In this document: piece after piece, positions 1 to 64,000 of the stretch
How positions within the stretch are numbered: position 1 is the stretch's first letter
Layout of the letters: each line of letters begins with the position of its first letter
The notes under the pieces: model-generated
Database searches by the model: none
What the model saw: the letters and a program-made list of their open reading frames with translations, nothing else
What the model was told of the DNA's origin: nothing
Translations under genes and position numbers: made by a program
Assembly (NCBI RefSeq): GCF_001687335.1
Contig: NZ_MAGO01000003.1
Location: 62,001-126,000 of the forward strand
Source of the DNA: Dissulfuribacter thermophilus
GTDB taxonomy: Bacteria > Desulfobacterota > Dissulfuribacteria > Dissulfuribacterales > Dissulfuribacteraceae
Reading direction: 5' to 3'
Length of the DNA stretch: 64,000 nt

Positions 1-438
1 CATCTGAATATATGCCATGCAGTCAATAGCATGAGCGACCACTTCAAATGCAGATTTTCTTAAATAATGAAATCCCTTCTTGCCAATGCATGCAAATTTT
101 ACTTCCTTTCCCTCTTCGGCCTGTGCTTTTGCAAATTTCTCAGCTGCGTTTATTATATTTGCATTGAATGCCCCGCAGAGCCCCCTGTCAGCAGTCACAA
201 CGATGGCTAAGACCTTCTTTACTGGCCTTATGGCCATAAGAGGAAAGGAATTGGGATTAACAGAGCCACCTAGGTCGCCAATGACTGCTGCAAATTTCTC
301 CGCGTATGGCCGAAAATTCTCCATATTCTCTTGGGCGCCGCGGAGCTTGGCAGCAGCCACCATGTTCATTGCCTTGGTGATCTGCTGGGTTTTTTTAATT
401 CCGTTTATCTTTAGTTTAATATCCTTTAGTGAAGGCAT
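1..438 (-). CDS. atpG: ATP synthase F1 subunit gamma, N-terminal part (cut by window edge)
   Basis: Gamma is the central rotor shaft of F1 and transmits rotation of the membrane c-ring to the catalytic alpha/beta head. Reading leftward from an ATG at 438, the protein begins MPSLKDIKLKINGIKKTQQI, the classic gamma N-terminus, and continues through MNMVAAAKLRGAQ and VVTADRGLCGAFN, also family signatures. About 146 residues are visible; the rest lies beyond position 1. It follows atpA after 23 bases, as expected in an F1 operon. The C-terminal coiled-coil half cannot be checked here. Confidence 0.96.
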   Translation of the reverse strand, partial: MPSLKDIKLKINGIKKTQQITKAMNMVAAAKLRGAQENMENFRPYAEKFAAVIGDLGGSVNPNSFPLMAIRPVKKVLAIVVTADRGLCGAFNANIINAAEKFAKAQAEEGKEVKFACIGKKGFHYLRKSAFEVVAHAIDCMAYIQM

Positions 439-461
439 TGTAGCTGATCTCCGCTAACTAC

Positions 462-1988
462 TTACTTTATGTTCCTGTTTGCCTTAAATTGCTGGACGAA
501 GTTAGAAATAGTTGCATTCATTTTTTTGTCCAGCGCATCATCAATTGCCTGCTTATCTCTCAACTCCTGGAATATGTCTGGCTGATTCTTCTCAATATAA
601 TCGTACAATTCTCGCTCAAATTCCTGTAGTACTTCAACTGGCAGCTCGTCTAATAGCCCCCTGGTACCAGCATAGATAATAACGACCTGCTTCTCCATTG
701 GTAATGGCTGATACTGAGGTTGTTTGAGTATCTCAACGAGCCTTTCACCACGTCTGAGCTGCTGCTGTGTAGCCTTATCCAGATCACTACCGAACTGAGC
801 AAATGCAGCCAATTCCCTGTACTGAGCCAGATCCAAACGAAGAGTACCGGCAACCTGTTTCATTGCCTTAACCTGAGCCGCACCACCGACCCTGGAAACG
901 GACAGACCGACATTAATTGCAGGGCGGATACCAGCGAAGAATAGGCCCGGTTCAAGATAAACCTGACCGTCTGTAATGGAGATAACGTTTGTTGGAATGT
1001 ATGCAGACACGTCCCCCTGCTGGGTCTCAATAATGGGAAGTGCTGTCAAGCTGCCAGCTCCGAGTTCATCACTTAATTTTGCAGCCCTCTCTAGAAGTCT
1101 TGAGTGGTTATAGAAGATATCGCCAGGATATGCCTCACGTCCTGGTGGACGTCTGAGAAGAAGAGACATTTCCCTGTATGCCACGGCCTGCTTGGAAAGA
1201 TCATCATATATGATTAGGGCATGTTTTCCATTATCCCTAAAATATTCACCCATGGCGCATCCTGCAAATGCACTGAGATACTGCAGAGATGCCGGCTCAC
1301 TAGCACTTGCAGCAACAACAGTTGTGTAATCCATTGCACCATGGCGCCTCAAAGCTTCAACTACCAAGGCGACAGTTGCTTGCTTCTGCCCAATTGCTAC
1401 GTAAATACAGTAAACGCCTGTATTCTTTTGAGCAATAATGGCATCAACGCCGATTGCAGTCTTTCCAATCTGGCGGTCACCGATAATCAATTCACGCTGA
1501 CCTTTTCCAATTGGGGTCATTGAGTCAATAGCCTTGAGACCTGTATAACAGGGCTCATGCACGGGCTTTCTCTCAATAACACCCGGAGCCTTCATCTCAA
1601 TCCTTCGGTACTCGGTTGCTTTAATAGGCCCCTTGCCGTCAATAGGATTCCCAAGAGCATCGACAACACGTCCTAGGAGGGCTTCACCCACAGGCACCTG
1701 GGCAATTTTGCCTGTACGTTTCACGAGATCGCCCTCTTTAATCTGTGTACAATCACCCATGACTGCCACACCTACGTTGTCTTGTTCGAGGTTCAGGGCG
1801 ACACCCATTATTCCGCCTGGGAACTCAAGAAGCTCCATGGCCATGCAGTTTCTAACTCCATAGACACGGGCGATGTTGTCACCGACTGACAACACCGTGC
1901 CAGTTTCGGCAAGGTCTATTTGTTTCTCATAATCCTGGATCTGTTTTTTAATTATGTCACTTATTTCTGCTGCTTTTATCTGTGCCAT
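462..1988 (-). CDS. atpA: ATP synthase F1 subunit alpha
   Basis: This is the non-catalytic nucleotide-binding subunit of F1. The 508 residues match the usual family length. The P-loop reads [13 protein letters not shown] (usual GDRQTGKT, so Thr is replaced by Ile just before the Gly-Lys-Thr). The signature [17 protein letters not shown] is present, and the N-terminal beta-barrel and C-terminal helical domain are complete. The start codon overlaps the atpH stop by one base (TAATG), so translation is probably coupled. Identification is secure. Confidence 0.98.
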
Positions 1989-2539
1989 TATCCGAGTTCA
2001 CCCCTCCCTATGGATTCTTTGAAGCCTTGGAGTTGGCTTCTTATACTTCCATCCCATACCATGTCGCCGATGTGGGCCACCACGCCGCCGATTATGGATG
2101 GGTCTTCTTGCAATTCAAGCACCACATCTTTGCCTGTCACCTGTGCAAGGATCTCTTTTAGTTTTTCCTTCAGGTCTTCAGGCATTGGTACAGCAGTGGT
2201 TACAACTGCTCTCACTACACCCATCTCTTCATCCATTAGCTCTTGATAGAACTTTTGGATAACTTTGATGGCCTGTATTCGCCTCTTCTCTACGAGGAGT
2301 TCCATAAATTTGGTGAGCTCCTCACCAGCCCCAATAGCCTTAAGAATTTCACCAACTATCTGACCTTTGAGATCGGGAGGATAAACCGGACTCTCCAAGG
2401 CCTCCTCAATCTCGGGCTCGGAGCTCAGGAAGGAGGCAATGGAGCTCAACTGCTCTGCAAACTCCTCGAGTTTTCCCACTTCCTTCCCTATAGTAAACAA
2501 CGCCTTGGCATATCTTCTGGCAACAATTGAACTAATCAA
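1988..2539 (-). CDS. atpH: ATP synthase F1 subunit delta
   Basis: Delta (the OSCP equivalent) joins the top of F1 to the peripheral b/b' stalk. The 183 residues are the typical length. The start [22 protein letters not shown] is the family N-terminal pattern, and the C-terminal [22 protein letters not shown] is the other conserved stretch. It overlaps atpF by four bases upstream and atpA by one base downstream, so the stalk and head genes form one tightly packed transcript. Confidence 0.96.
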
Positions 2540-3243
2540 TTCTTGGTCACCACCTTTTCTAAGTATTCACTGATGAGCCTATGATGATCTTGCTCATTCA
2601 GGTTTTTACGAATTATATCTTCCGCCATCTTGACGGCTATCTCTGCCACTTCACGCTGCAGCTCGTGCCTTGCCTTCTGCAACTCCTGCTGGACATAGAG
2701 TTCTGCTTGGGCCTTAATGCGCTCAGCTGACTGTCGAGCCTGCTCAATAATCTTTTGCTTCTCTGCCTCTCCCTGCTGTATAAAACTACTCAATATGCGC
2801 TCTGCCTCTTTGTCCATTGTGGACAATTTTTTCTCATATTCTGCATATTTCCTTTCAGCCTCTTTTTTCTTCTCCTCAAGCTCTGCAAAGGCCTTTTCTA
2901 TGTCCTCGGTGCGGGATTTTAACGCGTTAGCAATAGGAGCTTTCAAAAATTTCACTAGAATAACAACAAGAAGGGCAAAATTCAGAGTGTGCCATATAAA
3001 ATTCATTATCTGCTGGTGGGTCAACCCATGATGCTCACCATGCGCTCCACCTTCAGCATGATGCGCACCTTCGTGCATTGCCGCCCCAGAACCCTCTCCA
3101 GATGCGGCAACATGATGATTTACTACTGCCTCCTGCTGGACCGCGTGACCCTCCTCAGATGCATATATTTTGGTTACCGAACATGGCCACAACACCAAAA
3201 CCGCAAACAGTACAACCAACCCAAAAAGGCTCTTCCCACGCAT
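2536..3243 (-). CDS. atpF: ATP synthase F0 subunit b with an exported His-rich N-terminal extension
   Basis: Subunit b forms the peripheral stalk. Of 235 residues, about 70 precede the usual start. They comprise a signal-like hydrophobic stretch (about residues 5-23), then a His/Gly/Ala/Glu-rich linker around residues 43-76 with many histidines. The normal b membrane helix follows at about 84-105 (NFIWHTLNFALLVVILVKFL), then a long charged coiled coil. The one-base overlap with the b' gene and the four-base overlap with atpH support the reading frame. The extension probably lies on the outer face of the inner membrane. Similar extensions occur in b subunits of related sulfate reducers, as I recall; the role of the histidines is unknown. 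Confidence 0.93.
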   Translation of the reverse strand: MRGKSLFGLVVLFAVLVLWPCSVTKIYASEEGHAVQQEAVVNHHVAASGEGSGAAMHEGAHHAEGGAHGEHHGLTHQQIMNFIWHTLNFALLVVILVKFLKAPIANALKSRTEDIEKAFAELEEKKKEAERKYAEYEKKLSTMDKEAERILSSFIQQGEAEKQKIIEQARQSAERIKAQAELYVQQELQKARHELQREVAEIAVKMAEDIIRKNLNEQDHHRLISEYLEKVVTKN

Positions 3244-3668
3244 TATATTGCCCTCCCAAGGAGCTTCTGGGCTATTTCTACAGCAAAGGCCTCGGCTTGA
3301 GCCTTGAGCTCTGACCTAGCCGACTCAATCTGGGCGGTGAGCTCTCCCAGAAGCTCTTGCTTCTTCTGAGTTGCCTCTTTCGTACTTTCCTCAATCAAGG
3401 CCTTTTCCTCCTCTCTAGCCTGTGCCTTGAGCTCTTCCCTTTTTTGCACTCCCTCAGAACGTGCATTTGCCAATTTTGCATTAAAATTCTCCAAGAGCTG
3501 ATGAGCACTCTTCTCAAGCCTCTCGGCCTCTTCCCTTATGGCCGCCATCTTGGATTCACGTTCTTGCAACATTTGACGGATTGGCTTATAGAGCAACGAA
3601 TTCAAAACTGCCATCAAGACAAGCGTGCCTATTACCTGCACCAGGAACGAGGCATCTAGTGTTATCAT
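3243..3668 (-). CDS. atpF': ATP synthase F0 subunit b' (second stalk subunit)
   Basis: This is a shorter b-type stalk protein of 141 residues: one N-terminal membrane helix (about residues 5-24, SFLVQVIGTLVLMAVLNSLL) followed by KPIRQMLQERESKM and a charged coiled coil. A b plus b' pair replaces the b homodimer in many bacteria. It is the first gene of the visible atp cluster; a-, c- and I-subunit genes are not upstream, so F0 is encoded elsewhere. A Shine-Dalgarno-like GGGAGG lies just before the ATG. Confidence 0.93.
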   Translation of the reverse strand: MITLDASFLVQVIGTLVLMAVLNSLLYKPIRQMLQERESKMAAIREEAERLEKSAHQLLENFNAKLANARSEGVQKREELKAQAREEEKALIEESTKEATQKKQELLGELTAQIESARSELKAQAEAFAVEIAQKLLGRAI

Positions 3669-3754
3669 TTCGAGCCTCCCAACCTTTTTTCGAAATTTAT
3701 TTATGTTTCAGGCGGTTAGAAAAAATGAACAATCATTCATTTCTTCAGAGAAAG

Positions 3755-3783
3755 TTTTTACTCTATTTGAACCGGCCTGTCAA
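3755..3783 (-). promoter_or_regulatory. Possible sigma-70 promoter for the atp genes
   Basis: On the minus strand a perfect TTGACA (3783-3778) is followed after 17 bases by TAAAAA (3760-3755), about 87 bases before the b' start codon. The -35 is consensus and the spacing ideal; the -10 is only fair. It lies just inside the spacer after the queE stop, so the atp genes are probably transcribed separately from queDE. Confidence 0.4.
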
Positions 3784-3800
3784 TGCCTTTTCAGAAAAAA

Positions 3801-4457
3801 TTATCGTCCTCGCGCCTCTTTCCACAAGATTTTGTGCATTTGGAGGCCCAAACGGACTGGCGTTCTGTCTTCCACTATCCAATCAGCCAGTTCTGTTGGA
3901 GCAAGCACACCCCATACCGGACTAAATATTGGATTAGTAAATCTTGAAAGTCCTTGCCTTAGGACTTCCTCTCTGGCCCACTCATAATCATTTCGGTTGC
4001 TTATAACAAACTTCACAGAGTCCATCCTACCAAGAAAGCGCAAATTTTCAGGTATCCACGACCCTACTTCCCCGCTTCCAGGACATTTACGATCAACGCA
4101 CTTATATACCCCTATGGGCACGTCTTTTAGACCAATACTTCCGTTGGTTTCCAGAAGAACAACTGCTCCCTTTTTCAGCAACTGAGTCATCAATGGATAT
4201 ACTCCATTTTGGAGCAGTGGCTCTCCACCAGTGATTTGTACAAATGGCACTCTAGATCCTCTCCACTCTTCCACCAAATCTTCGATTAGTTTTCTTTCAC
4301 CTGGTGCCTTTGCGTATTCCGTGTCACAGTATGAACACCTTAGATTACACCTTGATAGGCGAATAAAAAAACATGGCACTCCGGTAAACAGCCCTTCGCC
4401 TTGTAGGCTGACAAATGTCTCGGTTACTTCAAGGATATTGTTCATATCATTCAACAC
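3801..4457 (-). CDS. queE: 7-carboxy-7-deazaguanine synthase, radical SAM
   Basis: QueE converts 6-carboxytetrahydropterin to 7-carboxy-7-deazaguanine in queuosine/preQ0 synthesis. The radical SAM cluster motif is CNLRCSYCDTEYA (CxxxCxxC), preceded by the family hallmark SLQGEG. ITGGEPLLQ and FVISNRNDYE fit SAM and substrate binding. The length of 218 aa is normal. The start is uncertain: GTG at 4457 or ATG at 4445, the latter giving MNNILEVTETF, which matches homologues better. It lies 54 bases downstream of queD, the preceding pathway enzyme, on the same strand. Confidence 0.93.
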   Translation of the reverse strand: MLNDMNNILEVTETFVSLQGEGLFTGVPCFFIRLSRCNLRCSYCDTEYAKAPGERKLIEDLVEEWRGSRVPFVQITGGEPLLQNGVYPLMTQLLKKGAVVLLETNGSIGLKDVPIGVYKCVDRKCPGSGEVGSWIPENLRFLGRMDSVKFVISNRNDYEWAREEVLRQGLSRFTNPIFSPVWGVLAPTELADWIVEDRTPVRLGLQMHKILWKEARGR

Positions 4458-4511
4458 ACACCGGTCCCATTACATCAAAACAAATTGGGAGCAATTCAAA
4501 TATCCGTCATT

Positions 4512-4883
4512 TCATTCACTGTAGGTAACCCCTGTCTTCGGGGTCTCACATACCGTCACTTTGGCAACTTCAACCCCTTCAATATGTTGAAGTCTTTCCT
4601 TAAGTGAATGGAATATAAAATATGCTATGTTCTCACTGGATGGATTTCTTTCCTGGAATGCTGGATGATCATTTATGTTTGTGTGATCTAGTTCCTGCAG
4701 GACTGAATCAAGGGCCTTTTTTAGATCACGAAAATCTATTCCTACATGGATTTCATTGAGTTTTTCTACCCTAACAAATGCACGGACTATCCAATTATGC
4801 CCATGAAGATGCTCGCAATTCCCAGGGTAATCCCTTAAATAGTGAGCTGCGGCAAATTCGCGTTCAACAAATATTTCATACAT
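4512..4883 (-). CDS. queD: 6-carboxy-5,6,7,8-tetrahydropterin synthase
   Basis: QueD makes 6-carboxytetrahydropterin from dihydroneopterin triphosphate, the first dedicated step to queuosine. Zinc-ligand histidines are visible in FAAAHYL and HLHGHNW. The downstream DHTNIND and PSSENIAYFIF, and CETPKTGVTY near the C-terminus, are family signatures. I take the ATG at 4883 (123 aa), because a GGAGG motif sits at the proper distance; an in-frame TTG four codons upstream lacks one. It is followed by queE, so the two consecutive enzymes are co-transcribed. Confidence 0.94.
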   Translation of the reverse strand: MYEIFVEREFAAAHYLRDYPGNCEHLHGHNWIVRAFVRVEKLNEIHVGIDFRDLKKALDSVLQELDHTNINDHPAFQERNPSSENIAYFIFHSLKERLQHIEGVEVAKVTVCETPKTGVTYSE

Positions 4884-4972
4884 TTTGGCCTCCAAATAGT
4901 GTACAGTGCAGGTTATATCTTCATATTAGTACAAATCATGGAAATTAGCCAGCCGAAGGCGCACGACCGCAT

Positions 4973-5160
4973 GGGCACATCAAAGTTCAAGGTTTTAAGT
5001 TCAATGTTCTTATTTTATGGCTTCAGCGAAATCAGGGAGCTGCTTCCCAGAACCTAGAACGTAGATCGTTGAACGTAGAACTGGACTCTGGGACATGACA
5101 TTTAGGTAAAAAATTTTCCTTCAACTCAAAACTCAGAACTCAACACTCAAAACCCTTTTA
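4973..5160. repeat. Intergenic patch of short repeated words (TTGAGTT/TTGAAC family)
   Basis: The spacer between yggS and queD holds no gene. It contains GGGCACATCAAAGTT (4974-4988), shared with 15501-15515, then strings such as AGAACCTAGAACGTAG and TTGAACGTAGAAC. Near 5117-5154 there is a patch that on the minus strand reads TTTTGAGTGTTGAGTT and TTTTGAGTTGAAGGA. The same words recur at 15501-15600, 34581-34614 and 42042-42074. Confidence 0.7.
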
Positions 5161-5162
5161 CA

Positions 5163-5879
5163 TTAAGTTGGTCTTGGGCCAAACAGCGCCTGGCCTACTC
5201 TAATGAATGTTGCACCCTCTTCAATGGCAACTTTAAAATCATGGCTCATCCCCATGCTTAGTTCACATAATTCAAAGTTGTCACCAAAATCATCCAACAA
5301 TCTGTCCCTGAGCTCTCTAAGTTCTCTGTACCACTTTCTAGAATCATCAGGGTCCTCTGAATACAGAGGGATTGTCATGAGACCTTTTATTTTTACATGC
5401 TTAGGCTGGATTTCATCTCTAAGAATCTTAAAAAAGGGACGGACTTCATGAGGATGAAGCCCCGACTTTCCTGGATCCATTGAGATATTTACTTGAACGA
5501 GGCATTGGATATCCTTATTAAGTCCGTCTGCCACGCGCTCTAGCCTCTTGACTAGCTCAATGCTATCAACAGTCTCTATCCAATCAAAGTACTCTACGGC
5601 AGACTTTGCCTTGTTTTTTTGTAGATGACCTATTAAATGCCATTCGAGGTCATAGCCACGTTCACGAAAAAATTTTACTTTCCTTACCCCTTCCTGGACA
5701 TAATTTTCCCCAAATACCCTGAGTCCTAAAACCACTGCCTGCTCAATAACTTCTTCAGGAAACCGTTTAGACACTGCAACGAGCGTGACATCATTGGGAT
5801 CTCTTCGAGCCCTCGACAAGGCATCTTCTATTTCAATTTTAATCTTTTGTATGCTATTCTCCAATGCTCTGTTCTTCAT
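5163..5879 (-). CDS. YggS/PROSC-type pyridoxal-phosphate homeostasis protein
   Basis: This is a cytoplasmic fold-type III PLP-binding protein that buffers PLP rather than catalysing a known reaction. It has 238 residues with the PLP lysine at about residue 38 (LVAVSKRFP). Other family motifs are GLRVFGENYVQE, WHLIGHLQKNK, VQVNISMDPGKSG, GLMTIPLY and ELSMGMSHDFKVAIEEGATFIRVG. It overlaps maf by four bases, so it is translated with maf and tatD. In Gram-negatives yggS homologues often sit near envelope or pilus genes; here the neighbours are housekeeping genes. Confidence 0.94.
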   Translation of the reverse strand: MKNRALENSIQKIKIEIEDALSRARRDPNDVTLVAVSKRFPEEVIEQAVVLGLRVFGENYVQEGVRKVKFFRERGYDLEWHLIGHLQKNKAKSAVEYFDWIETVDSIELVKRLERVADGLNKDIQCLVQVNISMDPGKSGLHPHEVRPFFKILRDEIQPKHVKIKGLMTIPLYSEDPDDSRKWYRELRELRDRLLDDFGDNFELCELSMGMSHDFKVAIEEGATFIRVGQALFGPRPT

Positions 5880-6502
5880 TTCCGTGGACCTACAATCTCT
5901 AATTTTAAAAGGGTTCCTACCAACTCAGTAAGTGGCAATCCCACCACATTGGTATAGGAACCTTCAATCCTCTCCACCATAAAGGAACCCAATCCTTGAA
6001 CGGCATAGCTTCCAGCCTTGTCCATTGGTTCCCCAGTTAGGACATAAGACTCTAATATATCCCTTGACAAATTTGAAAGCCAGACATTTGAACCCACGAC
6101 AAAGCCCTCTTCATATCCGCCTGATGTATAAGGCCCTACGATCCAACAACCTGTGTAGACAGTGTGCATCCTTCCAGTTAAACGAGTCAACATAGATAGA
6201 GCCTGCTCTCGATCTTTTGGTTTGCCAAGCACGTCTCCATCCACAACCACGATAGTATCAGCACCAAGAACCCAGGAGTCCTTGTAATTCTTTGCAATAT
6301 TTCTGGCCTTTAACTTTGCGACATGAAGGGCATATTCTTGCGGCAGCTGCCCTTCTTGAAAAGGAGGTTCCTTTTCCTCGCTGGGAATTACGTCAAATTT
6401 CAGTCCAAGCCCACTTAAGAGATCCCTTCTTCGAGGTGATTTTGATGCGAGAATCAATCTTTCAAGGGTTTGAAGAGGGCCCTTGCATTCTCGCTGGACC
6501 AT
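5876..6502 (-). CDS. maf: Maf-like nucleoside triphosphate pyrophosphatase
   Basis: Maf proteins hydrolyse non-canonical or modified nucleoside triphosphates such as dTTP/UTP or methylated GTP. The signature LILASKSPRRRDLLSGLGL is followed by GADTIVVVDGDVLGKPKD, TGRMHTVYTGC and GSYAVQGLGSFMVERIEGSYTNVVGLPL, all conserved. The start at 6502 lies 49 bases inside tatD but has an excellent AGGAGG seven bases upstream, so this overlapping start is probably real. An in-frame TTG at 6457 is the alternative. Its subgroup specificity was not resolved. Confidence 0.93.
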   Translation of the reverse strand: MVQRECKGPLQTLERLILASKSPRRRDLLSGLGLKFDVIPSEEKEPPFQEGQLPQEYALHVAKLKARNIAKNYKDSWVLGADTIVVVDGDVLGKPKDREQALSMLTRLTGRMHTVYTGCWIVGPYTSGGYEEGFVVGSNVWLSNLSRDILESYVLTGEPMDKAGSYAVQGLGSFMVERIEGSYTNVVGLPLTELVGTLLKLEIVGPRK

Positions 6503-7230
6503 CTACACACCTCCTCAAAATCTATTCCCTTTAAACGAGCAACCTCTTTTGCGATATATTTGACATATGAGGGTTCATTAGTTTTCCCCCTCTTTGGCAC
6601 TGGGGCCAAAAAAGGACTGTCAGTTTCAATAAAAAACCTGTCTAAAGGACATTTCTTAACTGCATCTCTTAGGGCTTGAGCCCTAGGAAAGGTGATTATG
6701 CCTGAAAAAGAAATGTAAAATCCCAGGTCTAAAAATGCCTTTAAGAGCTCATAATCCCCAGAAAAGCAATGAATCACTCCTGTTGCCCCTTTTGCATCCT
6801 CGCTTTTTAGTATCCTCAGGGTGTCTGGTCCAGCCTCCCTTGTATGAATGACCACTGGCAAGGCGAATTCCTTTGAAAGAGAGAGCTGAAACCTAAAGGC
6901 CTCTTCCTGATCAAGCTTGGAGGAATAGGCTTTAGCAAAATCCAGACCTGTTTCTCCAATGCCAATGAATCCCCCTTGTCTCAGATAACTCTTAAACCTG
7001 TCCATTAAATCATTATCTAAGGATTTGGCATCATGGGGATGGAGCCCAATAGTTGCATAGACTATTCCAGGGAATTCTTTTGATATCCTCTGAGCAGACA
7101 GAGAGGATGTCTCATCAATCCCCACTGAAATTATTTTTTCAACCCCTGCCTTTTTCGCCCGCTCAATTACCTGACCCAGGTCCTTACTTAATTCAGGGAA
7201 ATCAAGATGTGCATGGGTATCTATGAGCAT
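6454..7230 (-). CDS. tatD: TatD-family metal-dependent deoxyribonuclease
   Basis: This is a TIM-barrel amidohydrolase-like nuclease implicated in DNA repair and turnover. The metal-ligand start LIDTHAHLDFPE is present, then GLHPHDAK, GIGETGLDF, PVVIHTREA, GVIHCFSGD and FFIETDSPFLAP, which together give all the metal-binding residues of the family. The length of 258 aa is standard. It is preceded by a histidine kinase gene after 14 bases and overlaps maf, forming a kinase-tatD-maf-yggS transcript. Confidence 0.96.
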   Translation of the reverse strand: MLIDTHAHLDFPELSKDLGQVIERAKKAGVEKIISVGIDETSSLSAQRISKEFPGIVYATIGLHPHDAKSLDNDLMDRFKSYLRQGGFIGIGETGLDFAKAYSSKLDQEEAFRFQLSLSKEFALPVVIHTREAGPDTLRILKSEDAKGATGVIHCFSGDYELLKAFLDLGFYISFSGIITFPRAQALRDAVKKCPLDRFFIETDSPFLAPVPKRGKTNEPSYVKYIAKEVARLKGIDFEEVCRWSSENARALFKPLKD

Positions 7231-7244
7231 AATTCGCGTATCCC

Positions 7245-8669
7245 TTATTTTGTGTTAGAGAAAACGATTCGTATCGTTTTTCCACCAATATTGTTACTAC
7301 TGATTTTGAAGTCTCCTCCGTGAAGCTCCACAATCTGCTTGGACAGACTAAGCCCCACTCCCAATCCCCTTAGGGATTTTGGTTCTGAGTGTGCCTCATT
7401 AATAGGCAAATCAGTCGTTGAAATTTTCTGTCCGGTGTCTGCCACCTCTATCTCCAAATCTCCATCTAAAATCCTTGCTATGACAATTAGGATTCCGCCG
7501 TTTTTCATAGAGTTTAAGGCGTTGTGCACTATATGGTAAAAAGCCTGTTGGAAATGCGGCACATCAAGATTCACATGATAATCATCAGGTATATTCATTG
7601 TAAAGTGACCATCAATCCCTCTGTGTTCCAAGTCAACAGCAATCACACGAAATATTGTCTCTAATAATGGCTTAACTCTTACCTTCTCAAAGTCGAGTTT
7701 GGGACCCTGATCAAATCTAAAAAGCCCATTGAGTGTCCCTTCTATTTTTTCCGTACCCTCTACAATTTTCTGAGCGATATACCTTAGGGCTTCATCTTCT
7801 GATCTTTTGGCCAATACTCTTGCCAAGCCCCCAACGGCACTCAAAGGATTTTTTATTTCATGAAGGATTCGATCTGCAATCCGTCCCATTTCTGCTGTTT
7901 TTTCCGCTTGAACCAGCTTATTTTTACTATCATTCAACTCTCTCGTAAGTGTCTCCAGTTCACATATCTTCCCCTTCAAGAGGGTACACATCCTTGCCTT
8001 AGTAATGGCCATGGATGCGATGGTAGTAAATAGTACCAATATTTCCAAATCATTCGGTTCAATTGGGCGACGAAGTATGTGGTTGTCACAGACTATAACT
8101 CCATATGAATGGGGGCCAGTGGCCACCGGTGCAACTGCAAGAGGAGCTTCTCCTAACGGCCAAAATACGCCTTGTGGCACATAGTCAACGACAAATGGCA
8201 GACGTTCCAAGAGAGAGGTCACTAAAAAGTGCTCTCTCTCATCCATAGACACTTCAATACTTCTGACCAACCGATTCAATGGATGGTGTGAATTTTCAAA
8301 ATGGTGGGCCACTTTTTCGAGCATCTCAAAAAGTGTTATAGGCTCTCTACGCATACTTTCCCAAATAGCCGCCGCCTCTTCAGCATCACTAGGTCCAAGG
8401 GCCAAGGCACCTCGTAGAGCCCTTTTTCCACTATCAAACTCAAACCAAAAGGCCCTATTGAATCCAAGGCCTTCTCCAGCAGTCACTCCAACAAGTACTG
8501 CCCTTAATATCTCGACTACATCGTCGCTTTCTAAAAATTCACTATTCAACTTCTGAGCGAGTTCTAAGAAGAAAGACAATCGACTTCTTTGAAACGATAG
8601 TTCGGAACGCAGTACTTGAAGATTTCTCAAACAAGAAGAATTATCTTCACTATAATCCAGGAAATTCAT
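7245..8669 (-). CDS. GAF-domain sensor histidine kinase, cytoplasmic
   Basis: A two-component sensor of 474 residues with no membrane segment. The N-terminal part (about 30-225) looks GAF-like, a short coiled coil follows (230-260), then the HisKA box with the phospho-acceptor at His270 (RILHEIKNPLSAVGG). The ATPase domain has an N-box (HNALNSMKNGG), ADTG and a G-box LGVGLSLSKQIVELHGG. No response regulator gene is adjacent, so the partner is unknown. The ligand cannot be told from sequence. The gene diverges from the small exported protein at 8800. Confidence 0.9.
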   Translation of the reverse strand: MNFLDYSEDNSSCLRNLQVLRSELSFQRSRLSFFLELAQKLNSEFLESDDVVEILRAVLVGVTAGEGLGFNRAFWFEFDSGKRALRGALALGPSDAEEAAAIWESMRREPITLFEMLEKVAHHFENSHHPLNRLVRSIEVSMDEREHFLVTSLLERLPFVVDYVPQGVFWPLGEAPLAVAPVATGPHSYGVIVCDNHILRRPIEPNDLEILVLFTTIASMAITKARMCTLLKGKICELETLTRELNDSKNKLVQAEKTAEMGRIADRILHEIKNPLSAVGGLARVLAKRSEDEALRYIAQKIVEGTEKIEGTLNGLFRFDQGPKLDFEKVRVKPLLETIFRVIAVDLEHRGIDGHFTMNIPDDYHVNLDVPHFQQAFYHIVHNALNSMKNGGILIVIARILDGDLEIEVADTGQKISTTDLPINEAHSEPKSLRGLGVGLSLSKQIVELHGGDFKISSNNIGGKTIRIVFSNTK

Positions 8670-8799
8670 AATGACCTTAAACTACCTTTATGTCTTGACA
8701 CTTAAACTGGCAAAGGTCATAGTACCATGTAATTTAAAACAGTGAAGCCCAAACATTTTTAAGTCTTTGGGCTAACAACTTAAAAGGAGGGTGATCATT

Positions 8800-9006
8800 A
8801 TGCGTTCCAAGATTACGTCAATCGCAGTAGCAATCATGATGACCATTGGTATTGCAGGTGTAAGTCATGCTGCAAAGTGCAAAGGCATAGTTGAAAGCAT
8901 TGATGCCGGGAAGATGATTGTACAGTTAAAGGGCAAGTGCAAGGCAAAAGCAGGTGACGAAGTAAAGATCAAGACCAAGAGGAAAGCTGCAGTAGAAGGT
9001 TGCTAA
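8800..9006 (+). CDS. Small exported Lys/Cys-rich protein of unknown function
   Basis: The protein has 68 residues from an ATG at 8800 with AGGAGG nine bases upstream; an in-frame GTG at 8791 lacks a proper site. A signal peptide is clear (MRSKITSIAVAIMMTIGIAG, then a VSHA-A cleavage site near residue 24). The mature part is about 44 residues, very rich in lysine, with three cysteines (AKCKG, KGKCKAK, final EGC). It resembles a small beta-barrel of alternating hydrophobic residues (IVESIDAGKMIVQLKG). It stands alone and is followed by a strong terminator, so it is probably highly expressed. I do not recognise a function. Confidence 0.75.
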   Translation: MRSKITSIAVAIMMTIGIAGVSHAAKCKGIVESIDAGKMIVQLKGKCKAKAGDEVKIKTKRKAAVEGC

Positions 9007-9018
9007 GATTCGAAACAC

Positions 9019-9107
9019 TGAGGACTGAGTTCCGAGAAAAATTTAGTAAATCTATGCCTTACTGTTAATGGCTTAGAAAAATCCCCGGAAACTCAGTCCT
9101 CACTTTT
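9019..9107. terminator. Long hairpin terminator between small exported gene and rpe
   Basis: TGAGGACTGAGTTCCG (9019-9034) pairs with CGGAAACTCAGTCCTCA (9086-9102), with one bulged base, and is followed by TTTTTT. The loop is about 51 nt. It ends the plus-strand transcript of the small gene; the rpe stop lies directly behind the right arm, so the same stem may also form in the convergent rpe transcript. Confidence 0.75.
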
Positions 9108-9779
9108 TTATGCTTGAGCAATTTTTCGTAGTGTCTTGATTTCAGTTGCGTAATCATCAGCCCCAAATATGGCTGAACCAGCCACGAATATAGTGGCACC
9201 TGCCTGTGCTACCTTGCCAATAGTTTCCCTATTTATCCCTCCATCCACCTGAATCGGGATGGACAGTCCTTTTGCATCAAGAAGCGCTTTTAACTCCCTG
9301 ATTTTTTCCAAGGAAAAATCAATAAATGCCTGTCCACCAAATCCTGGATTGACACTCATAATAAGACAATAATCAGCCACCTCTATAACATCTCGTACTG
9401 CGTTCACGGGGGTTCCCGGATTCAATACTAGCCCTGCCTTAGCTCCCAATTGTTTGATAGCGCAAAGTGTCCTGTGGATATGTGGGCAGGTCTCATAATG
9501 GACTGAAATCCAGTCTGCTCCTGCATCTCTAAAATCCTTGAGGTACAAATCAGGCCGTTCTATCATAAGATGACAATCCACTGGAAGCCCTGTTGATGCC
9601 CTTACAGCCTTAACAACAAGGGGACCAATGGTAATATTTGGCACAAAATGACCATCCATTATGTCTACATGAATCACGTCTGCCCCGGCATTTTCAACTG
9701 CCTTTATCTCTTCGCTAAGACGGCCAAAGTCTGCAGAAAGTATTGAAGGCGCAATTAGTGTTGAACCATTTTCAGTCAT
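9108..9779 (-). CDS. rpe: Ribulose-phosphate 3-epimerase
   Basis: Rpe interconverts ribulose 5-phosphate and xylulose 5-phosphate in the pentose phosphate pathway. Signatures: APSILSADFGRL, VIHVDIMDGHFVPNITIGP, PVDCHLMIE, MSVNPGFGGQAFI and QVDGGINRETI; metal ligands and catalytic aspartates are all present. I choose the ATG at 9779 (223 aa, the normal length, GGAGAAGAG upstream). Longer versions starting at 9794 or 9824 are possible but add non-conserved residues. In related genomes rpe often follows rsmB; here an aminotransferase gene on the other strand separates them. Confidence 0.95.
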   Translation of the reverse strand: MTENGSTLIAPSILSADFGRLSEEIKAVENAGADVIHVDIMDGHFVPNITIGPLVVKAVRASTGLPVDCHLMIERPDLYLKDFRDAGADWISVHYETCPHIHRTLCAIKQLGAKAGLVLNPGTPVNAVRDVIEVADYCLIMSVNPGFGGQAFIDFSLEKIRELKALLDAKGLSIPIQVDGGINRETIGKVAQAGATIFVAGSAIFGADDYATEIKTLRKIAQA

Positions 9780-9902
9780 TTTTCTCTTCTCCATTAAGCT
9801 CAAAACTTCCAAACTCTCTCTCATTATAGATTGCAGGTTGGTTTCTTAAAAATTTTACGCTAATATCCATTAAAATCACCTCAGGGTCAAGGAGGCAAAA
9901 AG

Positions 9903-11087
9903 ATGATAGCAGAAAAAATGCTCTCATTCATGGAGAGGGCTTCATGGATAAGAAAGATGTTTGAGGAAGGAGCACGTTTAAAGAGCATCCATGGAGCGGA
10001 AAACGTGTGTGACTTTAGCCTTGGCAATCCCGATCTTTCCCCGCCAAGGGAATTTGATGAAGCATTACTTGAAGAAGCACAAAGAACTGGCCCTGGTGTC
10101 CACGGATACATGCAAAATGCTGGCTTCCAAGAAGTAAGAGAACGTGTAGCAGACCAGGTGGAAAAGGATCATGGTCTAAGACCCAATCCAGCCCACATAA
10201 TCATGACCTGTGGGGCAGCAGGAGGCCTTAATTGCATTTTCAAAGCCATATTGAATCCGGGAGATGAAGTCATCGTTCCCTCACCCTTTTTTGTAGAATA
10301 TGGATTTTATGTTGATAACCATGGAGGCAGCCTTGTGCCTGTTGCCTCAAATGACGACTTTTCATTGGATATTGATGGGATTTCAAAGGCTATAAATGAT
10401 AAGACAAAGGCTATTTTAATAAATTCTCCCAACAACCCAACAGGGGTTTTATATGATGAAAATTCTCTCCTTAGATTAGGAGAGCTTTTACAGGAAAAGA
10501 GAAAAGAGACTGGGAAAACCATCTTTCTTATATCTGATGAACCATATAGAAGGCTTGTATTTGACGATGAAAAGGTGCCTGGACTATTTGGAATCTACGA
10601 TGCCACCATCGTCACCACTTCTTTTTCAAAAGACCTCTCCATACCTGGAGAACGGATTGGTTATTGCGCCATCAATCCAAAGTTTGAAGAGGCTGAACTA
10701 CTTTCAGGGGCAATGACCCTTGCTAACAGAATACTTGGTTTTGTAAACGCCCCTGCCCTTATGCAACGTGTGGTCTCAAAGGTACTGGGCCAAAGCGTCG
10801 ATGTATCTGTATACCAGAGGCGAAGGGATCTTTTTAAGGAAATACTCATGGAAGCAGGTTTAGAGTTTGTATTACCAAAGGGCACATTTTATTTCTTCCC
10901 CAAGACTCCTATAAAAGACGATAAAAAATTCGCATCCATATTACAAGAAGAACTCATCCTCACAGTACCTGGTTCTGGATTTGGATGCCCAGGGCATATT
11001 AGGATCGCTTTTTGTGTTGATGAAAGCGTGATAGAAAGATCAAGGGAAGGATTCAAAAAGGCAGTGGAAAAGGCAAAGAATCTTTAA
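9903..11087 (+). CDS. PLP-dependent class I/II aminotransferase
   Basis: A fold-type I aminotransferase of 394 residues. The Schiff-base lysine lies in TTSFSKDLSIPGERIGY; other PLP contacts are TCGAAGGLNCIF, NSPNNPTGVLYD and FLISDEPYRRLVFDD, and the C-terminal Arg for the substrate carboxylate is in GHIRIAFCVD. It resembles aspartate aminotransferase-like enzymes, but the amino acid used cannot be told. A good ribosome site (AAGGAGG) precedes the ATG. It is a single gene on the plus strand between rpe and rsmB. Confidence 0.9.
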   Translation: MIAEKMLSFMERASWIRKMFEEGARLKSIHGAENVCDFSLGNPDLSPPREFDEALLEEAQRTGPGVHGYMQNAGFQEVRERVADQVEKDHGLRPNPAHIIMTCGAAGGLNCIFKAILNPGDEVIVPSPFFVEYGFYVDNHGGSLVPVASNDDFSLDIDGISKAINDKTKAILINSPNNPTGVLYDENSLLRLGELLQEKRKETGKTIFLISDEPYRRLVFDDEKVPGLFGIYDATIVTTSFSKDLSIPGERIGYCAINPKFEEAELLSGAMTLANRILGFVNAPALMQRVVSKVLGQSVDVSVYQRRRDLFKEILMEAGLEFVLPKGTFYFFPKTPIKDDKKFASILQEELILTVPGSGFGCPGHIRIAFCVDESVIERSREGFKKAVEKAKNL

Positions 11088-11097
11088 GACTTTCGGT

Positions 11098-12468
11098 CTA
11101 TTTGACACGCCTCAACACTGCTCCAAAAAATCCATCGGTCTTGGGAGGTGTCGAATAAAAAAAATGTTTTTTTATTAAGACGCCAGACGCAGAACCTGGA
11201 ATGAATGGGCTTGGATCCATTAACTCCCATGATGGATTATTTTTCAAAAAATCCTCAATGAGCAGTGTTGTTTCCTCTGGCTCAAGGGTGCAGGTAGCAT
11301 AAATCAGTTTACCCTTCACCTTAACTAGTCTCTTGAGTCCTTGGAGTAGTGTCATTTGAAGCTGGCGAAGTTGGGTGATATCTGAAACCACCCTGTTCCA
11401 TTTGATATCTGGATGTCTTCTTATAACTCCAAGACCAGAACAAGGGGCATCTAATAGTATTTTATCAAAGTAGACCTTATTCCCTTTGGAAAATGCCCTT
11501 AGGCAATCTCCCTCTTCCATTACTTTAACCTGCGAAATCATACCCAGTCTTTTAAGATTTTCAGAAAGTGCGGCTTTTCTGGAAACAGTCTTTTCACAGG
11601 CAAAGATCGTGGCCCTCCCCCTGGATAGCTCTACAAGATGTGTGCTCTTGCCTCCTACTCCGGCACAGGCGTCAAGCACTACCTCTCCTGGCTTTGGGTC
11701 CACAAGAAAGCCTATTAGCTGGGCTCCTTCATCTTGTACTTGAAAATATCCCTCTTTAAAACCTGGCAATCCCCTTATATCACCAAAATGCCCATCTAAT
11801 ATAACGGCCTGCGGGGAATACTTCCCAGGAATTGCCTTAATCCCATGGTCTTCAAGTAGACGTATAAGTTCCTCTCTATTACACCTCAACAGGTTTACCC
11901 TTAGGGTCACTGGCGGACGCTTGTTGTTTGCCTTTAGGATCGAAATAGTCTGATTTAATCCAAATCTTTCATTCCATCTTTTTACGATCCATTCAGGATG
12001 AGAATACCTGATTTCTGGTGGGAGTTCTAAAATATAGGATTCTGTAATATTTTTCTTTTCCTTAACAATCCTCCTAAGTACCGCATTGACGAAACCTGAT
12101 CCCCGTGAACTCCGACCTTTTAAAAGTCTTTTGGTAGCCTCTACAGTCTCGTTCAACGCCGCATGATCAGGGACTTTTTTTAAAAAAAGTATTTGGTAGG
12201 CCCCTACCATAAGGGCGGTCTTCAAAGTTAGATCGATTTTTCCTTTATTCTTTAAATATCGGGAAATTAACCATTCAAGGAGGGTAAGATTACGTACAAC
12301 CCCTGTAGCGATTTCTCTTACAAGGGCTCTGTCCTTGGAGTTTAATTCTCCATATTCTGAATAGGCCTCTTCAATGACAGATTCTAATGGAGGACGCCTT
12401 TTGCGATGGCACCGCAACCACCTAAAAAGCGTTTTTATGGCAAGGAATCTTGGACCAAATTTAGACAA
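11098..12468 (-). CDS. rsmB: 16S rRNA cytosine-967 C5-methyltransferase
   Basis: RsmB methylates C967 of 16S rRNA. The N-terminal NusB-like RNA-binding domain occupies about residues 1-140. The SAM motif is DACAGVGGKSTHL, and the two catalytic cysteines lie in LDAPCSGLGVIRRHPD and YATCTLEPEETTL. The length of 456 aa is typical. It follows fmt after 12 bases, and def-fmt-rsmB is a very common operon linking translation initiation and ribosome maturation. Confidence 0.95.
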   Translation of the reverse strand: MSKFGPRFLAIKTLFRWLRCHRKRRPPLESVIEEAYSEYGELNSKDRALVREIATGVVRNLTLLEWLISRYLKNKGKIDLTLKTALMVGAYQILFLKKVPDHAALNETVEATKRLLKGRSSRGSGFVNAVLRRIVKEKKNITESYILELPPEIRYSHPEWIVKRWNERFGLNQTISILKANNKRPPVTLRVNLLRCNREELIRLLEDHGIKAIPGKYSPQAVILDGHFGDIRGLPGFKEGYFQVQDEGAQLIGFLVDPKPGEVVLDACAGVGGKSTHLVELSRGRATIFACEKTVSRKAALSENLKRLGMISQVKVMEEGDCLRAFSKGNKVYFDKILLDAPCSGLGVIRRHPDIKWNRVVSDITQLRQLQMTLLQGLKRLVKVKGKLIYATCTLEPEETTLLIEDFLKNNPSWELMDPSPFIPGSASGVLIKKHFFYSTPPKTDGFFGAVLRRVK

Positions 12469-12480
12469 TTTCTAAGACCC

Positions 12481-13446
12481 TTACTCTCCAAGCCTGGTAC
12501 CAACCTCAACCTTTCGGCCCCTTAAAAAGTCTGAAACAGCCATGCGCCTTTTCCCAGGAGGGTGTATTTCTGAAACTCCGACTGCCCCATCTCCAGTCCT
12601 GACAATCAATTTTCCTGATGATGTGGAAATGATCTGACCTGGTATGGCATCTTGGAGATCGCTCAGTGAAAAATCAACGATCTCAGGACTAAATAGTCTT
12701 ACGCGTTCACCCAAAAGGACAGTCCAGGCTCCAGGGCGTGGATCAAAAGCACGGATCTTTCTAGTTATCAAAGACGAAGATTCATTCCAATCTATCTTGA
12801 GTAACTCTTTTTTTATAGGCGGAGCATAACTAACACCATCTGTTGGTTGAGGTTTGGGAGAGAGCTTTCCATTTGCCACCTCTTTTAAGGCGTGAACCAA
12901 CAACCTCGCTCCAAGTTGAGAAAGACGGTTGTAAAGTTCGCCAAAGGTCTCATCAGTCCCAATCGATACCTCTTCCATGAGTAGAATTGGACCAGTATCC
13001 ATGCCCTCGTCCATCTGCATGATAGTAATGCCGGTGGTCTCATCGCCGTTAAGTATGGACCATTGGATCGGAGCTGCTCCTCTATATTTGGGGAGGAGTG
13101 AGCCATGTACATTTACAGGCATTATAGTAGGACACTCTAAAAGAGACTTTTTTAAAATCTGTCCATAGGCTACAACCACAAGAAAGTCTGGTTTCAAAGC
13201 ACAAATCTCTTCAATAAATTCGGGAGAACTTGCCTTCTCTGGCTGCAATATGGAAAGCCCCAAATCCAGGGCCGAAACCTTTACTGGGGAGGGTCTGCAT
13301 GATCTGCCACGCCCTCTAGGCCTGTCTGGTTGAGTAACTACAGAAAGTATTTCAAAGCCCTCATGGTAAAGGGCCTTTAAGGATGGTACAGCAAACTCCG
13401 GGGTACCCATAAAGACTATTTTTATATCTGTGACTTTTTTATTCAT
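12481..13446 (-). CDS. fmt: Methionyl-tRNA formyltransferase
   Basis: Fmt formylates initiator Met-tRNA using 10-formyl-tetrahydrofolate. The conserved catalytic segment is VNVHGSLLPKYRGAAPIQWS, and FMGTPEFAVPSLKAL is the N-terminal signature. GDETTGITIMQMDEGMDTGPIL completes the formyl-transfer core, and a C-terminal tRNA-binding domain is present. The length of 321 aa is normal. It overlaps def by eight bases, coupling the enzymes that add and remove the formyl group. Confidence 0.97.
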   Translation of the reverse strand: MNKKVTDIKIVFMGTPEFAVPSLKALYHEGFEILSVVTQPDRPRGRGRSCRPSPVKVSALDLGLSILQPEKASSPEFIEEICALKPDFLVVVAYGQILKKSLLECPTIMPVNVHGSLLPKYRGAAPIQWSILNGDETTGITIMQMDEGMDTGPILLMEEVSIGTDETFGELYNRLSQLGARLLVHALKEVANGKLSPKPQPTDGVSYAPPIKKELLKIDWNESSSLITRKIRAFDPRPGAWTVLLGERVRLFSPEIVDFSLSDLQDAIPGQIISTSSGKLIVRTGDGAVGVSEIHPPGKRRMAVSDFLRGRKVEVGTRLGE

Positions 13447-13945
13447 CTTTTGGCCTAATCTTTGCCCACCTTTTCTTAAAAAGGGCCTTTTTAACTGGAC
13501 TTAGTCTATCTACAAAACATATTCCTTTTAAGTGATCAATTTCGTGTTGGATACACTTTGACAATAGCCCCCCTCTTGCTTCGATCTCTATCTCCTTTCC
13601 GTCTCTGTCATAGGCCTTGACCAATACCACCTCAGAACGCCTGACCTTGGCACCATAGCCTGGGATACTCAGACACCCTTCTTCGCCAACCATTTCTCCT
13701 TCCTGCTCTATAATCCTGGGATTAATGAGCACAATGGGGTTCTTCCCCCTTTCGTCGTCTGTTGCACAATCCATCACTACCAGTTCAATGGGCCTACCCA
13801 CCTGGTTTGCTGCTAGCCCTACTCCTTCCGCCTTGTACATTGTCTTGATCATATCATCAATAAACGCTTGTAGGGCACCATCTATATTTTTTACTGGCTC
13901 TGCCACCTGCCTTAATATCTCATGAGGATACACTAATATCTTCAT
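13439..13945 (-). CDS. def: Peptide deformylase
   Basis: Def removes the N-formyl group from nascent proteins. The three diagnostic motifs are present: GVGLAANQVG, EGCLSIPG (metal-ligand Cys) and QHEIDHLKG (metal-ligand histidines and catalytic Glu). The length is 168 aa. It is the first gene of def-fmt-rsmB. The AT-rich stretch 13946-14200 upstream probably carries promoters for both this gene and the divergent DUF434 gene, but I see no clear consensus. Confidence 0.97.
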   Translation of the reverse strand: MKILVYPHEILRQVAEPVKNIDGALQAFIDDMIKTMYKAEGVGLAANQVGRPIELVVMDCATDDERGKNPIVLINPRIIEQEGEMVGEEGCLSIPGYGAKVRRSEVVLVKAYDRDGKEIEIEARGGLLSKCIQHEIDHLKGICFVDRLSPVKKALFKKRWAKIRPKDE

Positions 13946-14200
13946 TTGAAAACCAATCCCATGTTCTCTGTTTCTTTTTTATTAATCCTGCAAAAAGTTG
14001 TAGTCCTAAAAATTGCCAGTCCCTAAGGACCACGCATGCACAAAAAGGTTAACCCTTGGAGTATACCTTAAAAATAAATTATTGTTATTAACTTTAAAAC
14101 ATGTAACCTGTTAATATACTATCAAAAATCTTTTTTCTCCTTAGCCTTATAGATTTTTTGTAAATCATAACATAATCATTAAAAAATAAAATGCACACCT

Positions 14201-14863
14201 ATGAAACATCTTAGGCTTGAAAGGCTTAAACCAGCAGCCATCGAACTTAGATTCCTCCTTAGCCATGGCTATCCAAGAAAATCCTGTGTCGAGTTTGTAG
14301 GTAACCATCACCAGCTCACAAGGGAGGAACGAAATGTCTTGTTTAGAGGGGTCTTTTCAAAAAAGGACGTTGAAGCCATTAAAAAATCCAAAATTCCACT
14401 AAAACACCTTGAGAACAAGATGCTCTTTATTGATGGATATAATGTAACCATTACCATTGAAAATGCCCTAAAAGGCAATCCAATAATTAAGGGAAATGAT
14501 GGAGTTATAAGGGACATTTCATGTACATTTAGAGGATTTAGGCAGTCTGAACTCACGCAACAGGCATGGGATTTAATCTGTGCTCTGATCAACAGGTACT
14601 CCCCTAAAAAGACAATTGTCCTCCTCGATAAACCTTATTCAAGAAGTGGAGACTTTGCCTGTTCATTGAGAAAATGGTTTAAAAAGTGGAAATTAGATGG
14701 AGCTGTCCTCTTGAGTAGCCGCGTAGATTTAAAGCTTAAATATGCCCATGGAATCAGGGCCACCTCGGATTCCACAATTTTGATCCGTGGTGGCCCCTCA
14801 ATTGATATTTCAGGTCATATTGCAATCAGGAAACTGAGACGCGTTCCCCTTATAGTGCCATAA
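14201..14863 (+). CDS. DUF434-family protein, function unknown
   Basis: I recognise a DUF434-type protein of 220 residues by the N-terminal LKPAAIELRFLLSHGYPRKS and by LTREERNVLFRGVFS. The next part (MLFIDGYNVTITIENALKG, then DRYSPKKTIVLLDKPYSRSG-like text) has the alternating hydrophobic strands and acidic residues of a nucleotide-binding or nuclease-like alpha/beta fold; that last point is inference. The family is also common in archaea, as I recall. It is a single gene, and its stop abuts the stop of the convergent FKBP gene without a spacer. Confidence 0.75.
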   Translation: MKHLRLERLKPAAIELRFLLSHGYPRKSCVEFVGNHHQLTREERNVLFRGVFSKKDVEAIKKSKIPLKHLENKMLFIDGYNVTITIENALKGNPIIKGNDGVIRDISCTFRGFRQSELTQQAWDLICALINRYSPKKTIVLLDKPYSRSGDFACSLRKWFKKWKLDGAVLLSSRVDLKLKYAHGIRATSDSTILIRGGPSIDISGHIAIRKLRRVPLIVP

Positions 14864-15376
14864 TTAGCAGCAGCCACCTCCACAGGTACCGCATGAATCA
14901 GTTGAGCAGGATCCACCGCCTCCCATTGCAGCCTGCATCTCTTCTGGTGTTGCCTCTCTGACTTCATTCACTTTGATATCAAAATGAAGGGTCTGACCTG
15001 CAAGTGGATGATTAAAATCTGCTACTACCGTGTCTTCCTGTACTTCATATATTGTAAAGGTAACTGGTCCTTGTGGGCCCATGGTCTGGAAAGCGGCGCC
15101 TGGTCTTAGATCAGCATCCTGTGGGAAATAGCTCCTGGGAATACCTTGAAGGAGTTCTTCCCTCCTCTGTCCATATCCTTCTTCAGGAGTTACTGTGATA
15201 GTTGCAGTATCTCCCTCCTCCAGACCTTTTAATCCCTTTTCCAGTCCTGGAATAACCTGATTTCTCCCAAAGACAAACCCAAAAGGATGACCTCCCTCTG
15301 AGGTCTCAACCAGTTCTCCATTGGAAAGCTTGAGAGTGTAGTCAATTGTTACAAATTTGTCTTCTGAAACCTTCAT
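14864..15376 (-). CDS. slyD: SlyD-type FKBP peptidyl-prolyl isomerase with Cys-rich tail
   Basis: Prolyl isomerase and chaperone. The FKBP core (TIDYTLKLSNGELVETSEGG, FVFGRNQVIPGLEKGLKGLEEGD) is split by an insert-in-flap domain (about residues 75-130), as in SlyD. The C-terminal tail GGGSCSTDSCGTCGGGCC has five cysteines and should bind metal; E. coli SlyD carries a His/Cys tail that supplies nickel to hydrogenase maturation. The length is 170 aa. A monocistronic arrangement is likely. Confidence 0.9.
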   Translation of the reverse strand: MKVSEDKFVTIDYTLKLSNGELVETSEGGHPFGFVFGRNQVIPGLEKGLKGLEEGDTATITVTPEEGYGQRREELLQGIPRSYFPQDADLRPGAAFQTMGPQGPVTFTIYEVQEDTVVADFNHPLAGQTLHFDIKVNEVREATPEEMQAAMGGGGSCSTDSCGTCGGGCC

Positions 15377-15500
15377 AAAAAAAACTCCGAAAAATCTTAT
15401 TTCCCAAGGTAGGCCATAAAATAGGAAGGCTTACTATTGGGATTACACACAAAGTAAACAATTGGTACGGGGTGTCAAGAATAAAAGCAGTGAAAGTCAG

Positions 15501-15600
15501 GGGCACATCAAAGTTTTGAGTTTTGAGTGTTGAGTTAAATGAAGAAGAGCTTTTTAAGAGTTTTGAGTGTTGAGTTAAAAGTGAAAGTGAAACGGTGAAA
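15501..15600. repeat. Tandem copies of a TTGAGTGTTGAGTT repeat in a gene-free spacer
   Basis: The 339-base spacer 15377-15715 contains no gene. A perfect 22-base direct repeat lies at 15518-15539 and 15558-15579 (core TTTTGAGTGTTGAGTTAAA), preceded by GGGCACATCAAAGTT as at 4974. It is followed by three GTGAAAGTGAAA-like units. The right part (15655-15710) has the related words AGAACATACAAC and AGAACCTAGAA. Confidence 0.8.
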
Positions 15601-15715
15601 GTGAAATAAAAATTGAAGAAGCCCCTGGCGACTAATCTGGATTTATGTTATATTCGTACTTTCTAGAACATACAACATAAAATATAGAACCTAGAATATA
15701 ACTCCCCGAAATAAA

Positions 15716-16348
15716 ATGGATATTTCACATGCAATACTAAGACTAATCGTATTAGTTCCCCCCATCCTTTTTGCAGTCACCATCCACGAAGTGGCACATG
15801 GATGGGTTGCCTGGAGACTAGGCGACCAAACTGCAAAGGCGATGGGAAGGCTCTCCTTAAACCCCTTTAAACACCTTGATCCTTTTGGTACCCTAGTTTT
15901 TTTCTTGACGCAGACAATAGGGTGGGCCAAGCCAGTTCCAGTAAATCCTATTAACATGCGCAATCCTCAAAAAGACATGATCTGGGTATCCCTTGCAGGC
16001 CCGGCATCAAACATTTTAGTTGCTGCCTTGAGTGCCTTCTTAATCAAGCATGGCCTAAGACCACTTAGCGTCCTGCTTCCTGATTTTATACTTACACCCC
16101 TGGCACTCATGATAGTACTCAGCGTCCAATTAAATATTGGACTTGCTGTATTTAACCTCATCCCAATCCCACCGCTTGATGGTAGCAAGATACTCATGGG
16201 GATATTACCAAGGGAACTTGCCATAAAATACGCCTCCTTTGAGCGTTGGGGATTCATACTTCTACTTATCCTTGTCTTTACAGGGGTGACAGGACGAATT
16301 ATAGTCCCGCTGGTTTTTTACCTGTATAATCTTTTTATGGGGATCTGA
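15716..16348 (+). CDS. Site-2 protease family (M50) membrane metalloprotease
   Basis: An integral membrane zinc protease of 210 residues. The zinc-binding HExxH is in FAVTIHEVAHGWVAW and the third ligand region is NLIPIPPLDGSKIL. LGDQTAKAMGRLSLNP and the MRNPQKDMIWVSLAGPASNI segment are typical of the short bacterial M50B group. About four to five membrane helices are expected. It is followed four bases later by trpS and then scpA, a common cluster; the substrate is unknown. Confidence 0.92.
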   Translation: MDISHAILRLIVLVPPILFAVTIHEVAHGWVAWRLGDQTAKAMGRLSLNPFKHLDPFGTLVFFLTQTIGWAKPVPVNPINMRNPQKDMIWVSLAGPASNILVAALSAFLIKHGLRPLSVLLPDFILTPLALMIVLSVQLNIGLAVFNLIPIPPLDGSKILMGILPRELAIKYASFERWGFILLLILVFTGVTGRIIVPLVFYLYNLFMGI

Positions 16349-16351
16349 CAT

Positions 16352-17341
16352 ATGACAAGGGAAAAACGAATTTTGAGTGGAATGCGTCCATCTGGCAAGC
16401 TACATTTAGGGCACCTTCATGGAGTCTTGAGCAACTGGAAAAGACTCCAGGATGAGTATCAGTGTTTCTTTTTTGTGGCTGATTGGCATGCCCTTACCAC
16501 GAACTACGAATCCCCAGGCGGTATCCCTGATTTTACAGAAGATATGGTCTTAGACTGGCTTTCAGTAGGAATTGACCCTGATAAGGCCACTATTTTCGTA
16601 CAATCTGATATAAAAGAACATGCTGAGCTCCATCTTCTCTTTTCCATGATTACACCAGTATCCTGGCTGGAAAGAAACCCCACCTATAAGGAACAGCAAC
16701 AGGAATTAAAACAAAAGGATCTGGCCACTTACGGATTTTTGGGTTACCCAGTACTCCAGGCAGCAGATATATTAATATACAAGGCCCACAAGGTGCCAGT
16801 GGGTGTGGATCAACTTCCACACCTAGAACTCACTCGAGAAATTGCAAGACGATTCAACTATCTCTATAAAGAAACATTCCCTGTCCCAGAGCCACTACTA
16901 GCAGAGGTCCCCAAGCTTCCTGGAATTGATGGCAGAAAGATGAGTAAAAGCTATGGCAATGCCATATTTATATCTGAGGAACCAGATTCTGTTAGAAAAA
17001 AAGTTGGCTCAATGGTAACTGACGTAGAGCGACCCAGGAAACAAGATCCAGGCGACCCAGAAAAGCGCTGTGTCGCCTTTAATCTCCACAAATTGTATCT
17101 GCCAGAAGAACGCGTCAGAGAAATTGTTGAAGACTGTAAAGGTGCACGCATCGGCTGTGTTCAGTGTAAACGTGAACTCGCAGATGCTGTGAATGCATTT
17201 CTTGAACCCATAAGAGAACGCAGAAAGGCGCTCCAAGACGAACAGGGAAAGGTACAGGATATTTTGCGCGAGGGGGCAAAAAAGGCAAGGGCCTTTGCAA
17301 TCTCTACTATGGAAGAGGTAAGAAGTGCCCTCTGGAAGTAA
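16352..17341 (+). CDS. trpS: Tryptophanyl-tRNA synthetase
   Basis: Class Ic synthetase charging tRNA-Trp. The HIGH-type motif is SGKLHLGHLHG and the KMSKS motif is GRKMSKSYGNAIF. GFLGYPVLQAADILIYKAHKVPVGVDQ is the tryptophan/ATP-site signature. The 329 residues are normal. The C-terminal part has CVQCKRELADAVNAFLEPIRERR, typical of this subgroup. It starts four bases after the protease stop, so translation is probably coupled. Confidence 0.97.
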   Translation: MTREKRILSGMRPSGKLHLGHLHGVLSNWKRLQDEYQCFFFVADWHALTTNYESPGGIPDFTEDMVLDWLSVGIDPDKATIFVQSDIKEHAELHLLFSMITPVSWLERNPTYKEQQQELKQKDLATYGFLGYPVLQAADILIYKAHKVPVGVDQLPHLELTREIARRFNYLYKETFPVPEPLLAEVPKLPGIDGRKMSKSYGNAIFISEEPDSVRKKVGSMVTDVERPRKQDPGDPEKRCVAFNLHKLYLPEERVREIVEDCKGARIGCVQCKRELADAVNAFLEPIRERRKALQDEQGKVQDILREGAKKARAFAISTMEEVRSALWK

Positions 17342-17514
17342 CAACTTCCTAAGACAGCAATATCCTGCCTAATCTCTGCATGGCGAATGCGACAAAAAAC
17401 ATATTTTGCCCTACCCATTAATAGTTTAAATAGTCCATGCCTAGCAGAGGCAAGTCGCTATTTGGGTGAACCGTTTGGATTGCCGATTTTAAAGGATTTA
17501 GGGTCCCATATATT

Positions 17515-18405
17515 GTGAAGACCTCTTTTGTAGACGCCCGCACGGATCCACAAATGCGAGGCGAAGAGCCTGAAAGCACAATCCAGGCCCCTAGATCCAA
17601 GGCCAATAGGAAAGAGAGCGAACCTTTTGAGTCCTTACCCTTGGAACCAGCTTGGACCATATCATTAGAGGCCTTTGAAGGCCCTCTTGACCTCCTACTC
17701 CACCTAATCAACAAAAATCAGATAGACATATCAAATATCCCTATAGCCTTGATTACCAGGCAATACCTAGACTATCTGGAACTCATGCGCACCCTCGATA
17801 TAGCCATTGCTGGAGAATATCTCCAGATGGCAGCAACGCTCCTTTATATAAAATCAAAGATGCTTCTCCCAGCCCCACCCTCTGATTCCGAGGCTGAAGC
17901 AGCACACAGCGACCCAAGAGAGATCATCACAAAACCATTAAAAGAATTAATGGAAATAAGGAAGAAGGCTGAACTTCTCTTGGCTAGGCCCTTGCTTGGA
18001 CGAGATGTATTCACAAGAGAAAAACAATCTAGTGCCAAATCACTTGATTCTAACAGTCAAGAGGTTTCCATTAGAAATGTCTCTGTATTCGACCTCCTCA
18101 AGGCTTATACAGATCTTATGGAGAACCTCAAAAGGAGAGCCCCAGTAGTACTGGAAAAAAGGACTTATCGAATTGAAGAAGAAATTAAAAGGATCAAGGA
18201 ACTTGTTCTGAATGTGGCCCAGGTTAGTTTTTATGATCTTTTAGTAAAGGAAGAAAAGGGTTATGCCATCGTAGTCTTTATTGCTGTACTGGAACTTGCT
18301 AAAAGGGGAGTTATCAAGTTGTTCCAAAGAGACGATGGGGAATTTTTAATAATTAGCGTCCATAACTCCAGCCTCCGAGCCCCAGAAGTTCAATCCCAAA
18401 CATAA
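17515..18405 (+). CDS. scpA: Segregation and condensation protein A
   Basis: ScpA is the kleisin that bridges SMC heads with ScpB in chromosome condensation. The kleisin start FEGPLDLLLHLINKNQIDISNIPI and the C-terminal winged-helix end (AVLELAKRGVIKLFQRDDGEFL) are diagnostic. About 45 poorly conserved residues precede the core; the GTG at 17515 has no clear ribosome site and an ATG at 17554 is an alternative. The last 53 bases overlap the convergent lptD coding end. scpB does not follow in this window. Confidence 0.92.
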   Translation: MKTSFVDARTDPQMRGEEPESTIQAPRSKANRKESEPFESLPLEPAWTISLEAFEGPLDLLLHLINKNQIDISNIPIALITRQYLDYLELMRTLDIAIAGEYLQMAATLLYIKSKMLLPAPPSDSEAEAAHSDPREIITKPLKELMEIRKKAELLLARPLLGRDVFTREKQSSAKSLDSNSQEVSIRNVSVFDLLKAYTDLMENLKRRAPVVLEKRTYRIEEEIKRIKELVLNVAQVSFYDLLVKEEKGYAIVVFIAVLELAKRGVIKLFQRDDGEFLIISVHNSSLRAPEVQSQT

Positions 18406-20548
18406 CTCTGGTCTCATCTCTATTCATCTGCAAAACAGTATCCAGCGCCCAACACTGGGACTCATATTTTATACCATATTCGGATTCAAGATCTTTATCT
18501 TGTTCAAAGCTTTTCCTTAGACTATACCTGCCGTAAAGACGGTCCATTAGACGACCTTCGAAGGCAACATTAAATTCATTGATATTAGTGAGTTTACTAT
18601 ACCTATAAGCCAATTCATATGATGATAAACGCCAGACTTCACCATGGGCCCAGATGTTGTACGTAGTAAATCCCCTACCGTACATATTATAAGTGGCATC
18701 GTATCTAAAGAAGGTTTTGCCCAGATAAAGTTCAAGTTCTCCATAAAGGTCTGAGAAGTGGTGTCCTTCCTCTTTAACGTGTGGCAAAAGGCTCTTTCCC
18801 TCCATCTCGTAGCTCTGTCTGAGCTTGAACCTCAAAAGGTCATGATATGCAAATGCTCCCTTGCCATCTTCGATTTTAGTAGTCAAAAACGAGAGGAGTT
18901 CAAAAGTAATCCTATTTTGTCCCTCTAGCCTGTCCAATTCATCGATATTTGGCAGTTCTCCTTGGTCCTCATGTGGACGATATGAATAGATAATCCTTGG
19001 CCTGACCACGTGCTTTAAATTTCTTTTCCCTCCGTAAAATCGCTCAAGGGTTGTAGCGGCATCAAGCTCAAATTTTCCAGTGAGCTCATTCCTAGTGGTA
19101 TAGCTTCCTCCCTCGACCCTATAGATCCTATCTTGAGCACTAATGAATGATGTAAGATCAATCATATTGAATAGGCTCCAAGGAATTTGAAGTGATGGAG
19201 ATAGGTATATCCTTTGTTCCTTTACTCCCCTTTCCCGCCAATAATTTACGTAGGATACGTCATAGTCCATGTAAAGAGGTACTGGGGAATGCAAAAGCCT
19301 TTTTTGAAGGCCTTTAAGGTGGATCCTGGGCAGAGTCTGGATGGTCTTATCTTGCTCCCCAGGTATTTGATTGTCATTGTAGCGCATCTGAGCCCCTATG
19401 AAGGCATCAGTAGTTTCTTTCTGAATTTGAACATAGGAAGGTCTTATCAATGCTGTATCATCTTCAAGAAATCTATTAAAAAACCTTTCAAAGGTCTGTT
19501 CTGTCTTATCATAGCCCATGGGGCCATAACCAAATTCTTGTAGATAATCAAGGTCGCTGATGAGATCTATGTCTGCCATACCTAGAAAACCATATGGTAA
19601 TTCTTGATCGACCTTTGCCCTGAACCACCACCTTTTTTCATTTTCCCTGGAAAAGCCATCATTATTAAAGTCGTTATCACTCTTCGTGTCTATAAGAAAG
19701 TTGTATCTTAGGATACCCTTTGAAGCAGGGCTTGCCATGTATCGAAACTCAATCCCCTCCATCCAGCCCCTGGCTACCAGGGGATTTTGATAAAATGTAA
19801 TATCAGCACTATCACTCAGTACTATATAGTAAGGGATGTTTATGCCAAAACCATTTCTTGTTGATGTAGAAATGCTTGGTATCAATACGCCGCTTTTTTT
19901 GTATTTATTTAATGGGACTTTGAGCCATGGGCTGTACAGAATAGGTATTGATCTCACATTAAATTTTGACCCCCACGCAACCGCCATTCCGTTTTCATCT
20001 AACAAAAGTCTTTTACAGCTAAAACTCCAGGCTTGTTTAGGAGGCGAACAGGTACTGATAACCGCGTCTGTTGCCTCAAATTCTTGAAAACCTTTTTTCT
20101 TTAAGGTCTTTGCCTCAATATGTAATTGGTTTCTCTTTAGGTACAGCCTTGCCTCTTCGATTTGTCCTGTACCATTTTTTACATTAAACTTTCCTGAATC
20201 ACCGATAATCCGGTCTTCGCCTATCCTAATGAATACTTCACCATAGGCCCAAACGTCTCCTGTTTCCCAGTTAAAAGTGATACGGTCACCGCTAATCGAA
20301 ATATCTTCGCCTTTTACAAAAACATTGCCAACACCGACCACAACCTTTGATGAATGGTAAAAGATGAGTTGTTGGGCACTAACATCCCATTTTCCTTTGT
20401 CTTTGGGCCCATTATTTTCCAATGTTGACAATGTAGAAGACTTTGCATCTACATTTTCAGCAAGACGTGCATCCAGATAGTCTGGTATTAGACAAATACT
20501 CGCAAGGACTATTACCATCACCATAGGCACAAAATGTTTATTATTCAT
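18353..20548 (-). CDS. lptD: LPS-assembly outer-membrane protein LptD
   Basis: LptD is the outer-membrane barrel that inserts lipopolysaccharide in the outer leaflet with LptE. A hydrophobic signal segment (about residues 7-22) is followed by an OstA/LptA-like jellyroll (about 55-180), then a large beta-barrel with many aromatic-alternating strands. Two cysteines (TCSPPKQAWSFSCKRL) sit at the jelly-roll/barrel junction and one lies near the C-terminus (QCWALD), so disulfides are possible. I use ATG 20548 (731 aa), which overlaps the PHP gene by eight bases. It is the last gene of a ribosomal/replication operon and shows that the cell has LPS. Confidence 0.92.
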   Translation of the reverse strand: MNNKHFVPMVMVIVLASICLIPDYLDARLAENVDAKSSTLSTLENNGPKDKGKWDVSAQQLIFYHSSKVVVGVGNVFVKGEDISISGDRITFNWETGDVWAYGEVFIRIGEDRIIGDSGKFNVKNGTGQIEEARLYLKRNQLHIEAKTLKKKGFQEFEATDAVISTCSPPKQAWSFSCKRLLLDENGMAVAWGSKFNVRSIPILYSPWLKVPLNKYKKSGVLIPSISTSTRNGFGINIPYYIVLSDSADITFYQNPLVARGWMEGIEFRYMASPASKGILRYNFLIDTKSDNDFNNDGFSRENEKRWWFRAKVDQELPYGFLGMADIDLISDLDYLQEFGYGPMGYDKTEQTFERFFNRFLEDDTALIRPSYVQIQKETTDAFIGAQMRYNDNQIPGEQDKTIQTLPRIHLKGLQKRLLHSPVPLYMDYDVSYVNYWRERGVKEQRIYLSPSLQIPWSLFNMIDLTSFISAQDRIYRVEGGSYTTRNELTGKFELDAATTLERFYGGKRNLKHVVRPRIIYSYRPHEDQGELPNIDELDRLEGQNRITFELLSFLTTKIEDGKGAFAYHDLLRFKLRQSYEMEGKSLLPHVKEEGHHFSDLYGELELYLGKTFFRYDATYNMYGRGFTTYNIWAHGEVWRLSSYELAYRYSKLTNINEFNVAFEGRLMDRLYGRYSLRKSFEQDKDLESEYGIKYESQCWALDTVLQMNRDETRVMFGIELLGLGGWSYGR

Positions 20549-21260
20549 TTGCAAGTAACTTCTTAGCATTGGCATTTTTCCTGAGCTTCAAGATTACGTT
20601 ATTTCTCCAAAACATCCTCAATCCTATCTTTGCCATGGTAGGGATTGAAAGGGGTTTTGACACCACATCTACTTTTCCTTTTTTTATCGCTTCGATTACT
20701 GAGACAGGATCTTCCTCACAGTAGATATTTGAATACGTGTGTCCGAATTGCAGTCTTTGATGTGCATCAGATGTTCCTACTAGGGGTAGCCCGGCTTTTT
20801 TTGCCAATCTTGCAGCGGGTCTGTTAAAATCCACTGTCTTTGAATAAAAATGTGATACTTCAACAGCATCAAATATGTGAATATACTTTAGGAAATACCC
20901 CCTCAATGCGCAGGTCCCTGGGAAAAAAGGGTGTGGGGCCACAATAAGTGTATTGGTATCCTTTAGCTCTTCCAAAGACTCTAATGAATCGCGCCTTATC
21001 TTTTGGGGATCAACATTGTAAACGAGTACATGCCTGCCTTTAATTGTAAGCTCTATTCCAGGGATAAGGGTTATCCCTCGTTCACGAGCATAGTCCTTTA
21101 GATATTCAGAATAGGTTAAGGTGTTATGATTAGTAATAGACAGGACCTTAAACCCCTCTTGGGCCGCCATATCAATAAGCTCAAAGGACGAATAATAGAT
21201 AAGGTCTTCAGGATCCTCACGCGTATGAATATGTATGTCTGCCTTGAGCGCTAGATTCAT
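20541..21260 (-). CDS. PHP-domain phosphoesterase
   Basis: A metal-dependent phosphoesterase of the PHP family with 239 residues. Metal-ligand motifs are ADIHIHTRED (HxHxE/D type), ITNHNTLTY, GIELT, APHPFF and GTSDAH. Such stand-alone PHP proteins include 3',5'-nucleoside bisphosphate and RNA/DNA 5'-end phosphatases; the substrate is not predictable here. It lies between the CarS-like gene and lptD in the same operon. Confidence 0.88.
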   Translation of the reverse strand: MNLALKADIHIHTREDPEDLIYYSSFELIDMAAQEGFKVLSITNHNTLTYSEYLKDYARERGITLIPGIELTIKGRHVLVYNVDPQKIRRDSLESLEELKDTNTLIVAPHPFFPGTCALRGYFLKYIHIFDAVEVSHFYSKTVDFNRPAARLAKKAGLPLVGTSDAHQRLQFGHTYSNIYCEEDPVSVIEAIKKGKVDVVSKPLSIPTMAKIGLRMFWRNNVILKLRKNANAKKLLANE

Positions 21261-21283
21261 CTAATGGGGTGCTCTCCTTATCT

Positions 21284-21784
21284 TTAGCACATACAATAAC
21301 GGAGAAAGTAAAACTTCCAATAAAAAAATAGAGTTACTATTGCAACAATGTCGTAATAGGTCAATGAAAGCCTATCCTTCAAGACTATTAGAGGGACAAG
21401 TGCCTCTGGAATCTGGTCGAGGCCTGTGGCCTTGGCTCCACTCTTCAACCCACATCTCCTCTTTATAAAAGAAGATAAAAGGTCTGAAAACATAGAAATT
21501 ACCGATAGTAGGGCTCCAGTAACAAGAGAAAAACCAATTAAGCGAGAAAAGAGGGCAGTACAAACTATACTGGAAATAACTCCTCTTATTGTCTTATGAG
21601 ACCCCAAAATTGGTCTACCATCAATCCATTTGACTCCAAGGTCCAAGGGTAAAGAAAATCTGTCTTTTAAAATTAAACGAGCAAGGATAGGGGCACTATT
21701 TGCAATGCTAAGAAGGAGTAATACGAGAAGATCCTTTCTAATCAGTGGCCACCATTCCAAAAATAAGCACTCTCCTGTCCCCAA
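21284..21784 (-). CDS. CDP-archaeol synthase (CarS/DUF46)-like membrane protein
   Basis: A small membrane protein of about 166 residues with four to five hydrophobic segments. Conserved text WIDGRPILGSHKTIRG and GLKSGAKATGLDQIPEALVP matches the CarS/DUF46 group, which in archaea transfers CMP to unsaturated archaetidic acid and is related to CdsA. In bacteria such proteins are annotated the same way, but the lipid substrate is not established. The start is doubtful: TTG at 21784 or TTG at 21760, both inside the rsmG end. An AGGAG lies between them, favouring the second. Confidence 0.8.
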   Translation of the reverse strand: MGTGECLFLEWWPLIRKDLLVLLLLSIANSAPILARLILKDRFSLPLDLGVKWIDGRPILGSHKTIRGVISSIVCTALFSRLIGFSLVTGALLSVISMFSDLLSSFIKRRCGLKSGAKATGLDQIPEALVPLIVLKDRLSLTYYDIVAIVTLFFYWKFYFLRYCMC

Positions 21785-22442
21785 TTATAGGTAGCTTTGT
21801 CTCTCGATACCATATCTTCCATCCATCTTGGACAAGTAAAGGCCTAGCACTTTCTATTTCTTGAAGTCCCTTGGGCCCTTTCATTAGTATAAAACGCCCT
21901 CTTTTTTTTAAAATAGGCCTTGTTAATTTTGCCATTGTGGAAAGGTCAAGGGCAGCCCTGGAAAGGGCTATATCGAAATATGATGAAAATTTGTCAATAG
22001 ATGGGGCATTTTTGCAACTTTTGGCCATTTTTGTGAGAGTGGAGGCAGATTCTGGAGTTAATCTCATGTTAATTGCCTCGATGTCTTTAAGACCAAGGCG
22101 TGCTATACAGTAACGAAGAAATGAAATACGTTTTCTCCTGGAATCTACCAGTACCACACATGTCTTAGGTCTTAAAATCTTGAGGAGGATCCCAGGGATA
22201 CCCGCTCCAGTTCCAATGTCTATTATTTTTAGCTCCTGATCCTCAATATATGGAAGGAGTGTCAGGGTATCTCCCAGGTGTTTTATGGCCATTGCCTCAA
22301 GGTCTCTTAAGCCAGTGAGGTCGGTCTTCTTGTTCCAGTCTATGAGTTCCTGAAAATACGCTTCGATAGTCTCTAAAGTTTGCTTATCAGGACAGCCCTC
22401 CCCTGTCCCTAAAAAGACCCTCTCTATAAATTTAGAACTCAT
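21738..22442 (-). CDS. rsmG: 16S rRNA guanine-527 N7-methyltransferase
   Basis: RsmG methylates G527 of 16S rRNA, near the decoding site. SAM-binding IIDIGTGAGIPGILLKILRP and VLVDSRRKRISFLRY are present, as is LTGLRDLEAMAIKHLGDTL. The ATG at 22442 (234 aa, MSSKFIERVFLG) overlaps the dnaB stop by 11 bases and fits the usual length. A longer frame starting at 22517 would overlap dnaB by 86 bases and adds unconserved residues. Confidence 0.92.
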   Translation of the reverse strand: MSSKFIERVFLGTGEGCPDKQTLETIEAYFQELIDWNKKTDLTGLRDLEAMAIKHLGDTLTLLPYIEDQELKIIDIGTGAGIPGILLKILRPKTCVVLVDSRRKRISFLRYCIARLGLKDIEAINMRLTPESASTLTKMAKSCKNAPSIDKFSSYFDIALSRAALDLSTMAKLTRPILKKRGRFILMKGPKGLQEIESARPLLVQDGWKIWYRETKLPIIGDRRVLIFGMVATD

Positions 22443-23826
22443 CTGGTCTAGTTGAGAGATTTTCAAAGGAGGAGTACTTTGAAACGAAGGCGAGCTTAAC
22501 CGTACCAGTTGGCCCATTTCTCTGCTTAGCCACTATGATTTCAGCTATACCCTTATTGGGATTGTCTTCGGACTTGTTATAGACCTCGTCCCTGTAAATA
22601 AAGGCAATCAGGTCTGCATCCTGCTCAATTGCACCAGACTCCCTTAGATCCGACATCTGCGGCCTTTTATTGGGCCTAGCCTCCACATTTCTATTGAGCT
22701 GGCTGAGGGCAACTACTGGAACTTGAAGTTCCTTTGCCATTGCCTTTAGAGACCTACTTATTTCGCTAATCTCCTGTTCTCTTCTCTCAGCACCAGCCCT
22801 CGAACGCATTAACTGTAGGTAGTCCACCAGCACCAGTCCAAGACCATGTTCCATCTTTAGACGTCTGGCCTTGGCCCTCATATCGGTTACGGTGATGGCA
22901 GGGGTCTCATCAATAAAAATTGGGGCATCTGAAAGGGTGTCGGCAGCAGCGGTTATCCTTGGCCAATCCTTATCAGGCAAGAACCCAGTCCTCAATTTAT
23001 GGGCATCCACCTTGGCCTCTGAAGACAACATACGGAGTACCAACTGTTCACTGGCCATTTCCAGAGAAAATATAGCTACGGGTATACCATGATGTAGTGC
23101 TGCGTGTTGGGCAATATTTAGGGCCAAGGCAGTCTTTCCCATACTAGGACGCCCAGCAATTATTATCAGATCCGATGGTTGAAGTCCTGCTGTCATCTTA
23201 TCGAGTTCGATAAAACCAGTTGGTACGCCAGTAATGAGTTCTTTACGATTGTAGAGGCGCTCAACCTTTTCCACAGTAGAACATAGTACCGAGGAAAGAG
23301 GGGCAAAATTTTGGCGGATTTTCGTCTGAGTTACCTCAAATATACTGGTCTCCGCAGCCTCAAGGATCTCATCTACGTCCCCTGCCTCCTCAAAACAATG
23401 ATTGAGTATCTCTGAGGTCTTTTCAATTAGACGCCTAAGTACCGCCTTGTCCCTTATTATCTTTGCATAGTGGACAATATTTGGTCCCAGTGGAAGGGTA
23501 TCCGTAAGTTCAGCTAAATATGCTGCCCCACCTACTTTATCTAGGAGTCGTTTGGACTTGAGATGGTTGTGGACTGTTACAATATCATGGGGTTCATTTC
23601 TCTCAAAGAGATCTAATATGGCGGAATAAATTATTCCATGAGCTTCCTTATAAAAATAATCTGGCTCAAGGATGTCCACCACCTTAAGGAGGGCCCCATC
23701 CTCCATAAGGAGTCCCCCTAGGAGGTTTCGTTCAGCCTCAATGTTCTGCGGAGGGACCCTGAGAGTGCTGGGGAGGAGGCCTTCTTTTTTTGAAAATCCC
23801 TTAACTCCCAAATCCAAAGTTGCCAC
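22432..23826 (-). CDS. dnaB: Replicative DNA helicase
   Basis: DnaB is the hexameric fork helicase. The N-terminal domain begins PPQNIEAERNLLGGLLMEDGAL; the RecA-like domain has Walker A IIAGRPSMGKTALALN, Walker B LGLVLVDYLQLM and PVVALSQLNRNVEARPNKRP. The length of 464 aa is standard and no intein is present. It starts on the last base of the rplI stop, so it is tightly coupled to the ribosomal protein genes, an order common in bacteria. Confidence 0.98.
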   Translation of the reverse strand: MATLDLGVKGFSKKEGLLPSTLRVPPQNIEAERNLLGGLLMEDGALLKVVDILEPDYFYKEAHGIIYSAILDLFERNEPHDIVTVHNHLKSKRLLDKVGGAAYLAELTDTLPLGPNIVHYAKIIRDKAVLRRLIEKTSEILNHCFEEAGDVDEILEAAETSIFEVTQTKIRQNFAPLSSVLCSTVEKVERLYNRKELITGVPTGFIELDKMTAGLQPSDLIIIAGRPSMGKTALALNIAQHAALHHGIPVAIFSLEMASEQLVLRMLSSEAKVDAHKLRTGFLPDKDWPRITAAADTLSDAPIFIDETPAITVTDMRAKARRLKMEHGLGLVLVDYLQLMRSRAGAERREQEISEISRSLKAMAKELQVPVVALSQLNRNVEARPNKRPQMSDLRESGAIEQDADLIAFIYRDEVYNKSEDNPNKGIAEIIVAKQRNGPTGTVKLAFVSKYSSFENLSTRPDEF

Positions 23827-24272
23827 TACTGTACTGGTACTACGTTTACCTTTATTGTTGCCACAACTTCTGGGCTAATCTTGACTTTAACGTCATGGGT
23901 ACCAAGGCTCTTAATGGGCTCGTCAAGAATAATCTTTTTCCTGTCCACCTCATAGCCCTTTTCTTCAATAGCCTTTGCAATATCTAAATTGGTCACAGAC
24001 CCATATAGCTTGTCTTCTTCACCAACTCTTACTGGAATCTCGATTGTCAACTCCTCAAGCTTAATCCTAAGAGCCTCGAACTCTTCCTTTTGCTTGGCTG
24101 CGATCTCTAGGATCTTATTGCGCTGGCGTTCCAAGGCCTTAACATTTTTTTTGTCTGCTAAAATCGCCTTTCCCTTAGGTATGAGATAGTTCCTGGCATA
24201 CCCAGGTTTTACCTTAACAATGTCGCCAGCATTGCCCAAAGACTCAATACTCTCTTTTAGAATAACTTCCAT
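23826..24272 (-). CDS. rplI: 50S ribosomal protein L9
   Basis: Binds 23S rRNA domain V and extends from the ribosome. MEVILKESIESLGNAGDIVKVKPGYARNYLIP is the L9 signature; the long linker helix and the C-terminal domain (KLYGSVTNLDIAKAIEEKG) complete 148 residues. It follows the DUF2232 membrane protein after three bases and overlaps dnaB by one. Confidence 0.98.
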   Translation of the reverse strand: MEVILKESIESLGNAGDIVKVKPGYARNYLIPKGKAILADKKNVKALERQRNKILEIAAKQKEEFEALRIKLEELTIEIPVRVGEEDKLYGSVTNLDIAKAIEEKGYEVDRKKIILDEPIKSLGTHDVKVKISPEVVATIKVNVVPVQ

Positions 24273-24275
24273 ATC

Positions 24276-25205
24276 TCATGAACCTCCTTGATTATTCTCA
24301 ATGGGTATCTTTCTAAGATTTGTCCAGACATCCGTAACTCCAAGGACAGTGAGTCCAAGTAGACCATACCAAAAGCAAGATATCAATATAAAGATGCCTA
24401 CCTGAATTGCCTTGTGGACCCTACGGGCCTGCAAATAAAATTTGACCATCCCAGCTCCCTGAATACAATAGAGCCCTAAGACCACGAATAGAATATTCTG
24501 GCAGACGATATTGATCATTCCTTTTAGGAATAAGGCACCAGCTCCAGCAAATATTCCCACCCATATAAACCAATCTGGGAGCCTGAACAGTTCGAATGTC
24601 GGGGTAAATACTGGGGATTGCCTCAAAAAACGTTTTGTAAACCAGTTAGCTATTATGATATTTGAATACGTTATGATAAGGATGGAAAATGCTATAACAG
24701 ACGGGACAAACTTGATTAAAGTATCTGTTATTTCTTTTATCTCCTGTTCACTGAGCTTATAGGGCAAAAGCCCCTTCTCAATACCCTGTTGAAAAGGCAC
24801 AAGTACCTCATCCCACGTGTTCACACTGTTTACAAGCATCCCCAAAAAAAGCATGTAAAACAGGGAGACCACTATTATGTTCAGTATGAGTACCCTTGGT
24901 ATATCGAGCTCTTTTTGTATTGAGATAGTCAAAAGATAACTCATGAGCGCAATTTCAAACCCCAAAAGTGCACTATCTGTACCCTCAAAGACAGTGCCCA
25001 GGGATAAAGCCAAAAGATTCATCGACCAAAATAGCGCCATTATTTGCCACTTGGGCAATCGATTCGACAAAACGGAGATTAAGCCCGGCCCAATAAAAGC
25101 AACAGACATCCCTGGACCAGGAAACACTGCTACCAGCAGTATGCATATAAGACCCAACCCCCATGCCCAGAAACTGGCATGGGGGAGTGTCAGCCTATTT
25201 GTCAA
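24276..25205 (-). CDS. DUF2232 multi-pass membrane protein
   Basis: An integral membrane protein of 309 residues with about eight helices, of the DUF2232/YybS-like type usually found between rpsR and rplI. I take the TTG at 25205 as start because GAGGT lies seven bases upstream, just after the rpsR stop; the open frame extends further back only into rpsR coding sequence. Recognisable stretches are GPGMSVAFIGPGLISVLSNRLPKW and FELFRLPDWFIWVGIFAGAGALF. A role in S-component-like transport or membrane organisation has been proposed for relatives; no function is assigned here. Confidence 0.85.
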   Translation of the reverse strand: MTNRLTLPHASFWAWGLGLICILLVAVFPGPGMSVAFIGPGLISVLSNRLPKWQIMALFWSMNLLALSLGTVFEGTDSALLGFEIALMSYLLTISIQKELDIPRVLILNIIVVSLFYMLFLGMLVNSVNTWDEVLVPFQQGIEKGLLPYKLSEQEIKEITDTLIKFVPSVIAFSILIITYSNIIIANWFTKRFLRQSPVFTPTFELFRLPDWFIWVGIFAGAGALFLKGMINIVCQNILFVVLGLYCIQGAGMVKFYLQARRVHKAIQVGIFILISCFWYGLLGLTVLGVTDVWTNLRKIPIENNQGGS

Positions 25206-25228
25206 GGGATTTACCTCAAATCTTCGAT

Positions 25229-25492
25229 TCAATCTCCAAGAGCGTGGCCAGATGTAAAGGGCAATAGGGCCATTATTCTTGCCTGTTTTATGGCAGTTGT
25301 CAGCCTTCTCTGGTGCTTTGCACATGTGCCGGTGATCCTCCTGGGGAGGATCTTCCCTCTCTCTGTAATGAACTGCTTAAGTGTAGCATCATCTTTATAA
25401 TCTATTTTGAGTTCCTTATCTGCACAAAAGCGGCAAATCTTCCTTCTTACGTAGATCCTTCTGGTCTTGTTTTGGGGTGCTGCGTCAGCCAT
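25229..25492 (-). CDS. rpsR: 30S ribosomal protein S18
   Basis: Partner of S6 on the platform of the small subunit. 87 residues with [61 protein letters not shown]. The CxxC plus further Cys could bind zinc (the C+ form of S18). It lies 11 bases after rpsF. Confidence 0.98.
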
Positions 25493-25503
25493 CTTCTCTC
25501 CTC

Positions 25504-25836
25504 CTAATTCTCTCTGTCGCTCTGGGATTCTTCAGGGGTCCAGCCCTTCTCCTTTTTGACGGTGATAAACTTCATCACGCGTTCATCAATCCTCAAATTC
25601 CTGGTGAGCTCCTGAATAGTATCCCCTGGTGCCTCATATTCCATTAATACATAATAACCCTTAGTCTGTTTTTGCACCTTGTAGGCGAGTTTTCTAAGGG
25701 GCCAGGGATCTACCTTGAAAACCTTACCACCGTGGTCGGTGATAATCTTTTGAAGTTTTTCCGACAGGTCTTGCCTTTCCTCGTCACTCTTTTCAGGATG
25801 AACGAGGTAAAAAGTCTCATAATAGCGGTTTTCCAT
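25504..25836 (-). CDS. rpsF: 30S ribosomal protein S6
   Basis: S6 forms a heterodimer with S18. I place the start at ATG 25836 (110 aa, [20 protein letters not shown]), which has AAGGAGG six bases upstream; a longer open frame to 25905 is not conserved. The [21 protein letters not shown] stretch is typical. It heads the rpsF-rpsR-DUF2232-rplI-dnaB-rsmG operon and diverges from the pilB-like gene. Confidence 0.96.
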
Positions 25837-25956
25837 TTCAACCTCCTTATGGGCTTTAAAATTTTCATCCATGGCCCGCCATTTAACGCGGGCAAGGAGG
25901 AACAAGCCTTTTTATACTATTCACTTTTTAAAGTCAAGCGTGTAAGGTCTACGAAA

Positions 25957-27732
25957 ATGCCAATCTTACACCCTTATAAGGATCCAGCTTATATATTCAA
26001 CCTCCTCTGTGAGGCAGGACTAATAGAAGAGCATGAAGCTAAAAGGCTTCTAAGCTTGACACATATCCCTCTTTCCAAGGGCCTGGATCTCGTTCAATGG
26101 CTAAAAGGGTTGAAAATACCCATAAAAGGATCAGAAAAGGAAGTACTTGAAGAATCTCACATACTGGAACTCATCTCAAAAGATAGAGGGTGGCGTTTCG
26201 TAAGGCTTGATCCCATAAAGCTGGATATGGAGGTGGTAACCAAGAGCCTTCCCGCCCACTTTTGCAAAAGACGGCTCATTGTCCCAATAGCCAGGTCCCA
26301 AGGGGTAATCGAAGTGGCTGCGTACGATCCCCTTCAAAAGGACCTTCTCTTTGACATATCAAAGGCATGCCAAGAAAAGGCCACTTTTGTCGTGGCTCCC
26401 ATGGAAGACATAAAGAGGGTCATAGATGAATTTTTTGAATTTAGGACCTCTATAAAAAGGGCTGAGGATCTATTAGGCACCCCAAAAGTGATTGATTTTG
26501 CCAATCTCGAGCAATTCGTAAAAATTGCCGGCACACATGATGTTTCCAAAGAAAAACACATCAATGCCGCTGTAGATCATCTTTTAAAATATGCCCTTGA
26601 GGAAAGGGCAAGTGATATCCACATGGAACCCAAAAGGGACTATGCAAGGATAAGACTGAGGATTGATGGGGTGCTCCACACTGTTCACAAGATCCCCAAG
26701 GTGGTCCATGAGGCAATAGCCACAAGAATTAAGGCATTGAGCCGTCTCGATGTAGCGGAAAAAAGGCGTCCGCAGGATGGCAGGATGAAGATCTCTTGGC
26801 AAGACTCAGAGGCAGAGATAAGGATCTCAACAGTACCTGTAGCCTTTGGAGAAAAGCTCGTACTAAGAATTCAGACCCCAGAAATTCTCTTCAGTGACCT
26901 TGAAGACCTTGGGATGGGTGAAAGGGACCTTAGGGAATACAAAAAATTTCTCATCAAAAAACACGGGATCATCTTGGTCACAGGCCCTACCGGTAGCGGA
27001 AAATCTACCACTCTTTATTCGACGTTGAGGTATTTGAACGACCCTGGGCTAAACATTGTCACAATTGAAGACCCAATCGAAATGATCTGTGAGGACTTTA
27101 ATCAAATTGCGGTTCAGCCCGCAATTGGCATTACTTTTTCCTCGATCCTCAGAAATATCCTGAGACAAGATCCAGACATTGTCATGATTGGTGAAATCCG
27201 AGACAACGAAACCGCACGTTATGCCATTCAAGCTGCCCTCACAGGCCACTTAGTGCTTTCGACCCTTCATACCAATGATTCCATTGGCGCCATAACCAGG
27301 CTCCAGGATCTTGGCATCGAGCCCTATCTAATTGCCTCAACCCTTATAGGTGTAGTAGCACAAAGGCTCGTCAGAAAGATATGTCCATTTTGTAGGACAA
27401 AAGTACGGGTTGAAGGCCGCAGCTTGTCAATACTAGGCCTTACCCCCAAAGAAGACAACATATTCCTTTGGAAAGGCAAGGGCTGCTCTAAGTGCAGACA
27501 TACAGGTTACCTGGGACGAATCGGCATTTATGAGGTATTTGATGTCAGCCCTAAGATATCAGAACTTATTCATAAAGGAGCAGGAGAATCCAGTATTCGC
27601 CAAGAGGCAGAACGAGGTGGAATGACACCACTTTCTTTTGATGCGGCCCAAAAGGTATTATCTGGGATAACTACTATTGATGAAGCCCTGTCTTCACACG
27701 TCAAGCTTGGTAAGGTAGATTACAAGTTCTAA
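25957..27732 (+). CDS. GspE/PilB-type secretion or pilus assembly ATPase
   Basis: Hexameric cytoplasmic ATPase powering a type IV pilus or type II secretion system. The N-terminal MshEN-like domain spans about 1-150. The core has EERASDIHMEP, Walker A VTGPTGSGKSTTLYS, the Asp box, Walker B RQDPDIVMIGEIRDNETA and the His box TGHLVLSTLHTND. The tetracysteine zinc site is CPFC...CSKC, characteristic of GspE/PilB rather than PilT. The start is ATG 25957 (591 aa); the open frame extends back into antisense of rpsF. No other pilus gene is adjacent. A MITE-like element begins immediately after the stop. Confidence 0.93.
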   Translation: MPILHPYKDPAYIFNLLCEAGLIEEHEAKRLLSLTHIPLSKGLDLVQWLKGLKIPIKGSEKEVLEESHILELISKDRGWRFVRLDPIKLDMEVVTKSLPAHFCKRRLIVPIARSQGVIEVAAYDPLQKDLLFDISKACQEKATFVVAPMEDIKRVIDEFFEFRTSIKRAEDLLGTPKVIDFANLEQFVKIAGTHDVSKEKHINAAVDHLLKYALEERASDIHMEPKRDYARIRLRIDGVLHTVHKIPKVVHEAIATRIKALSRLDVAEKRRPQDGRMKISWQDSEAEIRISTVPVAFGEKLVLRIQTPEILFSDLEDLGMGERDLREYKKFLIKKHGIILVTGPTGSGKSTTLYSTLRYLNDPGLNIVTIEDPIEMICEDFNQIAVQPAIGITFSSILRNILRQDPDIVMIGEIRDNETARYAIQAALTGHLVLSTLHTNDSIGAITRLQDLGIEPYLIASTLIGVVAQRLVRKICPFCRTKVRVEGRSLSILGLTPKEDNIFLWKGKGCSKCRHTGYLGRIGIYEVFDVSPKISELIHKGAGESSIRQEAERGGMTPLSFDAAQKVLSGITTIDEALSSHVKLGKVDYKF

Positions 27733-27734
27733 AA

Positions 27735-27808
27735 CCTAAATCATGCACGGCAAAAGGGGGCAAATCCTCCTTGCATCTTAGGCAAACTCGCCAATTGCAG
27801 GATTTAGG
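27735..27808 (+). mobile_element. MITE-like element copy 1 (74 bp, TSD TAAAA)
   Basis: Ends CCTAAATCATGCA and TGCAGGATTTAGG are inverted repeats (12 of 13). Flanks are TAAAA (27730-27734) and TAAAA (27809-27813), a perfect 5-bp target duplication whose left copy contains the pilB stop codon. Inner sequence GGCAAAAGGGGGCAAA and GGCAAACTCGCCAATTGC recurs inverted in copy 3 (51754). No coding capacity. Confidence 0.85.
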
Positions 27809-27838
27809 TAAAAAATAAGCAGGAGGGATAAATTAGAC

Positions 27839-28771
27839 ATGCATGGCAAACTTACAATAGTGGGTGCAGGGGCTGTAGGCACCAGTGCTGCACACTGGGC
27901 ATTGGCCAAAAGCGTTGCAAAAGAAGTAGTTCTCATCGATGTTGTAGACGGACTTCCTCAAGGGAAGGCCCTGGACTGTGCTCAATCGTCTCCCATTGAA
28001 GGATATTCAGGGCATATCAAAGGCACCAATGACTACGAGGATACAAAAAATTCAGACTGTGTCATCATCACTGCAGGGCTAGCGAGAAAACCAGGAATGA
28101 CAAGGGAGGATCTCCTAGAGAAAAACGTCCAAATCGTAAAAACAGTTACTCAAAACATAGTTGAGCACAGCCCCGAGGCCATACTAATCGTTGTCACCAA
28201 TCCTATTGATGCCATGGTCTACACCGCCTTTAAGGTCTCTGGTTTTCCAAAACAGCGTGTGGTTGGAATGGCGGGTGTACTTGATTCTGCAAGATACCGT
28301 TATTTTATTGCCCAAGAACTAGGGGTTTCACCAAATGATGTAAGCGCACTTGTCATGGGCATTCATGGGGACAATATGCTTCCTTTAACCAGGCTTGCAA
28401 GCGTTGGAGGAGTCCCAGTCGAGGCACTCATCCCCAAAGATAAGTTAAACGAAATTGTCAAGCGGACACAAAACGGAGGAGGAGAGATCGTTGGCCTTCT
28501 CAAATCAGGCAGTGCCTTCACCACTCCTGGACTTGCAGCTATTGAGATGGCTGAAGCCATACTCAAGGATCAAAAAAGGGTTCTTCCCTGCGCTGCCTAC
28601 CTCGAAGGAGAATTTGGTATAGATGGAGTCTTCCTTGGAGTACCAGTAGTGCTTGGACGAAACGGAGTGGAAAGAATACTTGAGTTTCCATTAACTCCTG
28701 AGGAAAAAGACGCTCTAAACCTTTCGGTTGAGGCAGTAAAGAGACAAGTGGAAAGCATTCATGGAATTTAG
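27839..28771 (+). CDS. mdh: Malate dehydrogenase (LDH-like type)
   Basis: Oxidises malate to oxaloacetate with NAD. 310 residues: the Rossmann start TIVGAGAVGTSAAHWAL, the NAD-specific Asp in VVLIDVVDGLPQGKALD, substrate Arg text ITAGLARKPGMTREDLL, NPIDAMVYTAFK and catalytic His in VMGIHGDNMLPLTR. Arg at the specificity loop (RKPGMTR) indicates malate rather than lactate. A GGAGGG lies upstream of the ATG. It appears monocistronic, downstream of a MITE copy. Confidence 0.94.
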   Translation: MHGKLTIVGAGAVGTSAAHWALAKSVAKEVVLIDVVDGLPQGKALDCAQSSPIEGYSGHIKGTNDYEDTKNSDCVIITAGLARKPGMTREDLLEKNVQIVKTVTQNIVEHSPEAILIVVTNPIDAMVYTAFKVSGFPKQRVVGMAGVLDSARYRYFIAQELGVSPNDVSALVMGIHGDNMLPLTRLASVGGVPVEALIPKDKLNEIVKRTQNGGGEIVGLLKSGSAFTTPGLAAIEMAEAILKDQKRVLPCAAYLEGEFGIDGVFLGVPVVLGRNGVERILEFPLTPEEKDALNLSVEAVKRQVESIHGI

Positions 28772-28773
28772 CT

Positions 28774-28820
28774 GTGCCAGATTGCAGCAACTGTATATTC
28801 TATAAGAGCTCCTCTGGCAC
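28774..28820 (+). other. Inverted repeat after mdh
   Basis: GTGCCAGA (28774-28781) and TCTGGCAC (28813-28820) are a perfect 8-base inverted repeat with a 31-base loop, starting three bases after the mdh stop. There is no T-tract, so it is at best a weak or Rho-type terminator or mRNA-stabilising stem. Confidence 0.4.
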
Positions 28821-28835
28821 TCTAGAAAGGCCTTG

Positions 28836-30032
28836 ATGAGCCTACCCACTAACAAATTGAGACCGTTACTCGATAAAAAGGCCATTTTTATTGTGGCCCT
28901 GGCCCTTATAGGAATATTTCTAGTCTTCGGCATCTATTGGTTTAGGTCTCCCAAAGGGGAGCTTAAACCAATAGATCCAGTTAATTTCAAAGGAACTGTA
29001 ATTGATCCTAACGACGCAAAATTATTAAAAAAAGCTTTAGAACGAAACATAAATTATCTTACCAAAATTAAAGAGACCAATGCCTCTGTCCTAAAAAGAG
29101 AGGGCTATGCCTGGAATACCCAAGATCTCATAGAGGCGGTTGATTCCTTGATAGACCACATAAGTTCAGCTGAAAAACACCACGATCTTTATGATCTAAT
29201 CAAGGGAAGATTCAAGGTAATAGCAGTAAAAAGGCCTGTACTTGTGACTGGTTATTACCTTCCAGAATTCAGGGCATCTAGGGCCCCAAATGAGCAATAT
29301 AATACCCCTATCTTGGGGGTACCCAAGGACCTTATAACAATCAGATTGAGGGATTTTTTCCCACACAGTCAAAACCTCAACCACTTGGTATTGAGAGGAA
29401 GAGTCGAGGGCAACCTCGTGGTTCCTTATTACCCTAGAAAAGAAATCGAATTAAAGGATGATCTTCCTGTAATTGCCTATCTCGAAGACCCTATAAAGCT
29501 TTTGATCCTACATATTCAGGGCTCTGGCATATTAAAATTTAATGACGGTTCTAGCAGCTATGTACACTATGCAGCTGACAATGGTCACCCATACAAGAGT
29601 ATCGGAAAAATTTTGATAAACAGGGGCATACTAAAAAAAGAAGAGGCAGATTGGAATGGGATTGAAAAATGGTATTGGTCAAACCCCAAGAAAGCTGAAC
29701 GGATCATCCATGAAAATCCCCGATACATCTTTTTTAGGGAAGAACAGGGCATAAAAGATGCTATTGGAGCGACTCATGTCCCCCTCACCGCCTATCACTC
29801 TATAGCGGTTGATCCGACAAAACTCCCTCTAGGTGGGCTATTTATACTCGATGTCAATCTCCCAGACCTAGGCAGACTCTTAACCATCGTTGTGGCCCAA
29901 GACAAAGGTGCTGCGATCAAGGGTACGCATCACATTGACCTCTTTTTGGGAAAAGGTGATGAGGCGGGGAGGATCGCAGGTAAACTCAAAAGCAATGGAA
30001 AACTTTATTGCCTTATTCCAGTTAATCCATAA
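28836..30032 (+). CDS. mltA: MltA-type membrane-bound lytic transglycosylase
   Basis: Cleaves peptidoglycan to 1,6-anhydromuropeptides at the cell envelope. A single N-terminal hydrophobic anchor (about residues 16-36) replaces a lipobox, so it is probably a membrane-anchored rather than lipidated form. The MltA barrel has PVLVTGYYLPEFRAS and LLILHIQGSGILKFNDG. The C-terminal 3D domain has AYHSIAVDPTKLPLGG, VAQDKGAAIKGTHHIDLFLG. 398 aa from ATG 28836 (AAAGG upstream). Its stop codon lies in the A-tract that forms the terminator of the antisense small RNA. Confidence 0.92.
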   Translation: MSLPTNKLRPLLDKKAIFIVALALIGIFLVFGIYWFRSPKGELKPIDPVNFKGTVIDPNDAKLLKKALERNINYLTKIKETNASVLKREGYAWNTQDLIEAVDSLIDHISSAEKHHDLYDLIKGRFKVIAVKRPVLVTGYYLPEFRASRAPNEQYNTPILGVPKDLITIRLRDFFPHSQNLNHLVLRGRVEGNLVVPYYPRKEIELKDDLPVIAYLEDPIKLLILHIQGSGILKFNDGSSSYVHYAADNGHPYKSIGKILINRGILKKEEADWNGIEKWYWSNPKKAERIIHENPRYIFFREEQGIKDAIGATHVPLTAYHSIAVDPTKLPLGGLFILDVNLPDLGRLLTIVVAQDKGAAIKGTHHIDLFLGKGDEAGRIAGKLKSNGKLYCLIPVNP

Positions 30033-30139
30033 AAAAAAACCCCCGCTGGTAAATTGAAGGATGGAGGTGGGTATGTTGGTCGTCTTTTTGGAGATGGTTT
30101 TAAGATACCAGCGGGGGAAACTTATTCTCCATAGCAACT
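30031..30139 (-). ncRNA. Candidate small RNA, about 109 nt, antisense to the mltA 3' end
   Basis: On the minus strand a near-perfect promoter (30173-30146) predicts a start near 30139. The transcript would contain CCCCCGCTGGTA (30117-30106) and TACCAGCGGGGG (30051-30040), a perfect 12-bp GC-rich stem, directly followed by nine U (30039-30031), a textbook Rho-independent end. The 54-nt loop is C-rich (CATCTCC, CCACCTCCATCC) and could pair with ribosome-binding sites. The 5' part carries TGGAGA, complementary to TCTCCA in the loop. It lacks the SRP RNA signature, so it is not 4.5S RNA. Function unknown. Confidence 0.7.
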
Positions 30140-30228
30140 GTCACAATTATATTGATCTTTCACAGATTGTCAAGATATGTTTTTATTATATTGTAATTTC
30201 CACAAGCGCTTACTGGAATATTTTTTAA
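30073..30228 (+). CDS. Possible 51-residue peptide opposite the small RNA
   Basis: An ATG at 30073 has GGAGG five bases upstream and opens a 51-codon frame (MLVVFLEMVLRYQRGK..., ending YWNIF). Its ribosome site is exactly complementary to the C-rich loop of the minus-strand RNA. I see no homology and codon use cannot be judged; chance is quite possible. Confidence 0.2.
   Translation: MLVVFLEMVLRYQRGKLILHSNCHNYIDLSQIVKICFYYIVISTSAYWNIF
30146..30173 (-). promoter_or_regulatory. Consensus sigma-70 promoter of the candidate small RNA
   Basis: Minus strand: TTGACA (30173-30168), 16-base spacer, TATAAT (30151-30146). Both hexamers are perfect consensus. There is no minus-strand gene downstream before the terminator at 30031, so its only visible product is the small RNA. 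Confidence 0.75.
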
Positions 30229-30329
30229 AAGTACCTTGGCATTACACTGTAAGCGGTTACAAACCCTGGTGAATCGCCAATGACAGGATTTAGTTTTAAA
30301 TCTAAAATAAAAATCTGAGACTATATCCA

Positions 30330-30893
30330 ATGCACAGGATTAAAAAATATTTAATTTTTTTTATTTTTTTCTTTTGGACTCAGAACCTATGGGGAGAAGA
30401 CTTAGCCCCAATTATTAAGGACTTTTCCATATCTGACAGAGATGGCACCCTCGTGGCATCCATCATGCTAAAAAATGGCATTACCAGTGAGGTAGAAAAG
30501 GCCCTAAATTCTGGAATCCCTATAAGATTTTCCTACATATTCGAACTTATAAGACCAGGCTTCCTCAGAAATCACAAGATAAAGGCAGTAAAAGAAGTAC
30601 GGTCCATGACATATGATCACCTAAAACGTGAATATAGGGTACTTATAGGACCTGGGACTAGAAAAATGATAAGTGTGAAGGATATGGACCAGGCCAAGGA
30701 ATTTGCTTTTAATGTGAAGGACGTAGAGATAGTGGACTTTAATACTATACCCCAAGGATGTGTATACATATTGAGAGTTAAGTGCGTAATTGACAAGGAA
30801 CAAGAGGCAGAATTGCCCTTTAAACGTCTTATAGGTCTTTTCTGGAACAAGTCAATAGAAACTAAATGGTATGAAATCAGGTTTAGATATTAG
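30330..30893 (+). CDS. DUF4390 exported protein
   Basis: A 187-residue protein with an N-terminal signal (residues 5-20, YLIFFIFFFWTQNLWG) and one beta-rich domain recognised as DUF4390 by its position and text (FSISDRDGTLVASIMLKNGI, IRFSYIFELIRPG). It overlaps the start of ntrY by 23 bases. The conserved pairing of DUF4390 genes with NtrY-type kinases suggests a periplasmic partner or modulator of the sensor, but no function has been shown to my knowledge. Confidence 0.8.
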   Translation: MHRIKKYLIFFIFFFWTQNLWGEDLAPIIKDFSISDRDGTLVASIMLKNGITSEVEKALNSGIPIRFSYIFELIRPGFLRNHKIKAVKEVRSMTYDHLKREYRVLIGPGTRKMISVKDMDQAKEFAFNVKDVEIVDFNTIPQGCVYILRVKCVIDKEQEAELPFKRLIGLFWNKSIETKWYEIRFRY

Positions 30894-33195
30894 TGAAATA
30901 AAAAGAAGGAAGAGGGAACGCTTCATCATAGCCATCTCTCTACTTCTTGTAATATGCCTGGGATTTATTGAATACCGGCTTATTGCAGGGAGATCATCGC
31001 TCCCACCTTCAGGTAATCTGCTTATCTTTGCCATCATTAATCTAAATATTCTCCTTATCCTTCTAATCATATATCTTACGATCAGAAATATCGTTAAGCT
31101 TGTATTTGAAGATAAGGCTCGTCTTTTTGGCGCAAAGCTCAGGACCAAGCTCGTTACTGCTTTCATCTTTCTTTCTCTCATCCCCACAGCTGTCCTCTTT
31201 ATCGTCTCGATGCAATTTGTGAATACAAGCCTCAGGCTTTGGTTTGATGAGAGGATAGAGCGATCTTTAGAAGACGCCATTTTTATTGGCAGGACCTATT
31301 ACGATGAAAAAGAGAACTGGTTAAGGGATGTTGCGGTAGTCCTATCAGAAAGTCTTAGTTTTAAATGCCTTAATGAAGCTTCAATACTCGATAAAAAGTG
31401 CATAAGAGAATGGCTTGAGGCCCCACAAAATATTTGGGCGGGCAGGAGCATTGAGGTAGCAAGGTCTTTACATATCATTGAAATCCTGGATCCAAAGGGC
31501 AATGTAATCTTTTCCAGGAGATCTCTTAGTCTCGTGGATCAGCTTCCAGAGTTGCCTCAAGAACAACTCAAAAAGATCCTCACCTCCAAGCAAATGGACA
31601 TCTTCAGCACTGAGCTCGAGACAGGAGAACTCCTTGAGGCCATTGTCCCTTTAGGCATGGGAAAGGGCGATGAGGCCCAGGGCGCGCTGGTAGTAGGATA
31701 TCTCATGCCTCAAAAGGTCTCGCACCTCCTTTCGGCTATAAAAAAGGGATACGAAGAATATCAAGCCCTTAAATTGTATAAAGATCCACTCAGAACTACT
31801 ATATTAATCACACTTTTTTTGATTACGCTTCTTATCATTTTCGTGGCAGTATGGTTTGGATTTCGTCTTGCCAGGCATATTACAGAGCCTGTTCAGGCAC
31901 TTGCAGAGGCAACTTATAGAATTGCCCAAGGAGATTTGGATTTCTCTCTAGAAGCACGGGGAAAGGATGAATTAAACTCTCTTGTAAGGGCATTCAATAC
32001 CATGACCCAGGAACTCAAGGAGGCTAAAAGAAGGGCAGAAAAGGCCTCATTAGAGTTAAAACGCAGTTATAGAGAGCTTGAACAACGCCAGCGCTATATT
32101 GAAATAATTCTCCAAAATGTTGCAACAGGTGTAATTTCTATTGATAGGACCGGAATTGTCAGGACAATGAATAGATCAGCCGAGTTAATCCTTGGCATAA
32201 GTGCAGATGAAATCGTTGGTAAACCCTACTCGGAACTCCTTACCCCTATTCAGGCCCAAGAATTTGACCAGATCAGACGAGACCTCATCTCTTCGTCTAA
32301 AGGATTGGTTCAGCGACCAATGAGAATCAAGGTAGGAGACAAAGACATCTCCCTCATTGTTACCTTTACAGTCTTAAGGGATCAAAATGGTCGCTCCCAC
32401 GGAGTGGTGGTGGTCTTTGATGACCTCACTGAGCTTGAAAAGATACAACGTATGGCTGCCTGGAGAGAGGTGGCTAGGCGCATAGCTCATGAGGTAAAAA
32501 ATCCGCTTACCCCTATACAACTCAATGCACAGAGACTACAAAGAAAATACTCAGACCGATTCGATAGTGAAGAAAAGGCAGTATTCCAACGGTGTTTAAA
32601 TACGATCGTCAATCAGGTAGAAGAATTAAAACGTCTGGTAAACGAATTTTCCAGTTTTGCAAGGATGCCCAGACTCAGACCCAGAGCAACTGATCTGAAG
32701 GCACTGGCAGAAGAAGTGGCTTTTATGTACAAGGAGTCACACCCCAGATGCGAATTTCAAGTCCTTGTGAAGGATGATGACCTCCCCTTAATAGAGGCTG
32801 ACCCTGACCAGCTTAAAAGGGCATTGATAAATCTGGTTGAAAATGCAGTTTATGCAATGCCAGATGGCGGGACAGTTTCCATTACACTCAGTACGTCCTC
32901 TACTAACTCCCAAGCCCCTGACCATCAATCCGCATCTGAGCAGGATGAAGTGGTGATAGAAGTATCTGACACTGGACTAGGCATACCCAAGGAGGACAGA
33001 TCCCGACTATTTGAACCATATTTCTCCAAAAGAAAAGGGGGAACAGGCCTAGGCCTTGCAATTGTAAACTCCATTGTCACTGATCATGGTGGCAAAATCA
33101 CAGTTGAAGAAAACGTCCCTTCAGGGACAAGATTTATTATAAGACTCCCTAGAAAGGCGCCTTCAAATGGAAAAAACAGTACTAGTAGTAGATGA
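30871..33195 (+). CDS. ntrY: NtrY-type membrane sensor histidine kinase
   Basis: 774 residues. Membrane segments lie at about 20-40, 48-70, 90-112 and 308-330, with an extracytoplasmic sensor region between about 115 and 305. HAMP follows (about 330-385), a short coiled coil, PAS (about 405-510, IILQNVATGVISIDRTG), then HisKA with His540 (RRIAHEVKNPLTPIQLNAQRL) and the ATPase domain (NLVENAVYAMPDGG, VSDTGLGI, GGTGLGLAIVNSIV). This architecture is that of NtrY. It overlaps the response regulator gene by 29 bases, so the two form a pair. The signal is unknown. Confidence 0.9.
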   Translation: MKSGLDISEIKRRKRERFIIAISLLLVICLGFIEYRLIAGRSSLPPSGNLLIFAIINLNILLILLIIYLTIRNIVKLVFEDKARLFGAKLRTKLVTAFIFLSLIPTAVLFIVSMQFVNTSLRLWFDERIERSLEDAIFIGRTYYDEKENWLRDVAVVLSESLSFKCLNEASILDKKCIREWLEAPQNIWAGRSIEVARSLHIIEILDPKGNVIFSRRSLSLVDQLPELPQEQLKKILTSKQMDIFSTELETGELLEAIVPLGMGKGDEAQGALVVGYLMPQKVSHLLSAIKKGYEEYQALKLYKDPLRTTILITLFLITLLIIFVAVWFGFRLARHITEPVQALAEATYRIAQGDLDFSLEARGKDELNSLVRAFNTMTQELKEAKRRAEKASLELKRSYRELEQRQRYIEIILQNVATGVISIDRTGIVRTMNRSAELILGISADEIVGKPYSELLTPIQAQEFDQIRRDLISSSKGLVQRPMRIKVGDKDISLIVTFTVLRDQNGRSHGVVVVFDDLTELEKIQRMAAWREVARRIAHEVKNPLTPIQLNAQRLQRKYSDRFDSEEKAVFQRCLNTIVNQVEELKRLVNEFSSFARMPRLRPRATDLKALAEEVAFMYKESHPRCEFQVLVKDDDLPLIEADPDQLKRALINLVENAVYAMPDGGTVSITLSTSSTNSQAPDHQSASEQDEVVIEVSDTGLGIPKEDRSRLFEPYFSKRKGGTGLGLAIVNSIVTDHGGKITVEENVPSGTRFIIRLPRKAPSNGKNSTSSR

Positions 33196-34534
33196 TGAAG
33201 AGAGCATTCTCGAGTCTGTAACAGACATTTTAGAGGATGAGGGCTTTCAAGTAAGGGTGGCAAAAGATGGGAAAAACGCCCTTGCTAGTATAAGAGAGGA
33301 GATACCCAATATAGTCCTATTGGATATATGGATGCCGGGGATTGACGGAATTGAGACCTTGAGGATCATAAAAGAAGAGTGGCCCTTTATCCCTGTAGTT
33401 ATCATGAGTGGACATGGGACCATTGAAACTGCGGTAAAGGCAACAAAACTCGGTGCGTACGACTTTATTGAAAAGCCCTTAAGCTACGAAGAGCTTGTAA
33501 TGACTCTTCGTAATGCCCTGAGATTCCACGAACTTCAGGAAGAAAACGTACTTCTCCGCCAGATGATGGGCCATCCAAAAGAACTCACTGGCACCAGCCC
33601 TGCCATGACAGCCTTAAAAGAACAGATTAAGGTGGTGGCCCCTACAGATGCCTGGGTGCTGATACATGGTGAAAATGGTACAGGCAAGGAACTTGTGGCC
33701 CAGACCATACACAGGCTCAGCAAAAGGCGCTCAAAACCCATGATCGAAGTGAATTGTGCTGCAATCCCAGATGAACTCATCGAAAGTGAACTGTTCGGTC
33801 ATGAAAAGGGTGCCTTTACTGGTGCTACTACTATGAAGAGAGGAAAATTTGACCTGGCAAATGGAGGCACTCTCTTTCTAGATGAGATCGGAGACATGAG
33901 CCTCAAGACCCAGGCAAAGATACTTAGAATCCTACAGGAACAAAGATTCGAGAGAGTGGGTGGTTCAAAGACAATTAAAGTAGACGTTCGAATACTTGCA
34001 GCCACCAATAAAGACCTTGAGAAGGAGATCGAAAAGGGAAATTTCAGAGAGGATCTCTACTACAGACTAAATGTCATTCCAATAGAAGTGCCTCCTTTAA
34101 GGAAGAGGAAGGAAGATATTCCATTATTAGTCCAGGAATTTCTTGCGGAGTTTTCCACTAAGCTTGGCATTCCCAAAAAGGAAATTGATGAAGAGGCGAC
34201 CCAACTCCTACAAGAATATGACTGGCCTGGTAATGTTAGAGAACTCAGGAATTTCATAGAACGTCTTGTAATTCTGACAAAAAATCAAAACATTACAAAA
34301 AGTGATCTTCCACCGCAATTTCATAAAAGGCCAAAAGAAATAGAAAAACCACTTCCAGAATTTTTTACTTGTCAGGACTTTAAAGAGGCAAAGGCCATGT
34401 TTGAACGGGAATATCTCATTAGAAAACTCCAGGAAAACCATGGCAATATAACAAAAACCGCTGAGGCTATAGGGATTGAGCGGCGCCATCTCCACAGAAA
34501 GATGAAGGCATTGGGGATTGAATACAAGGACTAA
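33167..34534 (+). CDS. ntrX: NtrX/NtrC-type sigma-54-dependent response regulator
   Basis: 455 residues: receiver domain (1-120, phospho-acceptor Asp53 in IVLLDIWMPGIDG), AAA+ domain with Walker A HGENGTGKELVAQ (about 168-175), sigma-54 contact loop GAFTGA (215-220), Walker B GGTLFLDEIGDM, and a C-terminal Fis-type helix-turn-helix (ITKTAEAIGIERRHLHRKMKALGI). It should activate sigma-54 promoters when phosphorylated by the upstream NtrY-like kinase. Target genes are not evident in the window. Confidence 0.93.
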   Translation: MEKTVLVVDDEESILESVTDILEDEGFQVRVAKDGKNALASIREEIPNIVLLDIWMPGIDGIETLRIIKEEWPFIPVVIMSGHGTIETAVKATKLGAYDFIEKPLSYEELVMTLRNALRFHELQEENVLLRQMMGHPKELTGTSPAMTALKEQIKVVAPTDAWVLIHGENGTGKELVAQTIHRLSKRRSKPMIEVNCAAIPDELIESELFGHEKGAFTGATTMKRGKFDLANGGTLFLDEIGDMSLKTQAKILRILQEQRFERVGGSKTIKVDVRILAATNKDLEKEIEKGNFREDLYYRLNVIPIEVPPLRKRKEDIPLLVQEFLAEFSTKLGIPKKEIDEEATQLLQEYDWPGNVRELRNFIERLVILTKNQNITKSDLPPQFHKRPKEIEKPLPEFFTCQDFKEAKAMFEREYLIRKLQENHGNITKTAEAIGIERRHLHRKMKALGIEYKD

Positions 34535-34580
34535 AGTTACATTCTGCCAGCGATTGCATGGCTGCTACATGGCTACATTA

Positions 34581-34614
34581 AAGTGTTGAGTTTTGAGTTA
34601 AAGGAAGAAAAAAC
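34581..34614 (+). repeat. Dispersed AGTGTTGAGTTTTGAGTT repeat copy
   Basis: Reads AGTGTTGAGTTTTGAGTT followed by AAAGGAAGAAAAAAC. It is nearly the same as 42042-42074 and the minus strand of 5117-5154. It lies in the 434-base spacer between ntrX and plsY (34535-34968), which also contains MITE copy 2 and no gene. Confidence 0.75.
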
Positions 34615-34675
34615 TGGTAAAGGCCAGCCTACAGGGCGCTCCAATGCGTAGAGGCTATTTTCTTATGACCTTGAC

Positions 34676-34898
34676 CCCAAATTATGCACGGCACAAGAGG
34701 GCAAAAATGTTTTTTCTATTATATCAAGTTATTGCCTTCCCGTAAGGCGTTGCTCAACAATCACCTTTTGGGTGAAACAAAATCAGGTATTTTTTTTGCC
34801 CCTTTGTGCCGCCCTTCGGGATTGGCGATTTTGCCCAAGCTGCTTTGTTGTCGGGCACTTGAAGTACCTAAGCAAACTAGCCAATTACATAATTTGGG
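34676..34898 (+). mobile_element. MITE-like element copy 2 (223 bp, TSD TTGAC)
   Basis: Ends CCCAAATTATGCA and TACATAATTTGGG are inverted (12 of 13), flanked by TTGAC at 34671-34675 and 34899-34903, a perfect 5-bp duplication. Subterminal GGCACAAGAGGGCAAAAA (34690-34707) pairs with TTTTTGCCCCTTTGTGCC. The right part carries TTTGTTGTCGGGCACTTGAA, shared with copy 4, and GCAAACTAGCCAATT, shared with copies 1 and 3. No open frame of note. Confidence 0.85.
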
Positions 34899-34968
34899 TT
34901 GACCAACGACTTTGACGGAGTCCTGCTGGCTGCTACATGTTTTAGGTTGGATACAAAGGAGAAAAAAT

Positions 34969-35556
34969 ATGAAGACCAGTTTGGTATTTATTGTCATAAC
35001 ATACATTGTTGGATCGATTCCCTTTGGGCTTTTATTTTCCAAAATTAAGGGGATAGATATCAGAAAACACGGAAGTGGGAACATCGGCGCAACAAATGTA
35101 GCAAGGGTAATAGGAAAGGGCTGGGGCCTCTTTACCCTGTTACTTGATTTTTTAAAGGGCTACCTACCTATCAAGCTTTATTTACTGTATTATGCACAGG
35201 GTCCATCAGACCCTTTACCTGGAGTGCTTGGTCTTTTTGCCGTCTGTGGCCACTGCTTTTCTATTTTTTTAAAGGGACGTGGTGGCAAAGGCGTTGCCAC
35301 AGCAGCAGGGGTATTTCTGGCCTTTTCTCCAAAGGCATTTCTGGCTCCAGTATTAATATTTATAATATCCGTAAAACTAAGCGGATTTGTGTCAGTTGGT
35401 TCTCTTTTGGCATCGGCATCTGCGCCCATTTCTATGCACCTAAACGGAGCTTCCCCTTTTATTGAGCCGTTTTTATGGCTCATAGTCTTAGTTATATGGT
35501 TTCAACATAGGTCAAATATAAAGAGGCTTCTTTCAGGAAAAGAAATGAAAATTTGA
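34969..35556 (+). CDS. plsY: Glycerol-3-phosphate acyltransferase PlsY
   Basis: Inner-membrane acyltransferase using acyl-phosphate to make lysophosphatidate. Motifs: RKHGSGNIGATNVARVIGKG, LDFLKGYLPI and GHCFSIFLKGRGGKGVATAAG. Five helices are apparent in 195 residues. The ATG at 34969 has AAGGAG nine bases upstream; the longer frame from 34912 runs only into non-conserved text next to the MITE. The stop is followed after one base by a large palindrome. Confidence 0.95.
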   Translation: MKTSLVFIVITYIVGSIPFGLLFSKIKGIDIRKHGSGNIGATNVARVIGKGWGLFTLLLDFLKGYLPIKLYLLYYAQGPSDPLPGVLGLFAVCGHCFSIFLKGRGGKGVATAAGVFLAFSPKAFLAPVLIFIISVKLSGFVSVGSLLASASAPISMHLNGASPFIEPFLWLIVLVIWFQHRSNIKRLLSGKEMKI

Positions 35557-35557
35557 T

Positions 35558-35666
35558 GTATTTGCTCACAGGGCACCGCATCTACTGCGTTGTCGGGCGC
35601 TCGACGTACAGGAAGTACGCCTTCGCGCCCTCTGCCTTGTATCTACGGCGCCCTGCGAGCAAATAC
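35558..35666. repeat. 109-bp nested palindrome (cruciform-like repeat)
   Basis: Outer arms GTATTTGCTCACAGGGC (35558-35574) and GCCCTGCGAGCAAATAC (35650-35666) match at 16 of 17 pairs. Inner GGGCGCTCGACGTAC and GTACGCCTTCGCGCCC also pair. The core TTGTCGGGCGCTCGACGTAC closely resembles the interior of MITE copies 2 and 4. It begins one base after the plsY stop. No target duplication is evident. The remainder of the spacer to 35847 has TTGAACCTTGAACTTAGA-type words but no gene. Confidence 0.75.
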
Positions 35667-35847
35667 CAATCAGTACGCTACATTTTTTTTACGAAATTTA
35701 CTCCGTGACCGGATACAATTTAAGTTGTATGAAATTGGAAGCAGGGAGCGACTCTTCTACCTGCCGCCTTCTACCTAATAAACATTGCACCTTGAACCTT
35801 GAACTTAGATTATGGTAAGTTTATAAAATGGGATTTTGGGGGGAAAA

Positions 35848-36816
35848 ATGAAGATTATTGAGCCATCTTTTAAGATTCTTGACAACTATTTTGTACAAGG
35901 GAAGGTACTTGAGCAGATCGAACGCTCAGGGAGAATCTGTTATAAGAGCGAGGATAAAATCACAAAAAATTCTGCTGCTCCATTCATTAAACGCATCATC
36001 CAAAGAGGGCATGAATCTGTACTTGAAATGGCCTATTTCGTGTTCGAAGTGGAAGTGGATTCAGAAACCATCATGTATAAGTTTTTAGAAAAAAATCCGA
36101 GATTTAACCAGATAGATAAACATGGAAAAAAGAAATATCTAATGTCAGGCAATCCCAGGTCTTTTAGGGACCTCGCCAGGATTGCTCCTGAGCAAAAGGT
36201 GGTTAAATCTCTACTCCATGAACTTACTCAAAAATATCCAGTGCTTTATGAGGACCTTAGGCCAAAACATGGTTGGCTACTCCCCGACGGCGTTAGAGTT
36301 AGAATGCTCTCGCCAAAAGAAATTGATGCACTCCCCCTAGACCTCTTTGTTAAACACAGAACTGTCCTGGTCCATCTCGTAATTAACAGGGCAGTATCTC
36401 ACGAGTTAGTGCGTCACAGACCTGCCTCTTATCTGCAAGAATCTCAACGATATTGTCGTTATGGTGAAGAAAAGTTCGGATCCGAAGTACAATTTATCAG
36501 GCCGTGTTTCTTTAAGGAAGGAACACCGGAGTTCGAAACATGGAAAAAGACCATGGAGGATGCAGAGCGAGCATATCTCAGCTTACTAGCTACAAGTTCT
36601 CCTCAGGCGGCCCGTACAGTCCTTCCGAATTCCTGTAAAACAGAGATTATGGTCAATGCCACCCTTTCAGAGTGGGCACATATCCTGAGACTTAGGACTT
36701 CAAAGGCAGCTGATCCCTCAATGCGTGAGATCATGCTCATGCTTTTACCTGAGATGGCAAGACGTTTTCCAAAGGTCTTTGGTCCGATAAAAGAGGCTTT
36801 GGAATCAGAGGATTAA
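35848..36816 (+). CDS. thyX: Flavin-dependent thymidylate synthase (ThyX family)
   Basis: Makes dTMP from dUMP using methylene-tetrahydrofolate, NADPH and FAD. The ThyX signature RHRxxxxxxxS is present as RHRPASYLQESQRYCRY, preceded by NRAVSHELVRHR, and GHESVLEMAYFVFEVE fits the N-terminal FAD region. C-terminal ARTVLPNSCKTEIMVNATLSEW is also typical. The length of 322 aa is at the long end for the family, with an insert around residues 85-150. Start ATG 35848 follows a G-rich ribosome site; an upstream TTG at 35836 is less likely. Confidence 0.93.
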   Translation: MKIIEPSFKILDNYFVQGKVLEQIERSGRICYKSEDKITKNSAAPFIKRIIQRGHESVLEMAYFVFEVEVDSETIMYKFLEKNPRFNQIDKHGKKKYLMSGNPRSFRDLARIAPEQKVVKSLLHELTQKYPVLYEDLRPKHGWLLPDGVRVRMLSPKEIDALPLDLFVKHRTVLVHLVINRAVSHELVRHRPASYLQESQRYCRYGEEKFGSEVQFIRPCFFKEGTPEFETWKKTMEDAERAYLSLLATSSPQAARTVLPNSCKTEIMVNATLSEWAHILRLRTSKAADPSMREIMLMLLPEMARRFPKVFGPIKEALESED

Positions 36817-36885
36817 TGATAAGGACTTATAAGAAATCTTTTAACTGTATAATCGTAGGTGCTTTAGTGTGAGAGGTTACAATTC

Positions 36886-38505
36886 ATGAGGATTGAGACA
36901 GACTTCCTAATAATTGGTTCAGGGATTGCGGGACTCAGCCTTGCCTTAAAGCTCTCATCTTTAGGGAAGGTTATTATAGTCACCAAAAAGTCAAAAGAAG
37001 ACACAGCGACCACTCTTGCTCAAGGAGGTATAGCCTGCGTTGCCTCACCTGATGATTCACATGAATTGCACATACGAGACACCTTAAAGGCAGGAGACGG
37101 CCTCTGTCACGAAGATGTAGTGGAACTCATAGTCAAAGGGGCCTTAGAAAGGATACGAGAGCTAGAGGAGTTAGGGGTACCATTCCAAAGAGAGTCAGAT
37201 GGGAATTTAAGCCTCCACCGAGAGGGAGGGCATTCAAAAAGACGAATTTTACACTGTAAAGATTATACTGGTAGAGAAATCCAGAAGGTCTTGGGCCAGA
37301 GGGTCCTTGAGAAAAAAAATATTCAGATCCTAGAAGATAATATCGCCGTAGATCTTATCACAGAGGGTAAGATACTTGGACGCACTCGAGAACGAACTGA
37401 AAGAGATAGATGCCTGGGCTGTTACATACTAGATTCACAGACTGGGGCTATACATACGGTGCTCTCACGCTTTACAATCCTTGCTACAGGTGGTGCTGGG
37501 AAAGTATATCTCTATACAAGCAATCCTGATGTTGCGACTGGGGATGGCATTGCAATAGCCTGGAGGGCAGGTGCAAGGGTTGCAAACTTGGAATTCGTAC
37601 AATTCCATCCAACGTGCCTATATCATCCAAAGGCTAAGAATTTCCTTATTTCAGAGGCCCTAAGGGGAGAAGGGGCAAGACTCATAAATTCTAGTGGAAG
37701 GCGGTTTATGGAAGACTATGCCCCTAATAGCCTGGAACTATCTTCAAGAGATATCGTTGCCAGGGCAATTGACTCTGAATTAAAGAAGACGGGAGACGAC
37801 TGCGTTTATCTTGACATCTCCCATAAACCAAGCTCCTTTATCAAGGAACGGTTTCCTACCATTTATTCCACTTGTCTTAGATACGGAATAGACATCACTA
37901 AAGAGCCCATACCAGTGGTGCCGGCAGCACACTACATGTGCGGCGGTGTTGTTACAGATCATTACGGAAGGACAGATATCATAGGACTTTATGCAGTCGG
38001 TGAGACTGCATGCACAGGGCTCCATGGAGCCAATCGCCTTGCCTCAAATTCCCTTTTGGAGGGGGTCGTAATGGCCCATCAGGCATTTTCCATGATAGCC
38101 AAGGAAAAAGACGAGATATTCTCTTTAAGAGGGCCTTCACCTCCAGATTGGGACACAGGAGGAGCAGTTGATCTCAAAGAGGGAGTGCTCATTTCCTACA
38201 ATTGGGACGTTATTAGAAGACTGATGTGGAATTACGTTGGTATAGTTAGAAATGAAAAGCGCCTAGGCCTCGCTAAAAAGAGACTAAATCCCATACTAGA
38301 AGAGATTGATCAACACTATTGGGACTACATACTTACGCGAGACTTCGTGGAACTCAGGAATCTCGCCCATGTAGCTGACTTGATTATTGACGCAGCAATT
38401 ATGCGCAAGGAATCGAGAGGCGGGCATTATAATGAAGATTTTCCCGTGAAAGACGACTGGAATTGGAGAAGAGATACAGTACTTCAAAGAAAATCATACT
38501 GTTAG
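36886..38505 (+). CDS. nadB: L-aspartate oxidase
   Basis: First step of de novo NAD synthesis: aspartate to iminoaspartate. FAD-binding FLIIGSGIAGLSLALKLS, TLAQGGIACV, NLEFVQFHPTCLYH, SEALRGEGARLIN and YAVGETACTGLHGANRLASNSLLEG are the family signatures, and the C-terminal helical domain is complete (539 aa). A TATAAT at 36848-36853 upstream is a candidate -10, without a good -35. It starts a plus-strand operon that runs to thpR with overlaps at nearly every junction. Confidence 0.96.
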   Translation: MRIETDFLIIGSGIAGLSLALKLSSLGKVIIVTKKSKEDTATTLAQGGIACVASPDDSHELHIRDTLKAGDGLCHEDVVELIVKGALERIRELEELGVPFQRESDGNLSLHREGGHSKRRILHCKDYTGREIQKVLGQRVLEKKNIQILEDNIAVDLITEGKILGRTRERTERDRCLGCYILDSQTGAIHTVLSRFTILATGGAGKVYLYTSNPDVATGDGIAIAWRAGARVANLEFVQFHPTCLYHPKAKNFLISEALRGEGARLINSSGRRFMEDYAPNSLELSSRDIVARAIDSELKKTGDDCVYLDISHKPSSFIKERFPTIYSTCLRYGIDITKEPIPVVPAAHYMCGGVVTDHYGRTDIIGLYAVGETACTGLHGANRLASNSLLEGVVMAHQAFSMIAKEKDEIFSLRGPSPPDWDTGGAVDLKEGVLISYNWDVIRRLMWNYVGIVRNEKRLGLAKKRLNPILEEIDQHYWDYILTRDFVELRNLAHVADLIIDAAIMRKESRGGHYNEDFPVKDDWNWRRDTVLQRKSYC

Positions 38506-39179
38506 TATGTATTTTTTGGGTAATAGGCTGCCTTTTTTGGATTAACTATGCCTACTCCCAAACATTATTGAACGCTGCCCTCGCCAAGGCTCACGAGTTG
38601 TTTGAAAAAAGGCAGGCCCTAAGAGATTTTATTATGGGCTTTGGAGGGCTTGCCCCAGTGGTCTTCATATTACTCCAGGCAAGCCAAGTGATCTTAAGCC
38701 CTATTCCAGGAGAGGCTACAGGGTTTATTGGAGGATTCATATTTGGGTTACCTTCATTTTTTTATTCTACTATTGGTTTAAGCCTTGGCTCAATAGGGGC
38801 ATTTTTCATTGCTAGATATTTCAGACGATTTGTACGCCCTTGGATTGAACAGAGCGAATATTACAGGCGCTTTGAGGCCCTTTTGGAACACCAAGGGCTC
38901 TTCATCACGTTCTTGTTATTTGTATTCCCTGGTTTTCCAAAGGACTTCTTGTGCTATTTCCTTGGACTGAGTTCTATGCCGTGGGAGGTCTTTCTCATTA
39001 TCTGTACTGTTGGAAGGATGCCTGGTACCCTCATGTTGACACTGCAAGGGGCAGAACTATTTGAAGGGCGATTTGAAAGGCTCGCAATAGTATTTTTGCT
39101 TACCATAATATTCTTGATCCCAATGTATCTTAAGAGAGAAAGTATCTACAGGTGGGTAGAAAGAAGAATCAAATCATGA
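38463..39179 (+). CDS. TVP38/TMEM64 (VTT/DedA-like) membrane protein
   Basis: 238 residues with about five to six hydrophobic segments. The VTT domain is seen in SPIPGEATGFIGGFIFG, SLGSIGAFFIARYFRRF and LFVFPGFPKDFLCYFLGLSSM. Family members are putative lipid scramblases or transporters; the substrate is unknown here. The start is a TTG at 38463 inside the nadB end (43-base overlap); no better in-frame start is seen. The stop overlaps the larC start (ATGA). Confidence 0.88.
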   Translation: MEKRYSTSKKIILLVCIFWVIGCLFWINYAYSQTLLNAALAKAHELFEKRQALRDFIMGFGGLAPVVFILLQASQVILSPIPGEATGFIGGFIFGLPSFFYSTIGLSLGSIGAFFIARYFRRFVRPWIEQSEYYRRFEALLEHQGLFITFLLFVFPGFPKDFLCYFLGLSSMPWEVFLIICTVGRMPGTLMLTLQGAELFEGRFERLAIVFLLTIIFLIPMYLKRESIYRWVERRIKS

Positions 39180-40348
39180 CGCATAGGAAAGTGAAGATCC
39201 TTTATTGTGACGCCTTTTCAGGAGTTTCTGGAGACATGCTTCTTGGCGGCCTCTTGGACCTCGGGGTCCCCTTAAATGAACTCCAAAGCGCAATAGATTC
39301 TCTTGGGCTAGGAGTGGAACTCACGGCAGAAACAGTTAAAAGGTGCGGCTTACGCGGCATAAGCGTAACCGTGATTGAACGTGAAAAGAGTCCACCTATT
39401 AGAGACATGAATGCCTTCTGCCAAATTCTTGATATGGCTAACCTCTCAAGCGCAATAAAAAAGAAAACCTTTGGAGTCCTCCAACTACTTTTTCATGCAG
39501 AGGCCCGGGTCCATGGAATTCCAGTAGAAAAGGTCCGGCTTCATGAACTTGGCTCTATAGACACTTTGGTAGACATAGTTGGTACAGTTTATTGTCTTGA
39601 TTTTTTAGATATTGACACCATATATTCATCATCTATTCCCATTTCCTCGGGCTGGGTCAAAACCCATCATGGACCTATGCCAGTGCCAGCACCTGCTGTA
39701 TCCATCCTAATGGAAGGGGTGCCAGTGCATCCAACAAGTGTCAAACTTGAACTCGTAACTCCGACTGGTCTTGCTCTACTAAAATATTTTTCAAGGGAAT
39801 TTGGTAGTTTCCCCCAGATGAATGTAGAAAAGACTGGATTTGGTGCTGGAAGTCGTGACATCCAGGATCATCCTAACCTCCTCAGACTTTGGTTAGGCCA
39901 TTCAGACCAAACTGGGGCAAATGAAATCATAGAACTCGTAACTGTGATCGATGACATACCCCTAGAAATCATTCCACACACAATAGAAAAATTACTTTCA
40001 AAAGGTGCTCTAGATGCCTATATGTGTCCAACATACATGAAGAAGGGAAGACCTGGGGTTGAGCTAAAGGTATTGAGCCCAATAGGCCTTGAGCATGAAC
40101 TCATGGCAGTTCTCTTTTATGAGACCACTACAACGGGTATTCGCGTAGAAAAAAGACACCGAGTTACACTGCCAAGAAGGCATACAGTATTAGAAACACC
40201 ATGGGGACCAGTGGCGGCAAAGGAGGTTGAAATAAATAACGAGAAAAGGACATACCCAGAGTTTGAGGACGCTAAAAAGGTTTCTGCAAAGACAGGCGTT
40301 CCATTAATTGAAATATATAATTTTTTCAAAAGAGCAACAAATGAATAG
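39176..40348 (+). CDS. larC: LarC-like nickel insertion protein (nickel-pincer cofactor)
   Basis: LarC inserts Ni into pyridinium-3,5-bisthiocarboxylate mononucleotide, the cofactor of lactate racemase-type enzymes. Signatures: YCDAFSGVSGDMLLGGLLDLG, HLHELGSIDTLVDIVG-like text (VRLHELGSIDTLVDIVG), HHGPMPVPAPAV, ELVTPTGLALL and YMKKGRPGVELKVLSP. One intact frame of 390 residues encodes both halves, without the frameshift known in Lactobacillus. Start ATG 39176 overlaps the preceding stop. larA, larB and larE are not in the window. Confidence 0.92.
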   Translation: MTHRKVKILYCDAFSGVSGDMLLGGLLDLGVPLNELQSAIDSLGLGVELTAETVKRCGLRGISVTVIEREKSPPIRDMNAFCQILDMANLSSAIKKKTFGVLQLLFHAEARVHGIPVEKVRLHELGSIDTLVDIVGTVYCLDFLDIDTIYSSSIPISSGWVKTHHGPMPVPAPAVSILMEGVPVHPTSVKLELVTPTGLALLKYFSREFGSFPQMNVEKTGFGAGSRDIQDHPNLLRLWLGHSDQTGANEIIELVTVIDDIPLEIIPHTIEKLLSKGALDAYMCPTYMKKGRPGVELKVLSPIGLEHELMAVLFYETTTTGIRVEKRHRVTLPRRHTVLETPWGPVAAKEVEINNEKRTYPEFEDAKKVSAKTGVPLIEIYNFFKRATNE

Positions 40349-40805
40349 GATTACTCGAGCTATCAAACTATATTCAGCCACAGTTGGCCCCTTAGGTTTT
40401 ATTCCTTTTGCTCCCGGCACCTTTGGGAGTATACCTGGGATATTGATTGCCTGGGCTCTAGGCTTTTTTCCAGTATTTTATTCCTCCTTAATCTTATTTT
40501 TGTTCTTCCTCTTTTCTGTCTACGTTGCTGATAAGGCATCAAAGATACTTATGAAAAATGATCCCAGCCAAATAGTTATTGATGAAACCCTTGGGATGAC
40601 TATATCTCTCTTTTCTATTAAGATGAATTTTCAAATAATGTTGTTGGCATTTATCCTATTTAGGTTTTTTGACATAGTAAAACCATTTCCCATAAGGCGT
40701 CTAGAGCACATGTTCAAGGGTGGACTAGGGATAGTAATCGATGACGCCTTCGCTGGGCTAATGGTAAATATCTTGATTCAACTCGTAATCTTTTTATTAG
40801 GGTGA
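40341..40805 (+). CDS. pgpA: Phosphatidylglycerophosphatase A
   Basis: Membrane phosphatase converting phosphatidylglycerol phosphate to phosphatidylglycerol. 154 residues: GFIPFAPGTFGSIPGILIAWALG, DPSQIVIDETLGMTISLF, FRFFDIVKPFPIRRLE and GLGIVIDDAFAGLMVNI are the PgpA signatures; three to four helices. The ATG at 40341 overlaps the larC stop by eight bases. cinA follows four bases later; pgpA-cinA is a common pair. Confidence 0.95.
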   Translation: MNRITRAIKLYSATVGPLGFIPFAPGTFGSIPGILIAWALGFFPVFYSSLILFLFFLFSVYVADKASKILMKNDPSQIVIDETLGMTISLFSIKMNFQIMLLAFILFRFFDIVKPFPIRRLEHMFKGGLGIVIDDAFAGLMVNILIQLVIFLLG

Positions 40806-40809
40806 CAAC

Positions 40810-42057
40810 ATGCACGGAGAGATTATAGCCATAGGAGATGAAATCATCTCTGGCAAGGTCCTGAATACCAACAGTAATTTCTCTGCAAGAAGCCTCTTTC
40901 ATGCAGGTTATGAAATCAAACGAATTACCAGCATAGGAGACGATCTAGAGGATATAAAAGAAGTTCTAACGGCGTCAATTAAAAGGTCTAAATTTGTCAT
41001 TGTCACTGGAGGACTTGGGCCTACACCTGATGATATTACCAATGAGGCAGTAGCGAGGGCCTTTGGGCTAAAACTGATCGAAAACAAATTGATTAGAGAT
41101 ATGCTGGAATCCTCGTGCACTAGTACTTATCCCCTTACAGAATATCAAAAGAGGAAACTGACTCACCTACCAGAAGGAGCCGAGATCCTAAATCCAAACT
41201 CCAGGGCTTCAGGATACATGCTAAGATTTAATGATACCTTGTTATTTTTTTTGCCAGGGATGCCAAATGAACTTGAAGAACACTTAAGAGACCAGGTCTT
41301 ACCTCGTCTTAGGGCCCTCATCCCTTCAAGCTTTGTATTTCTTCAAAAGACCTTCAAGGTCTTCGGACTCAAAGAACCTGAAGTAAATGCACGCTTGGAC
41401 AGATTGAAACTAGACAAAAAACGGGTCTTAGTAGGCTATTATCCCAATTTCCCTGAAGTCTTTGTGACCATTACTCTAAAGGGGTCACATGACCAAGAGG
41501 CAAAGGAATGTTTTGAGAATGTAATATTCACAGTACGCGAAATCCTAAAAGATTATGTAATAGCTGAAGATGAAGAGACTCTAGAACAGAGAATTGGTAC
41601 CCTTTTATTGAAGCGTGGAAAAGTATTGGCCCTTGCTGAATCCTGCACAGGTGGGCTCATTGCAAGCCGGATTACTACGGTGCCTGGAAGCTCCAACTGG
41701 TTTGACCGTGGGGTTGTGACCTATTCAAATCAGGCCAAGATGGAACTTCTTGGAGTTAAAAACGAGACATTGAGTCGCTTTGGAGCAGTAAGTCCAGAGA
41801 CCTGCAGGGAAATGGTAGAGGGGCTTAAGCAAAAAACCAATGCCCATTATTTCATCTCCGTAACGGGCATTGCCGGCCCTAGCGGTGGGAGTCCACAAAA
41901 GCCTGTTGGTACTGTATATATCGGACTAGGCTCAAGAAAAAATGTGAATATCAGGAGATTTCAATTCAAGGGCACCAGGACAGTGATACAGGAACTCACT
42001 GCAGAAACAGCTCTTGACCTTTTGAGAAGGGAACTGGAAAAAAGTGTTGAGTTTTGA
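40810..42057 (+). CDS. cinA: CinA-like protein: MoCF domain plus nicotinamide-nucleotide amidase
   Basis: 415 residues. The N-terminal MoCF/COG1058 domain (IIAIGDEIISGKVLNTN, TGGLGPTPDDITNEAVA) has ADP-ribose pyrophosphatase activity in some homologues. The C-terminal domain (LALAESCTGGLIASRITTVPGSSNWFDRG, GIAGPSGGS) deamidates NMN. This fits NAD salvage in an operon that begins with nadB. The last residues and the stop codon are supplied by a TTGAGTT-type dispersed repeat. Confidence 0.95.
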   Translation: MHGEIIAIGDEIISGKVLNTNSNFSARSLFHAGYEIKRITSIGDDLEDIKEVLTASIKRSKFVIVTGGLGPTPDDITNEAVARAFGLKLIENKLIRDMLESSCTSTYPLTEYQKRKLTHLPEGAEILNPNSRASGYMLRFNDTLLFFLPGMPNELEEHLRDQVLPRLRALIPSSFVFLQKTFKVFGLKEPEVNARLDRLKLDKKRVLVGYYPNFPEVFVTITLKGSHDQEAKECFENVIFTVREILKDYVIAEDEETLEQRIGTLLLKRGKVLALAESCTGGLIASRITTVPGSSNWFDRGVVTYSNQAKMELLGVKNETLSRFGAVSPETCREMVEGLKQKTNAHYFISVTGIAGPSGGSPQKPVGTVYIGLGSRKNVNIRRFQFKGTRTVIQELTAETALDLLRRELEKSVEF

Positions 42058-42074
42058 GTTGAAGGAGGGAAAAC
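42042..42074 (+). repeat. Dispersed AGTGTTGAGTTTTGAGTT repeat copy overlapping the cinA stop
   Basis: AAGTGTTGAGTTTTGAGTT, then GAAGGAGGGAAAAC. It encodes the final residues and TGA of cinA (42055-42057) and also supplies the GGAGGG ribosome site of thpR. It matches 34581-34614 apart from a few bases. Confidence 0.75.
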
Positions 42075-42656
42075 TTGATCAGACTCTTTGTTGCCATAGA
42101 TATTCCCGACTCAATAAAAGAAATCGTGGAATCACATTACAGAGAGATTCAGTGCAAATTCAAAGAAAAGAGGATAAGGTCTGTCAAATGGGTGGATCCA
42201 AGACTTTGGCACATCACGTTGAAGTTTCTGGGTGAGATCCCTGAGCAGAAATTACCCATGTGCCAAAAGATTATTGAACAGTGCGGACAGTTGCATAACA
42301 CCCTAAAATTGAGGCTTCGGCATATAGGGTGTTTTCCCGGTCTTCAAAGGCCAAGGGTGGTTTGGGCTGGGATAGAAGACAATGCAAAATGCCTCGAAAG
42401 CATGCATCTTTTTCTGGATAAATCATTTGAGTCAATAGGCATTCCAAGAGAGCAAAAGAAATTTCATGCCCACCTCACTTTTTGCCGAATTAAAAATAGT
42501 TCCCCCTGTGTGGCCGGAACCCTGGTAGATATCCTAAAAACAGGCCTTGAAACTCCATGGTTCGAAGTAGGATATATATCCCTATACAAAAGTAAACTAA
42601 CTCCAAATGGGCCTATATACACGCCAATTACAAGGGCCAAACTAGGTAGGCAATAG
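42075..42656 (+). CDS. thpR: RNA 2',3'-cyclic phosphodiesterase (2H family)
   Basis: Opens 2',3'-cyclic phosphates in RNA; homologues ligate tRNA halves in vitro. The two catalytic HxT/S motifs are HITLKFLGEIPEQ and, in the second half, HAHLTFCRIK (HLTF). The N-terminus IRLFVAIDIPDSIKE is typical. 193 residues. The start is TTG 42075 with GGAGGG six bases upstream; no in-frame ATG fits. Confidence 0.93.
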   Translation: MIRLFVAIDIPDSIKEIVESHYREIQCKFKEKRIRSVKWVDPRLWHITLKFLGEIPEQKLPMCQKIIEQCGQLHNTLKLRLRHIGCFPGLQRPRVVWAGIEDNAKCLESMHLFLDKSFESIGIPREQKKFHAHLTFCRIKNSSPCVAGTLVDILKTGLETPWFEVGYISLYKSKLTPNGPIYTPITRAKLGRQ

Positions 42657-42705
42657 TCAAAAGTTGCCCTTTAGCAGTCAGCTTTATTTTTTTTATGCAA
42701 ACTGG

Positions 42706-44625
42706 CTATACTAAATTTAGCCACCTCTCAAAGATTGGCGCTATGCTTTCAAATTGCGGCTCCAATTTTAAGGCAAAGACGTCAAATACCTCTTTTTTAG
42801 GTCGTCCCTGCCTTATAGCCTCAATTATTTCGTGTACAGACTCATGCAGCTTTTCATGGACTGGTATGAGTTCATTTATCACTCCCTGTTCGCCATGCGA
42901 ATCTGGTTGGTAAGTCTGCAAAAATTTACCTAGCGCACATTGGGTTGGGTCAGTCTGTACTCTAGGCTCCTCATATTTAAGCACTGCCTTTAGAACGCTG
43001 TTTCGCCATTTTATGTGCTGGTTAAATATGGCCTTTATCTTGCTTTTCAAATTGGATTCATCCATTGCTTGAATGACAGTCGATTCATCTACCCTTACCT
43101 GTTTTAAAATCTCTTCATTTTCTTCGACAATTTTCTCCACTGCTCTCTTAGCCATATTAAGGGCGTTTCCGAGTTCCAGAAATTCATCTGCAGCTCGAAG
43201 GAGTACATCTGCCTTTTCCTTCACCTGCATTGCCCCTTGAGCCCCCTGATCAACGCTTTGATTAATCTCTCCAACTGTTGCAGTCTGTTCCTCAGTGGCA
43301 CTGGCTATTGTATTTGCAAGGTCATTGACCTCTGCAATTATATTGGTTATGAGTTCAACGGCTCTTACTGCCTCATTTGTGTCATTTTGAATGGTCTCCA
43401 CCATAGTAGTGATCTCCTGGGTAGATTCAGCTGTCTGTTTTGCAAGCTCTTTCACCTCATTGGCCACAACTGCAAAGCCCTTTCCTGCCTCACCTGCTCG
43501 TGCTGCCTCAATGGTTGCATTCAATGCAAGGAGATTTGTCTGCTCAGCAATGCTATTAATCACTTGGATTATATTGCCGATCTTTTGAGAACTTTGGCCA
43601 AGCCTTTGTATTATTATGGACGATTCCTGAGCACGATCCTGTGCCTCATTGGCCTTTTCAGCAGTGATGGCAACGCTACGGGCTATTTCATTTGTTGCAA
43701 TGGTCATCTCTGAAACGGATTTTGAAACAGTTTCTAGACTAGCAGCTGTTTGTGATGCAACAGCAGCAACATCCTGTGCCATAGAATTCAGAGTATTGGA
43801 TTGATTTAAGACCTCTTCCCCTGCCTGCGCCACATTTCCACTAGCCTCACGAAGGGTTTCATTTGAAGTTACAGTGGTAATCATTTGGCTTCCAAGGGTT
43901 GCAACAAGACAGTTATATGCCCTATTCAAGGTCTTAATCTCTTCTGGACCTGTAACCTGAAGATGTGAATCAAACCAACCGTCAGCAGCTCGGGAAAGGA
44001 CATTGACAGTATTTGAAAGGGGATTGAGTACAAAACGTCTTACAGAAATCCCTGTGAGTACAAATATAACAAAACCTATTAGGAGCATTGCCCCCTGAAG
44101 TTGCATTAGGCGGGTAATTTTTCTTTTGCTCAACTCCTCAAATTTTTTTGTGACTACATTGGCCTGCTTCAAAAGTACTAGATTGTTTTTAGATACATAG
44201 TTCATGGCCGCTTTTACCAGATCTTTTGAGGATGAAGTATCCGTTATGATATACAAAGCTTTTTTAAAGGGTATCCACATCTGTTGGAGTTTATTGAGTT
44301 CTTCTTGAACTCCCTTGTCAGTGGTCCCAGAAAGGCCTAATTCGGCATCTCCGACAGCGAGCCCATTAAGACTTTTTTCAAATAAAACAATGGTAGCATC
44401 CAGACTTGACTTCCATTTATCATTCTGAGTGCTATTAAAAAATAACGCTTCTTTTGTCATTTTTTGTGTGAGCATTCTTTGCCTGCCTGCTATGTTTATC
44501 GCAACAGCATCTCCTCTCTGCCCATAAACCGTCTTTAGTGTCCACAATACGGTGACGATCTCTGTCAAAAAAAGGACGGCAATAAGACCCCCTAGAATCC
44601 ACGAAATCTTGTTGAATCGTCCCAT
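42706..44625 (-). CDS. Methyl-accepting chemotaxis protein with PilJ-type sensor and CZB domain
   Basis: 639 residues. Membrane helices at about 11-31 and 176-196 enclose a PilJ/type-IV-pilus-MCP-like sensor ([20 protein letters not shown]), as in NarX-type helical sensors. HAMP follows, then a signalling domain with the hairpin tip [37 protein letters not shown]. The C-terminal CZB domain (about 525-635) has the zinc-site pattern with TQCALGKF and [10 protein letters not shown], and such domains sense zinc or hypochlorite. A FliA-type promoter lies upstream. GGGAGG precedes the ATG. Confidence 0.93.
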
Positions 44626-44681
44626 TAAATTTCCTCCCTTAATCCAGAAACCCGTTTTCCACGGGATACTTCATAGATTTA

Positions 44682-44709
44682 GTATCGGCATAGATTTTTT
44701 AGCTCTTTA
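44682..44709 (-). promoter_or_regulatory. FliA (sigma-28)-type promoter of the chemotaxis receptor
   Basis: Minus strand: TAAAGAGC (44709-44702), 12-base spacer, GCCGATAC (44689-44682), about 57 bases before the start codon. Consensus is TAAAGTTT-N11-GCCGATAA; seven of eight -10 positions match. A small CCCGT/ACGGG hairpin (44651-44665) lies in the leader. Confidence 0.65.
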
Positions 44710-44795
44710 ACCTTTTTCCAGAACTAGTTTCTATGGTTGTCTTATAGATTGTTAGACAAAAAGAAATGAGCTATCCAAAATTGAGGGACACTGAA

Positions 44796-44818
44796 TTCTA
44801 AAAAGTTCAATTTTAGAA
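44796..44818. other. Dyad symmetry in the spacer upstream of the receptor gene
   Basis: TTCTAAAA (44796-44803) and TTTTAGAA (44811-44818) form a perfect 8-base inverted repeat with a 7-base loop. A second near-palindrome GACTATTAATTAGTC (44832-44846) follows. The 365-base spacer 44626-44990 has no gene; these may be protein-binding sites or remnants. Confidence 0.35.
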
Positions 44819-44930
44819 ATTGACAAGTAAGGACTATTAATTAGTCACACATTGCCTTTTGAAATTCATTTGGGGGAATCACTATATTGCAATGAGGGAG
44901 GAAGTGGATCATGGAAACATTCAAAAAACT

Positions 44931-44962
44931 AAGGGCACAAGGTTCTTCTCTCTTGTGCCCTT
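44931..44962 (-). terminator. Rho-independent terminator of the isc operon
   Basis: AAGGGCACAAG (44931-44941) and CTTGTGCCCTT (44952-44962) form a perfect 11-bp stem with a 10-base loop. On the minus strand it is followed by AGTTTTTTG. It lies 28 bases after the ferredoxin stop. Confidence 0.85.
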
Positions 44963-44990
44963 CGCCTCGTCACAATTTGTGCCAGAGATA

Positions 44991-45179
44991 TTATTCTTCC
45001 CAACTTATGCAATCTACCGGACAACTCGCAATAGCCTCCTCACAGTCGCACGTATTGCATCCCTCCTGATTCTTTACCAAAGATTTTTCCTCGTCATCCA
45101 ATTCAAATACTTCAGGGCAGAGCTCCACACAGGTACCACACCCTATACATATGTCTCTATCTACCACCAAATTTGCCAT
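44991..45179 (-). CDS. Small single-cluster 4Fe-4S ferredoxin
   Basis: 62 residues. Cluster ligands Cys11, Cys14, Cys17 (CIGCGTCVELCPEVF) and a C-terminal CPVDC; extra cysteines Cys21 and CNTCDC may form a disulfide. Acidic overall, as in Desulfovibrio-type ferredoxins. It is the last gene of the isc operon, 20 bases after iscU, and could give the electrons for cluster assembly. A terminator follows. Confidence 0.92.
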   Translation of the reverse strand: MANLVVDRDICIGCGTCVELCPEVFELDDEEKSLVKNQEGCNTCDCEEAIASCPVDCISWEE

Positions 45180-45199
45180 GATTCCATCCTCCTTTATGT

Positions 45200-45694
45200 T
45201 TAGTCCTCCATCTTCTCACCACAGTTCATACAGAACTTCGCGGTGATGGGGTTTGAAACACCACAGTGGGTGCACTCAGCTGTTCTTTTTACATTTTTCT
45301 TAGCTAGTTCACTCTCATGTTCCTTGCCCAGTACCTTTATCTCATAGTCCTTTATTGCCTCTTTCAAGGCCTTGGCTCCTAAGTTAGAGCAGTGCATCTT
45401 TTGCTTTGGAAGCCCATCAAGAGCCTCTGCAACTGCCTTATTTGTGATAGTCTTGGCCTCCTCAAGGGTTTTACCCTTGACCATCTCGCTGACCATACTT
45501 GAAACCGCAATGGCAGCCACACAACCAAAGGTTTTATATTTTACATCCTCAATTCTTCCGTCCTTGACCTTTATATAAAAGGTCATCATATCTCCACAGG
45601 CAGGATTTCCCACCTCTCCGACACCATCAGCTTGAGGAATTTCACCGGTATTTCTCGGATTAGAAAAATGCTCCATTACCTTCTGACTATACAT
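45200..45694 (-). CDS. iscU: IscU-type Fe-S scaffold fused to a C-terminal zinc ribbon
   Basis: 164 residues. The IscU/NifU-N domain (1-125) has the three cluster cysteines Cys33 (GNPACGD), Cys58 (KTFGCVA) and Cys102 (MHCSNL), and the release residue Asp35. After a charged linker the last 30 residues carry CTHCG...FCMNCG (Cys141, 144, 155, 158), a rubredoxin-like zinc ribbon not present in classical IscU. It lies between the Rrf2 regulator and the ferredoxin gene, with a normal ribosome site (AAAGGAGGA). Confidence 0.93.
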
Positions 45695-45723
45695 GATAGT
45701 TATCCTCCTTTTTTTGTCTACAA

Positions 45724-46128
45724 TTAACTACCTTTCTCTATCAATTTATTGAGACTTATCTTTTTTAACTCTTCAGAGATTATTTTATTTATTTTTATCC
45801 ACACATCTTTTGTCTCACAGTGCGGGAAACGGTCACAGTTTGGGTCGTCCTCAGTACACGGTGTAAGGGCATCCCCTTCTGTAACCTTTAAAATGTCAAA
45901 TACACTTATATCTTCAGGGGGCCGAGCAAGCATGTGTCCGCCTTTAACGCCCCTTACACTCTTTATGAGTCCGGCCTCTCTGAGCGGCATTACTATCTGC
46001 TCGAGATACTTAAGAGGCAGATCTTGACGCTTTGCAATTTCATTCAATTGAAGGGGACCCTTTTCATAATTTTTTGCGAGCTCTACCATGAGCCGTGTAC
46101 CATATCTGGTCCTAGTAGTAAGTTTCAT
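45724..46128 (-). CDS. Rrf2-family regulator, IscR-like
   Basis: 134 residues. The winged helix-turn-helix ([49 protein letters not shown]) is typical of Rrf2. Three cysteines, Cys91, Cys98 and Cys104 ([14 protein letters not shown]), are spaced nearly as in IscR, so an Fe-S cluster sensor is likely. It starts three bases after the iscS-like stop. I infer that it binds the TAGGAT half-sites at the operon promoter (47592-47635) and possibly their copy at 54933-54974. Confidence 0.92.
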
Positions 46129-46131
46129 TAG

Positions 46132-47301
46132 TTATGCAGCCTCCTTCCACACTGGACTCATTTCCCTCAATCTCCTGGCCACCTGAGGCAAGACGTTTAG
46201 CACATGATCTACGTCCTCTGGGCTATTGGATTCATCCAAAGTAAACACCACTGAGCCCTGGGCCACCACATCTGAAAGTCCTATTGCGACAAGCACTGGC
46301 GATGTCTTTAAGGCCTTCGATGCACAGGCAGAGCCCGTGTTAGCGTATACATTGTTTGCACTGAGCATAAATATCAGGGCCTCTCCTTCTATACCTTCGA
46401 TACAAAAGCTCGCATGGTTTGGTAAGCGTTTTTCAGGATGCCCTGTAAAGTGGACCTTGGGTATAGAAGAGGTGACACCCTGAATCAGCCTGTCTCTAAG
46501 CGATGTGAGCTTTTTGGCCCTTTCTTCCAGATTCTTCACCCTCAACTCAGCTGCCTTTCCCAGTCCAATTATGCCAGGGACGTTTTCTGTGCCTGCCCTT
46601 CTGCCCCTTTCTTGAATACCGCCGTGTATGAGGGGCATGAGCCTTGTATTTTTCTTGAAGTATAGAGCACCCGTTCCCTTTGGGGCTCCAAGACTTATTC
46701 CAGAAAGGCTCAAAAGGTCTATTCCCAGCTCTTTTACGTCCACTGGTATGTTTCCCACAGTAGCAACTGCATCTGTATGGAAAAATGATCCGTTTTCATG
46801 AGCGATCTCACAAAGTTCTTTTATAGGTTCAATTGTACCTATCTCATTGTTAGCGTGCATTATAGAGACTAGTACAGTATCCGGACTAATAGCCTTTTTT
46901 AGCCTTTCAGGATCAACCAGTCCGTATCTATCCACAGGGAGAAAAGTTACTTCATAGCCGAGCCGCTCAAAAAATCGTGCAGAATTTAGCACTGAGTGGT
47001 GTTCTATGGCAGATACTATTATCCTTTTCCCCTTTTTTGGATTTGCAAAGGCTATTCCCTTTATTGCCAGATTATTGGCCTCTGCCCCTGAAGAGGTAAA
47101 TACTATCTCATCAGGCTCTGCATTTATAAGGTCAGCTACCTTTTCTCTGGCATCCTCGATGGCATCCTTGACCCTGCTGCCAAGGTCATATACCACGGAA
47201 GGATTCCAAAATACCTCATCCAAATAGGGCATCATTGCCTCTTTGACCTCTGGAGAAAGAGAGGTAGCCGATGCATGATCCATATATACAATGCGTTCCA
47301 T
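46132..47301 (-). CDS. IscS/NifS-like protein lacking the PLP-binding lysine
   Basis: 389 residues with the full cysteine desulfurase fold. The stretch that normally reads SGHK(x)2xPKG reads SGISLGAPKG, so Lys is Ser203 and the preceding His is Ile202. The substrate-carboxylate Arg region (FSLGR in relatives) reads FTLDES; DAVQ reads DAVA180. The active Cys326 loop (GSACAS) and His101 are kept. The frame is clean and the text highly ordered, so this is not a decaying gene. I infer a non-PLP partner of IscU. Archaeoglobus fulgidus IscS, from a sulfate reducer, is reported also to lack this lysine. It lies two bases after tusA. Confidence 0.9.
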   Translation of the reverse strand: MERIVYMDHASATSLSPEVKEAMMPYLDEVFWNPSVVYDLGSRVKDAIEDAREKVADLINAEPDEIVFTSSGAEANNLAIKGIAFANPKKGKRIIVSAIEHHSVLNSARFFERLGYEVTFLPVDRYGLVDPERLKKAISPDTVLVSIMHANNEIGTIEPIKELCEIAHENGSFFHTDAVATVGNIPVDVKELGIDLLSLSGISLGAPKGTGALYFKKNTRLMPLIHGGIQERGRRAGTENVPGIIGLGKAAELRVKNLEERAKKLTSLRDRLIQGVTSSIPKVHFTGHPEKRLPNHASFCIEGIEGEALIFMLSANNVYANTGSACASKALKTSPVLVAIGLSDVVAQGSVVFTLDESNSPEDVDHVLNVLPQVARRLREMSPVWKEAA

Positions 47302-47302
47302 T

Positions 47303-47560
47303 TTACTCCACCTCCTTTACCTTTCTTATGTAGAGCTTGTAACAATCATCATCTTCCTCAATACCTATAAATTCCTGACCACTTTTCTGGCACCACTGGG
47401 GAATGTCTTCCAGGGCACCATCATAATCAGTCAATATCTCAAGGACCTGGCCTGTCTTAAGACTCTTTAGTTTCTCTCCAGGTTCTATAAGATGCAGTGG
47501 ACACATTCTGCATACAAGATCCAGGGTGTCGTCCGCCTTTATGCCCTGAACAAATTTCAT
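47303..47560 (-). CDS. TusA/SirA-family sulfur carrier-like protein
   Basis: 85 residues, the usual TusA size. The N-terminal text LDLVCRMCPLHLIEPGEKLKSL corresponds to the TusA motif with the conserved Cys-Pro, but the second Pro of CPxP is His here. GQVLEILTDYDGALEDIPQWCQKSGQEFIGIEE is typical of the fold. As the first gene of the operon it may bring sulfur to the IscU/IscS-like pair. A good ribosome site (TAGGAGG) precedes the ATG. Confidence 0.9.
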   Translation of the reverse strand: MKFVQGIKADDTLDLVCRMCPLHLIEPGEKLKSLKTGQVLEILTDYDGALEDIPQWCQKSGQEFIGIEEDDDCYKLYIRKVKEVE

Positions 47561-47591
47561 ATTTTTTCCTCCTAAATCCCTATTTTTTCAG

Positions 47592-47635
47592 TAGGATATT
47601 TTATGACATAAAATCCTATTGTCAAGGTAGGATTT
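47592..47635 (-). promoter_or_regulatory. isc operon promoter with three TAGGAT half-sites
   Basis: Minus strand: TTGACA (47625-47620), 16-base spacer, TAAAAT (47603-47598); start expected near 47591, a leader of about 30 bases. Half-sites TAGGAT occur at 47592-47597 and 47628-47633, and inverted (ATCCTA) at 47613-47618. AAATCCTA and TAGGATTT form a perfect 8-9-8 dyad over the -35; the other pair flanks the -10. This is a good repressor operator, most simply for the operon's own Rrf2 protein. Confidence 0.7.
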
Positions 47636-47777
47636 AAAAAATTATGGCAATAATGGAACCAACCTAAAGGAGGTTGTAAACAACTTATTTTTAAAAGATG
47701 TCTTTTATTGCGTAGGAGTGAATTATACGATTGCTACTGATTGATACAACACTTCATGACTTTATTGATTAAAGAAA

Positions 47778-48551
47778 TCAGATCTTGGAAGGACCAAACT
47801 GCCTTACAAGGTCATGGTACTTGAGGAATTTACCTCCAAAAATATCTAGAGCACTTCCAACAGTAAAATCAATACGTCCCCTTCCTATCTCTTCGATCTC
47901 CTGAATATCTTTAATAGAACGAATGCCTCCAGCATAGGTTGTGGGGATTGGTGAGTATTTTCCTAAGATTTCCACAAGTTCCCTTTCTATGCCAGCACAT
48001 TTGCCCTCAACGTCTACTCCATGCACTAGGAACTCGAGACAAAATCCTCCAAGATATTCAAGGGTCTTGGCATCCACCTTAAGTTCTGTAAAACGTTGCC
48101 ACCTATCCGTTACCACATAGTAATTACCATCTTCACGCTTTCTACAGCTTAAATCCAGTACGAGTCTCTCTTTTCCAATGCCGGAAATTAACTTCTTTAA
48201 ATTCTCTTCATGGAATTTCCCATTGGAGAAACAAAAGGAGGTTACGATCACAGCCTCTGCTCCGGCATCAAGCCAGTAACTTGCATTTCCATCTGTTATT
48301 CCACCACCTATTTGCATACCACCGGGCCATGCACTAAGAGCCTCTAAAGCACTGGCCTCATTTCCAGGGCCAAGCATAATCACATGCCCACCTCTTAGCC
48401 CATCTCTTTTGAATAGCTCCGCGTAGTAGGAAGGTGGCTTTTCAGAAACAAAATTCTCTCTTGGGCCTATGCCTTCACTATCCCTTAGAGTTGATCCAAT
48501 GATCTGTTTTACCTTTCCCTCATGAAGGTCAATACAGGGTCTAAAGCGCAT
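47778..48551 (-). CDS. hisA: Eukaryotic-type HisA (phosphoribosyl-formimino-AICAR isomerase)
   Basis: Isomerises ProFAR to PRFAR in histidine synthesis. 257 residues that resemble yeast His6 rather than the usual bacterial HisA: FRPCIDLHEGKVKQIIG, NFVSEKPPSYYAELFKRD, GGHVIMLGPGNE, QIGGGITDGNASYWLDAGAEAVIVTS, VLDLSCRK, YAGGIRSIKDI and FTVGSALDIFGG. It starts one base after the cusA stop, at the end of the copper-efflux operon, away from any his cluster. Bacterial members of this subgroup are known; horizontal spread is likely. Confidence 0.88.
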   Translation of the reverse strand: MRFRPCIDLHEGKVKQIIGSTLRDSEGIGPRENFVSEKPPSYYAELFKRDGLRGGHVIMLGPGNEASALEALSAWPGGMQIGGGITDGNASYWLDAGAEAVIVTSFCFSNGKFHEENLKKLISGIGKERLVLDLSCRKREDGNYYVVTDRWQRFTELKVDAKTLEYLGGFCLEFLVHGVDVEGKCAGIERELVEILGKYSPIPTTYAGGIRSIKDIQEIEEIGRGRIDFTVGSALDIFGGKFLKYHDLVRQFGPSKI

Positions 48552-51500
48552 CTACATTTCCCCTTTCCTCTTAAGTGCCTCACGTCCCTCTAGTAATAGA
48601 CCATAAATGAGTGGGAGAACAAGCAATGAAAGGAGCGTGGTACTCACCATGCCGCCCACCATTGGTGCTGCAATGCGCTGCATAGTCTGTGAACCAGCCC
48701 CTCCTCCCATCATTATGGGTATCAATCCAAGGGTTATTGCTGTGGCCGTCATAACAATAGGCCTTACGCGCTCAGAAGTCCCCTTTAGCACAGCGGCCTT
48801 TATCTCGTCTCTGGAGAGAACTCCCCCTGATTTTGTCATCCTCATCTTTTCCACTTCATGATCGATAAAGGTCAGTACCAGAACACCAATCTCTGTTGCA
48901 ACCCCTGCAAGGGCAATGAATCCAACGGCAACAGCAACAGAAAAATTGTATCCAAGGACGTATATGAGCCATATCCCTCCAATGAGGGCAAAAGGAATAG
49001 AGGTCATCACTATAAGGGGCGCTGATATGTTCCTGAAGTTAAAGTAGAGAAGTAGAAAAATAAGTACGAGGGTTGCAGGGACTACGAACTTCAGCTTTTT
49101 CATTGCACGCTCCATATATTCAAACTGTCCTGACCAAGAGATAGCATAGTTAGGAGGAAGCTTAATGCGGCTTTGAATCAGTCCCTTGGCCTTTTCTACG
49201 AATCCACCTATGTCCGATGTGCTGATGTCAACGTAGACCCAGGCATTTGGCCTTGCATTTTCAGTCTTAATGACCGGAGCACCCCTTGTAAGGCTAATCT
49301 TTGCCACTTCCCCAAGAGGGATCTGGGCCCCAGTCGGAGTGGGCACGAGCACCCTTTTGATGGTATCAATAGAGGTCCTAAAGTCCCTCGGATACCTTAA
49401 GTTGACTGGATAGCGTTCCAGCCCCTCAACGGTCTCTGTTATCTTCATTCCTCCAATTGCACTGGTAATCACACTTTGAATGGTCTTCACAGAAAGCCCG
49501 TACTGGGCTGCCTTGTCTCTCAGTATCTCAATATCGAGAAAATACCCACCCTGGGCCCTATCGCCATAAGCAGAGATTGTCTCTGGCAACTCTTTCATAA
49601 GTGACTCGATCTTTTTTGACAGATCCTCAAGGACCCCTAGGTCAGGCCCACTTATCTTTATACCAATGGGCGTCTTTATACCTGTGGAGAGCATGTCTAT
49701 CCTGGTCTTGATTGGCATGGTCCACGTATTTGAAAGGCCAGGGATCTGGAGTTCCTTATCCATCTTTTTCATGACATCCTGGGTGGTCATGGAAGGATCT
49801 GGCCACTTTTCCCTTGGTTTCAACCTAACAACTGTCTCTATCATAGACAGTGGTGCTGGGTCAGTTGCGGTTTCAGCGCGTCCAACCTTGCCAAATACAC
49901 TCTCTACCTCTGGAAATTCTTTTAAAATCCTATCAGTCTGTTGAAGAAGCTCTTTTGCCTTTGTGATGGAAATCCCTGGGAAGGTTGTTGGCATATAGAG
50001 GATGTCACCTTCATCAAGGGGTGGCATAAATTCTGAACCTATGTGTCTTAAAGGATACATGGTGGCCCCAAGAAGGGTTAGAACTGCAAGTAAGATCATC
50101 CATCTGACCTTCATACATCCCTTGAGCACTGGCCGGTGAATGAAGTGAAGGAATCGATTCAGTGGATTTTTTGCCTCTTCAACAATTCTCCCCCTTATAA
50201 AAAAACCCATCAGTGCTGGGACGAGAGTGATTGCAAGGAGTGCGGCCCCTGCCATGGCATATGTCTTGGTAAATGCCAGGGGCTTAAAGAGCCTTCCCTC
50301 TTGGGCCTCAAGACTGAATATTGGCATAAATGAAAATGTTATTATAAGTAGCGAAAAGAAGAGCGCTGGCCCTACCTCTTTGGCGGCCTCCCCTATTACC
50401 TCCCAACGTCGTTTGGCGCTGACACCTGTCCCTTTTAGCATGCCATGGGCCTCAAGGCGTTTGTGGGCATTTTCTATCATGACTATTGCCCCATCCACCA
50501 TTGCACCTATCGCTATGGCGATACCCCCAAGGCTCATGATATTTGCATTTATTCCCTGGACCTTCATTATGATAAAGGCAAATAAGATCCCAAGGGGAAG
50601 AGTGAGTATAGCCACAAGGCTTGAACGAATGTGAAACAAAAAGACTACACATACAATACTGACGACAATACACTCTTCAATAAGCTTTTCCTTAAGGCTG
50701 GCTATGGCCCTCTCTATAAGAGAGCTTCTATCATAGACAGTCACGATCTCCACCCCTTCAGGTAGCCCAGGGGCGAGTTCCTTGAGTTTTTCTTTTACCT
50801 TCTCTATGGTCAAAAGGGCGTTTTCTCCAGTCCTCATGACGACTATACCACCAACTACCTCACCATCACCATTGAGATCCGCAAGGCCTCGCCTCAATTC
50901 CGGGCCAAGCCTTACATTTGCCACATCTTTCAAGAGAAGGGGAGTGCCGGAATCGGTAATCCTTAGAGGAATATTCTCAATGTCCTCTATGCCACGGATA
51001 TAACCCTTAGCCCTCACCATATACTCTGTCTCTGATAGCTCGATTAACCTTCCACCTGTATCCTGATTTGCAGCCTTGATGGCATCTCGTACAACAGTTA
51101 TGGGGATCTTGTAAAATGCAAGGGCATTGGGATCCACTACAATCTGATACTGCTTTACAAAGCCTCCAATCGAGGCAACCTCTGAGACACCAGGCACTGT
51201 CTGAAGCTGATATTTTAAGAACCAGTCCTGCAGAGATCTCAGCTCTGAAAGATCATGTTTTCCACTCCTGTCTACAAGGGCATATTCGTAGACCCATCCG
51301 ACCCCTGTGGCATCTGGTCCAAGGGTTGGATTTACTCCATCTGGGAGCCTATTTTTTACAAAATTTAAGGCCTCAAGCACCCTTGACCTTGCCCAATAAA
51401 GATCCGTACCATCTTCAAAGATGATATAGACAAAGGAGAGCCCGAAAAATGAATAGCCGCGCACCACCTCTGCCTTTGGGACAGATAGCATGGCAGTGGA

Positions 51501-51707
51501 AAGCGGATAAGTGACCTGGTCTTCTACAACCTGTGGGGCCTGCCCAGGATATTCTGTGAAAACAATAACCTGCGTATCAGACAGATCTGGTATTGCGTCA
51601 AGGGGAATAGTCTTGAGTGCCCAAATCCCTAGAAAGAATAAAAATGCCCCTCCAAGCAATACAAGGAACCTATCTCGGATGGATGCTGCTATAATTGCCT
51701 TAATCAT
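48552..51707 (-). CDS. cusA: CusA-type RND copper/silver efflux pump
   Basis: 1051 residues, the inner-membrane trimer of a CusCBA system. Twelve membrane helices are apparent. Heavy-metal RND signatures: IPLDAIPDLSDTQVIVFTEYPG, GAMVDGAIVMIENAHKRLE (Asp proton-relay region), FMPPLDEGDILYMPTTFPG and GSEFMPP; methionine content in the periplasmic part fits Cu/Ag. Downstream of cusB with a MITE-like element between, and followed directly by hisA. Substrate choice between Cu(I)/Ag(I) and divalent metals is inferred from the neighbours and the cusB tail. Confidence 0.93.
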   Translation of the reverse strand: MIKAIIAASIRDRFLVLLGGAFLFFLGIWALKTIPLDAIPDLSDTQVIVFTEYPGQAPQVVEDQVTYPLSTAMLSVPKAEVVRGYSFFGLSFVYIIFEDGTDLYWARSRVLEALNFVKNRLPDGVNPTLGPDATGVGWVYEYALVDRSGKHDLSELRSLQDWFLKYQLQTVPGVSEVASIGGFVKQYQIVVDPNALAFYKIPITVVRDAIKAANQDTGGRLIELSETEYMVRAKGYIRGIEDIENIPLRITDSGTPLLLKDVANVRLGPELRRGLADLNGDGEVVGGIVVMRTGENALLTIEKVKEKLKELAPGLPEGVEIVTVYDRSSLIERAIASLKEKLIEECIVVSIVCVVFLFHIRSSLVAILTLPLGILFAFIIMKVQGINANIMSLGGIAIAIGAMVDGAIVMIENAHKRLEAHGMLKGTGVSAKRRWEVIGEAAKEVGPALFFSLLIITFSFMPIFSLEAQEGRLFKPLAFTKTYAMAGAALLAITLVPALMGFFIRGRIVEEAKNPLNRFLHFIHRPVLKGCMKVRWMILLAVLTLLGATMYPLRHIGSEFMPPLDEGDILYMPTTFPGISITKAKELLQQTDRILKEFPEVESVFGKVGRAETATDPAPLSMIETVVRLKPREKWPDPSMTTQDVMKKMDKELQIPGLSNTWTMPIKTRIDMLSTGIKTPIGIKISGPDLGVLEDLSKKIESLMKELPETISAYGDRAQGGYFLDIEILRDKAAQYGLSVKTIQSVITSAIGGMKITETVEGLERYPVNLRYPRDFRTSIDTIKRVLVPTPTGAQIPLGEVAKISLTRGAPVIKTENARPNAWVYVDISTSDIGGFVEKAKGLIQSRIKLPPNYAISWSGQFEYMERAMKKLKFVVPATLVLIFLLLYFNFRNISAPLIVMTSIPFALIGGIWLIYVLGYNFSVAVAVGFIALAGVATEIGVLVLTFIDHEVEKMRMTKSGGVLSRDEIKAAVLKGTSERVRPIVMTATAITLGLIPIMMGGGAGSQTMQRIAAPMVGGMVSTTLLSLLVLPLIYGLLLEGREALKRKGEM

Positions 51708-51753
51708 TTAGCTTTTTGCCCTCTCTCGCCTATTTGAACTCCTTCGATTGAAG

Positions 51754-51814
51754 CCTAAATCCTGCAATTGACGAGTTTGCCCTTTTTGCCCCCTTTTGCC
51801 GTGCAGGATTTAGG
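51754..51814 (-). mobile_element. MITE-like element copy 3 (61 bp, imperfect TSD TGAAG/TGAAC)
   Basis: Ends CCTAAATCCTGCA and TGCAGGATTTAGG are perfectly inverted. Flanks TGAAG (51749-51753) and TGAAC (51815-51819) agree at four of five. The interior is the inverse complement of copy 1 with a 13-base shorter middle. It sits in the cusB-cusA spacer and would form a hairpin in the operon mRNA. Confidence 0.8.
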
Positions 51815-51822
51815 TGAACGAT

Positions 51823-53160
51823 TTAATCCTTCATATTCGAGGCATGATTTTTCATGTGATGGTGCATTTTCATATTCCCAGCCTTTTTATTGGCAGTGGG
51901 CTCCATCATTTTTAAGGCGGCCTCCTTTAGGCTGGACTCAGAATCTATGAGAAATTGTCCAGACACCACCACCTCTTCTCCATGGGAGAGACCTTTAAGA
52001 ACTTCAACAAGGTCATTTGCCTCAAGCCCCAGGCTAACAGCTCTTGGCTCAAACTTACCTGGCTCTCTCATTACAAAAACGTGTTCGTGTTTTCCTGTCC
52101 TCAACACCGCCTCTTTGGGTATTACGAGGACCTCCCCATGTGCAGCAGAATGGACTGTTACCGTGGCATACATACCAGGTCTTATAGTAAGATCCGGGTT
52201 TTTTAGTATTATCCTTGCATTGACAGTCCGGGTCTTCTTATCCACAACTGGATAAATATAATCAATTTTACCCTCAAATTTCCCTTTATTTATACCTTTT
52301 ATCTCAATTAGCGCCCTATTTCCCACTTTTATCCATGGAAGTTCTTCTTCAAAAAATGACGCTAGCACCCACACTGTCCTCAAGTCCGCTATCTCATAGA
52401 GGATGGTCTTGGGCGTAATGAAGGACTTGGGCCTTACCCTGATCTTGGTCACGATGCCATCTGCTGGGGCTTCAATTGGGACGACCTTTTTAGTAATCTT
52501 TGTCTTCTTTAAGTCTTCAATGAACCAATCAGGAAGGCCAAATAGCTCAAGCCTCTTTTTAGAGGCCATCAAAAGTGCCTTTGCATCCTTTATGACCTCT
52601 TTACTTCCCTCTGAGACAGCGCTCAAATTCCTCAGAGCCATTATGAATTCTGCCTCTGCGGTTACTATTTCCGGTGAATAGACGTATAAGAGGACTTCTC
52701 CCTTTTTTACCCAGTCTCCAGTCCTTTTAACCTTTATATCCTCGACCCATCCATTAAACTTCGCATGGACCATAAAAAGACCATCTTCATCAGTAGAGAC
52801 TATGCCATAGGTAGTGATCTCCTTTGAAAGCTCCTTCATGCTCACCTTTTGTGTACGGACTCCCATTTTCTGCATGGTTACAGGGTCGATGACCACGGTA
52901 CCTGGTGTGGTGCTGGTCCCCCCTTGGAGATCTTCAGGATACACAGGGATGTAATCCATACCCATCTCATCTTTTGCTGGCACAGGAGAGGTTATAGCAG
53001 GATTCATTGGATTCCTGTAAAAAAGAGGCTTTCTTTCCCCTACTGTGGGGGAAGTGGATGTAGCTTTTTGTTCCACAAAAAAGTAGCCTCTTCCTAAATA
53101 CCCCGCCAATAAGCCAAGAGAAAAAACTACAATAAATAGAACTGTCCTAAAGGCCATCAT
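51823..53160 (-). CDS. cusB: CusB-type periplasmic adaptor with metal-binding ends
   Basis: 445 residues: N-terminal anchor (about 5-25), then the metal-binding motif YRNPMNPAITSPVPAKDEMGMDYIPVY (residues about 48-75) seen in CusB-like adaptors, then the hairpin/lipoyl/barrel domains (VHAKFNGWVEDIKVKRTGDWVKKG, IEAPADGIVTKIRVRPKSFI). The C-terminal tail KKAGNMKMHHHMKNHASNM is rich in His and Met and should bind Cu/Ag. It overlaps cusC by four bases. Confidence 0.93.
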   Translation of the reverse strand: MMAFRTVLFIVVFSLGLLAGYLGRGYFFVEQKATSTSPTVGERKPLFYRNPMNPAITSPVPAKDEMGMDYIPVYPEDLQGGTSTTPGTVVIDPVTMQKMGVRTQKVSMKELSKEITTYGIVSTDEDGLFMVHAKFNGWVEDIKVKRTGDWVKKGEVLLYVYSPEIVTAEAEFIMALRNLSAVSEGSKEVIKDAKALLMASKKRLELFGLPDWFIEDLKKTKITKKVVPIEAPADGIVTKIRVRPKSFITPKTILYEIADLRTVWVLASFFEEELPWIKVGNRALIEIKGINKGKFEGKIDYIYPVVDKKTRTVNARIILKNPDLTIRPGMYATVTVHSAAHGEVLVIPKEAVLRTGKHEHVFVMREPGKFEPRAVSLGLEANDLVEVLKGLSHGEEVVVSGQFLIDSESSLKEAALKMMEPTANKKAGNMKMHHHMKNHASNMKD

Positions 53161-54443
53161 TTTTCCCCTTCAAGATCCTTCCCCACAATGGCCTCAAGCC
53201 TGGAGAGGACTTTTTTTGCATTTGATATTATCCCTATATGGTCTCCTTCAAACCTATAGAGCATAAGCTCTGCCTTAAGTAGCCCAAGGATGTCTGCTCT
53301 GCCGGCAGCATAAGAATCCTTTAGCGCAAGAAGTGTTGCTCTGGCCTTTGGAATGATAGTCTTTCTATAAAGAGTATCTTGCTGTAAAAGACCATTATAC
53401 AGAGAAAGTTCACTTCCAATCTTTCCATCTATATTGTCCTTTTCAGCCTTTATGGCGCTCTCTAAGGCCTCGACTGCCCTTAAGGCAGATATAATCTCCT
53501 GGTTTTGCTTCTGTTTAAAAAAAAGAGGGATATTCATGGTGACCAACAAGGAGCCAAAGTCTGCCCTGTCATCTCCATTGGGGTTTTCACCGAATCTCTT
53601 CCCATACGCTCCAGTAATTGCAAAATCTGGATACAGATCCCTTTTTTTTAGGTCATAGGTACGTCTTTTTATTGCTAGTAAAGTCTCCTTTTCTTTGAGC
53701 GTGGGATTTATGTTCATGGCTTCACCAACGAGGAGACCCTGGTCTTCAAGGGGTAGTAGGCCCGTTTCAATGTCTTCTTTTAAATCTATGCATTCGTGAG
53801 ATACACTCATCAGAGATATAAGTTTTTTTTCAACCTCATGGTACCTTGCCTCCAGGTCTATTTTTTCCTTTAAAACTCTGGTGAGCTCCAGCTGTGAAAG
53901 GAGTACGTCTGATTGAAGGCCCTTACCAGTTTCATATCGAGATTGAGTGAGTTCAATTATCTTCCTTAGGGTTTTCTCCTCTTTAAGTAGTATATCGAAG
54001 GTATTTTTTATCCTGAATAGTTCCCACCAAAGGCCCTTTACCTCTGCTTTAACCTTTAGAGTCTCTGCCCTTTCCCTCCATTGGGCCCTTAAGGCCTCAA
54101 GCTTCTGAATAGACCTCTTTATTGAGAGCTTGCCAGGAAAGGGTATCTTTTGGGTGAGCTTTATCTGGGTTTGAGTCATTGCCTCCTGGTCAAAAGAAAA
54201 GGTATCCATTGGTAGATTTAAGATACCTATTCCAAGTTGAGGGTCTGGGAGGGCACCAGCTGGACCAATGCGTGCCCTTACACTCTCAGCCTCTCGTCTT
54301 AAAGCAGAAAGGGTCGGATTCCTCTCTATTGCAATCTCTGCTGCATCCTCTGGACCAAGAAGCAGGCACTGGTTTGATGCCCCGACTGAAAAAGCCGGGA
54401 GAATTGAAAAAAGGAGAATTAAAAAAAGTAAATTAATACGCAT
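53157..54443 (-). CDS. cusC: CusC/TolC-type outer-membrane efflux protein
   Basis: 428 residues: signal peptide MRINLLFLILLFSILPAFSVGAS, then two TolC-type repeats of long helices (IAIERNPTLSALRREAESVRARIG, AMNINPTLKEKETLLAIKRRTYDL) forming the channel. I use the ATG at 54443, with GGAAGGG nine bases upstream. That start codon and ribosome site lie within the 3' end of a duplicated cysC remnant, whose stop is at 54433, so cusC originally overlapped a sat-cysC gene. It ends with a four-base overlap with cusB. Confidence 0.93.
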   Translation of the reverse strand: MRINLLFLILLFSILPAFSVGASNQCLLLGPEDAAEIAIERNPTLSALRREAESVRARIGPAGALPDPQLGIGILNLPMDTFSFDQEAMTQTQIKLTQKIPFPGKLSIKRSIQKLEALRAQWRERAETLKVKAEVKGLWWELFRIKNTFDILLKEEKTLRKIIELTQSRYETGKGLQSDVLLSQLELTRVLKEKIDLEARYHEVEKKLISLMSVSHECIDLKEDIETGLLPLEDQGLLVGEAMNINPTLKEKETLLAIKRRTYDLKKRDLYPDFAITGAYGKRFGENPNGDDRADFGSLLVTMNIPLFFKQKQNQEIISALRAVEALESAIKAEKDNIDGKIGSELSLYNGLLQQDTLYRKTIIPKARATLLALKDSYAAGRADILGLLKAELMLYRFEGDHIGIISNAKKVLSRLEAIVGKDLEGEK

Positions 54444-54902
54444 AAATTGCCCTTCCAAGATAACCTGTTTTTTTCAAATACGACAATATCTCCTAAACTG
54501 CCTCCTCAGGTTCCATATCTGTTGTGTCTGTTACCACCTCTGAGTCCTTAGGAGGTTCATCCCAGATTATGCACTTCAAATGCCTGAGGAAAGTAATTTT
54601 TAAGAATTATTGCATAGTTAGCATGCATCTTTTCCCGTTGTGCCTTCACCCAAAAGGTGAAATTCAATCTGTGATAAATCCTCAGGCATTTGAAGCCGCA
54701 AGGGGCTCGCAATTTTACTGAATCTGCTTTGTTGTCGGGCACTTGAAGTACCAAAGTACGTCTGCGTGCCCTCCGCCTCGCATCTTCGGCAAACTTGCGA
54801 GCTGCATAATCCGGGTTCATATGGACCATCATTTTTTTCGTACCAAAAAGGGCCAAGGCATAAAGGCTCTTTCTGTCGCGTTCCATGAATATATCTAGAT
54901 GT
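54433..54902 (-). pseudogene. Duplicated 3' remnant of cysC, interrupted by a MITE
   Basis: 54433-54560 and 54816-54902 match the 3' end of the intact sat-cysC gene (55077-55300) with scattered differences, for instance ATGGAACGCGACAGAAAGAG encoding MERDRK and the final LGRAIYAY region. The remnant is disrupted by a 255-bp element and a deletion of roughly 15 bases. An open frame (54557-54886) through remnant and element is accidental. It carries the ribosome site and start codon of cusC at its end. Confidence 0.85.
54561..54815 (-). mobile_element. MITE-like element copy 4 (255 bp, TSD TTCAT) inside the cysC remnant
   Basis: Ends CCCAGATTATGCA and TGCATAATCCGGG are inverted (12 of 13), flanked by TTCAT at 54556-54560 and 54816-54820. 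The uninterrupted paralogue at 55199-55203 (TTCGT) shows the empty site, so insertion and duplication of the target are directly visible. Internal ACTTCAAATGCCTGAGGA pairs with TCCTCAGGCATTTGAAG, and TTTGTTGTCGGGCACTTGAA is shared with copy 2 and the palindrome at 35558. Confidence 0.9.
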
Positions 54903-54914
54903 GCTTGTATTCCT

Positions 54915-54985
54915 TAATCCCTATTTTTCTAGTAGGAAATTTTATAACACCAAATCCTATTGTCAAGGTAAGATTTTTTTAAAAA
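54915..54985 (-). promoter_or_regulatory. Second copy of the isc promoter/operator, facing cusCBA
   Basis: This stretch aligns with 47572-47642 at roughly 80% identity. Minus strand TTGACA (54966-54961), 16-base spacer, TAAAAT (54944-54939) are identical in sequence and spacing to the isc promoter. Half-sites: ATCCTA (54954-54959) intact, the others changed to TAGGAA (54933) and TAAGAT (54969). It points toward cusC, 490 bases away, through the cysC remnant and MITE copy 4. Confidence 0.75.
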
Positions 54986-54993
54986 CGGTAATG

Positions 54994-55074
54994 AGCTTTT
55001 TTCAACTTCATGGTACCTTGGCTACAGGTCTATTTTTCTCTTTAAAACTCTGGTGAGTTCCAATGGTGAAAGGA
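54994..55074 (-). pseudogene. Internal fragment of a second cusC copy
   Basis: About 80 bases match 53821-53902 inside the intact cusC (shared words TCATGGTACCTTG, TTTAAAACTCTGGTGAG) with several substitutions. It directly abuts the stop codon of the intact sat-cysC gene. Together with the cysC remnant it suggests a decayed tandem duplication of a sat-cysC/cusC unit. No coding function. Confidence 0.8.
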
Positions 55075-55076
55075 AA

Positions 55077-56807
55077 TTAATACGCATATATTGCCCGTCC
55101 AAGATAACCTGTTTTTTTCAAATACGACAATATCTCCTGAGCCGCCTCTTCAGGTTCCATATCTGTTGTGTCTATTACTACTTCTGGGTCCTTAGGAGGT
55201 TCGTAGGGATCATCAATACCAGTTACTCCCTTCTTTTTACCAGAAAGGGCCAGGGCATAAAGGCCTTTTCTATCGCGTTCCATGCATACGTCTAGAGGAG
55301 TGGCTACATATACTTCTATGTAGCCTCCATACCTAGATATGAGCTCCCTATTATATCGCCTTGAACGCTCATAGGGTGCAATGGGTGCACAGATTGCAAT
55401 ACCACCATTCTTTGTAATCTCACTGGCCACAAAACCGATGCGTATCACATTGATGTGCCTGTGTTCCTTTGAAAAACCAAGTTCACTAGACAAATGGCGT
55501 CTCACTATGTCTCCATCAAGCAATGTAACTGGCCTATCACCCATTTCCAAAAACTTTGTGTAGAGAATTCGTGCGAGAGTGGATTTCCCTGCCCCGGAAA
55601 GACCTGTGAAGAATATGGTAAAACCCTGTTTGGACCTTGGCGGATAAGCACGTCTCAGTTCCTCCACCACCTCTTTGGGCGAAAACCATTCCGGTATTTC
55701 CAGGCCGAATTCAAGCCTTCTTCTGAGCTCTTTGGCAGATAGCCTGCGTGGAGTACAATCCTTGGGGCACTGGTCCTCCCTTAGATATTGCCCCAACTCC
55801 TCCACATAAACCATGCGCTCAAAGGGCACTGCCTCGATGCCTACTTCCTTTTCGTGTTGTCTTACGAACTCTAGCGCCGAATATCGTGGATAATACGGGG
55901 GGCGCTTTGTGGCAGTAAAGGGGTCTGCATGATTCGGAGTAACCATGAAATGAGTGCACCCATAATTTTTGTTGATAATGGCCTGTAGGAGTGCTTCCCT
56001 AGGTCCTGCCATTCTCATAGCCATAGGAAGAAGGTTTAAAATAGCTGTTTCCGGCGGATAGGTCTTTAATATGGCCTGATAACACCTAATCCTTGAATAG
56101 TACTCGATGTCTCCAGGGCTTGTTGGCCCAACTATAGGATGTAAGAGAATATTGGCCCCTATTTCGTCTGCAGCCTTAAGGGTAACAGCCTTGTGGGCGT
56201 TGTGAAGGGGACGCCTAGTTTGAAAAGCCAGTATACGGTGCCATCCAACCTTCTTAAACCACTCCCTCATCTCCTTTGGGGTCCGCCGCAGCATCCTATA
56301 GTCATAATGGATGGGGAGGGAAATCCCCTTCACCTTACCTCCTATATAATACTCCCCCTTTTCCTCAAAAAGCTTGACTACCCCTGGGTGTTCATCCTCA
56401 TCTGTCTGAAAGATTTCTCTGGCCTCACGCCTTTTGTCTGGCTTCCACAGGTCCTCCACCTCCATAACCCCCAGCATGAAGCCTTCCTGATCCCTTAGGG
56501 CCACCTCTTCCCCAGGGCTTATTCTATTGGCAAGCTCTTCACTAATTCCCAATGTCACTGGGATGGGCCAGATTAATCCCTGAGAGAGTCTAAGATCATT
56601 TAAGACCTCCTCATAATCGTCCCTTGTCATGAAACCCTCAAGAGGCGAGTAGGCACCGATCATGAGTAGTTCTAGGTCAAATTCCTCTGAGGCAGTCAAA
56701 AAAACGCTTTTTAGGTCCACGGACCTGGCCTTCAAGTCCTTTGCCTCATCTTCGCTCACCAAAAGGTCCTTTAATGCGCCCCCATAGGGCTCAGTCAGTC
56801 GTGGCAT
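55077..56807 (-). CDS. Fused ATP sulfurylase / APS kinase
   Basis: Bifunctional Sat-CysC, 576 residues. The Sat part (about 1-390) makes adenylyl sulfate; its motif QTRNPxHxAH reads QTRRPLHNAH, AGPREALLQAIINKNYG is conserved, but the usual GRDHAG loop reads TPNHAD. The CysC part (about 395-576) has the P-loop FTGLSGAGKSTLA, DGDIVRRHLSSELGFS and ICAPIAPYERSRRYNR, making PAPS. Fusion to APS kinase suggests a PAPS or assimilatory role rather than the dissimilatory Sat. It follows nagZ after four bases. Confidence 0.92.
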   Translation of the reverse strand: MPRLTEPYGGALKDLLVSEDEAKDLKARSVDLKSVFLTASEEFDLELLMIGAYSPLEGFMTRDDYEEVLNDLRLSQGLIWPIPVTLGISEELANRISPGEEVALRDQEGFMLGVMEVEDLWKPDKRREAREIFQTDEDEHPGVVKLFEEKGEYYIGGKVKGISLPIHYDYRMLRRTPKEMREWFKKVGWHRILAFQTRRPLHNAHKAVTLKAADEIGANILLHPIVGPTSPGDIEYYSRIRCYQAILKTYPPETAILNLLPMAMRMAGPREALLQAIINKNYGCTHFMVTPNHADPFTATKRPPYYPRYSALEFVRQHEKEVGIEAVPFERMVYVEELGQYLREDQCPKDCTPRRLSAKELRRRLEFGLEIPEWFSPKEVVEELRRAYPPRSKQGFTIFFTGLSGAGKSTLARILYTKFLEMGDRPVTLLDGDIVRRHLSSELGFSKEHRHINVIRIGFVASEITKNGGIAICAPIAPYERSRRYNRELISRYGGYIEVYVATPLDVCMERDRKGLYALALSGKKKGVTGIDDPYEPPKDPEVVIDTTDMEPEEAAQEILSYLKKTGYLGRAIYAY

Positions 56808-56811
56808 CCAG

Positions 56812-57804
56812 TTACTCCAAAAATTTTTGTTTTGAGGTCAATATCCTACAAGAACTTTCAATGAGTCTTTGCATGATGTAGTCATCATCTTCTATAATTT
56901 TGATCAACTCATCAATGGCACGAGCTGTTTCCCCAATGTCGTGGCAGTACAACAAAATGTCGTACCCAGCCCTAAGGGCCAATGCACCGGAGGTCCCAAG
57001 CCCAAAGTGTTTTCTTACTGCTCCCATAAAGAGATCGTCTGTAAAGAGTATACCCTGGAATGACAGCTGTTTTCTCAACATGTCGACTACTGTCTTAGAA
57101 AATGTGACGATATTATTCGGGTCGTACTGGGGAAAGAGGACATGTGATGTCATGACCCCGAATACCTGTTCTTCTATAGCGGCCTTAAAGGGCAATAATG
57201 CATCTTTTTGTCGCGTTTCATTGAGCTCTGAATAGGCAATGTCCTCGTGGGGATCAAAGTTAATCCCACCAATTCCAGGAAAGTGTTTGGCCACTGTCAA
57301 TATCCCTGCATCCTGAAGGGTTTTAAGATATATTCTGCCAAGGGTGGCAACCTCTGCCGGGTCCTTGGAGAAAGTCCTTTCGTTCATTACAACCGGCGCT
57401 CCATCCTCCTTTAAATCTAGACAGGGAGAAAAATTAACATTTATCCCCACATCCTTTAACATAAAGGCACATAAAGAGGCAACATCTTTGACAGCGTTTT
57501 GGGGATCGGCTTTTTGGGCAATTTCACTAAAAGACGGTAGAGAGGGCCAGTGTGGCGACCCGAGTCTAGATACCCTTCCCCCTTCTTGGTCCACACATAC
57601 ATATGGGGGAGGCATTTTCAACTCCTTTAATGCAATCTTTAGCTCCCCAATAAGGTCTCTAAGGCCAGTAGGCCCCTCTTTTGCGTTCCGTTTAAAGACA
57701 ATGAAATTTCCAGGTCTGTATTCTTTTAAAAAGGACCTAAATTCCGGTATTAGTCCTTCTTCGGGGATACCAACACAGAGGTTATGGCAGAGTATGTCCA
57801 GCAT
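56812..57804 (-). CDS. nagZ: Glycoside hydrolase family 3 beta-N-acetylhexosaminidase (NagZ-like)
   Basis: 330 residues, the NagZ length. Releases GlcNAc from anhydromuropeptides in peptidoglycan recycling. The signature KHFPGHGxxxxDSH reads KHFPGIGGINFDPHED: the catalytic-loop Asp-x-His is kept but the first His of KHFPGH is Ile. VCVDQEGGRVSRLG, NVNFSPCLDL and FTDDLFMGAV (nucleophile Asp) are conserved. No signal peptide, so cytoplasmic. It may work on MltA-type products. Confidence 0.9.
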   Translation of the reverse strand: MLDILCHNLCVGIPEEGLIPEFRSFLKEYRPGNFIVFKRNAKEGPTGLRDLIGELKIALKELKMPPPYVCVDQEGGRVSRLGSPHWPSLPSFSEIAQKADPQNAVKDVASLCAFMLKDVGINVNFSPCLDLKEDGAPVVMNERTFSKDPAEVATLGRIYLKTLQDAGILTVAKHFPGIGGINFDPHEDIAYSELNETRQKDALLPFKAAIEEQVFGVMTSHVLFPQYDPNNIVTFSKTVVDMLRKQLSFQGILFTDDLFMGAVRKHFGLGTSGALALRAGYDILLYCHDIGETARAIDELIKIIEDDDYIMQRLIESSCRILTSKQKFLE

Positions 57805-58040
57805 CGTATCATTTTAGTAAGGGGCTATTTGTTCTTCAAGTTCTAATAAAACCAGGAATGATTAGAGACAACACACCTTTTTAACTCGTTTGGATCCAAA
57901 AAGATTTCCTCAAGCCCTTCACTCAACGCCTGGTGTTTGCTATTTATTTTTTAAACTATAATTATTTAGTATAGACCTGTTTTCGCCGTACAGAATTTTG
58001 GTCTCAGGCACTGATAGGGGCTGAGGGTGCGTGCAAGGAT

Positions 58041-60410
58041 TTATAAAATACGCAGCCTCTTTAACCTCAAGGCGTTTGTCACCACGGACACAGAGCTAAA
58101 GCTCATGGCCGCGGCTGCAATCATTGGCGAAAGAAGAATACCAAAGTGGGGATAGAGCACTCCAGCTGCAACAGGCACGCCAAGGGCATTGTAAACAAAT
58201 GCAAAAAAGAGATTTTCCTTTATGTTCCGCATTGTGGCGCGGCTAAGTTTCCTTGCCCGTACTATCCCCATAAGATCCCCCTTCACAAGGGTTACTCCAG
58301 CACTCTCCATTGCCACATCGGTTCCTGTGCCCATGGCGATCCCAACATCTGCCTGGGCAAGGGCGGGGGCATCATTAATGCCATCTCCTGCCATGGCAAC
58401 GATTTTCCCCTCCATCTGAAATCGCTTGACCACTTGTGCCTTCTGCTCTGGCAAAACCTCTGCCACCACCTCATCTAGATCGAGCTTTGCAGCCACGGCC
58501 TCGGCTGTATGCCTATTGTCGCCTGTAAGCATAACAATTTTTAGGCCTTCTTTATGGAGTTCTACAATAGCCTTTGGAGTAGTGGACTTTATTGGGTCTG
58601 CTACTGAAATGAGTCCACCAAGCCGCCCATCCACTGCAACAAACATCACAGTCTTCCCCTCCTTCCTCATGATGTCCGCCTTATCCTCCACTGACTTCCA
58701 ATCTATTGAGTGATCCTCAAGAAGTTTAGTGTTTCCCAAAAGCACCTTCTTTCCACGGACTATTCCTGACACCCCTTTCCCTGTGTGGGACTGAAAGTCC
58801 TGGACTTCCTCAAGGCCTGCCTCCCGCTCCTTTGCACCTTGAACAATGGCTGCCGCCAGTGGGTGCTCACTCCCCTTTTCAAGGGTAGCGGCAAGACTCA
58901 ATAATTCTTTTTCACCTAAGCCATCATCCTCAATCTCCACGTCTATGAGCCTTGGCCTCCCCTCTGTTAGGGTGCCGGTCTTGTCTACTACAAGTGTGTC
59001 TACCTTTCTCAGGTTCTCAATCGACTCAGCATTTTTAAATAAGACTCCCATCTTTGCCCCCTTTCCAGTGGCCACCATTATGGACATAGGCGTTGCAAGA
59101 CCAAGGGCACAGGGACAGGCAATTATAAGGACTGATACTGCTGCTATGAGGGCATGGGCTAGCCGCGGTTCTGGCCCTACGAGGAACCAGACTATAAAAC
59201 CCACAATTGCTATGAGTATTACAATGGGTACAAAATAGCCTGCTACCACATCTGCAAGCTTCTGAATTGGTGCACGACTTCTCTGAGCTTGGGCCACCAT
59301 ATCTACTATTTGGGAAAGGAGAGTTTCTGCCCCTACTTTCTCAGCTTTTATGAGTAGAGAGCCTGTACCATTCACCGTGGCACCGATGACCCTGTCTCCT
59401 GCGATCTTTTTTACTGGTATTGGCTCACCTGAAATCATCGATTCATCTACTGAGCTTGTCCCATCAATTACCACTCCGTCTACTGGAATCTTTTCCCCTG
59501 GCCGTACCCTTAAGAGGTCCCCCTTCTGAACGTGTTCAAGAGGCACGTCTTGTTCTGTTCCATCTGGATTTACCCGTCTTGCTGTCTTTGGGGCAAGGCC
59601 GAGGAGCGCTTTTATTGCGGCCCCTGTCTGGCTCCTGGCCTTAAGTTCCATAACTTGGCCAAGGAGGATAAGGGTCACTATAACGGCCGCTGCCTCGAAA
59701 TATACCCCCACGAGGCCATCTGGAGACTTCATGGTCTCAGGAAAGATTGCAGGAAGGAACACTGCGATGAGGCTATAAACATAGGCCACCGACACACCGA
59801 GTCCTATCAGGGTGAACATATTGAGGCTCCTATTGATAACGGACTCCACAGCCCTCGTAAAAAAGGGCCATCCTGCCCATATCACGACTGGGGTGGAGAG
59901 TATCAATTCAATCCACTGAAGCAGTCTCGGAGATACAGCCTCCTCAAGGTAGCCTCCACCTGGAATGGCCTCTCTCATAGCAATGATCACCAGGGGAACC
60001 GTGAAGATCGCACCTACGATGAAACGCTTCCTCATGAATTCGTATTCTGGATTGGTCTCTTCCTCCTCCGCACTCACAGTCATAGGTTCAAGAGCCATTC
60101 CGCACTTGGGACATGTACCAGGCTCATCCCTCACTATCTCAGGATGCATAGGGCATGTGTATTTCGTAGTGGAAGCTGGAATGGAAGGCACAACCGGCTC
60201 CAATGCCATTCCACATTTTGGGCAGGTGCCAGGATGATCTTTTACAATCTCTGGATGCATGGGACAGGTATATTTTTGTCCTTCACCATGTTGTTCCATG
60301 GAGTTGGCCTCACCTTTGTTGGGGTAATGATAGTGGCCATCATGGGGTCTGTGGGCCTTATGATGGCTATGTCTAGGGCCGCAAGATGTGCCGTGTTTGT
60401 CTTGATCCAT
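58041..60410 (-). CDS. copA: Copper-translocating P-type ATPase with two N-terminal metal-binding motifs
   Basis: 789 residues. A His-rich start ([17 protein letters not shown]) is followed by two nearly identical heavy-metal-binding repeats ([10 protein letters not shown]...[13 protein letters not shown], about residues 47-75 and 82-112), used here instead of classical HMA domains. Eight helices, the CPC ion site ([14 protein letters not shown]), [31 protein letters not shown] and [20 protein letters not shown] are all present. A -10 lies so close to 60410 that the internal ATG at 60299 is an alternative start. It diverges from the multicopper oxidase gene. Confidence 0.95.
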
Positions 60411-60419
60411 CCTAAAAAA

Positions 60420-60448
60420 ATGCTAGCACAGTTTATTTTAGAACTCAA
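60420..60448 (-). promoter_or_regulatory. Possible promoter of the copper ATPase gene
   Basis: Minus strand TTGAGT (60448-60443), 17-base spacer, TAGCAT (60425-60420). A transcript would start near 60413, leaving almost no leader before the ATG at 60410. On the plus strand TTGACA (60460-60465) with TAGTCT 18 bases later may serve the oxidase gene. No clear CueR-type dyad was found. Confidence 0.35.
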
Positions 60449-60523
60449 ATTTTTTTCGCTTGACATATCATTTCATAAAGGCCTAGTCTTTAATCATTAA
60501 GACCTCTTGTGCGTGGAGGATCC

Positions 60524-62248
60524 ATGAATAATGTTTTTTCCCGTCGTGGACTCTTAAAATCACTTCTTTTTACCATCGCAGTCGGGGGCTTGAATAAGTC
60601 CATCCCCATTTATGGGGCAACAAGGCAAGGCATTGAGATTGGAGATGCCAAGGAGACAGAGAAGGCATTCGAGTATGAACTCGTCATAAGACGAGCCCCC
60701 CTTTTGATAGGGACCAAGGAAGGGCACCCCATTACCATTAACGACACATTTCCAGCGCCACTCATAAGGTTAAAAGAGGGTAAGGATGCGGTCATAAAGG
60801 TCACAAACGAGCTGCCCTACCCTACATCCATTCATTGGCACGGCATCATAATCCCAAATGAAATGGATGGGGTGCCAGGGGTGGTCTTTCCCGGTATTGG
60901 CTCAGGAGAGACGTTCGAGTACAGGTTCCCAGTGATTCAGAGCGGAACCTACTGGTACCACTCGCACACTGGTCTTCAAGAACAACTAGGCCACTACGGT
61001 CCTCTTATCCTCGACCCCATTGAGCCAGAACCATTTGAATGCCATAGAGACTACGTAGTTGTCCTCTCAGATTGGACCTTTGAAGAACCAGAAGCTGTCT
61101 TGATGCATCTTAAAAAGTGGGAGGGATATTACAATTTTCAAAAGAGGACGATTTTCGATCTTTTTCGCGAGATATCAGACCACGGCCTCGTTCAGACACT
61201 CAAGACCCGTTCCATGTGGGGACTAATGAGGATGAACCCACGAGACATAACAGACATAACTGGCTCCACATATACATATCTCGTAAATGGCAAGACCCCA
61301 GAGGAATACGAGACTTTCATTTTCAAACCAGGGCAAAAGGTGAGGCTGAGATTCATAAATGCCTCGGCCAGCACCTATTTTGACGTGCGGATTCCGGGAT
61401 TAAAATTGCAAGTAGTGCAGGCAGACGGCCAAAATGTCCAGCCAGTCGAGGTGGATGAATTCAGGATAGCTGTAGCAGAAACCTACGACATTATCGTGGA
61501 GCCACGGGAAAATAGACCATACGCTATCTTCGCAGAGAGCATGGACAGAAGTGGCTATGCAATGGCCTGCCTAGCAACAGGACGCGGCATAAGACCTGCT
61601 ATTCCAAAGACAAGACCTCCTTCAGAGCGGTCAATGGACTCCATGGACATGGCTTCCATGCACAAAGGGCATCATTCCATGAAGACACAGGAAAAGACAG
61701 GTGCCTGCATTGACTGTGAGATAAAGGCGCAGGAATATGATTTTGGCCCTGATGCAGCCATGGTAGTGAAGAGACCACGGTGCCAGATTGACGAACCCGG
61801 TGTAGGCCTTGGGCAGAACGGGCGTAGGGTCTTGACCTATGCAGATCTCAAGAGTGTGGTACCGTACAATTACAAGAGGCCTGATCAGACTCTGGAGGTC
61901 CATCTTACCGGAAATATGGAAAGATTTATTTGGAAAATGTGGACCTACGACGGAAGGGGTTTTACGTCGCAATTCCGCCAGCTAATAGACATGGCCTTTG
62001 GAAAGCGGGTGCGCTTAGTATTTGTCAACCACTCCATGATGGACCATCCTATACACCTACATGGCATGTGGATGTACCTGGAAAACGGCAACAGAGAATG
62101 CAATCCCAGAAAACACACAGTCAACATAAAGCCTACTGAAAAGTTGTGCGTGGATGTAGATGCCGATGCCATTGGTAACTGGGCATTTCACTGTCACATC
62201 CTATATCACATGCATACAGGGATGTTTAGAGTAGTTAGGGTCTGCTAA
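60524..62248 (+). CDS. Periplasmic multicopper oxidase (CopA/PcoA-type), Tat-exported
   Basis: Oxidises Cu(I) in the periplasm. 574 residues from ATG 60524 (GGAGGA upstream). A twin-arginine signal (SRRGLLKSLLFTIAVGG) begins the protein. Copper ligands: HWHG (about 104), YWYHSHTG (about 145), HPIHLHG (about 507) and HCHILYHMHTGMFR (about 556), so all type 1, 2 and 3 sites are present in three cupredoxin domains. A Met/His-rich insert near 370-395 (MDSMDMASMHKGHHSM) can bind Cu(I). The CopB gene follows after 16 bases. It normally needs oxygen, which is notable in a probable anaerobe. Confidence 0.93.
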   Translation: MNNVFSRRGLLKSLLFTIAVGGLNKSIPIYGATRQGIEIGDAKETEKAFEYELVIRRAPLLIGTKEGHPITINDTFPAPLIRLKEGKDAVIKVTNELPYPTSIHWHGIIIPNEMDGVPGVVFPGIGSGETFEYRFPVIQSGTYWYHSHTGLQEQLGHYGPLILDPIEPEPFECHRDYVVVLSDWTFEEPEAVLMHLKKWEGYYNFQKRTIFDLFREISDHGLVQTLKTRSMWGLMRMNPRDITDITGSTYTYLVNGKTPEEYETFIFKPGQKVRLRFINASASTYFDVRIPGLKLQVVQADGQNVQPVEVDEFRIAVAETYDIIVEPRENRPYAIFAESMDRSGYAMACLATGRGIRPAIPKTRPPSERSMDSMDMASMHKGHHSMKTQEKTGACIDCEIKAQEYDFGPDAAMVVKRPRCQIDEPGVGLGQNGRRVLTYADLKSVVPYNYKRPDQTLEVHLTGNMERFIWKMWTYDGRGFTSQFRQLIDMAFGKRVRLVFVNHSMMDHPIHLHGMWMYLENGNRECNPRKHTVNIKPTEKLCVDVDADAIGNWAFHCHILYHMHTGMFRVVRVC

Positions 62249-62264
62249 AAAGGAGAAGCCTCCG

Positions 62265-63014
62265 ATGATAAAGAAGGTATTATTTTTTACCATCTTTCTG
62301 GCCTCACTAGCCCACGCCAGTGAGAATAAAAACTGTGAAACCTATCCTGTGAGCCCAATGCCAGCACTTCACTATGGAAAGGTATTAATTGACAGACTTG
62401 AGTACACGTTTGACGGGAAAAAGAAGAAAAACCTGGATTATGAGGTCACAGCCTGGTACGGAGGTGATTACCAAAGACTTTGGCTAGAGGCAGAAGGCCA
62501 GCACGACACCGGGAGCGGACAGGGTGGAGAATTGGAGCGTATCGATTTACTCTATGGCAAATTAATTTCCCCTTTTTGGGATCTGAGGTTAGGAGCAGGC
62601 TTTAGGGGATCATATGGAGCGGACACACAAAATCGTACTTTTGGAGTGATTGGCCTAAAGGGACTTGCCCCATATTTTTTTGAAATAGACTCGAATTTAA
62701 AGATATCAAACAAAGGAGAAATTATCTGGGATCTTGAGGCTGAATACGATATTCTCTTTTCGCAAAGGTTAATTTTACAGCCAAGGCTGGACACGTCCTT
62801 CGCTTTTAATCCCATCGAAGAACTTGGGATCGGTTCAGGCATAAACAATATAAATATCGGATTAAGGTTAAGATACGAATTTAAAAGAGAATTTGCTCCA
62901 TATATCGGAGCAAACTGGAGCACTAAGATCGGTAGTTCGAGGGATCTGGCAAAGAGCGAAGGCGAGCCACCTGATGTCACACAGGTCTATATAGGGGTAA
63001 AATTTTGGTTTTGA
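62265..63014 (+). CDS. copB: CopB/PcoB-type outer-membrane copper resistance protein
   Basis: 249 residues, with a signal peptide (MIKKVLFFTIFLASLAHA). The barrel domain has DRLEYTFDGKKKKNLDYEVTAWYGGDYQRLWLEAEGQ, LDLYGKLISPFWDLRLGAGFR-like text (LLYGKLISPFWDLRLG), ELGIGSGINNINIGLRLRYEFKREFAPYIG and a final aromatic VKFWF, as in outer-membrane barrels. The Met-rich N-terminal region of many CopB is missing, leaving the shorter form. It works with the multicopper oxidase just upstream. Confidence 0.9.
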   Translation: MIKKVLFFTIFLASLAHASENKNCETYPVSPMPALHYGKVLIDRLEYTFDGKKKKNLDYEVTAWYGGDYQRLWLEAEGQHDTGSGQGGELERIDLLYGKLISPFWDLRLGAGFRGSYGADTQNRTFGVIGLKGLAPYFFEIDSNLKISNKGEIIWDLEAEYDILFSQRLILQPRLDTSFAFNPIEELGIGSGINNINIGLRLRYEFKREFAPYIGANWSTKIGSSRDLAKSEGEPPDVTQVYIGVKFWF

Positions 63015-63062
63015 CCTCTCCTAACTTTACTTTTTCTTCCTTGAGGCTTATGATGACTTGCT

Positions 63063-64000
63063 ATGGGGGAAATTGGACCATTTCAGGCAGTAGTCCTTGG
63101 AGTGCTCCAGGGGGCAACAGAGTTTTTACCCGTCTCTAGTTCAGGGCATTTGGTACTTACTGAATACTTTATGGATGTCAATGGAGGTGGACTCACTTTT
63201 GACGTCTTTCTCCACCTAGGGACCCTCCTTGCTGTGCTGGTCTACTTTTGGAGAGATTGGTGGAAGATCCTCAAATCCCTCAGAACTCCTTCATTAAAAA
63301 ATCCAGATTTTAAACTATTACTCTTACTTATTATAGGTACCATTCCAGGAGGTATAATCGGGGTATTACTTGAAGGATGGGTAGAACAACAACTCAGAAG
63401 CCCCTGGGTAGTTGTTTCAACTCTCATACTGGTGGCTTTTGTACTCTATTTTGCAGACAAGACAATGAATATCAAAAAGGCCATTAGTGGCCTCAACATA
63501 AAAGATGCTATTATAATAGGGATCTCACAGGGGCTTGCAGTGGTGCCAGGGGTATCTCGTAGCGGAATAACCATGAGCGCAGGTCTCTTTTTAGGATTAA
63601 GCCGCGAGGAGGCGGCAAGGTTTTCTTTTCTACTCTCTTGCCCCATCATACTTGGAGCCGGCCTATTTGAAGGGATAAAGTTCTTGGGTACTCAAGGGGC
63701 ATCACTTTCCCAGGAAATCATACTTGGATTTTTGGCCTCTTTTATCTCAGGACTCCTGGTAATATCATTCCTTTTAAACTTTCTAAAACGCCATACATTT
63801 CTTCCATTCGTCATATACAGGATCTTACTTGCAAGCTTAGTTATCTTCTTCCTTCTAGGACCAGGTGCTAAAGACTCCTTTGGATATTTCGAAGGGGCCA
63901 AATCGCAAAATAGACTCTCAAAGCTCATTACCATACTGGGTAAAGGGGTAGTCAATATCACGAGTAAGCCCCTGAAAGAAGACTACGCTCTTTTGCCGTA
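63063..64000 (+). CDS. uppP: Undecaprenyl-diphosphatase UppP/BacA (3' end beyond window)
   Basis: Recycles the lipid carrier of peptidoglycan synthesis by dephosphorylating undecaprenyl diphosphate. From ATG 63063 the start MGEIGPFQAVVLGVLQGATE and FLPVSSSGHLVLTEYF are diagnostic, as is the second motif VPGVSRSGITMSAGLFLGLSREEAARFSFLLSCP. About 312 codons are visible with no stop before the window edge, so the C-terminus is longer than in typical UppP (about 270) or carries an extension. Confidence 0.93.
   Translation, partial: MGEIGPFQAVVLGVLQGATEFLPVSSSGHLVLTEYFMDVNGGGLTFDVFLHLGTLLAVLVYFWRDWWKILKSLRTPSLKNPDFKLLLLLIIGTIPGGIIGVLLEGWVEQQLRSPWVVVSTLILVAFVLYFADKTMNIKKAISGLNIKDAIIIGISQGLAVVPGVSRSGITMSAGLFLGLSREEAARFSFLLSCPIILGAGLFEGIKFLGTQGASLSQEIILGFLASFISGLLVISFLLNFLKRHTFLPFVIYRILLASLVIFFLLGPGAKDSFGYFEGAKSQNRLSKLITILGKGVVNITSKPLKEDYALLP

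Follow-up and report, generated by a model that had tools for sequence, protein, structure and literature searches.

The closest described counterpart of the protein reported here is the IscS of A. fulgidus (PDB 4EB5, 4EB7 and 4HVK, with a D199K mutant in 4R5F). It is reported to show no desulfurase activity for want of lysine and to provide one Cys as a ligand of the IscU cluster (PMC7585200). The entry 4EB5 is the crystallised A. fulgidus IscS-IscU complex, and its IscS reads SSNDIYGPKG, with an Asp at the Lys position. Methanosarcina acetivorans IscS1 reportedly lacks the essential Lys as well, and a role similar to that of the A. fulgidus protein has been suggested for it (PMC7585200); these two proteins are the published cases found by our literature search. 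In E. coli IscS, K206A, Q183E and other pocket variants are inactive, some PLP being still held by K206A (PMC9978102). The C-terminal end of E. coli IscS contacts IscU; in the IscS-TusA complex some 4 A separate the loop Cys from the Cys of TusA, and TusA and IscU compete for IscS (PMC2854127). When E. coli iscS is deleted, H2S can feed IscU anaerobically, a rescue that needs IscU (PMC13015791).

Here we describe an IscS-like protein of Dissulfuribacter thermophilus, encoded within a window of 64,000 nucleotides, which is the whole stretch of DNA that was analysed. It is probably a non-desulfurase relative of IscS that serves as the dedicated partner of the adjoining IscU, and it is best read as belonging to a putative bacterial branch, linked to TusA, of the type represented by A. 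fulgidus IscS.

Active-site residues of the IscS-like protein

The gene lies on the minus strand at window positions 46132-47301 and forms an uninterrupted frame of 389 codons from ATG to stop, in agreement with the first-pass annotation of this DNA. Its product was aligned with E. coli IscS; the A. fulgidus sequence used here was matched full length to PDB 4EB5. Ser203 (codon AGT, 46693-46695) stands in place of Lys206, the Schiff-base lysine for PLP, Ile202 (ATA) in place of His205, and Ala180 (GCT, 46762-46764) in place of the PLP-bonding Gln183. Val352 (GTG, 46246-46248) replaces the first arginine of IRFSLGR, the substrate-carboxylate arginine (Arg354). All four losses had been proposed in the first-pass annotation and can be read directly from the codons. 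The mobile-loop catalytic cysteine is kept as Cys326 (TGT, 46324-46326; E. coli Cys328) and is found in all Arg-less relatives aligned. His101 (CAC; E. coli His104), Asp177 (GAT; E. coli Asp180) and the C-terminal motif Ser382-Pro383 (46153-46158), which is present in all IscU-linked complete IscS of our sample, are kept as well.

The protein matches Pfam Aminotran_5 (PF00266) with an E value of 1.8e-77, as expected for the aminotransferase class V fold. Its top NCBIfam model, the desulfurase equivalog NifS, has a curated cut-off of 530.75 bits, which neither the protein (501.7 bits) nor eight relatives reached. The AlphaFold model has a mean pLDDT of 89.6 and is weak at loop 226-238 and at the Cys loop. 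Its top PDB match was 4HVK, A. fulgidus IscS (TM 0.90/0.95), followed by human NFS1 complexes and then E. coli IscS. Retention of the desulfurase fold together with Cys326, also claimed at first pass, is borne out by the codon, the Pfam match and the model. Compared with the 81%-identical copy in the nearest relative (G002), the gene has a pN of 0.13 and a pS of 0.81 (saturated), indicating purifying selection. A sequencing error at residue 203 can be excluded because four independent relatives (69-81% identical) also lack the Lys.

With 47% identity, A. fulgidus IscS resembles the D. thermophilus protein in having lost Lys, Gln and Arg (to Asp, Ala and Leu, respectively) and in its retained loop Cys; it is also the top structural match. 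The Asp in 4EB5 agrees with the first-pass statement that this archaeal protein lacks the lysine, and absence of desulfurase activity is reported for it (PMC7585200). An iscU lies in the same operon as the D. thermophilus gene, and the Ser-Pro is conserved; like its A. fulgidus counterpart, the protein may bind IscU and ligate the cluster through its Cys. Unlike its archaeal counterpart, the present protein is bacterial, has Ser at the Lys position within an SGxxLGAPKG motif, and is encoded in an operon with TusA, Rrf2 and ferredoxin genes. By its published description, M. acetivorans IscS1 is similar in that the essential Lys is absent. E. coli IscS and NifS-type desulfurases (TIGR03402, TIGR02006) share with the D. 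thermophilus protein the fold, the mobile-loop Cys, the IscU-binding end and the pocket Asp and His, but the latter lacks the equivalents of Lys206, His205, Gln183 and Arg354 and scores below the NifS cut-off.

Operon and genomic setting

The five-gene operon recognised at first pass, including a gene for a 62-aa ferredoxin-like protein, was recovered in the order tusA (47560-47303), iscS-like gene (47301-46132), rrf2 (46128-45724), iscU (45694-45200) and fdx (45179-44991), all on the minus strand. The TusA-like protein (85 aa; PF01206, E 7e-18) keeps Cys20 and has CPxH instead of CPxP, reading CPLH in the window protein and CPxH in the consensus of its clade (CPmHLL...LTDYDGALeDIP.WC, with the signature LTDYDGALEDIPxWC). 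The Rrf2/IscR-like regulator (PF02082) carries a three-Cys motif, which was found in 91 of 97 linked Rrf2 proteins. IscU (PF01592, PF13240) conserves its cluster-binding positions Cys33, Asp35, Cys58, His101 and Cys102 and ends in a C-terminal zinc ribbon with a CxxC...CxxC tail (45209-45274). Such a four-Cys tail occurs in part of the relatives, namely 42 of 129 IscU proteins beside Lys-less IscS and 12 of 33 beside Lys-bearing IscS. The full operon order is kept in G002 and in G004, and two other genomes (G017 and G031) have the same order minus the adjacent fdx. Relative to G002, pN was 0.05 for tusA and 0.08 for iscU. Elsewhere in the window, a HisA encoded at 47778-48551 (minus strand) matched hisA_euk (TIGR02129) with 361.9 against a cut-off of 229.3, far above the bacterial model. 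Only one other strong His_biosynth match exists in the genome, in a frame of 564 aa that is possibly a fusion of HisH and HisF.

The D. thermophilus genome is 2.52 Mb long and 99.97% complete, and the IscU of the operon is its single NifU_N protein. The search for a second, complete desulfurase, suggested at first pass, returned one: a protein with Lys, Gln and Arg (L002, G000:C1:176056) is encoded elsewhere, with no iscU nearby, and is 42% identical to the IscS-like protein. There is also one SufB/D-core protein, with a SufC-like ABC ATPase adjoining (L049, G000:C4:58000-70000) and no second SufB/D protein in the genome; alongside the ISC-like operon, this pair appears to form a minimal SUF-like system. 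A dsrA gene is present (587.9 bits against a curated cut-off of 392.85) and marks the genetics of a sulfite/sulfate reducer. Each of the 25 other genomes with a Lys-less IscS that were checked encodes at least one Lys-bearing class V desulfurase-like protein, in many cases a stand-alone type whose Cys lies within G[AS]ACH. Even if the IscS-like protein has lost its activity, the cell could thus still draw sulfur from cysteine for other uses.

Distribution and ancestry of the Lys-less proteins

The five closest orthologues, used as queries against 84,980 species genomes, returned 475 relatives. The best 80 of these all lacked the Lys and were mostly labelled Deltaproteobacteria/Desulfobacterales or Nitrospirae. 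Surveys of 296 Desulfobacterota and 118 Nitrospirota genomes added further lineages. The Desulfobacterota proteins carry the motif SG[IVPA][SPA]LGAPKG, and those of Nitrospirota read AHQFYGPKG, where Lys is replaced by Gln and His is kept. About 50 of the 118 Nitrospirota genomes had a match above a score gap near 540 bits, and the sequenced matches above it were nearly all Lys-less, the exceptions being three mixed forms; these figures describe sampled genomes and best-scoring matches and are not estimates of prevalence. Viral contigs yielded two canonical-looking isc loci, with 40% identity, and were otherwise uninformative. Our search of the open-licence literature found no description of the bacterial Lys-less subfamily or of its tusA linkage, which does not in itself prove novelty.

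Among 286 distinct aligned relatives, Lys, Gln and Arg were all absent in 169 and all present in 114. Lys without Gln and Arg occurred in three, all from Nitrospirota (L327, L329 and L335), and Arg without Lys in none of the 286. A perfect three-residue rule, which held in the first 217 sequences, was abandoned on account of these three proteins. They have iscU and tusA nearby and are candidate intermediates or reversions. Since they keep the Lys alone, loss of Lys and loss of Arg and Gln are separable steps, and the loss was either stepwise or partly reversed. All Arg-less proteins conserve Cys326, His101 and Asp177. The residue that replaces Lys varies among Lys-less proteins (Q, A, S, P, N, V, T, M, E, I, D or G), and Thr76 is Ala in 112 of 167. 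In a Lys-less subgroup of eight proteins (L194, L196, L198, L204, L213, L218, L222 and L283), the Cys loop is enlarged (e.g. SGSACSSNLRGHDEED) and the substrate Arg is replaced by Thr or Ser.

Neighbouring genes were counted within 2.5 kb on the same strand. An iscU was found beside 157 of 167 Lys-less loci versus 46 of 113 Lys-bearing ones. A tusA accompanied 122 of the 167 Lys-less loci, all three Arg-less loci with Lys, and none of the 113 Lys-bearing loci, which encode complete desulfurases. The C-terminal Ser-Pro was present in 165 of 167 Lys-less proteins, in all 46 Lys-bearing proteins whose gene adjoins an iscU and in 19 of the 67 other Lys-bearing ones; because related sequences are not independent, these counts are descriptions and not significance tests.

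Trees were built with the active-site columns removed and with 4EB5 as the sole archaeal sequence, and A. fulgidus IscS fell with or beside the Arg-less clade. In a 67-sequence tree, one branch (bootstrap/SH-aLRT 78/90) set apart all Arg-less proteins including A. fulgidus, which were nested among Lys-bearing IscS, and a single change was sufficient in 78% of the bootstrap trees. An earlier tree also joined all Arg-less proteins including A. fulgidus (SH-aLRT 91). A larger, quick tree joined the bacterial Arg-less set with a support of 99 and did not fix the placement of A. fulgidus. The branch containing the window's protein is sister to that of Nitrospirota (99/96). The simplest reading is a single ancient loss of Arg and Gln, and the Lys-bearing, Arg-less members inside the clade indicate that Lys was lost more than once or regained. 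That A. fulgidus shares this same single loss is favoured, though not firmly supported (78/90), and a firmer claim was set aside because its position differs between trees.

Sulfur supply to IscU and alternative readings

The first-pass annotation had proposed a working, non-PLP partner of IscU. Loss of the desulfurase function and a continuing partnership with IscU are well supported by the coordinated residue loss, purifying selection, Cys326, the Ser-Pro motif and the iscU adjoining in nearly all relatives. We infer that desulfurase activity is absent; synteny and a short C-terminal motif point to binding of IscU. The fold, the mobile loop with Cys326 and the end that binds IscU are retained, but the protein should be able neither to form an internal aldimine nor to hold the carboxylate of cysteine, and release of sulfur from cysteine is therefore not expected. 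It would hold IscU, with Cys326 most likely acting as a temporary cluster ligand or as a sulfur-relay thiol, and the two would draw their sulfur not from cysteine but from cellular sulfide or from persulfide borne by the TusA of the operon. The protein may be free of PLP, but Asp177 and His101, which are PLP contacts in active enzymes, are invariant even in Lys-less proteins. This suggests that the old pocket is preserved by a PLP-like ligand or for some structural reason, and it leaves room for a noncovalent ligand. Free sulfide would be a plausible sulfur source for IscU. The first-pass annotation listed tusA and assigned it no function. The tusA linkage favours some part for TusA, and this adjacency, specific to Arg-less loci in our sample, offers a possible second sulfur route besides sulfide.

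In a specific form of this explanation, sulfur from sulfur respiration or from the other desulfurase would be carried as persulfide on TusA and passed through Cys326 to IscU, a flow opposite to that from IscS to TusA in E. coli. Such a relay is a possibility to be taken seriously, although we stop short of calling it probable. It would account for the distribution of tusA among the loci and is in line with the strong constraint on the linked TusA, including its conserved Cys20, and with the proximity of the two cysteines and the competition between TusA and IscU in E. coli (PMC2854127). However, the adjacency may stem from one ancestral arrangement rather than from many independent events, and R27, needed by E. 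coli TusA for IscS binding, is not conserved. Moreover, about a quarter of the Lys-less loci have no tusA nearby, and no tie of A. fulgidus IscS to TusA was seen in the evidence gathered. The wider proposition, that a widespread bacterial ISC branch gave up cysteine and uses a PLP-free IscS homologue to relay sulfane sulfur from a dedicated TusA via Cys326 to IscU, is a tentative one, and we hold it to be rather unlikely. If true, the relay would link the assembly of Fe-S clusters in sulfate reducers and in Nitrospirota directly with sulfur respiration.

Alternatively, in a form close to that put forward at first pass, sulfide and iron could assemble directly on IscU, with the IscS-like protein giving Cys326 as a ligand or steadying IscU and with TusA working elsewhere. 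The A. fulgidus precedent (PMC7585200) and the dsrA of this genome agree with such assembly. So does the E. coli rescue by H2S, which is likewise dependent on IscU and independent of a desulfurase (PMC13015791), although sulfide was added in that case and there was no IscS-like partner. As it leaves the tusA linkage of Arg-less loci unexplained, we regard sulfide on its own as a somewhat doubtful account.

It is improbable that the IscS-like protein is a regulatory or mixed-dimer subunit, pairing with a complete desulfurase to modulate or direct it, or sensing a PLP-like ligand. The invariant pocket residues Asp177 and His101 and the presence of a complete family member wherever checked would suit this role, but the complete desulfurase of D. 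thermophilus shares only 42% identity, is encoded elsewhere without iscU, and the A. fulgidus protein was crystallised in complex with IscU (4EB5). A slow desulfurase using another base and noncovalent PLP seems very unlikely: some PLP is held by E. coli IscS K206A (PMC9978102) and Asp177 and His101 are retained, but Gln and Arg are gone too, Thr76 is mostly Ala, and the varied residues at the Lys position offer no common substitute. A decaying pseudogene or an assembly error, which nothing beyond the absent catalytic residues would suggest, was discarded as practically inconceivable given the open frame, the purifying selection and the same losses in more than 160 distinct sequences.

A. fulgidus IscS has so far been treated as a lone odd case. 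The same losses mark a large and old bacterial subfamily, spread across Desulfobacterota and about 50 of the 118 sampled Nitrospirota genomes, with iscU nearly always adjoining. Homology would name these Lys-less proteins cysteine desulfurases, and if our preferred reading of a non-desulfurase partner of IscU is right, models of sulfur metabolism for such anaerobes would consequently be wrong. The family provides natural variants, including the three Lys-bearing, Arg-less forms, that bear on how desulfurase activity is lost and on whether sulfide or TusA persulfide supplies cluster sulfur. This branch may build its clusters with sulfur that is not derived from cysteine.

Follow-up and report, generated by a model that had tools for sequence, protein, structure and literature searches.

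A copied isc promoter faces the cusCBA-hisA operon of Dissulfuribacter thermophilus: a possible natural case of promoter capture by tandem duplication

Introduction

Copper damages Fe-S clusters. In E. coli, the efflux operon CusCFBA is controlled by CusRS, and nfuA of Pseudomonas aeruginosa is induced by CuCl2 and belongs to the genes that IscR regulates (PMC6084964). Our literature search, with most subscription papers outside its reach, brought up no cus operon described as a direct target of an Fe-S regulator. Laboratory evolution has established that tandem duplication can lead to promoter capture (PMC11111574; PMC4718724). In the rnk-citT rearrangement of the Lenski experiment, as in duplication-activated transferred genes (PMC11111574), a tandem duplication joined the promoter of a neighbour 5' of downstream genes.

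Dissulfuribacter thermophilus S69 comes from a deep-sea hydrothermal chimney (PMC5276818). We analyzed a 64,000-nucleotide stretch of a genome of this species, almost certainly that of S69 (hereafter the window), for which a first-pass annotation had proposed that a duplicate of the isc promoter/operator faces copper-efflux genes. Like the laboratory cases, this locus has a neighbour's promoter joined 5' of downstream genes, but the scar is natural, old and mostly deleted rather than caught under selection. Moreover, the promoter copied here comes with a complete operator pair and could therefore carry a whole regulatory input. With IscR-type autoregulated isc promoters it shares an rrf2 gene in the isc operon, palindromes overlapping the promoter and three conserved cysteines in the regulator; it differs from them in that TCCTA-N9-TAGGA palindromes are paired 35-36 bp apart, that the protein falls under the IscR equivalog cut-off and that a second site faces cusCBA. 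The efflux operon is of the CusCBA type, as in E. coli, but no cusRS or cusF was identified adjacent to it, and its nearest promoter is the isc promoter copy. All comparisons with other genomes set one Dissulfuribacter genome against relatives belonging to other genera.

Results

The isc promoter is present in two copies

The isc operon (tusA-iscS-rrf2-iscU-fdx) is preceded by its original promoter/operator, Pisc (47570..47635, minus strand), which is conserved in a relative of the same family (G002) and in one of the same order (G004). A second copy, Pisc' (54911..54976, minus strand), is identical to it at 58 of 66 positions, ungapped and on the same strand. The proposed duplicate is thereby confirmed as genuine, its identity being 88% where the first-pass annotation had given about 80%. 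The E-value of the match was 3e-18 when part of the window was compared with itself and 7e-17 when the whole genome was searched, and the best score reached anywhere in the window by dinucleotide shuffles of Pisc' (n = 200) was 38/66. A weak likeness to Pisc extends upstream of the match, where CCGTTTTTAAAAAAATC in the copy is nearer to the isc promoter of G002, of a related genus, than to the present Pisc. An assembly artefact is unlikely, because the copies differ by 8-14%.

As had been annotated, TTGACA-N16-TAAAAT is the same in both copies. In Pisc' it occupies 54939..54966 on the minus strand, with a predicted start at about 54932, and it does point toward cusC, i.e., into cusCBA-hisA. 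No other promoter-like site was found in 54300-55300. A promoter model gave only two strong places in the 2.52-Mb genome, Pisc (69.3 bits, 6.6e-19) and Pisc' (68.1 bits, 1.6e-18); Pisc and Pisc' are themselves among the four sequences that make up the model, and the informative part is that there is no third site. In G002 and G004, the model found one strong site each, at isc, and it detected no Pisc-like copy at cus operons in 45 relatives.

Operator palindromes and regulator

Pisc contains two palindromes of the pattern TCCTA-N9-TAGGR, spaced by 36 bp, which lie over the -35 and over the predicted start (TCCTA-N9-TAGGA at 47614-47632 and TCCTA-N9-TAGGG at 47578-47596, both on the minus strand). 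The pair recurs with a spacing of 35 bp before tusA-iscS-rrf2-iscU-fdx in G002 and G004. Its conservation alongside the rrf2 gene in these two other genera, at 35-36 bp in all three genomes, makes it a credible operator, and the best reading is that it is the putative operator for the isc-encoded Rrf2 protein.

Of the two palindromes in Pisc', the downstream one, at the predicted start (54919..54937, minus strand; TCCTA-N9-TAGGG), has an intact core. The upstream one, over the -35 (54955..54973, minus strand), reads TCTTA-N9-TAGGA, with a single derived change from TCCTA to TCTTA, and retains one perfect half-site; three of the four half-sites are thus intact. The change from ATCCTA to TTCCTA lies outside the 5-base core, and T is also found there in related promoters. 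The earlier count of one intact and two altered TAGGAT half-sites is literally right but misleading, since conservation applies to the unit TCCTA-N9-TAGG, of which there are two.

The Rrf2-family protein encoded in the isc operon (45724..46128, minus strand) has the Pfam Rrf2 domain (1.6e-38). It carries the IscR-type cysteines Cys91, Cys98 and Cys104, which are invariant in the six Rrf2 homologues compared, and cluster binding is predicted. The only curated cut-off that it reaches is that of the Rrf2 superfamily; at 113 bits it lies below that of the IscR equivalog TIGR02010 (207.55 bits), and it is therefore named IscR-like only.

Genome-wide, ATCCTA-N9-TAGGAT with up to two mismatches occurred 94 times versus 96 in the control, so without enrichment, and TCCTA-N9-TAGGR occurred in about 10 places, Pisc and Pisc' included, which is not above control. 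With neither palindrome pattern above control and only two strong places in the promoter model, no wider regulon was found. More distant isc operons that include an rrf2 orthologue (G017 and G051) have other palindromes in the promoter region, as judged by eye, e.g., CTATA-N9-TATAG (L114 4473-4640 and L118 5166-5326), which suggests that operator and regulator diverged together.

Anatomy of the scar

The first-pass annotation was right on the duplicated promoter and missed what surrounds it, namely the scar of an apparent tandem duplication and a 255-bp MITE in the leader. The whole of 54425-55076, save some 11-14 bases where Pisc' meets the cysC copy, consists of copies of neighbouring DNA and this one MITE. 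Read 5' to 3' on the minus strand, the order is complete sat-cysC, a cusC scrap, Pisc', a cysC 3' end split by the MITE, and intact cusCBA-hisA. The copies of neighbouring DNA have the same orientation throughout and stand in the order predicted for a tandem duplication. Pisc' adjoins the duplicated 3' part of cysC, so that the donor promoter comes first, then the junction and then the copied segment, and the donor Pisc is found downstream of cusCBA-hisA on the same strand, as in promoter capture.

The intact sat-cysC gene (sulfate adenylyltransferase/APS kinase; 55077..56807, minus strand) is the source of the duplicated 3' end. The cusC scrap (54990..55076, minus strand) is the cusC start ATGCGTATTAATTT, running from 55087 and overlapping the cysC stop, fused to an internal cusC piece, with a stop codon; 54997-55074 matches cusC 53825-53902 at 88%, and about 520 bases are skipped after the start. 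On the upstream side of the MITE, the cysC copy covers 54821..54899 (minus strand), of which 54841-54899 matches 55238-55296 at 86%. The copied 3' end (54425..54558, minus strand) matches 55069-55202 at 92%, has a premature stop and runs into the cusC start. Both cysC copies terminate in one and the same overlap of cysC stop and cusC start, ATGCGTATTAA, and the scrap is therefore the start of a former cusC copy.

The scar pieces are nearer to the genome's own genes than to those of G002, the cusC scrap matching at 69/78 versus 45/78 and the cysC copy at 51/59 versus 41/59; the event is therefore younger than the split between the genera. Adjacent cysC and cusC were not seen in relatives: in G002, other genes precede cusC, and the contig carrying sat-cysC stops inside cysC. 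No other comparable set of copies was found within the window, and the idea that intergenic DNA is a general patchwork was rejected on this ground. Separately, the window contains an inverted pair of similar segments (51754-51815 and 27734-27808; 76% over 75 bp), unrelated to the isc promoter.

The MITE-like repeat (54561..54815) is inserted in the cysC copy, with 13-bp inverted ends, CCC(A/G)GATTATGCA, and a target duplication, TTCAT, at 54556-54560 and 54816-54820. Its family counts about 25 longer copies in the genome, plus fragments, and its 5-bp target duplications are often ATTAT/ATAAT. The MITE had no match in Rfam, and the leader contained no known RNA family. The predicted leader is about 490 nt long, untranslated and strongly folded (z -5.7) because of the MITE, which could lower expression.

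Genes of the efflux locus

The cus operon (all minus strand) comprises cusC, a TolC-type outer-membrane factor (53157..54443), whose ATG (54443) shares bases with the stop of the cysC copy; cusB, a CusB-like membrane-fusion protein (51823..53160), whose best match is PRK09783 (CusB), below the cut-off at 185 versus 390; cusA, a CusA/CzcA-family RND pump (48552..51707; TIGR00914, 1263 bits, over cut-off); and at the end hisA (47778..48551; TIGR02129, the eukaryote-type equivalog, 362 bits, over cut-off). The locus thus has all three components of an efflux system of the CusA/CzcA heavy-metal group, the RND pump, its adaptor and the outer-membrane factor. The window also encodes, nearby, a P-type ATPase of the copper type (TIGR01511) and a multicopper oxidase of the CopA type (TIGR01480); Cu+/Ag+ is a candidate substrate of the pump. 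CsoR was not found in the genome, nor was any CueR above cut-off. Elsewhere in the genome, two CusRS-like two-component systems of the CusRS/CzcRS group lie in tandem (L177 5649-9791, contig C4 of this genome, G000); neither response regulator reaches the CusR-group cut-off, one falling short by only 3 bits. They adjoin an RND-type efflux cluster, the RND gene of which is apparently broken by a frame change.

Discussion

We lean, with slightly more than an even chance, toward the account in which Pisc' is a promoter captured through tandem duplication that now drives cusCBA-hisA under Rrf2 control. Ancestrally, sat-cysC, cusCBA, hisA and the isc operon would have followed one another on the minus strand, with cysC overlapping the start of cusC. 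A segment of about 7.7 kb, from inside cysC (~55296) to just past the isc promoter (~47570), would have been duplicated in tandem, so bringing the isc promoter of the upstream copy directly before the second cysC 3' end and cusC. Two deletions would then have removed the upstream copy of cusCBA-hisA, sparing the promoter and about 90 bp of cusC, and the MITE would have entered the cysC remnant later. Transcription would start at about 54932 and, after the leader of about 490 nt, reach cusCBA-hisA, besides any read-through from sat-cysC. The Fe-S form of the isc-encoded Rrf2 protein would repress Pisc' through both palindromes and release it on loss of the cluster, e.g., under copper. We infer transcription, Rrf2 binding, the copper response and a benefit from sequence; Fe-S control of copper efflux, the link put forward in the first-pass annotation, is plausible, and that annotation's reading as a whole finds partial support. 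That the duplication produced a working link, putting cusCBA under the Fe-S sensor, with the capture retained as deletions removed the remainder of the duplicate, is a more tentative proposal, to which we give somewhat less than an even chance.

The history of the scar could also be shorter. Template switching during repair, passing from cusC to Pisc to cysC in one step, would give the same end product, and the same possible function, without a full duplication followed by deletions. The short collinear pieces and abrupt joints fit such an event. Against it, the scrap retains an original cusC start beside cysC and is then missing about 520 bases, a layout that follows directly from duplication and later deletion, and we regard the single step as the unlikely course.

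What Pisc' does at present may be less than promoter capture implies. It could be irrelevant and drifting like the scraps around it, cusCBA transcripts then coming from an unrecognised promoter or from sat-cysC by read-through. We found no terminator in the interval from sat-cysC to cusC, and cus may therefore not need Pisc'; in addition, the hairpin of the MITE sits between Pisc' and cusC. Compared with the dead DNA around it, Pisc' shows no clear difference in divergence: it differs from Pisc at 8/66 positions, and the dead cysC pieces and the cusC scrap differ from the functional genes at 19/193 and 9/78. Polarized with outgroups over 61 positions, about 3-4 of the changes are derived in Pisc' and 3 in Pisc. 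About 5 would be expected in Pisc' if it had changed as fast as the dead cysC copy (~8%), and its 3-4 are therefore compatible with neutral drift. The distribution of the differences argues the other way, as the core promoter and three of the four half-sites are unchanged: a difference is seen at just 1 of the 31 positions in the promoter and half-sites, versus 7 of the 35 others (p = 0.04, a value that depends on the core positions chosen by us). The model score of Pisc', nearly that of Pisc, likewise speaks against decay. Overall, we hold a merely decaying promoter to be somewhat unlikely, though it is the rival that we take most seriously. Pisc' could also be active for cus without useful control by Rrf2, made a constitutive or weak promoter by its damaged upstream palindrome or by the leader. 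The -35 and -10 are intact and the derived change falls in the upstream palindrome overlapping the -35, as such a promoter would have it. Yet the palindrome at the predicted start, the downstream one, is undamaged, and in the altered one a perfect half-site survives, and we find this the least probable of these alternatives.

Returning to promoter capture, the scar is well preserved, testable and moderately surprising. Most of what is known of promoter capture via tandem duplication comes from laboratory evolution, and this locus would be a natural example, in which the order of the rewiring can be traced because the joints, the deleted copy and the later insertion of a mobile element are still readable. 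A single regulator with an old and a captured site offers an easily testable case. If the account is true, the regulator, which otherwise has a single strong site, would gain cus as its second target, and if Pisc' works, copper efflux in this bacterium would come directly under Fe-S cluster status, without a dedicated copper sensor.
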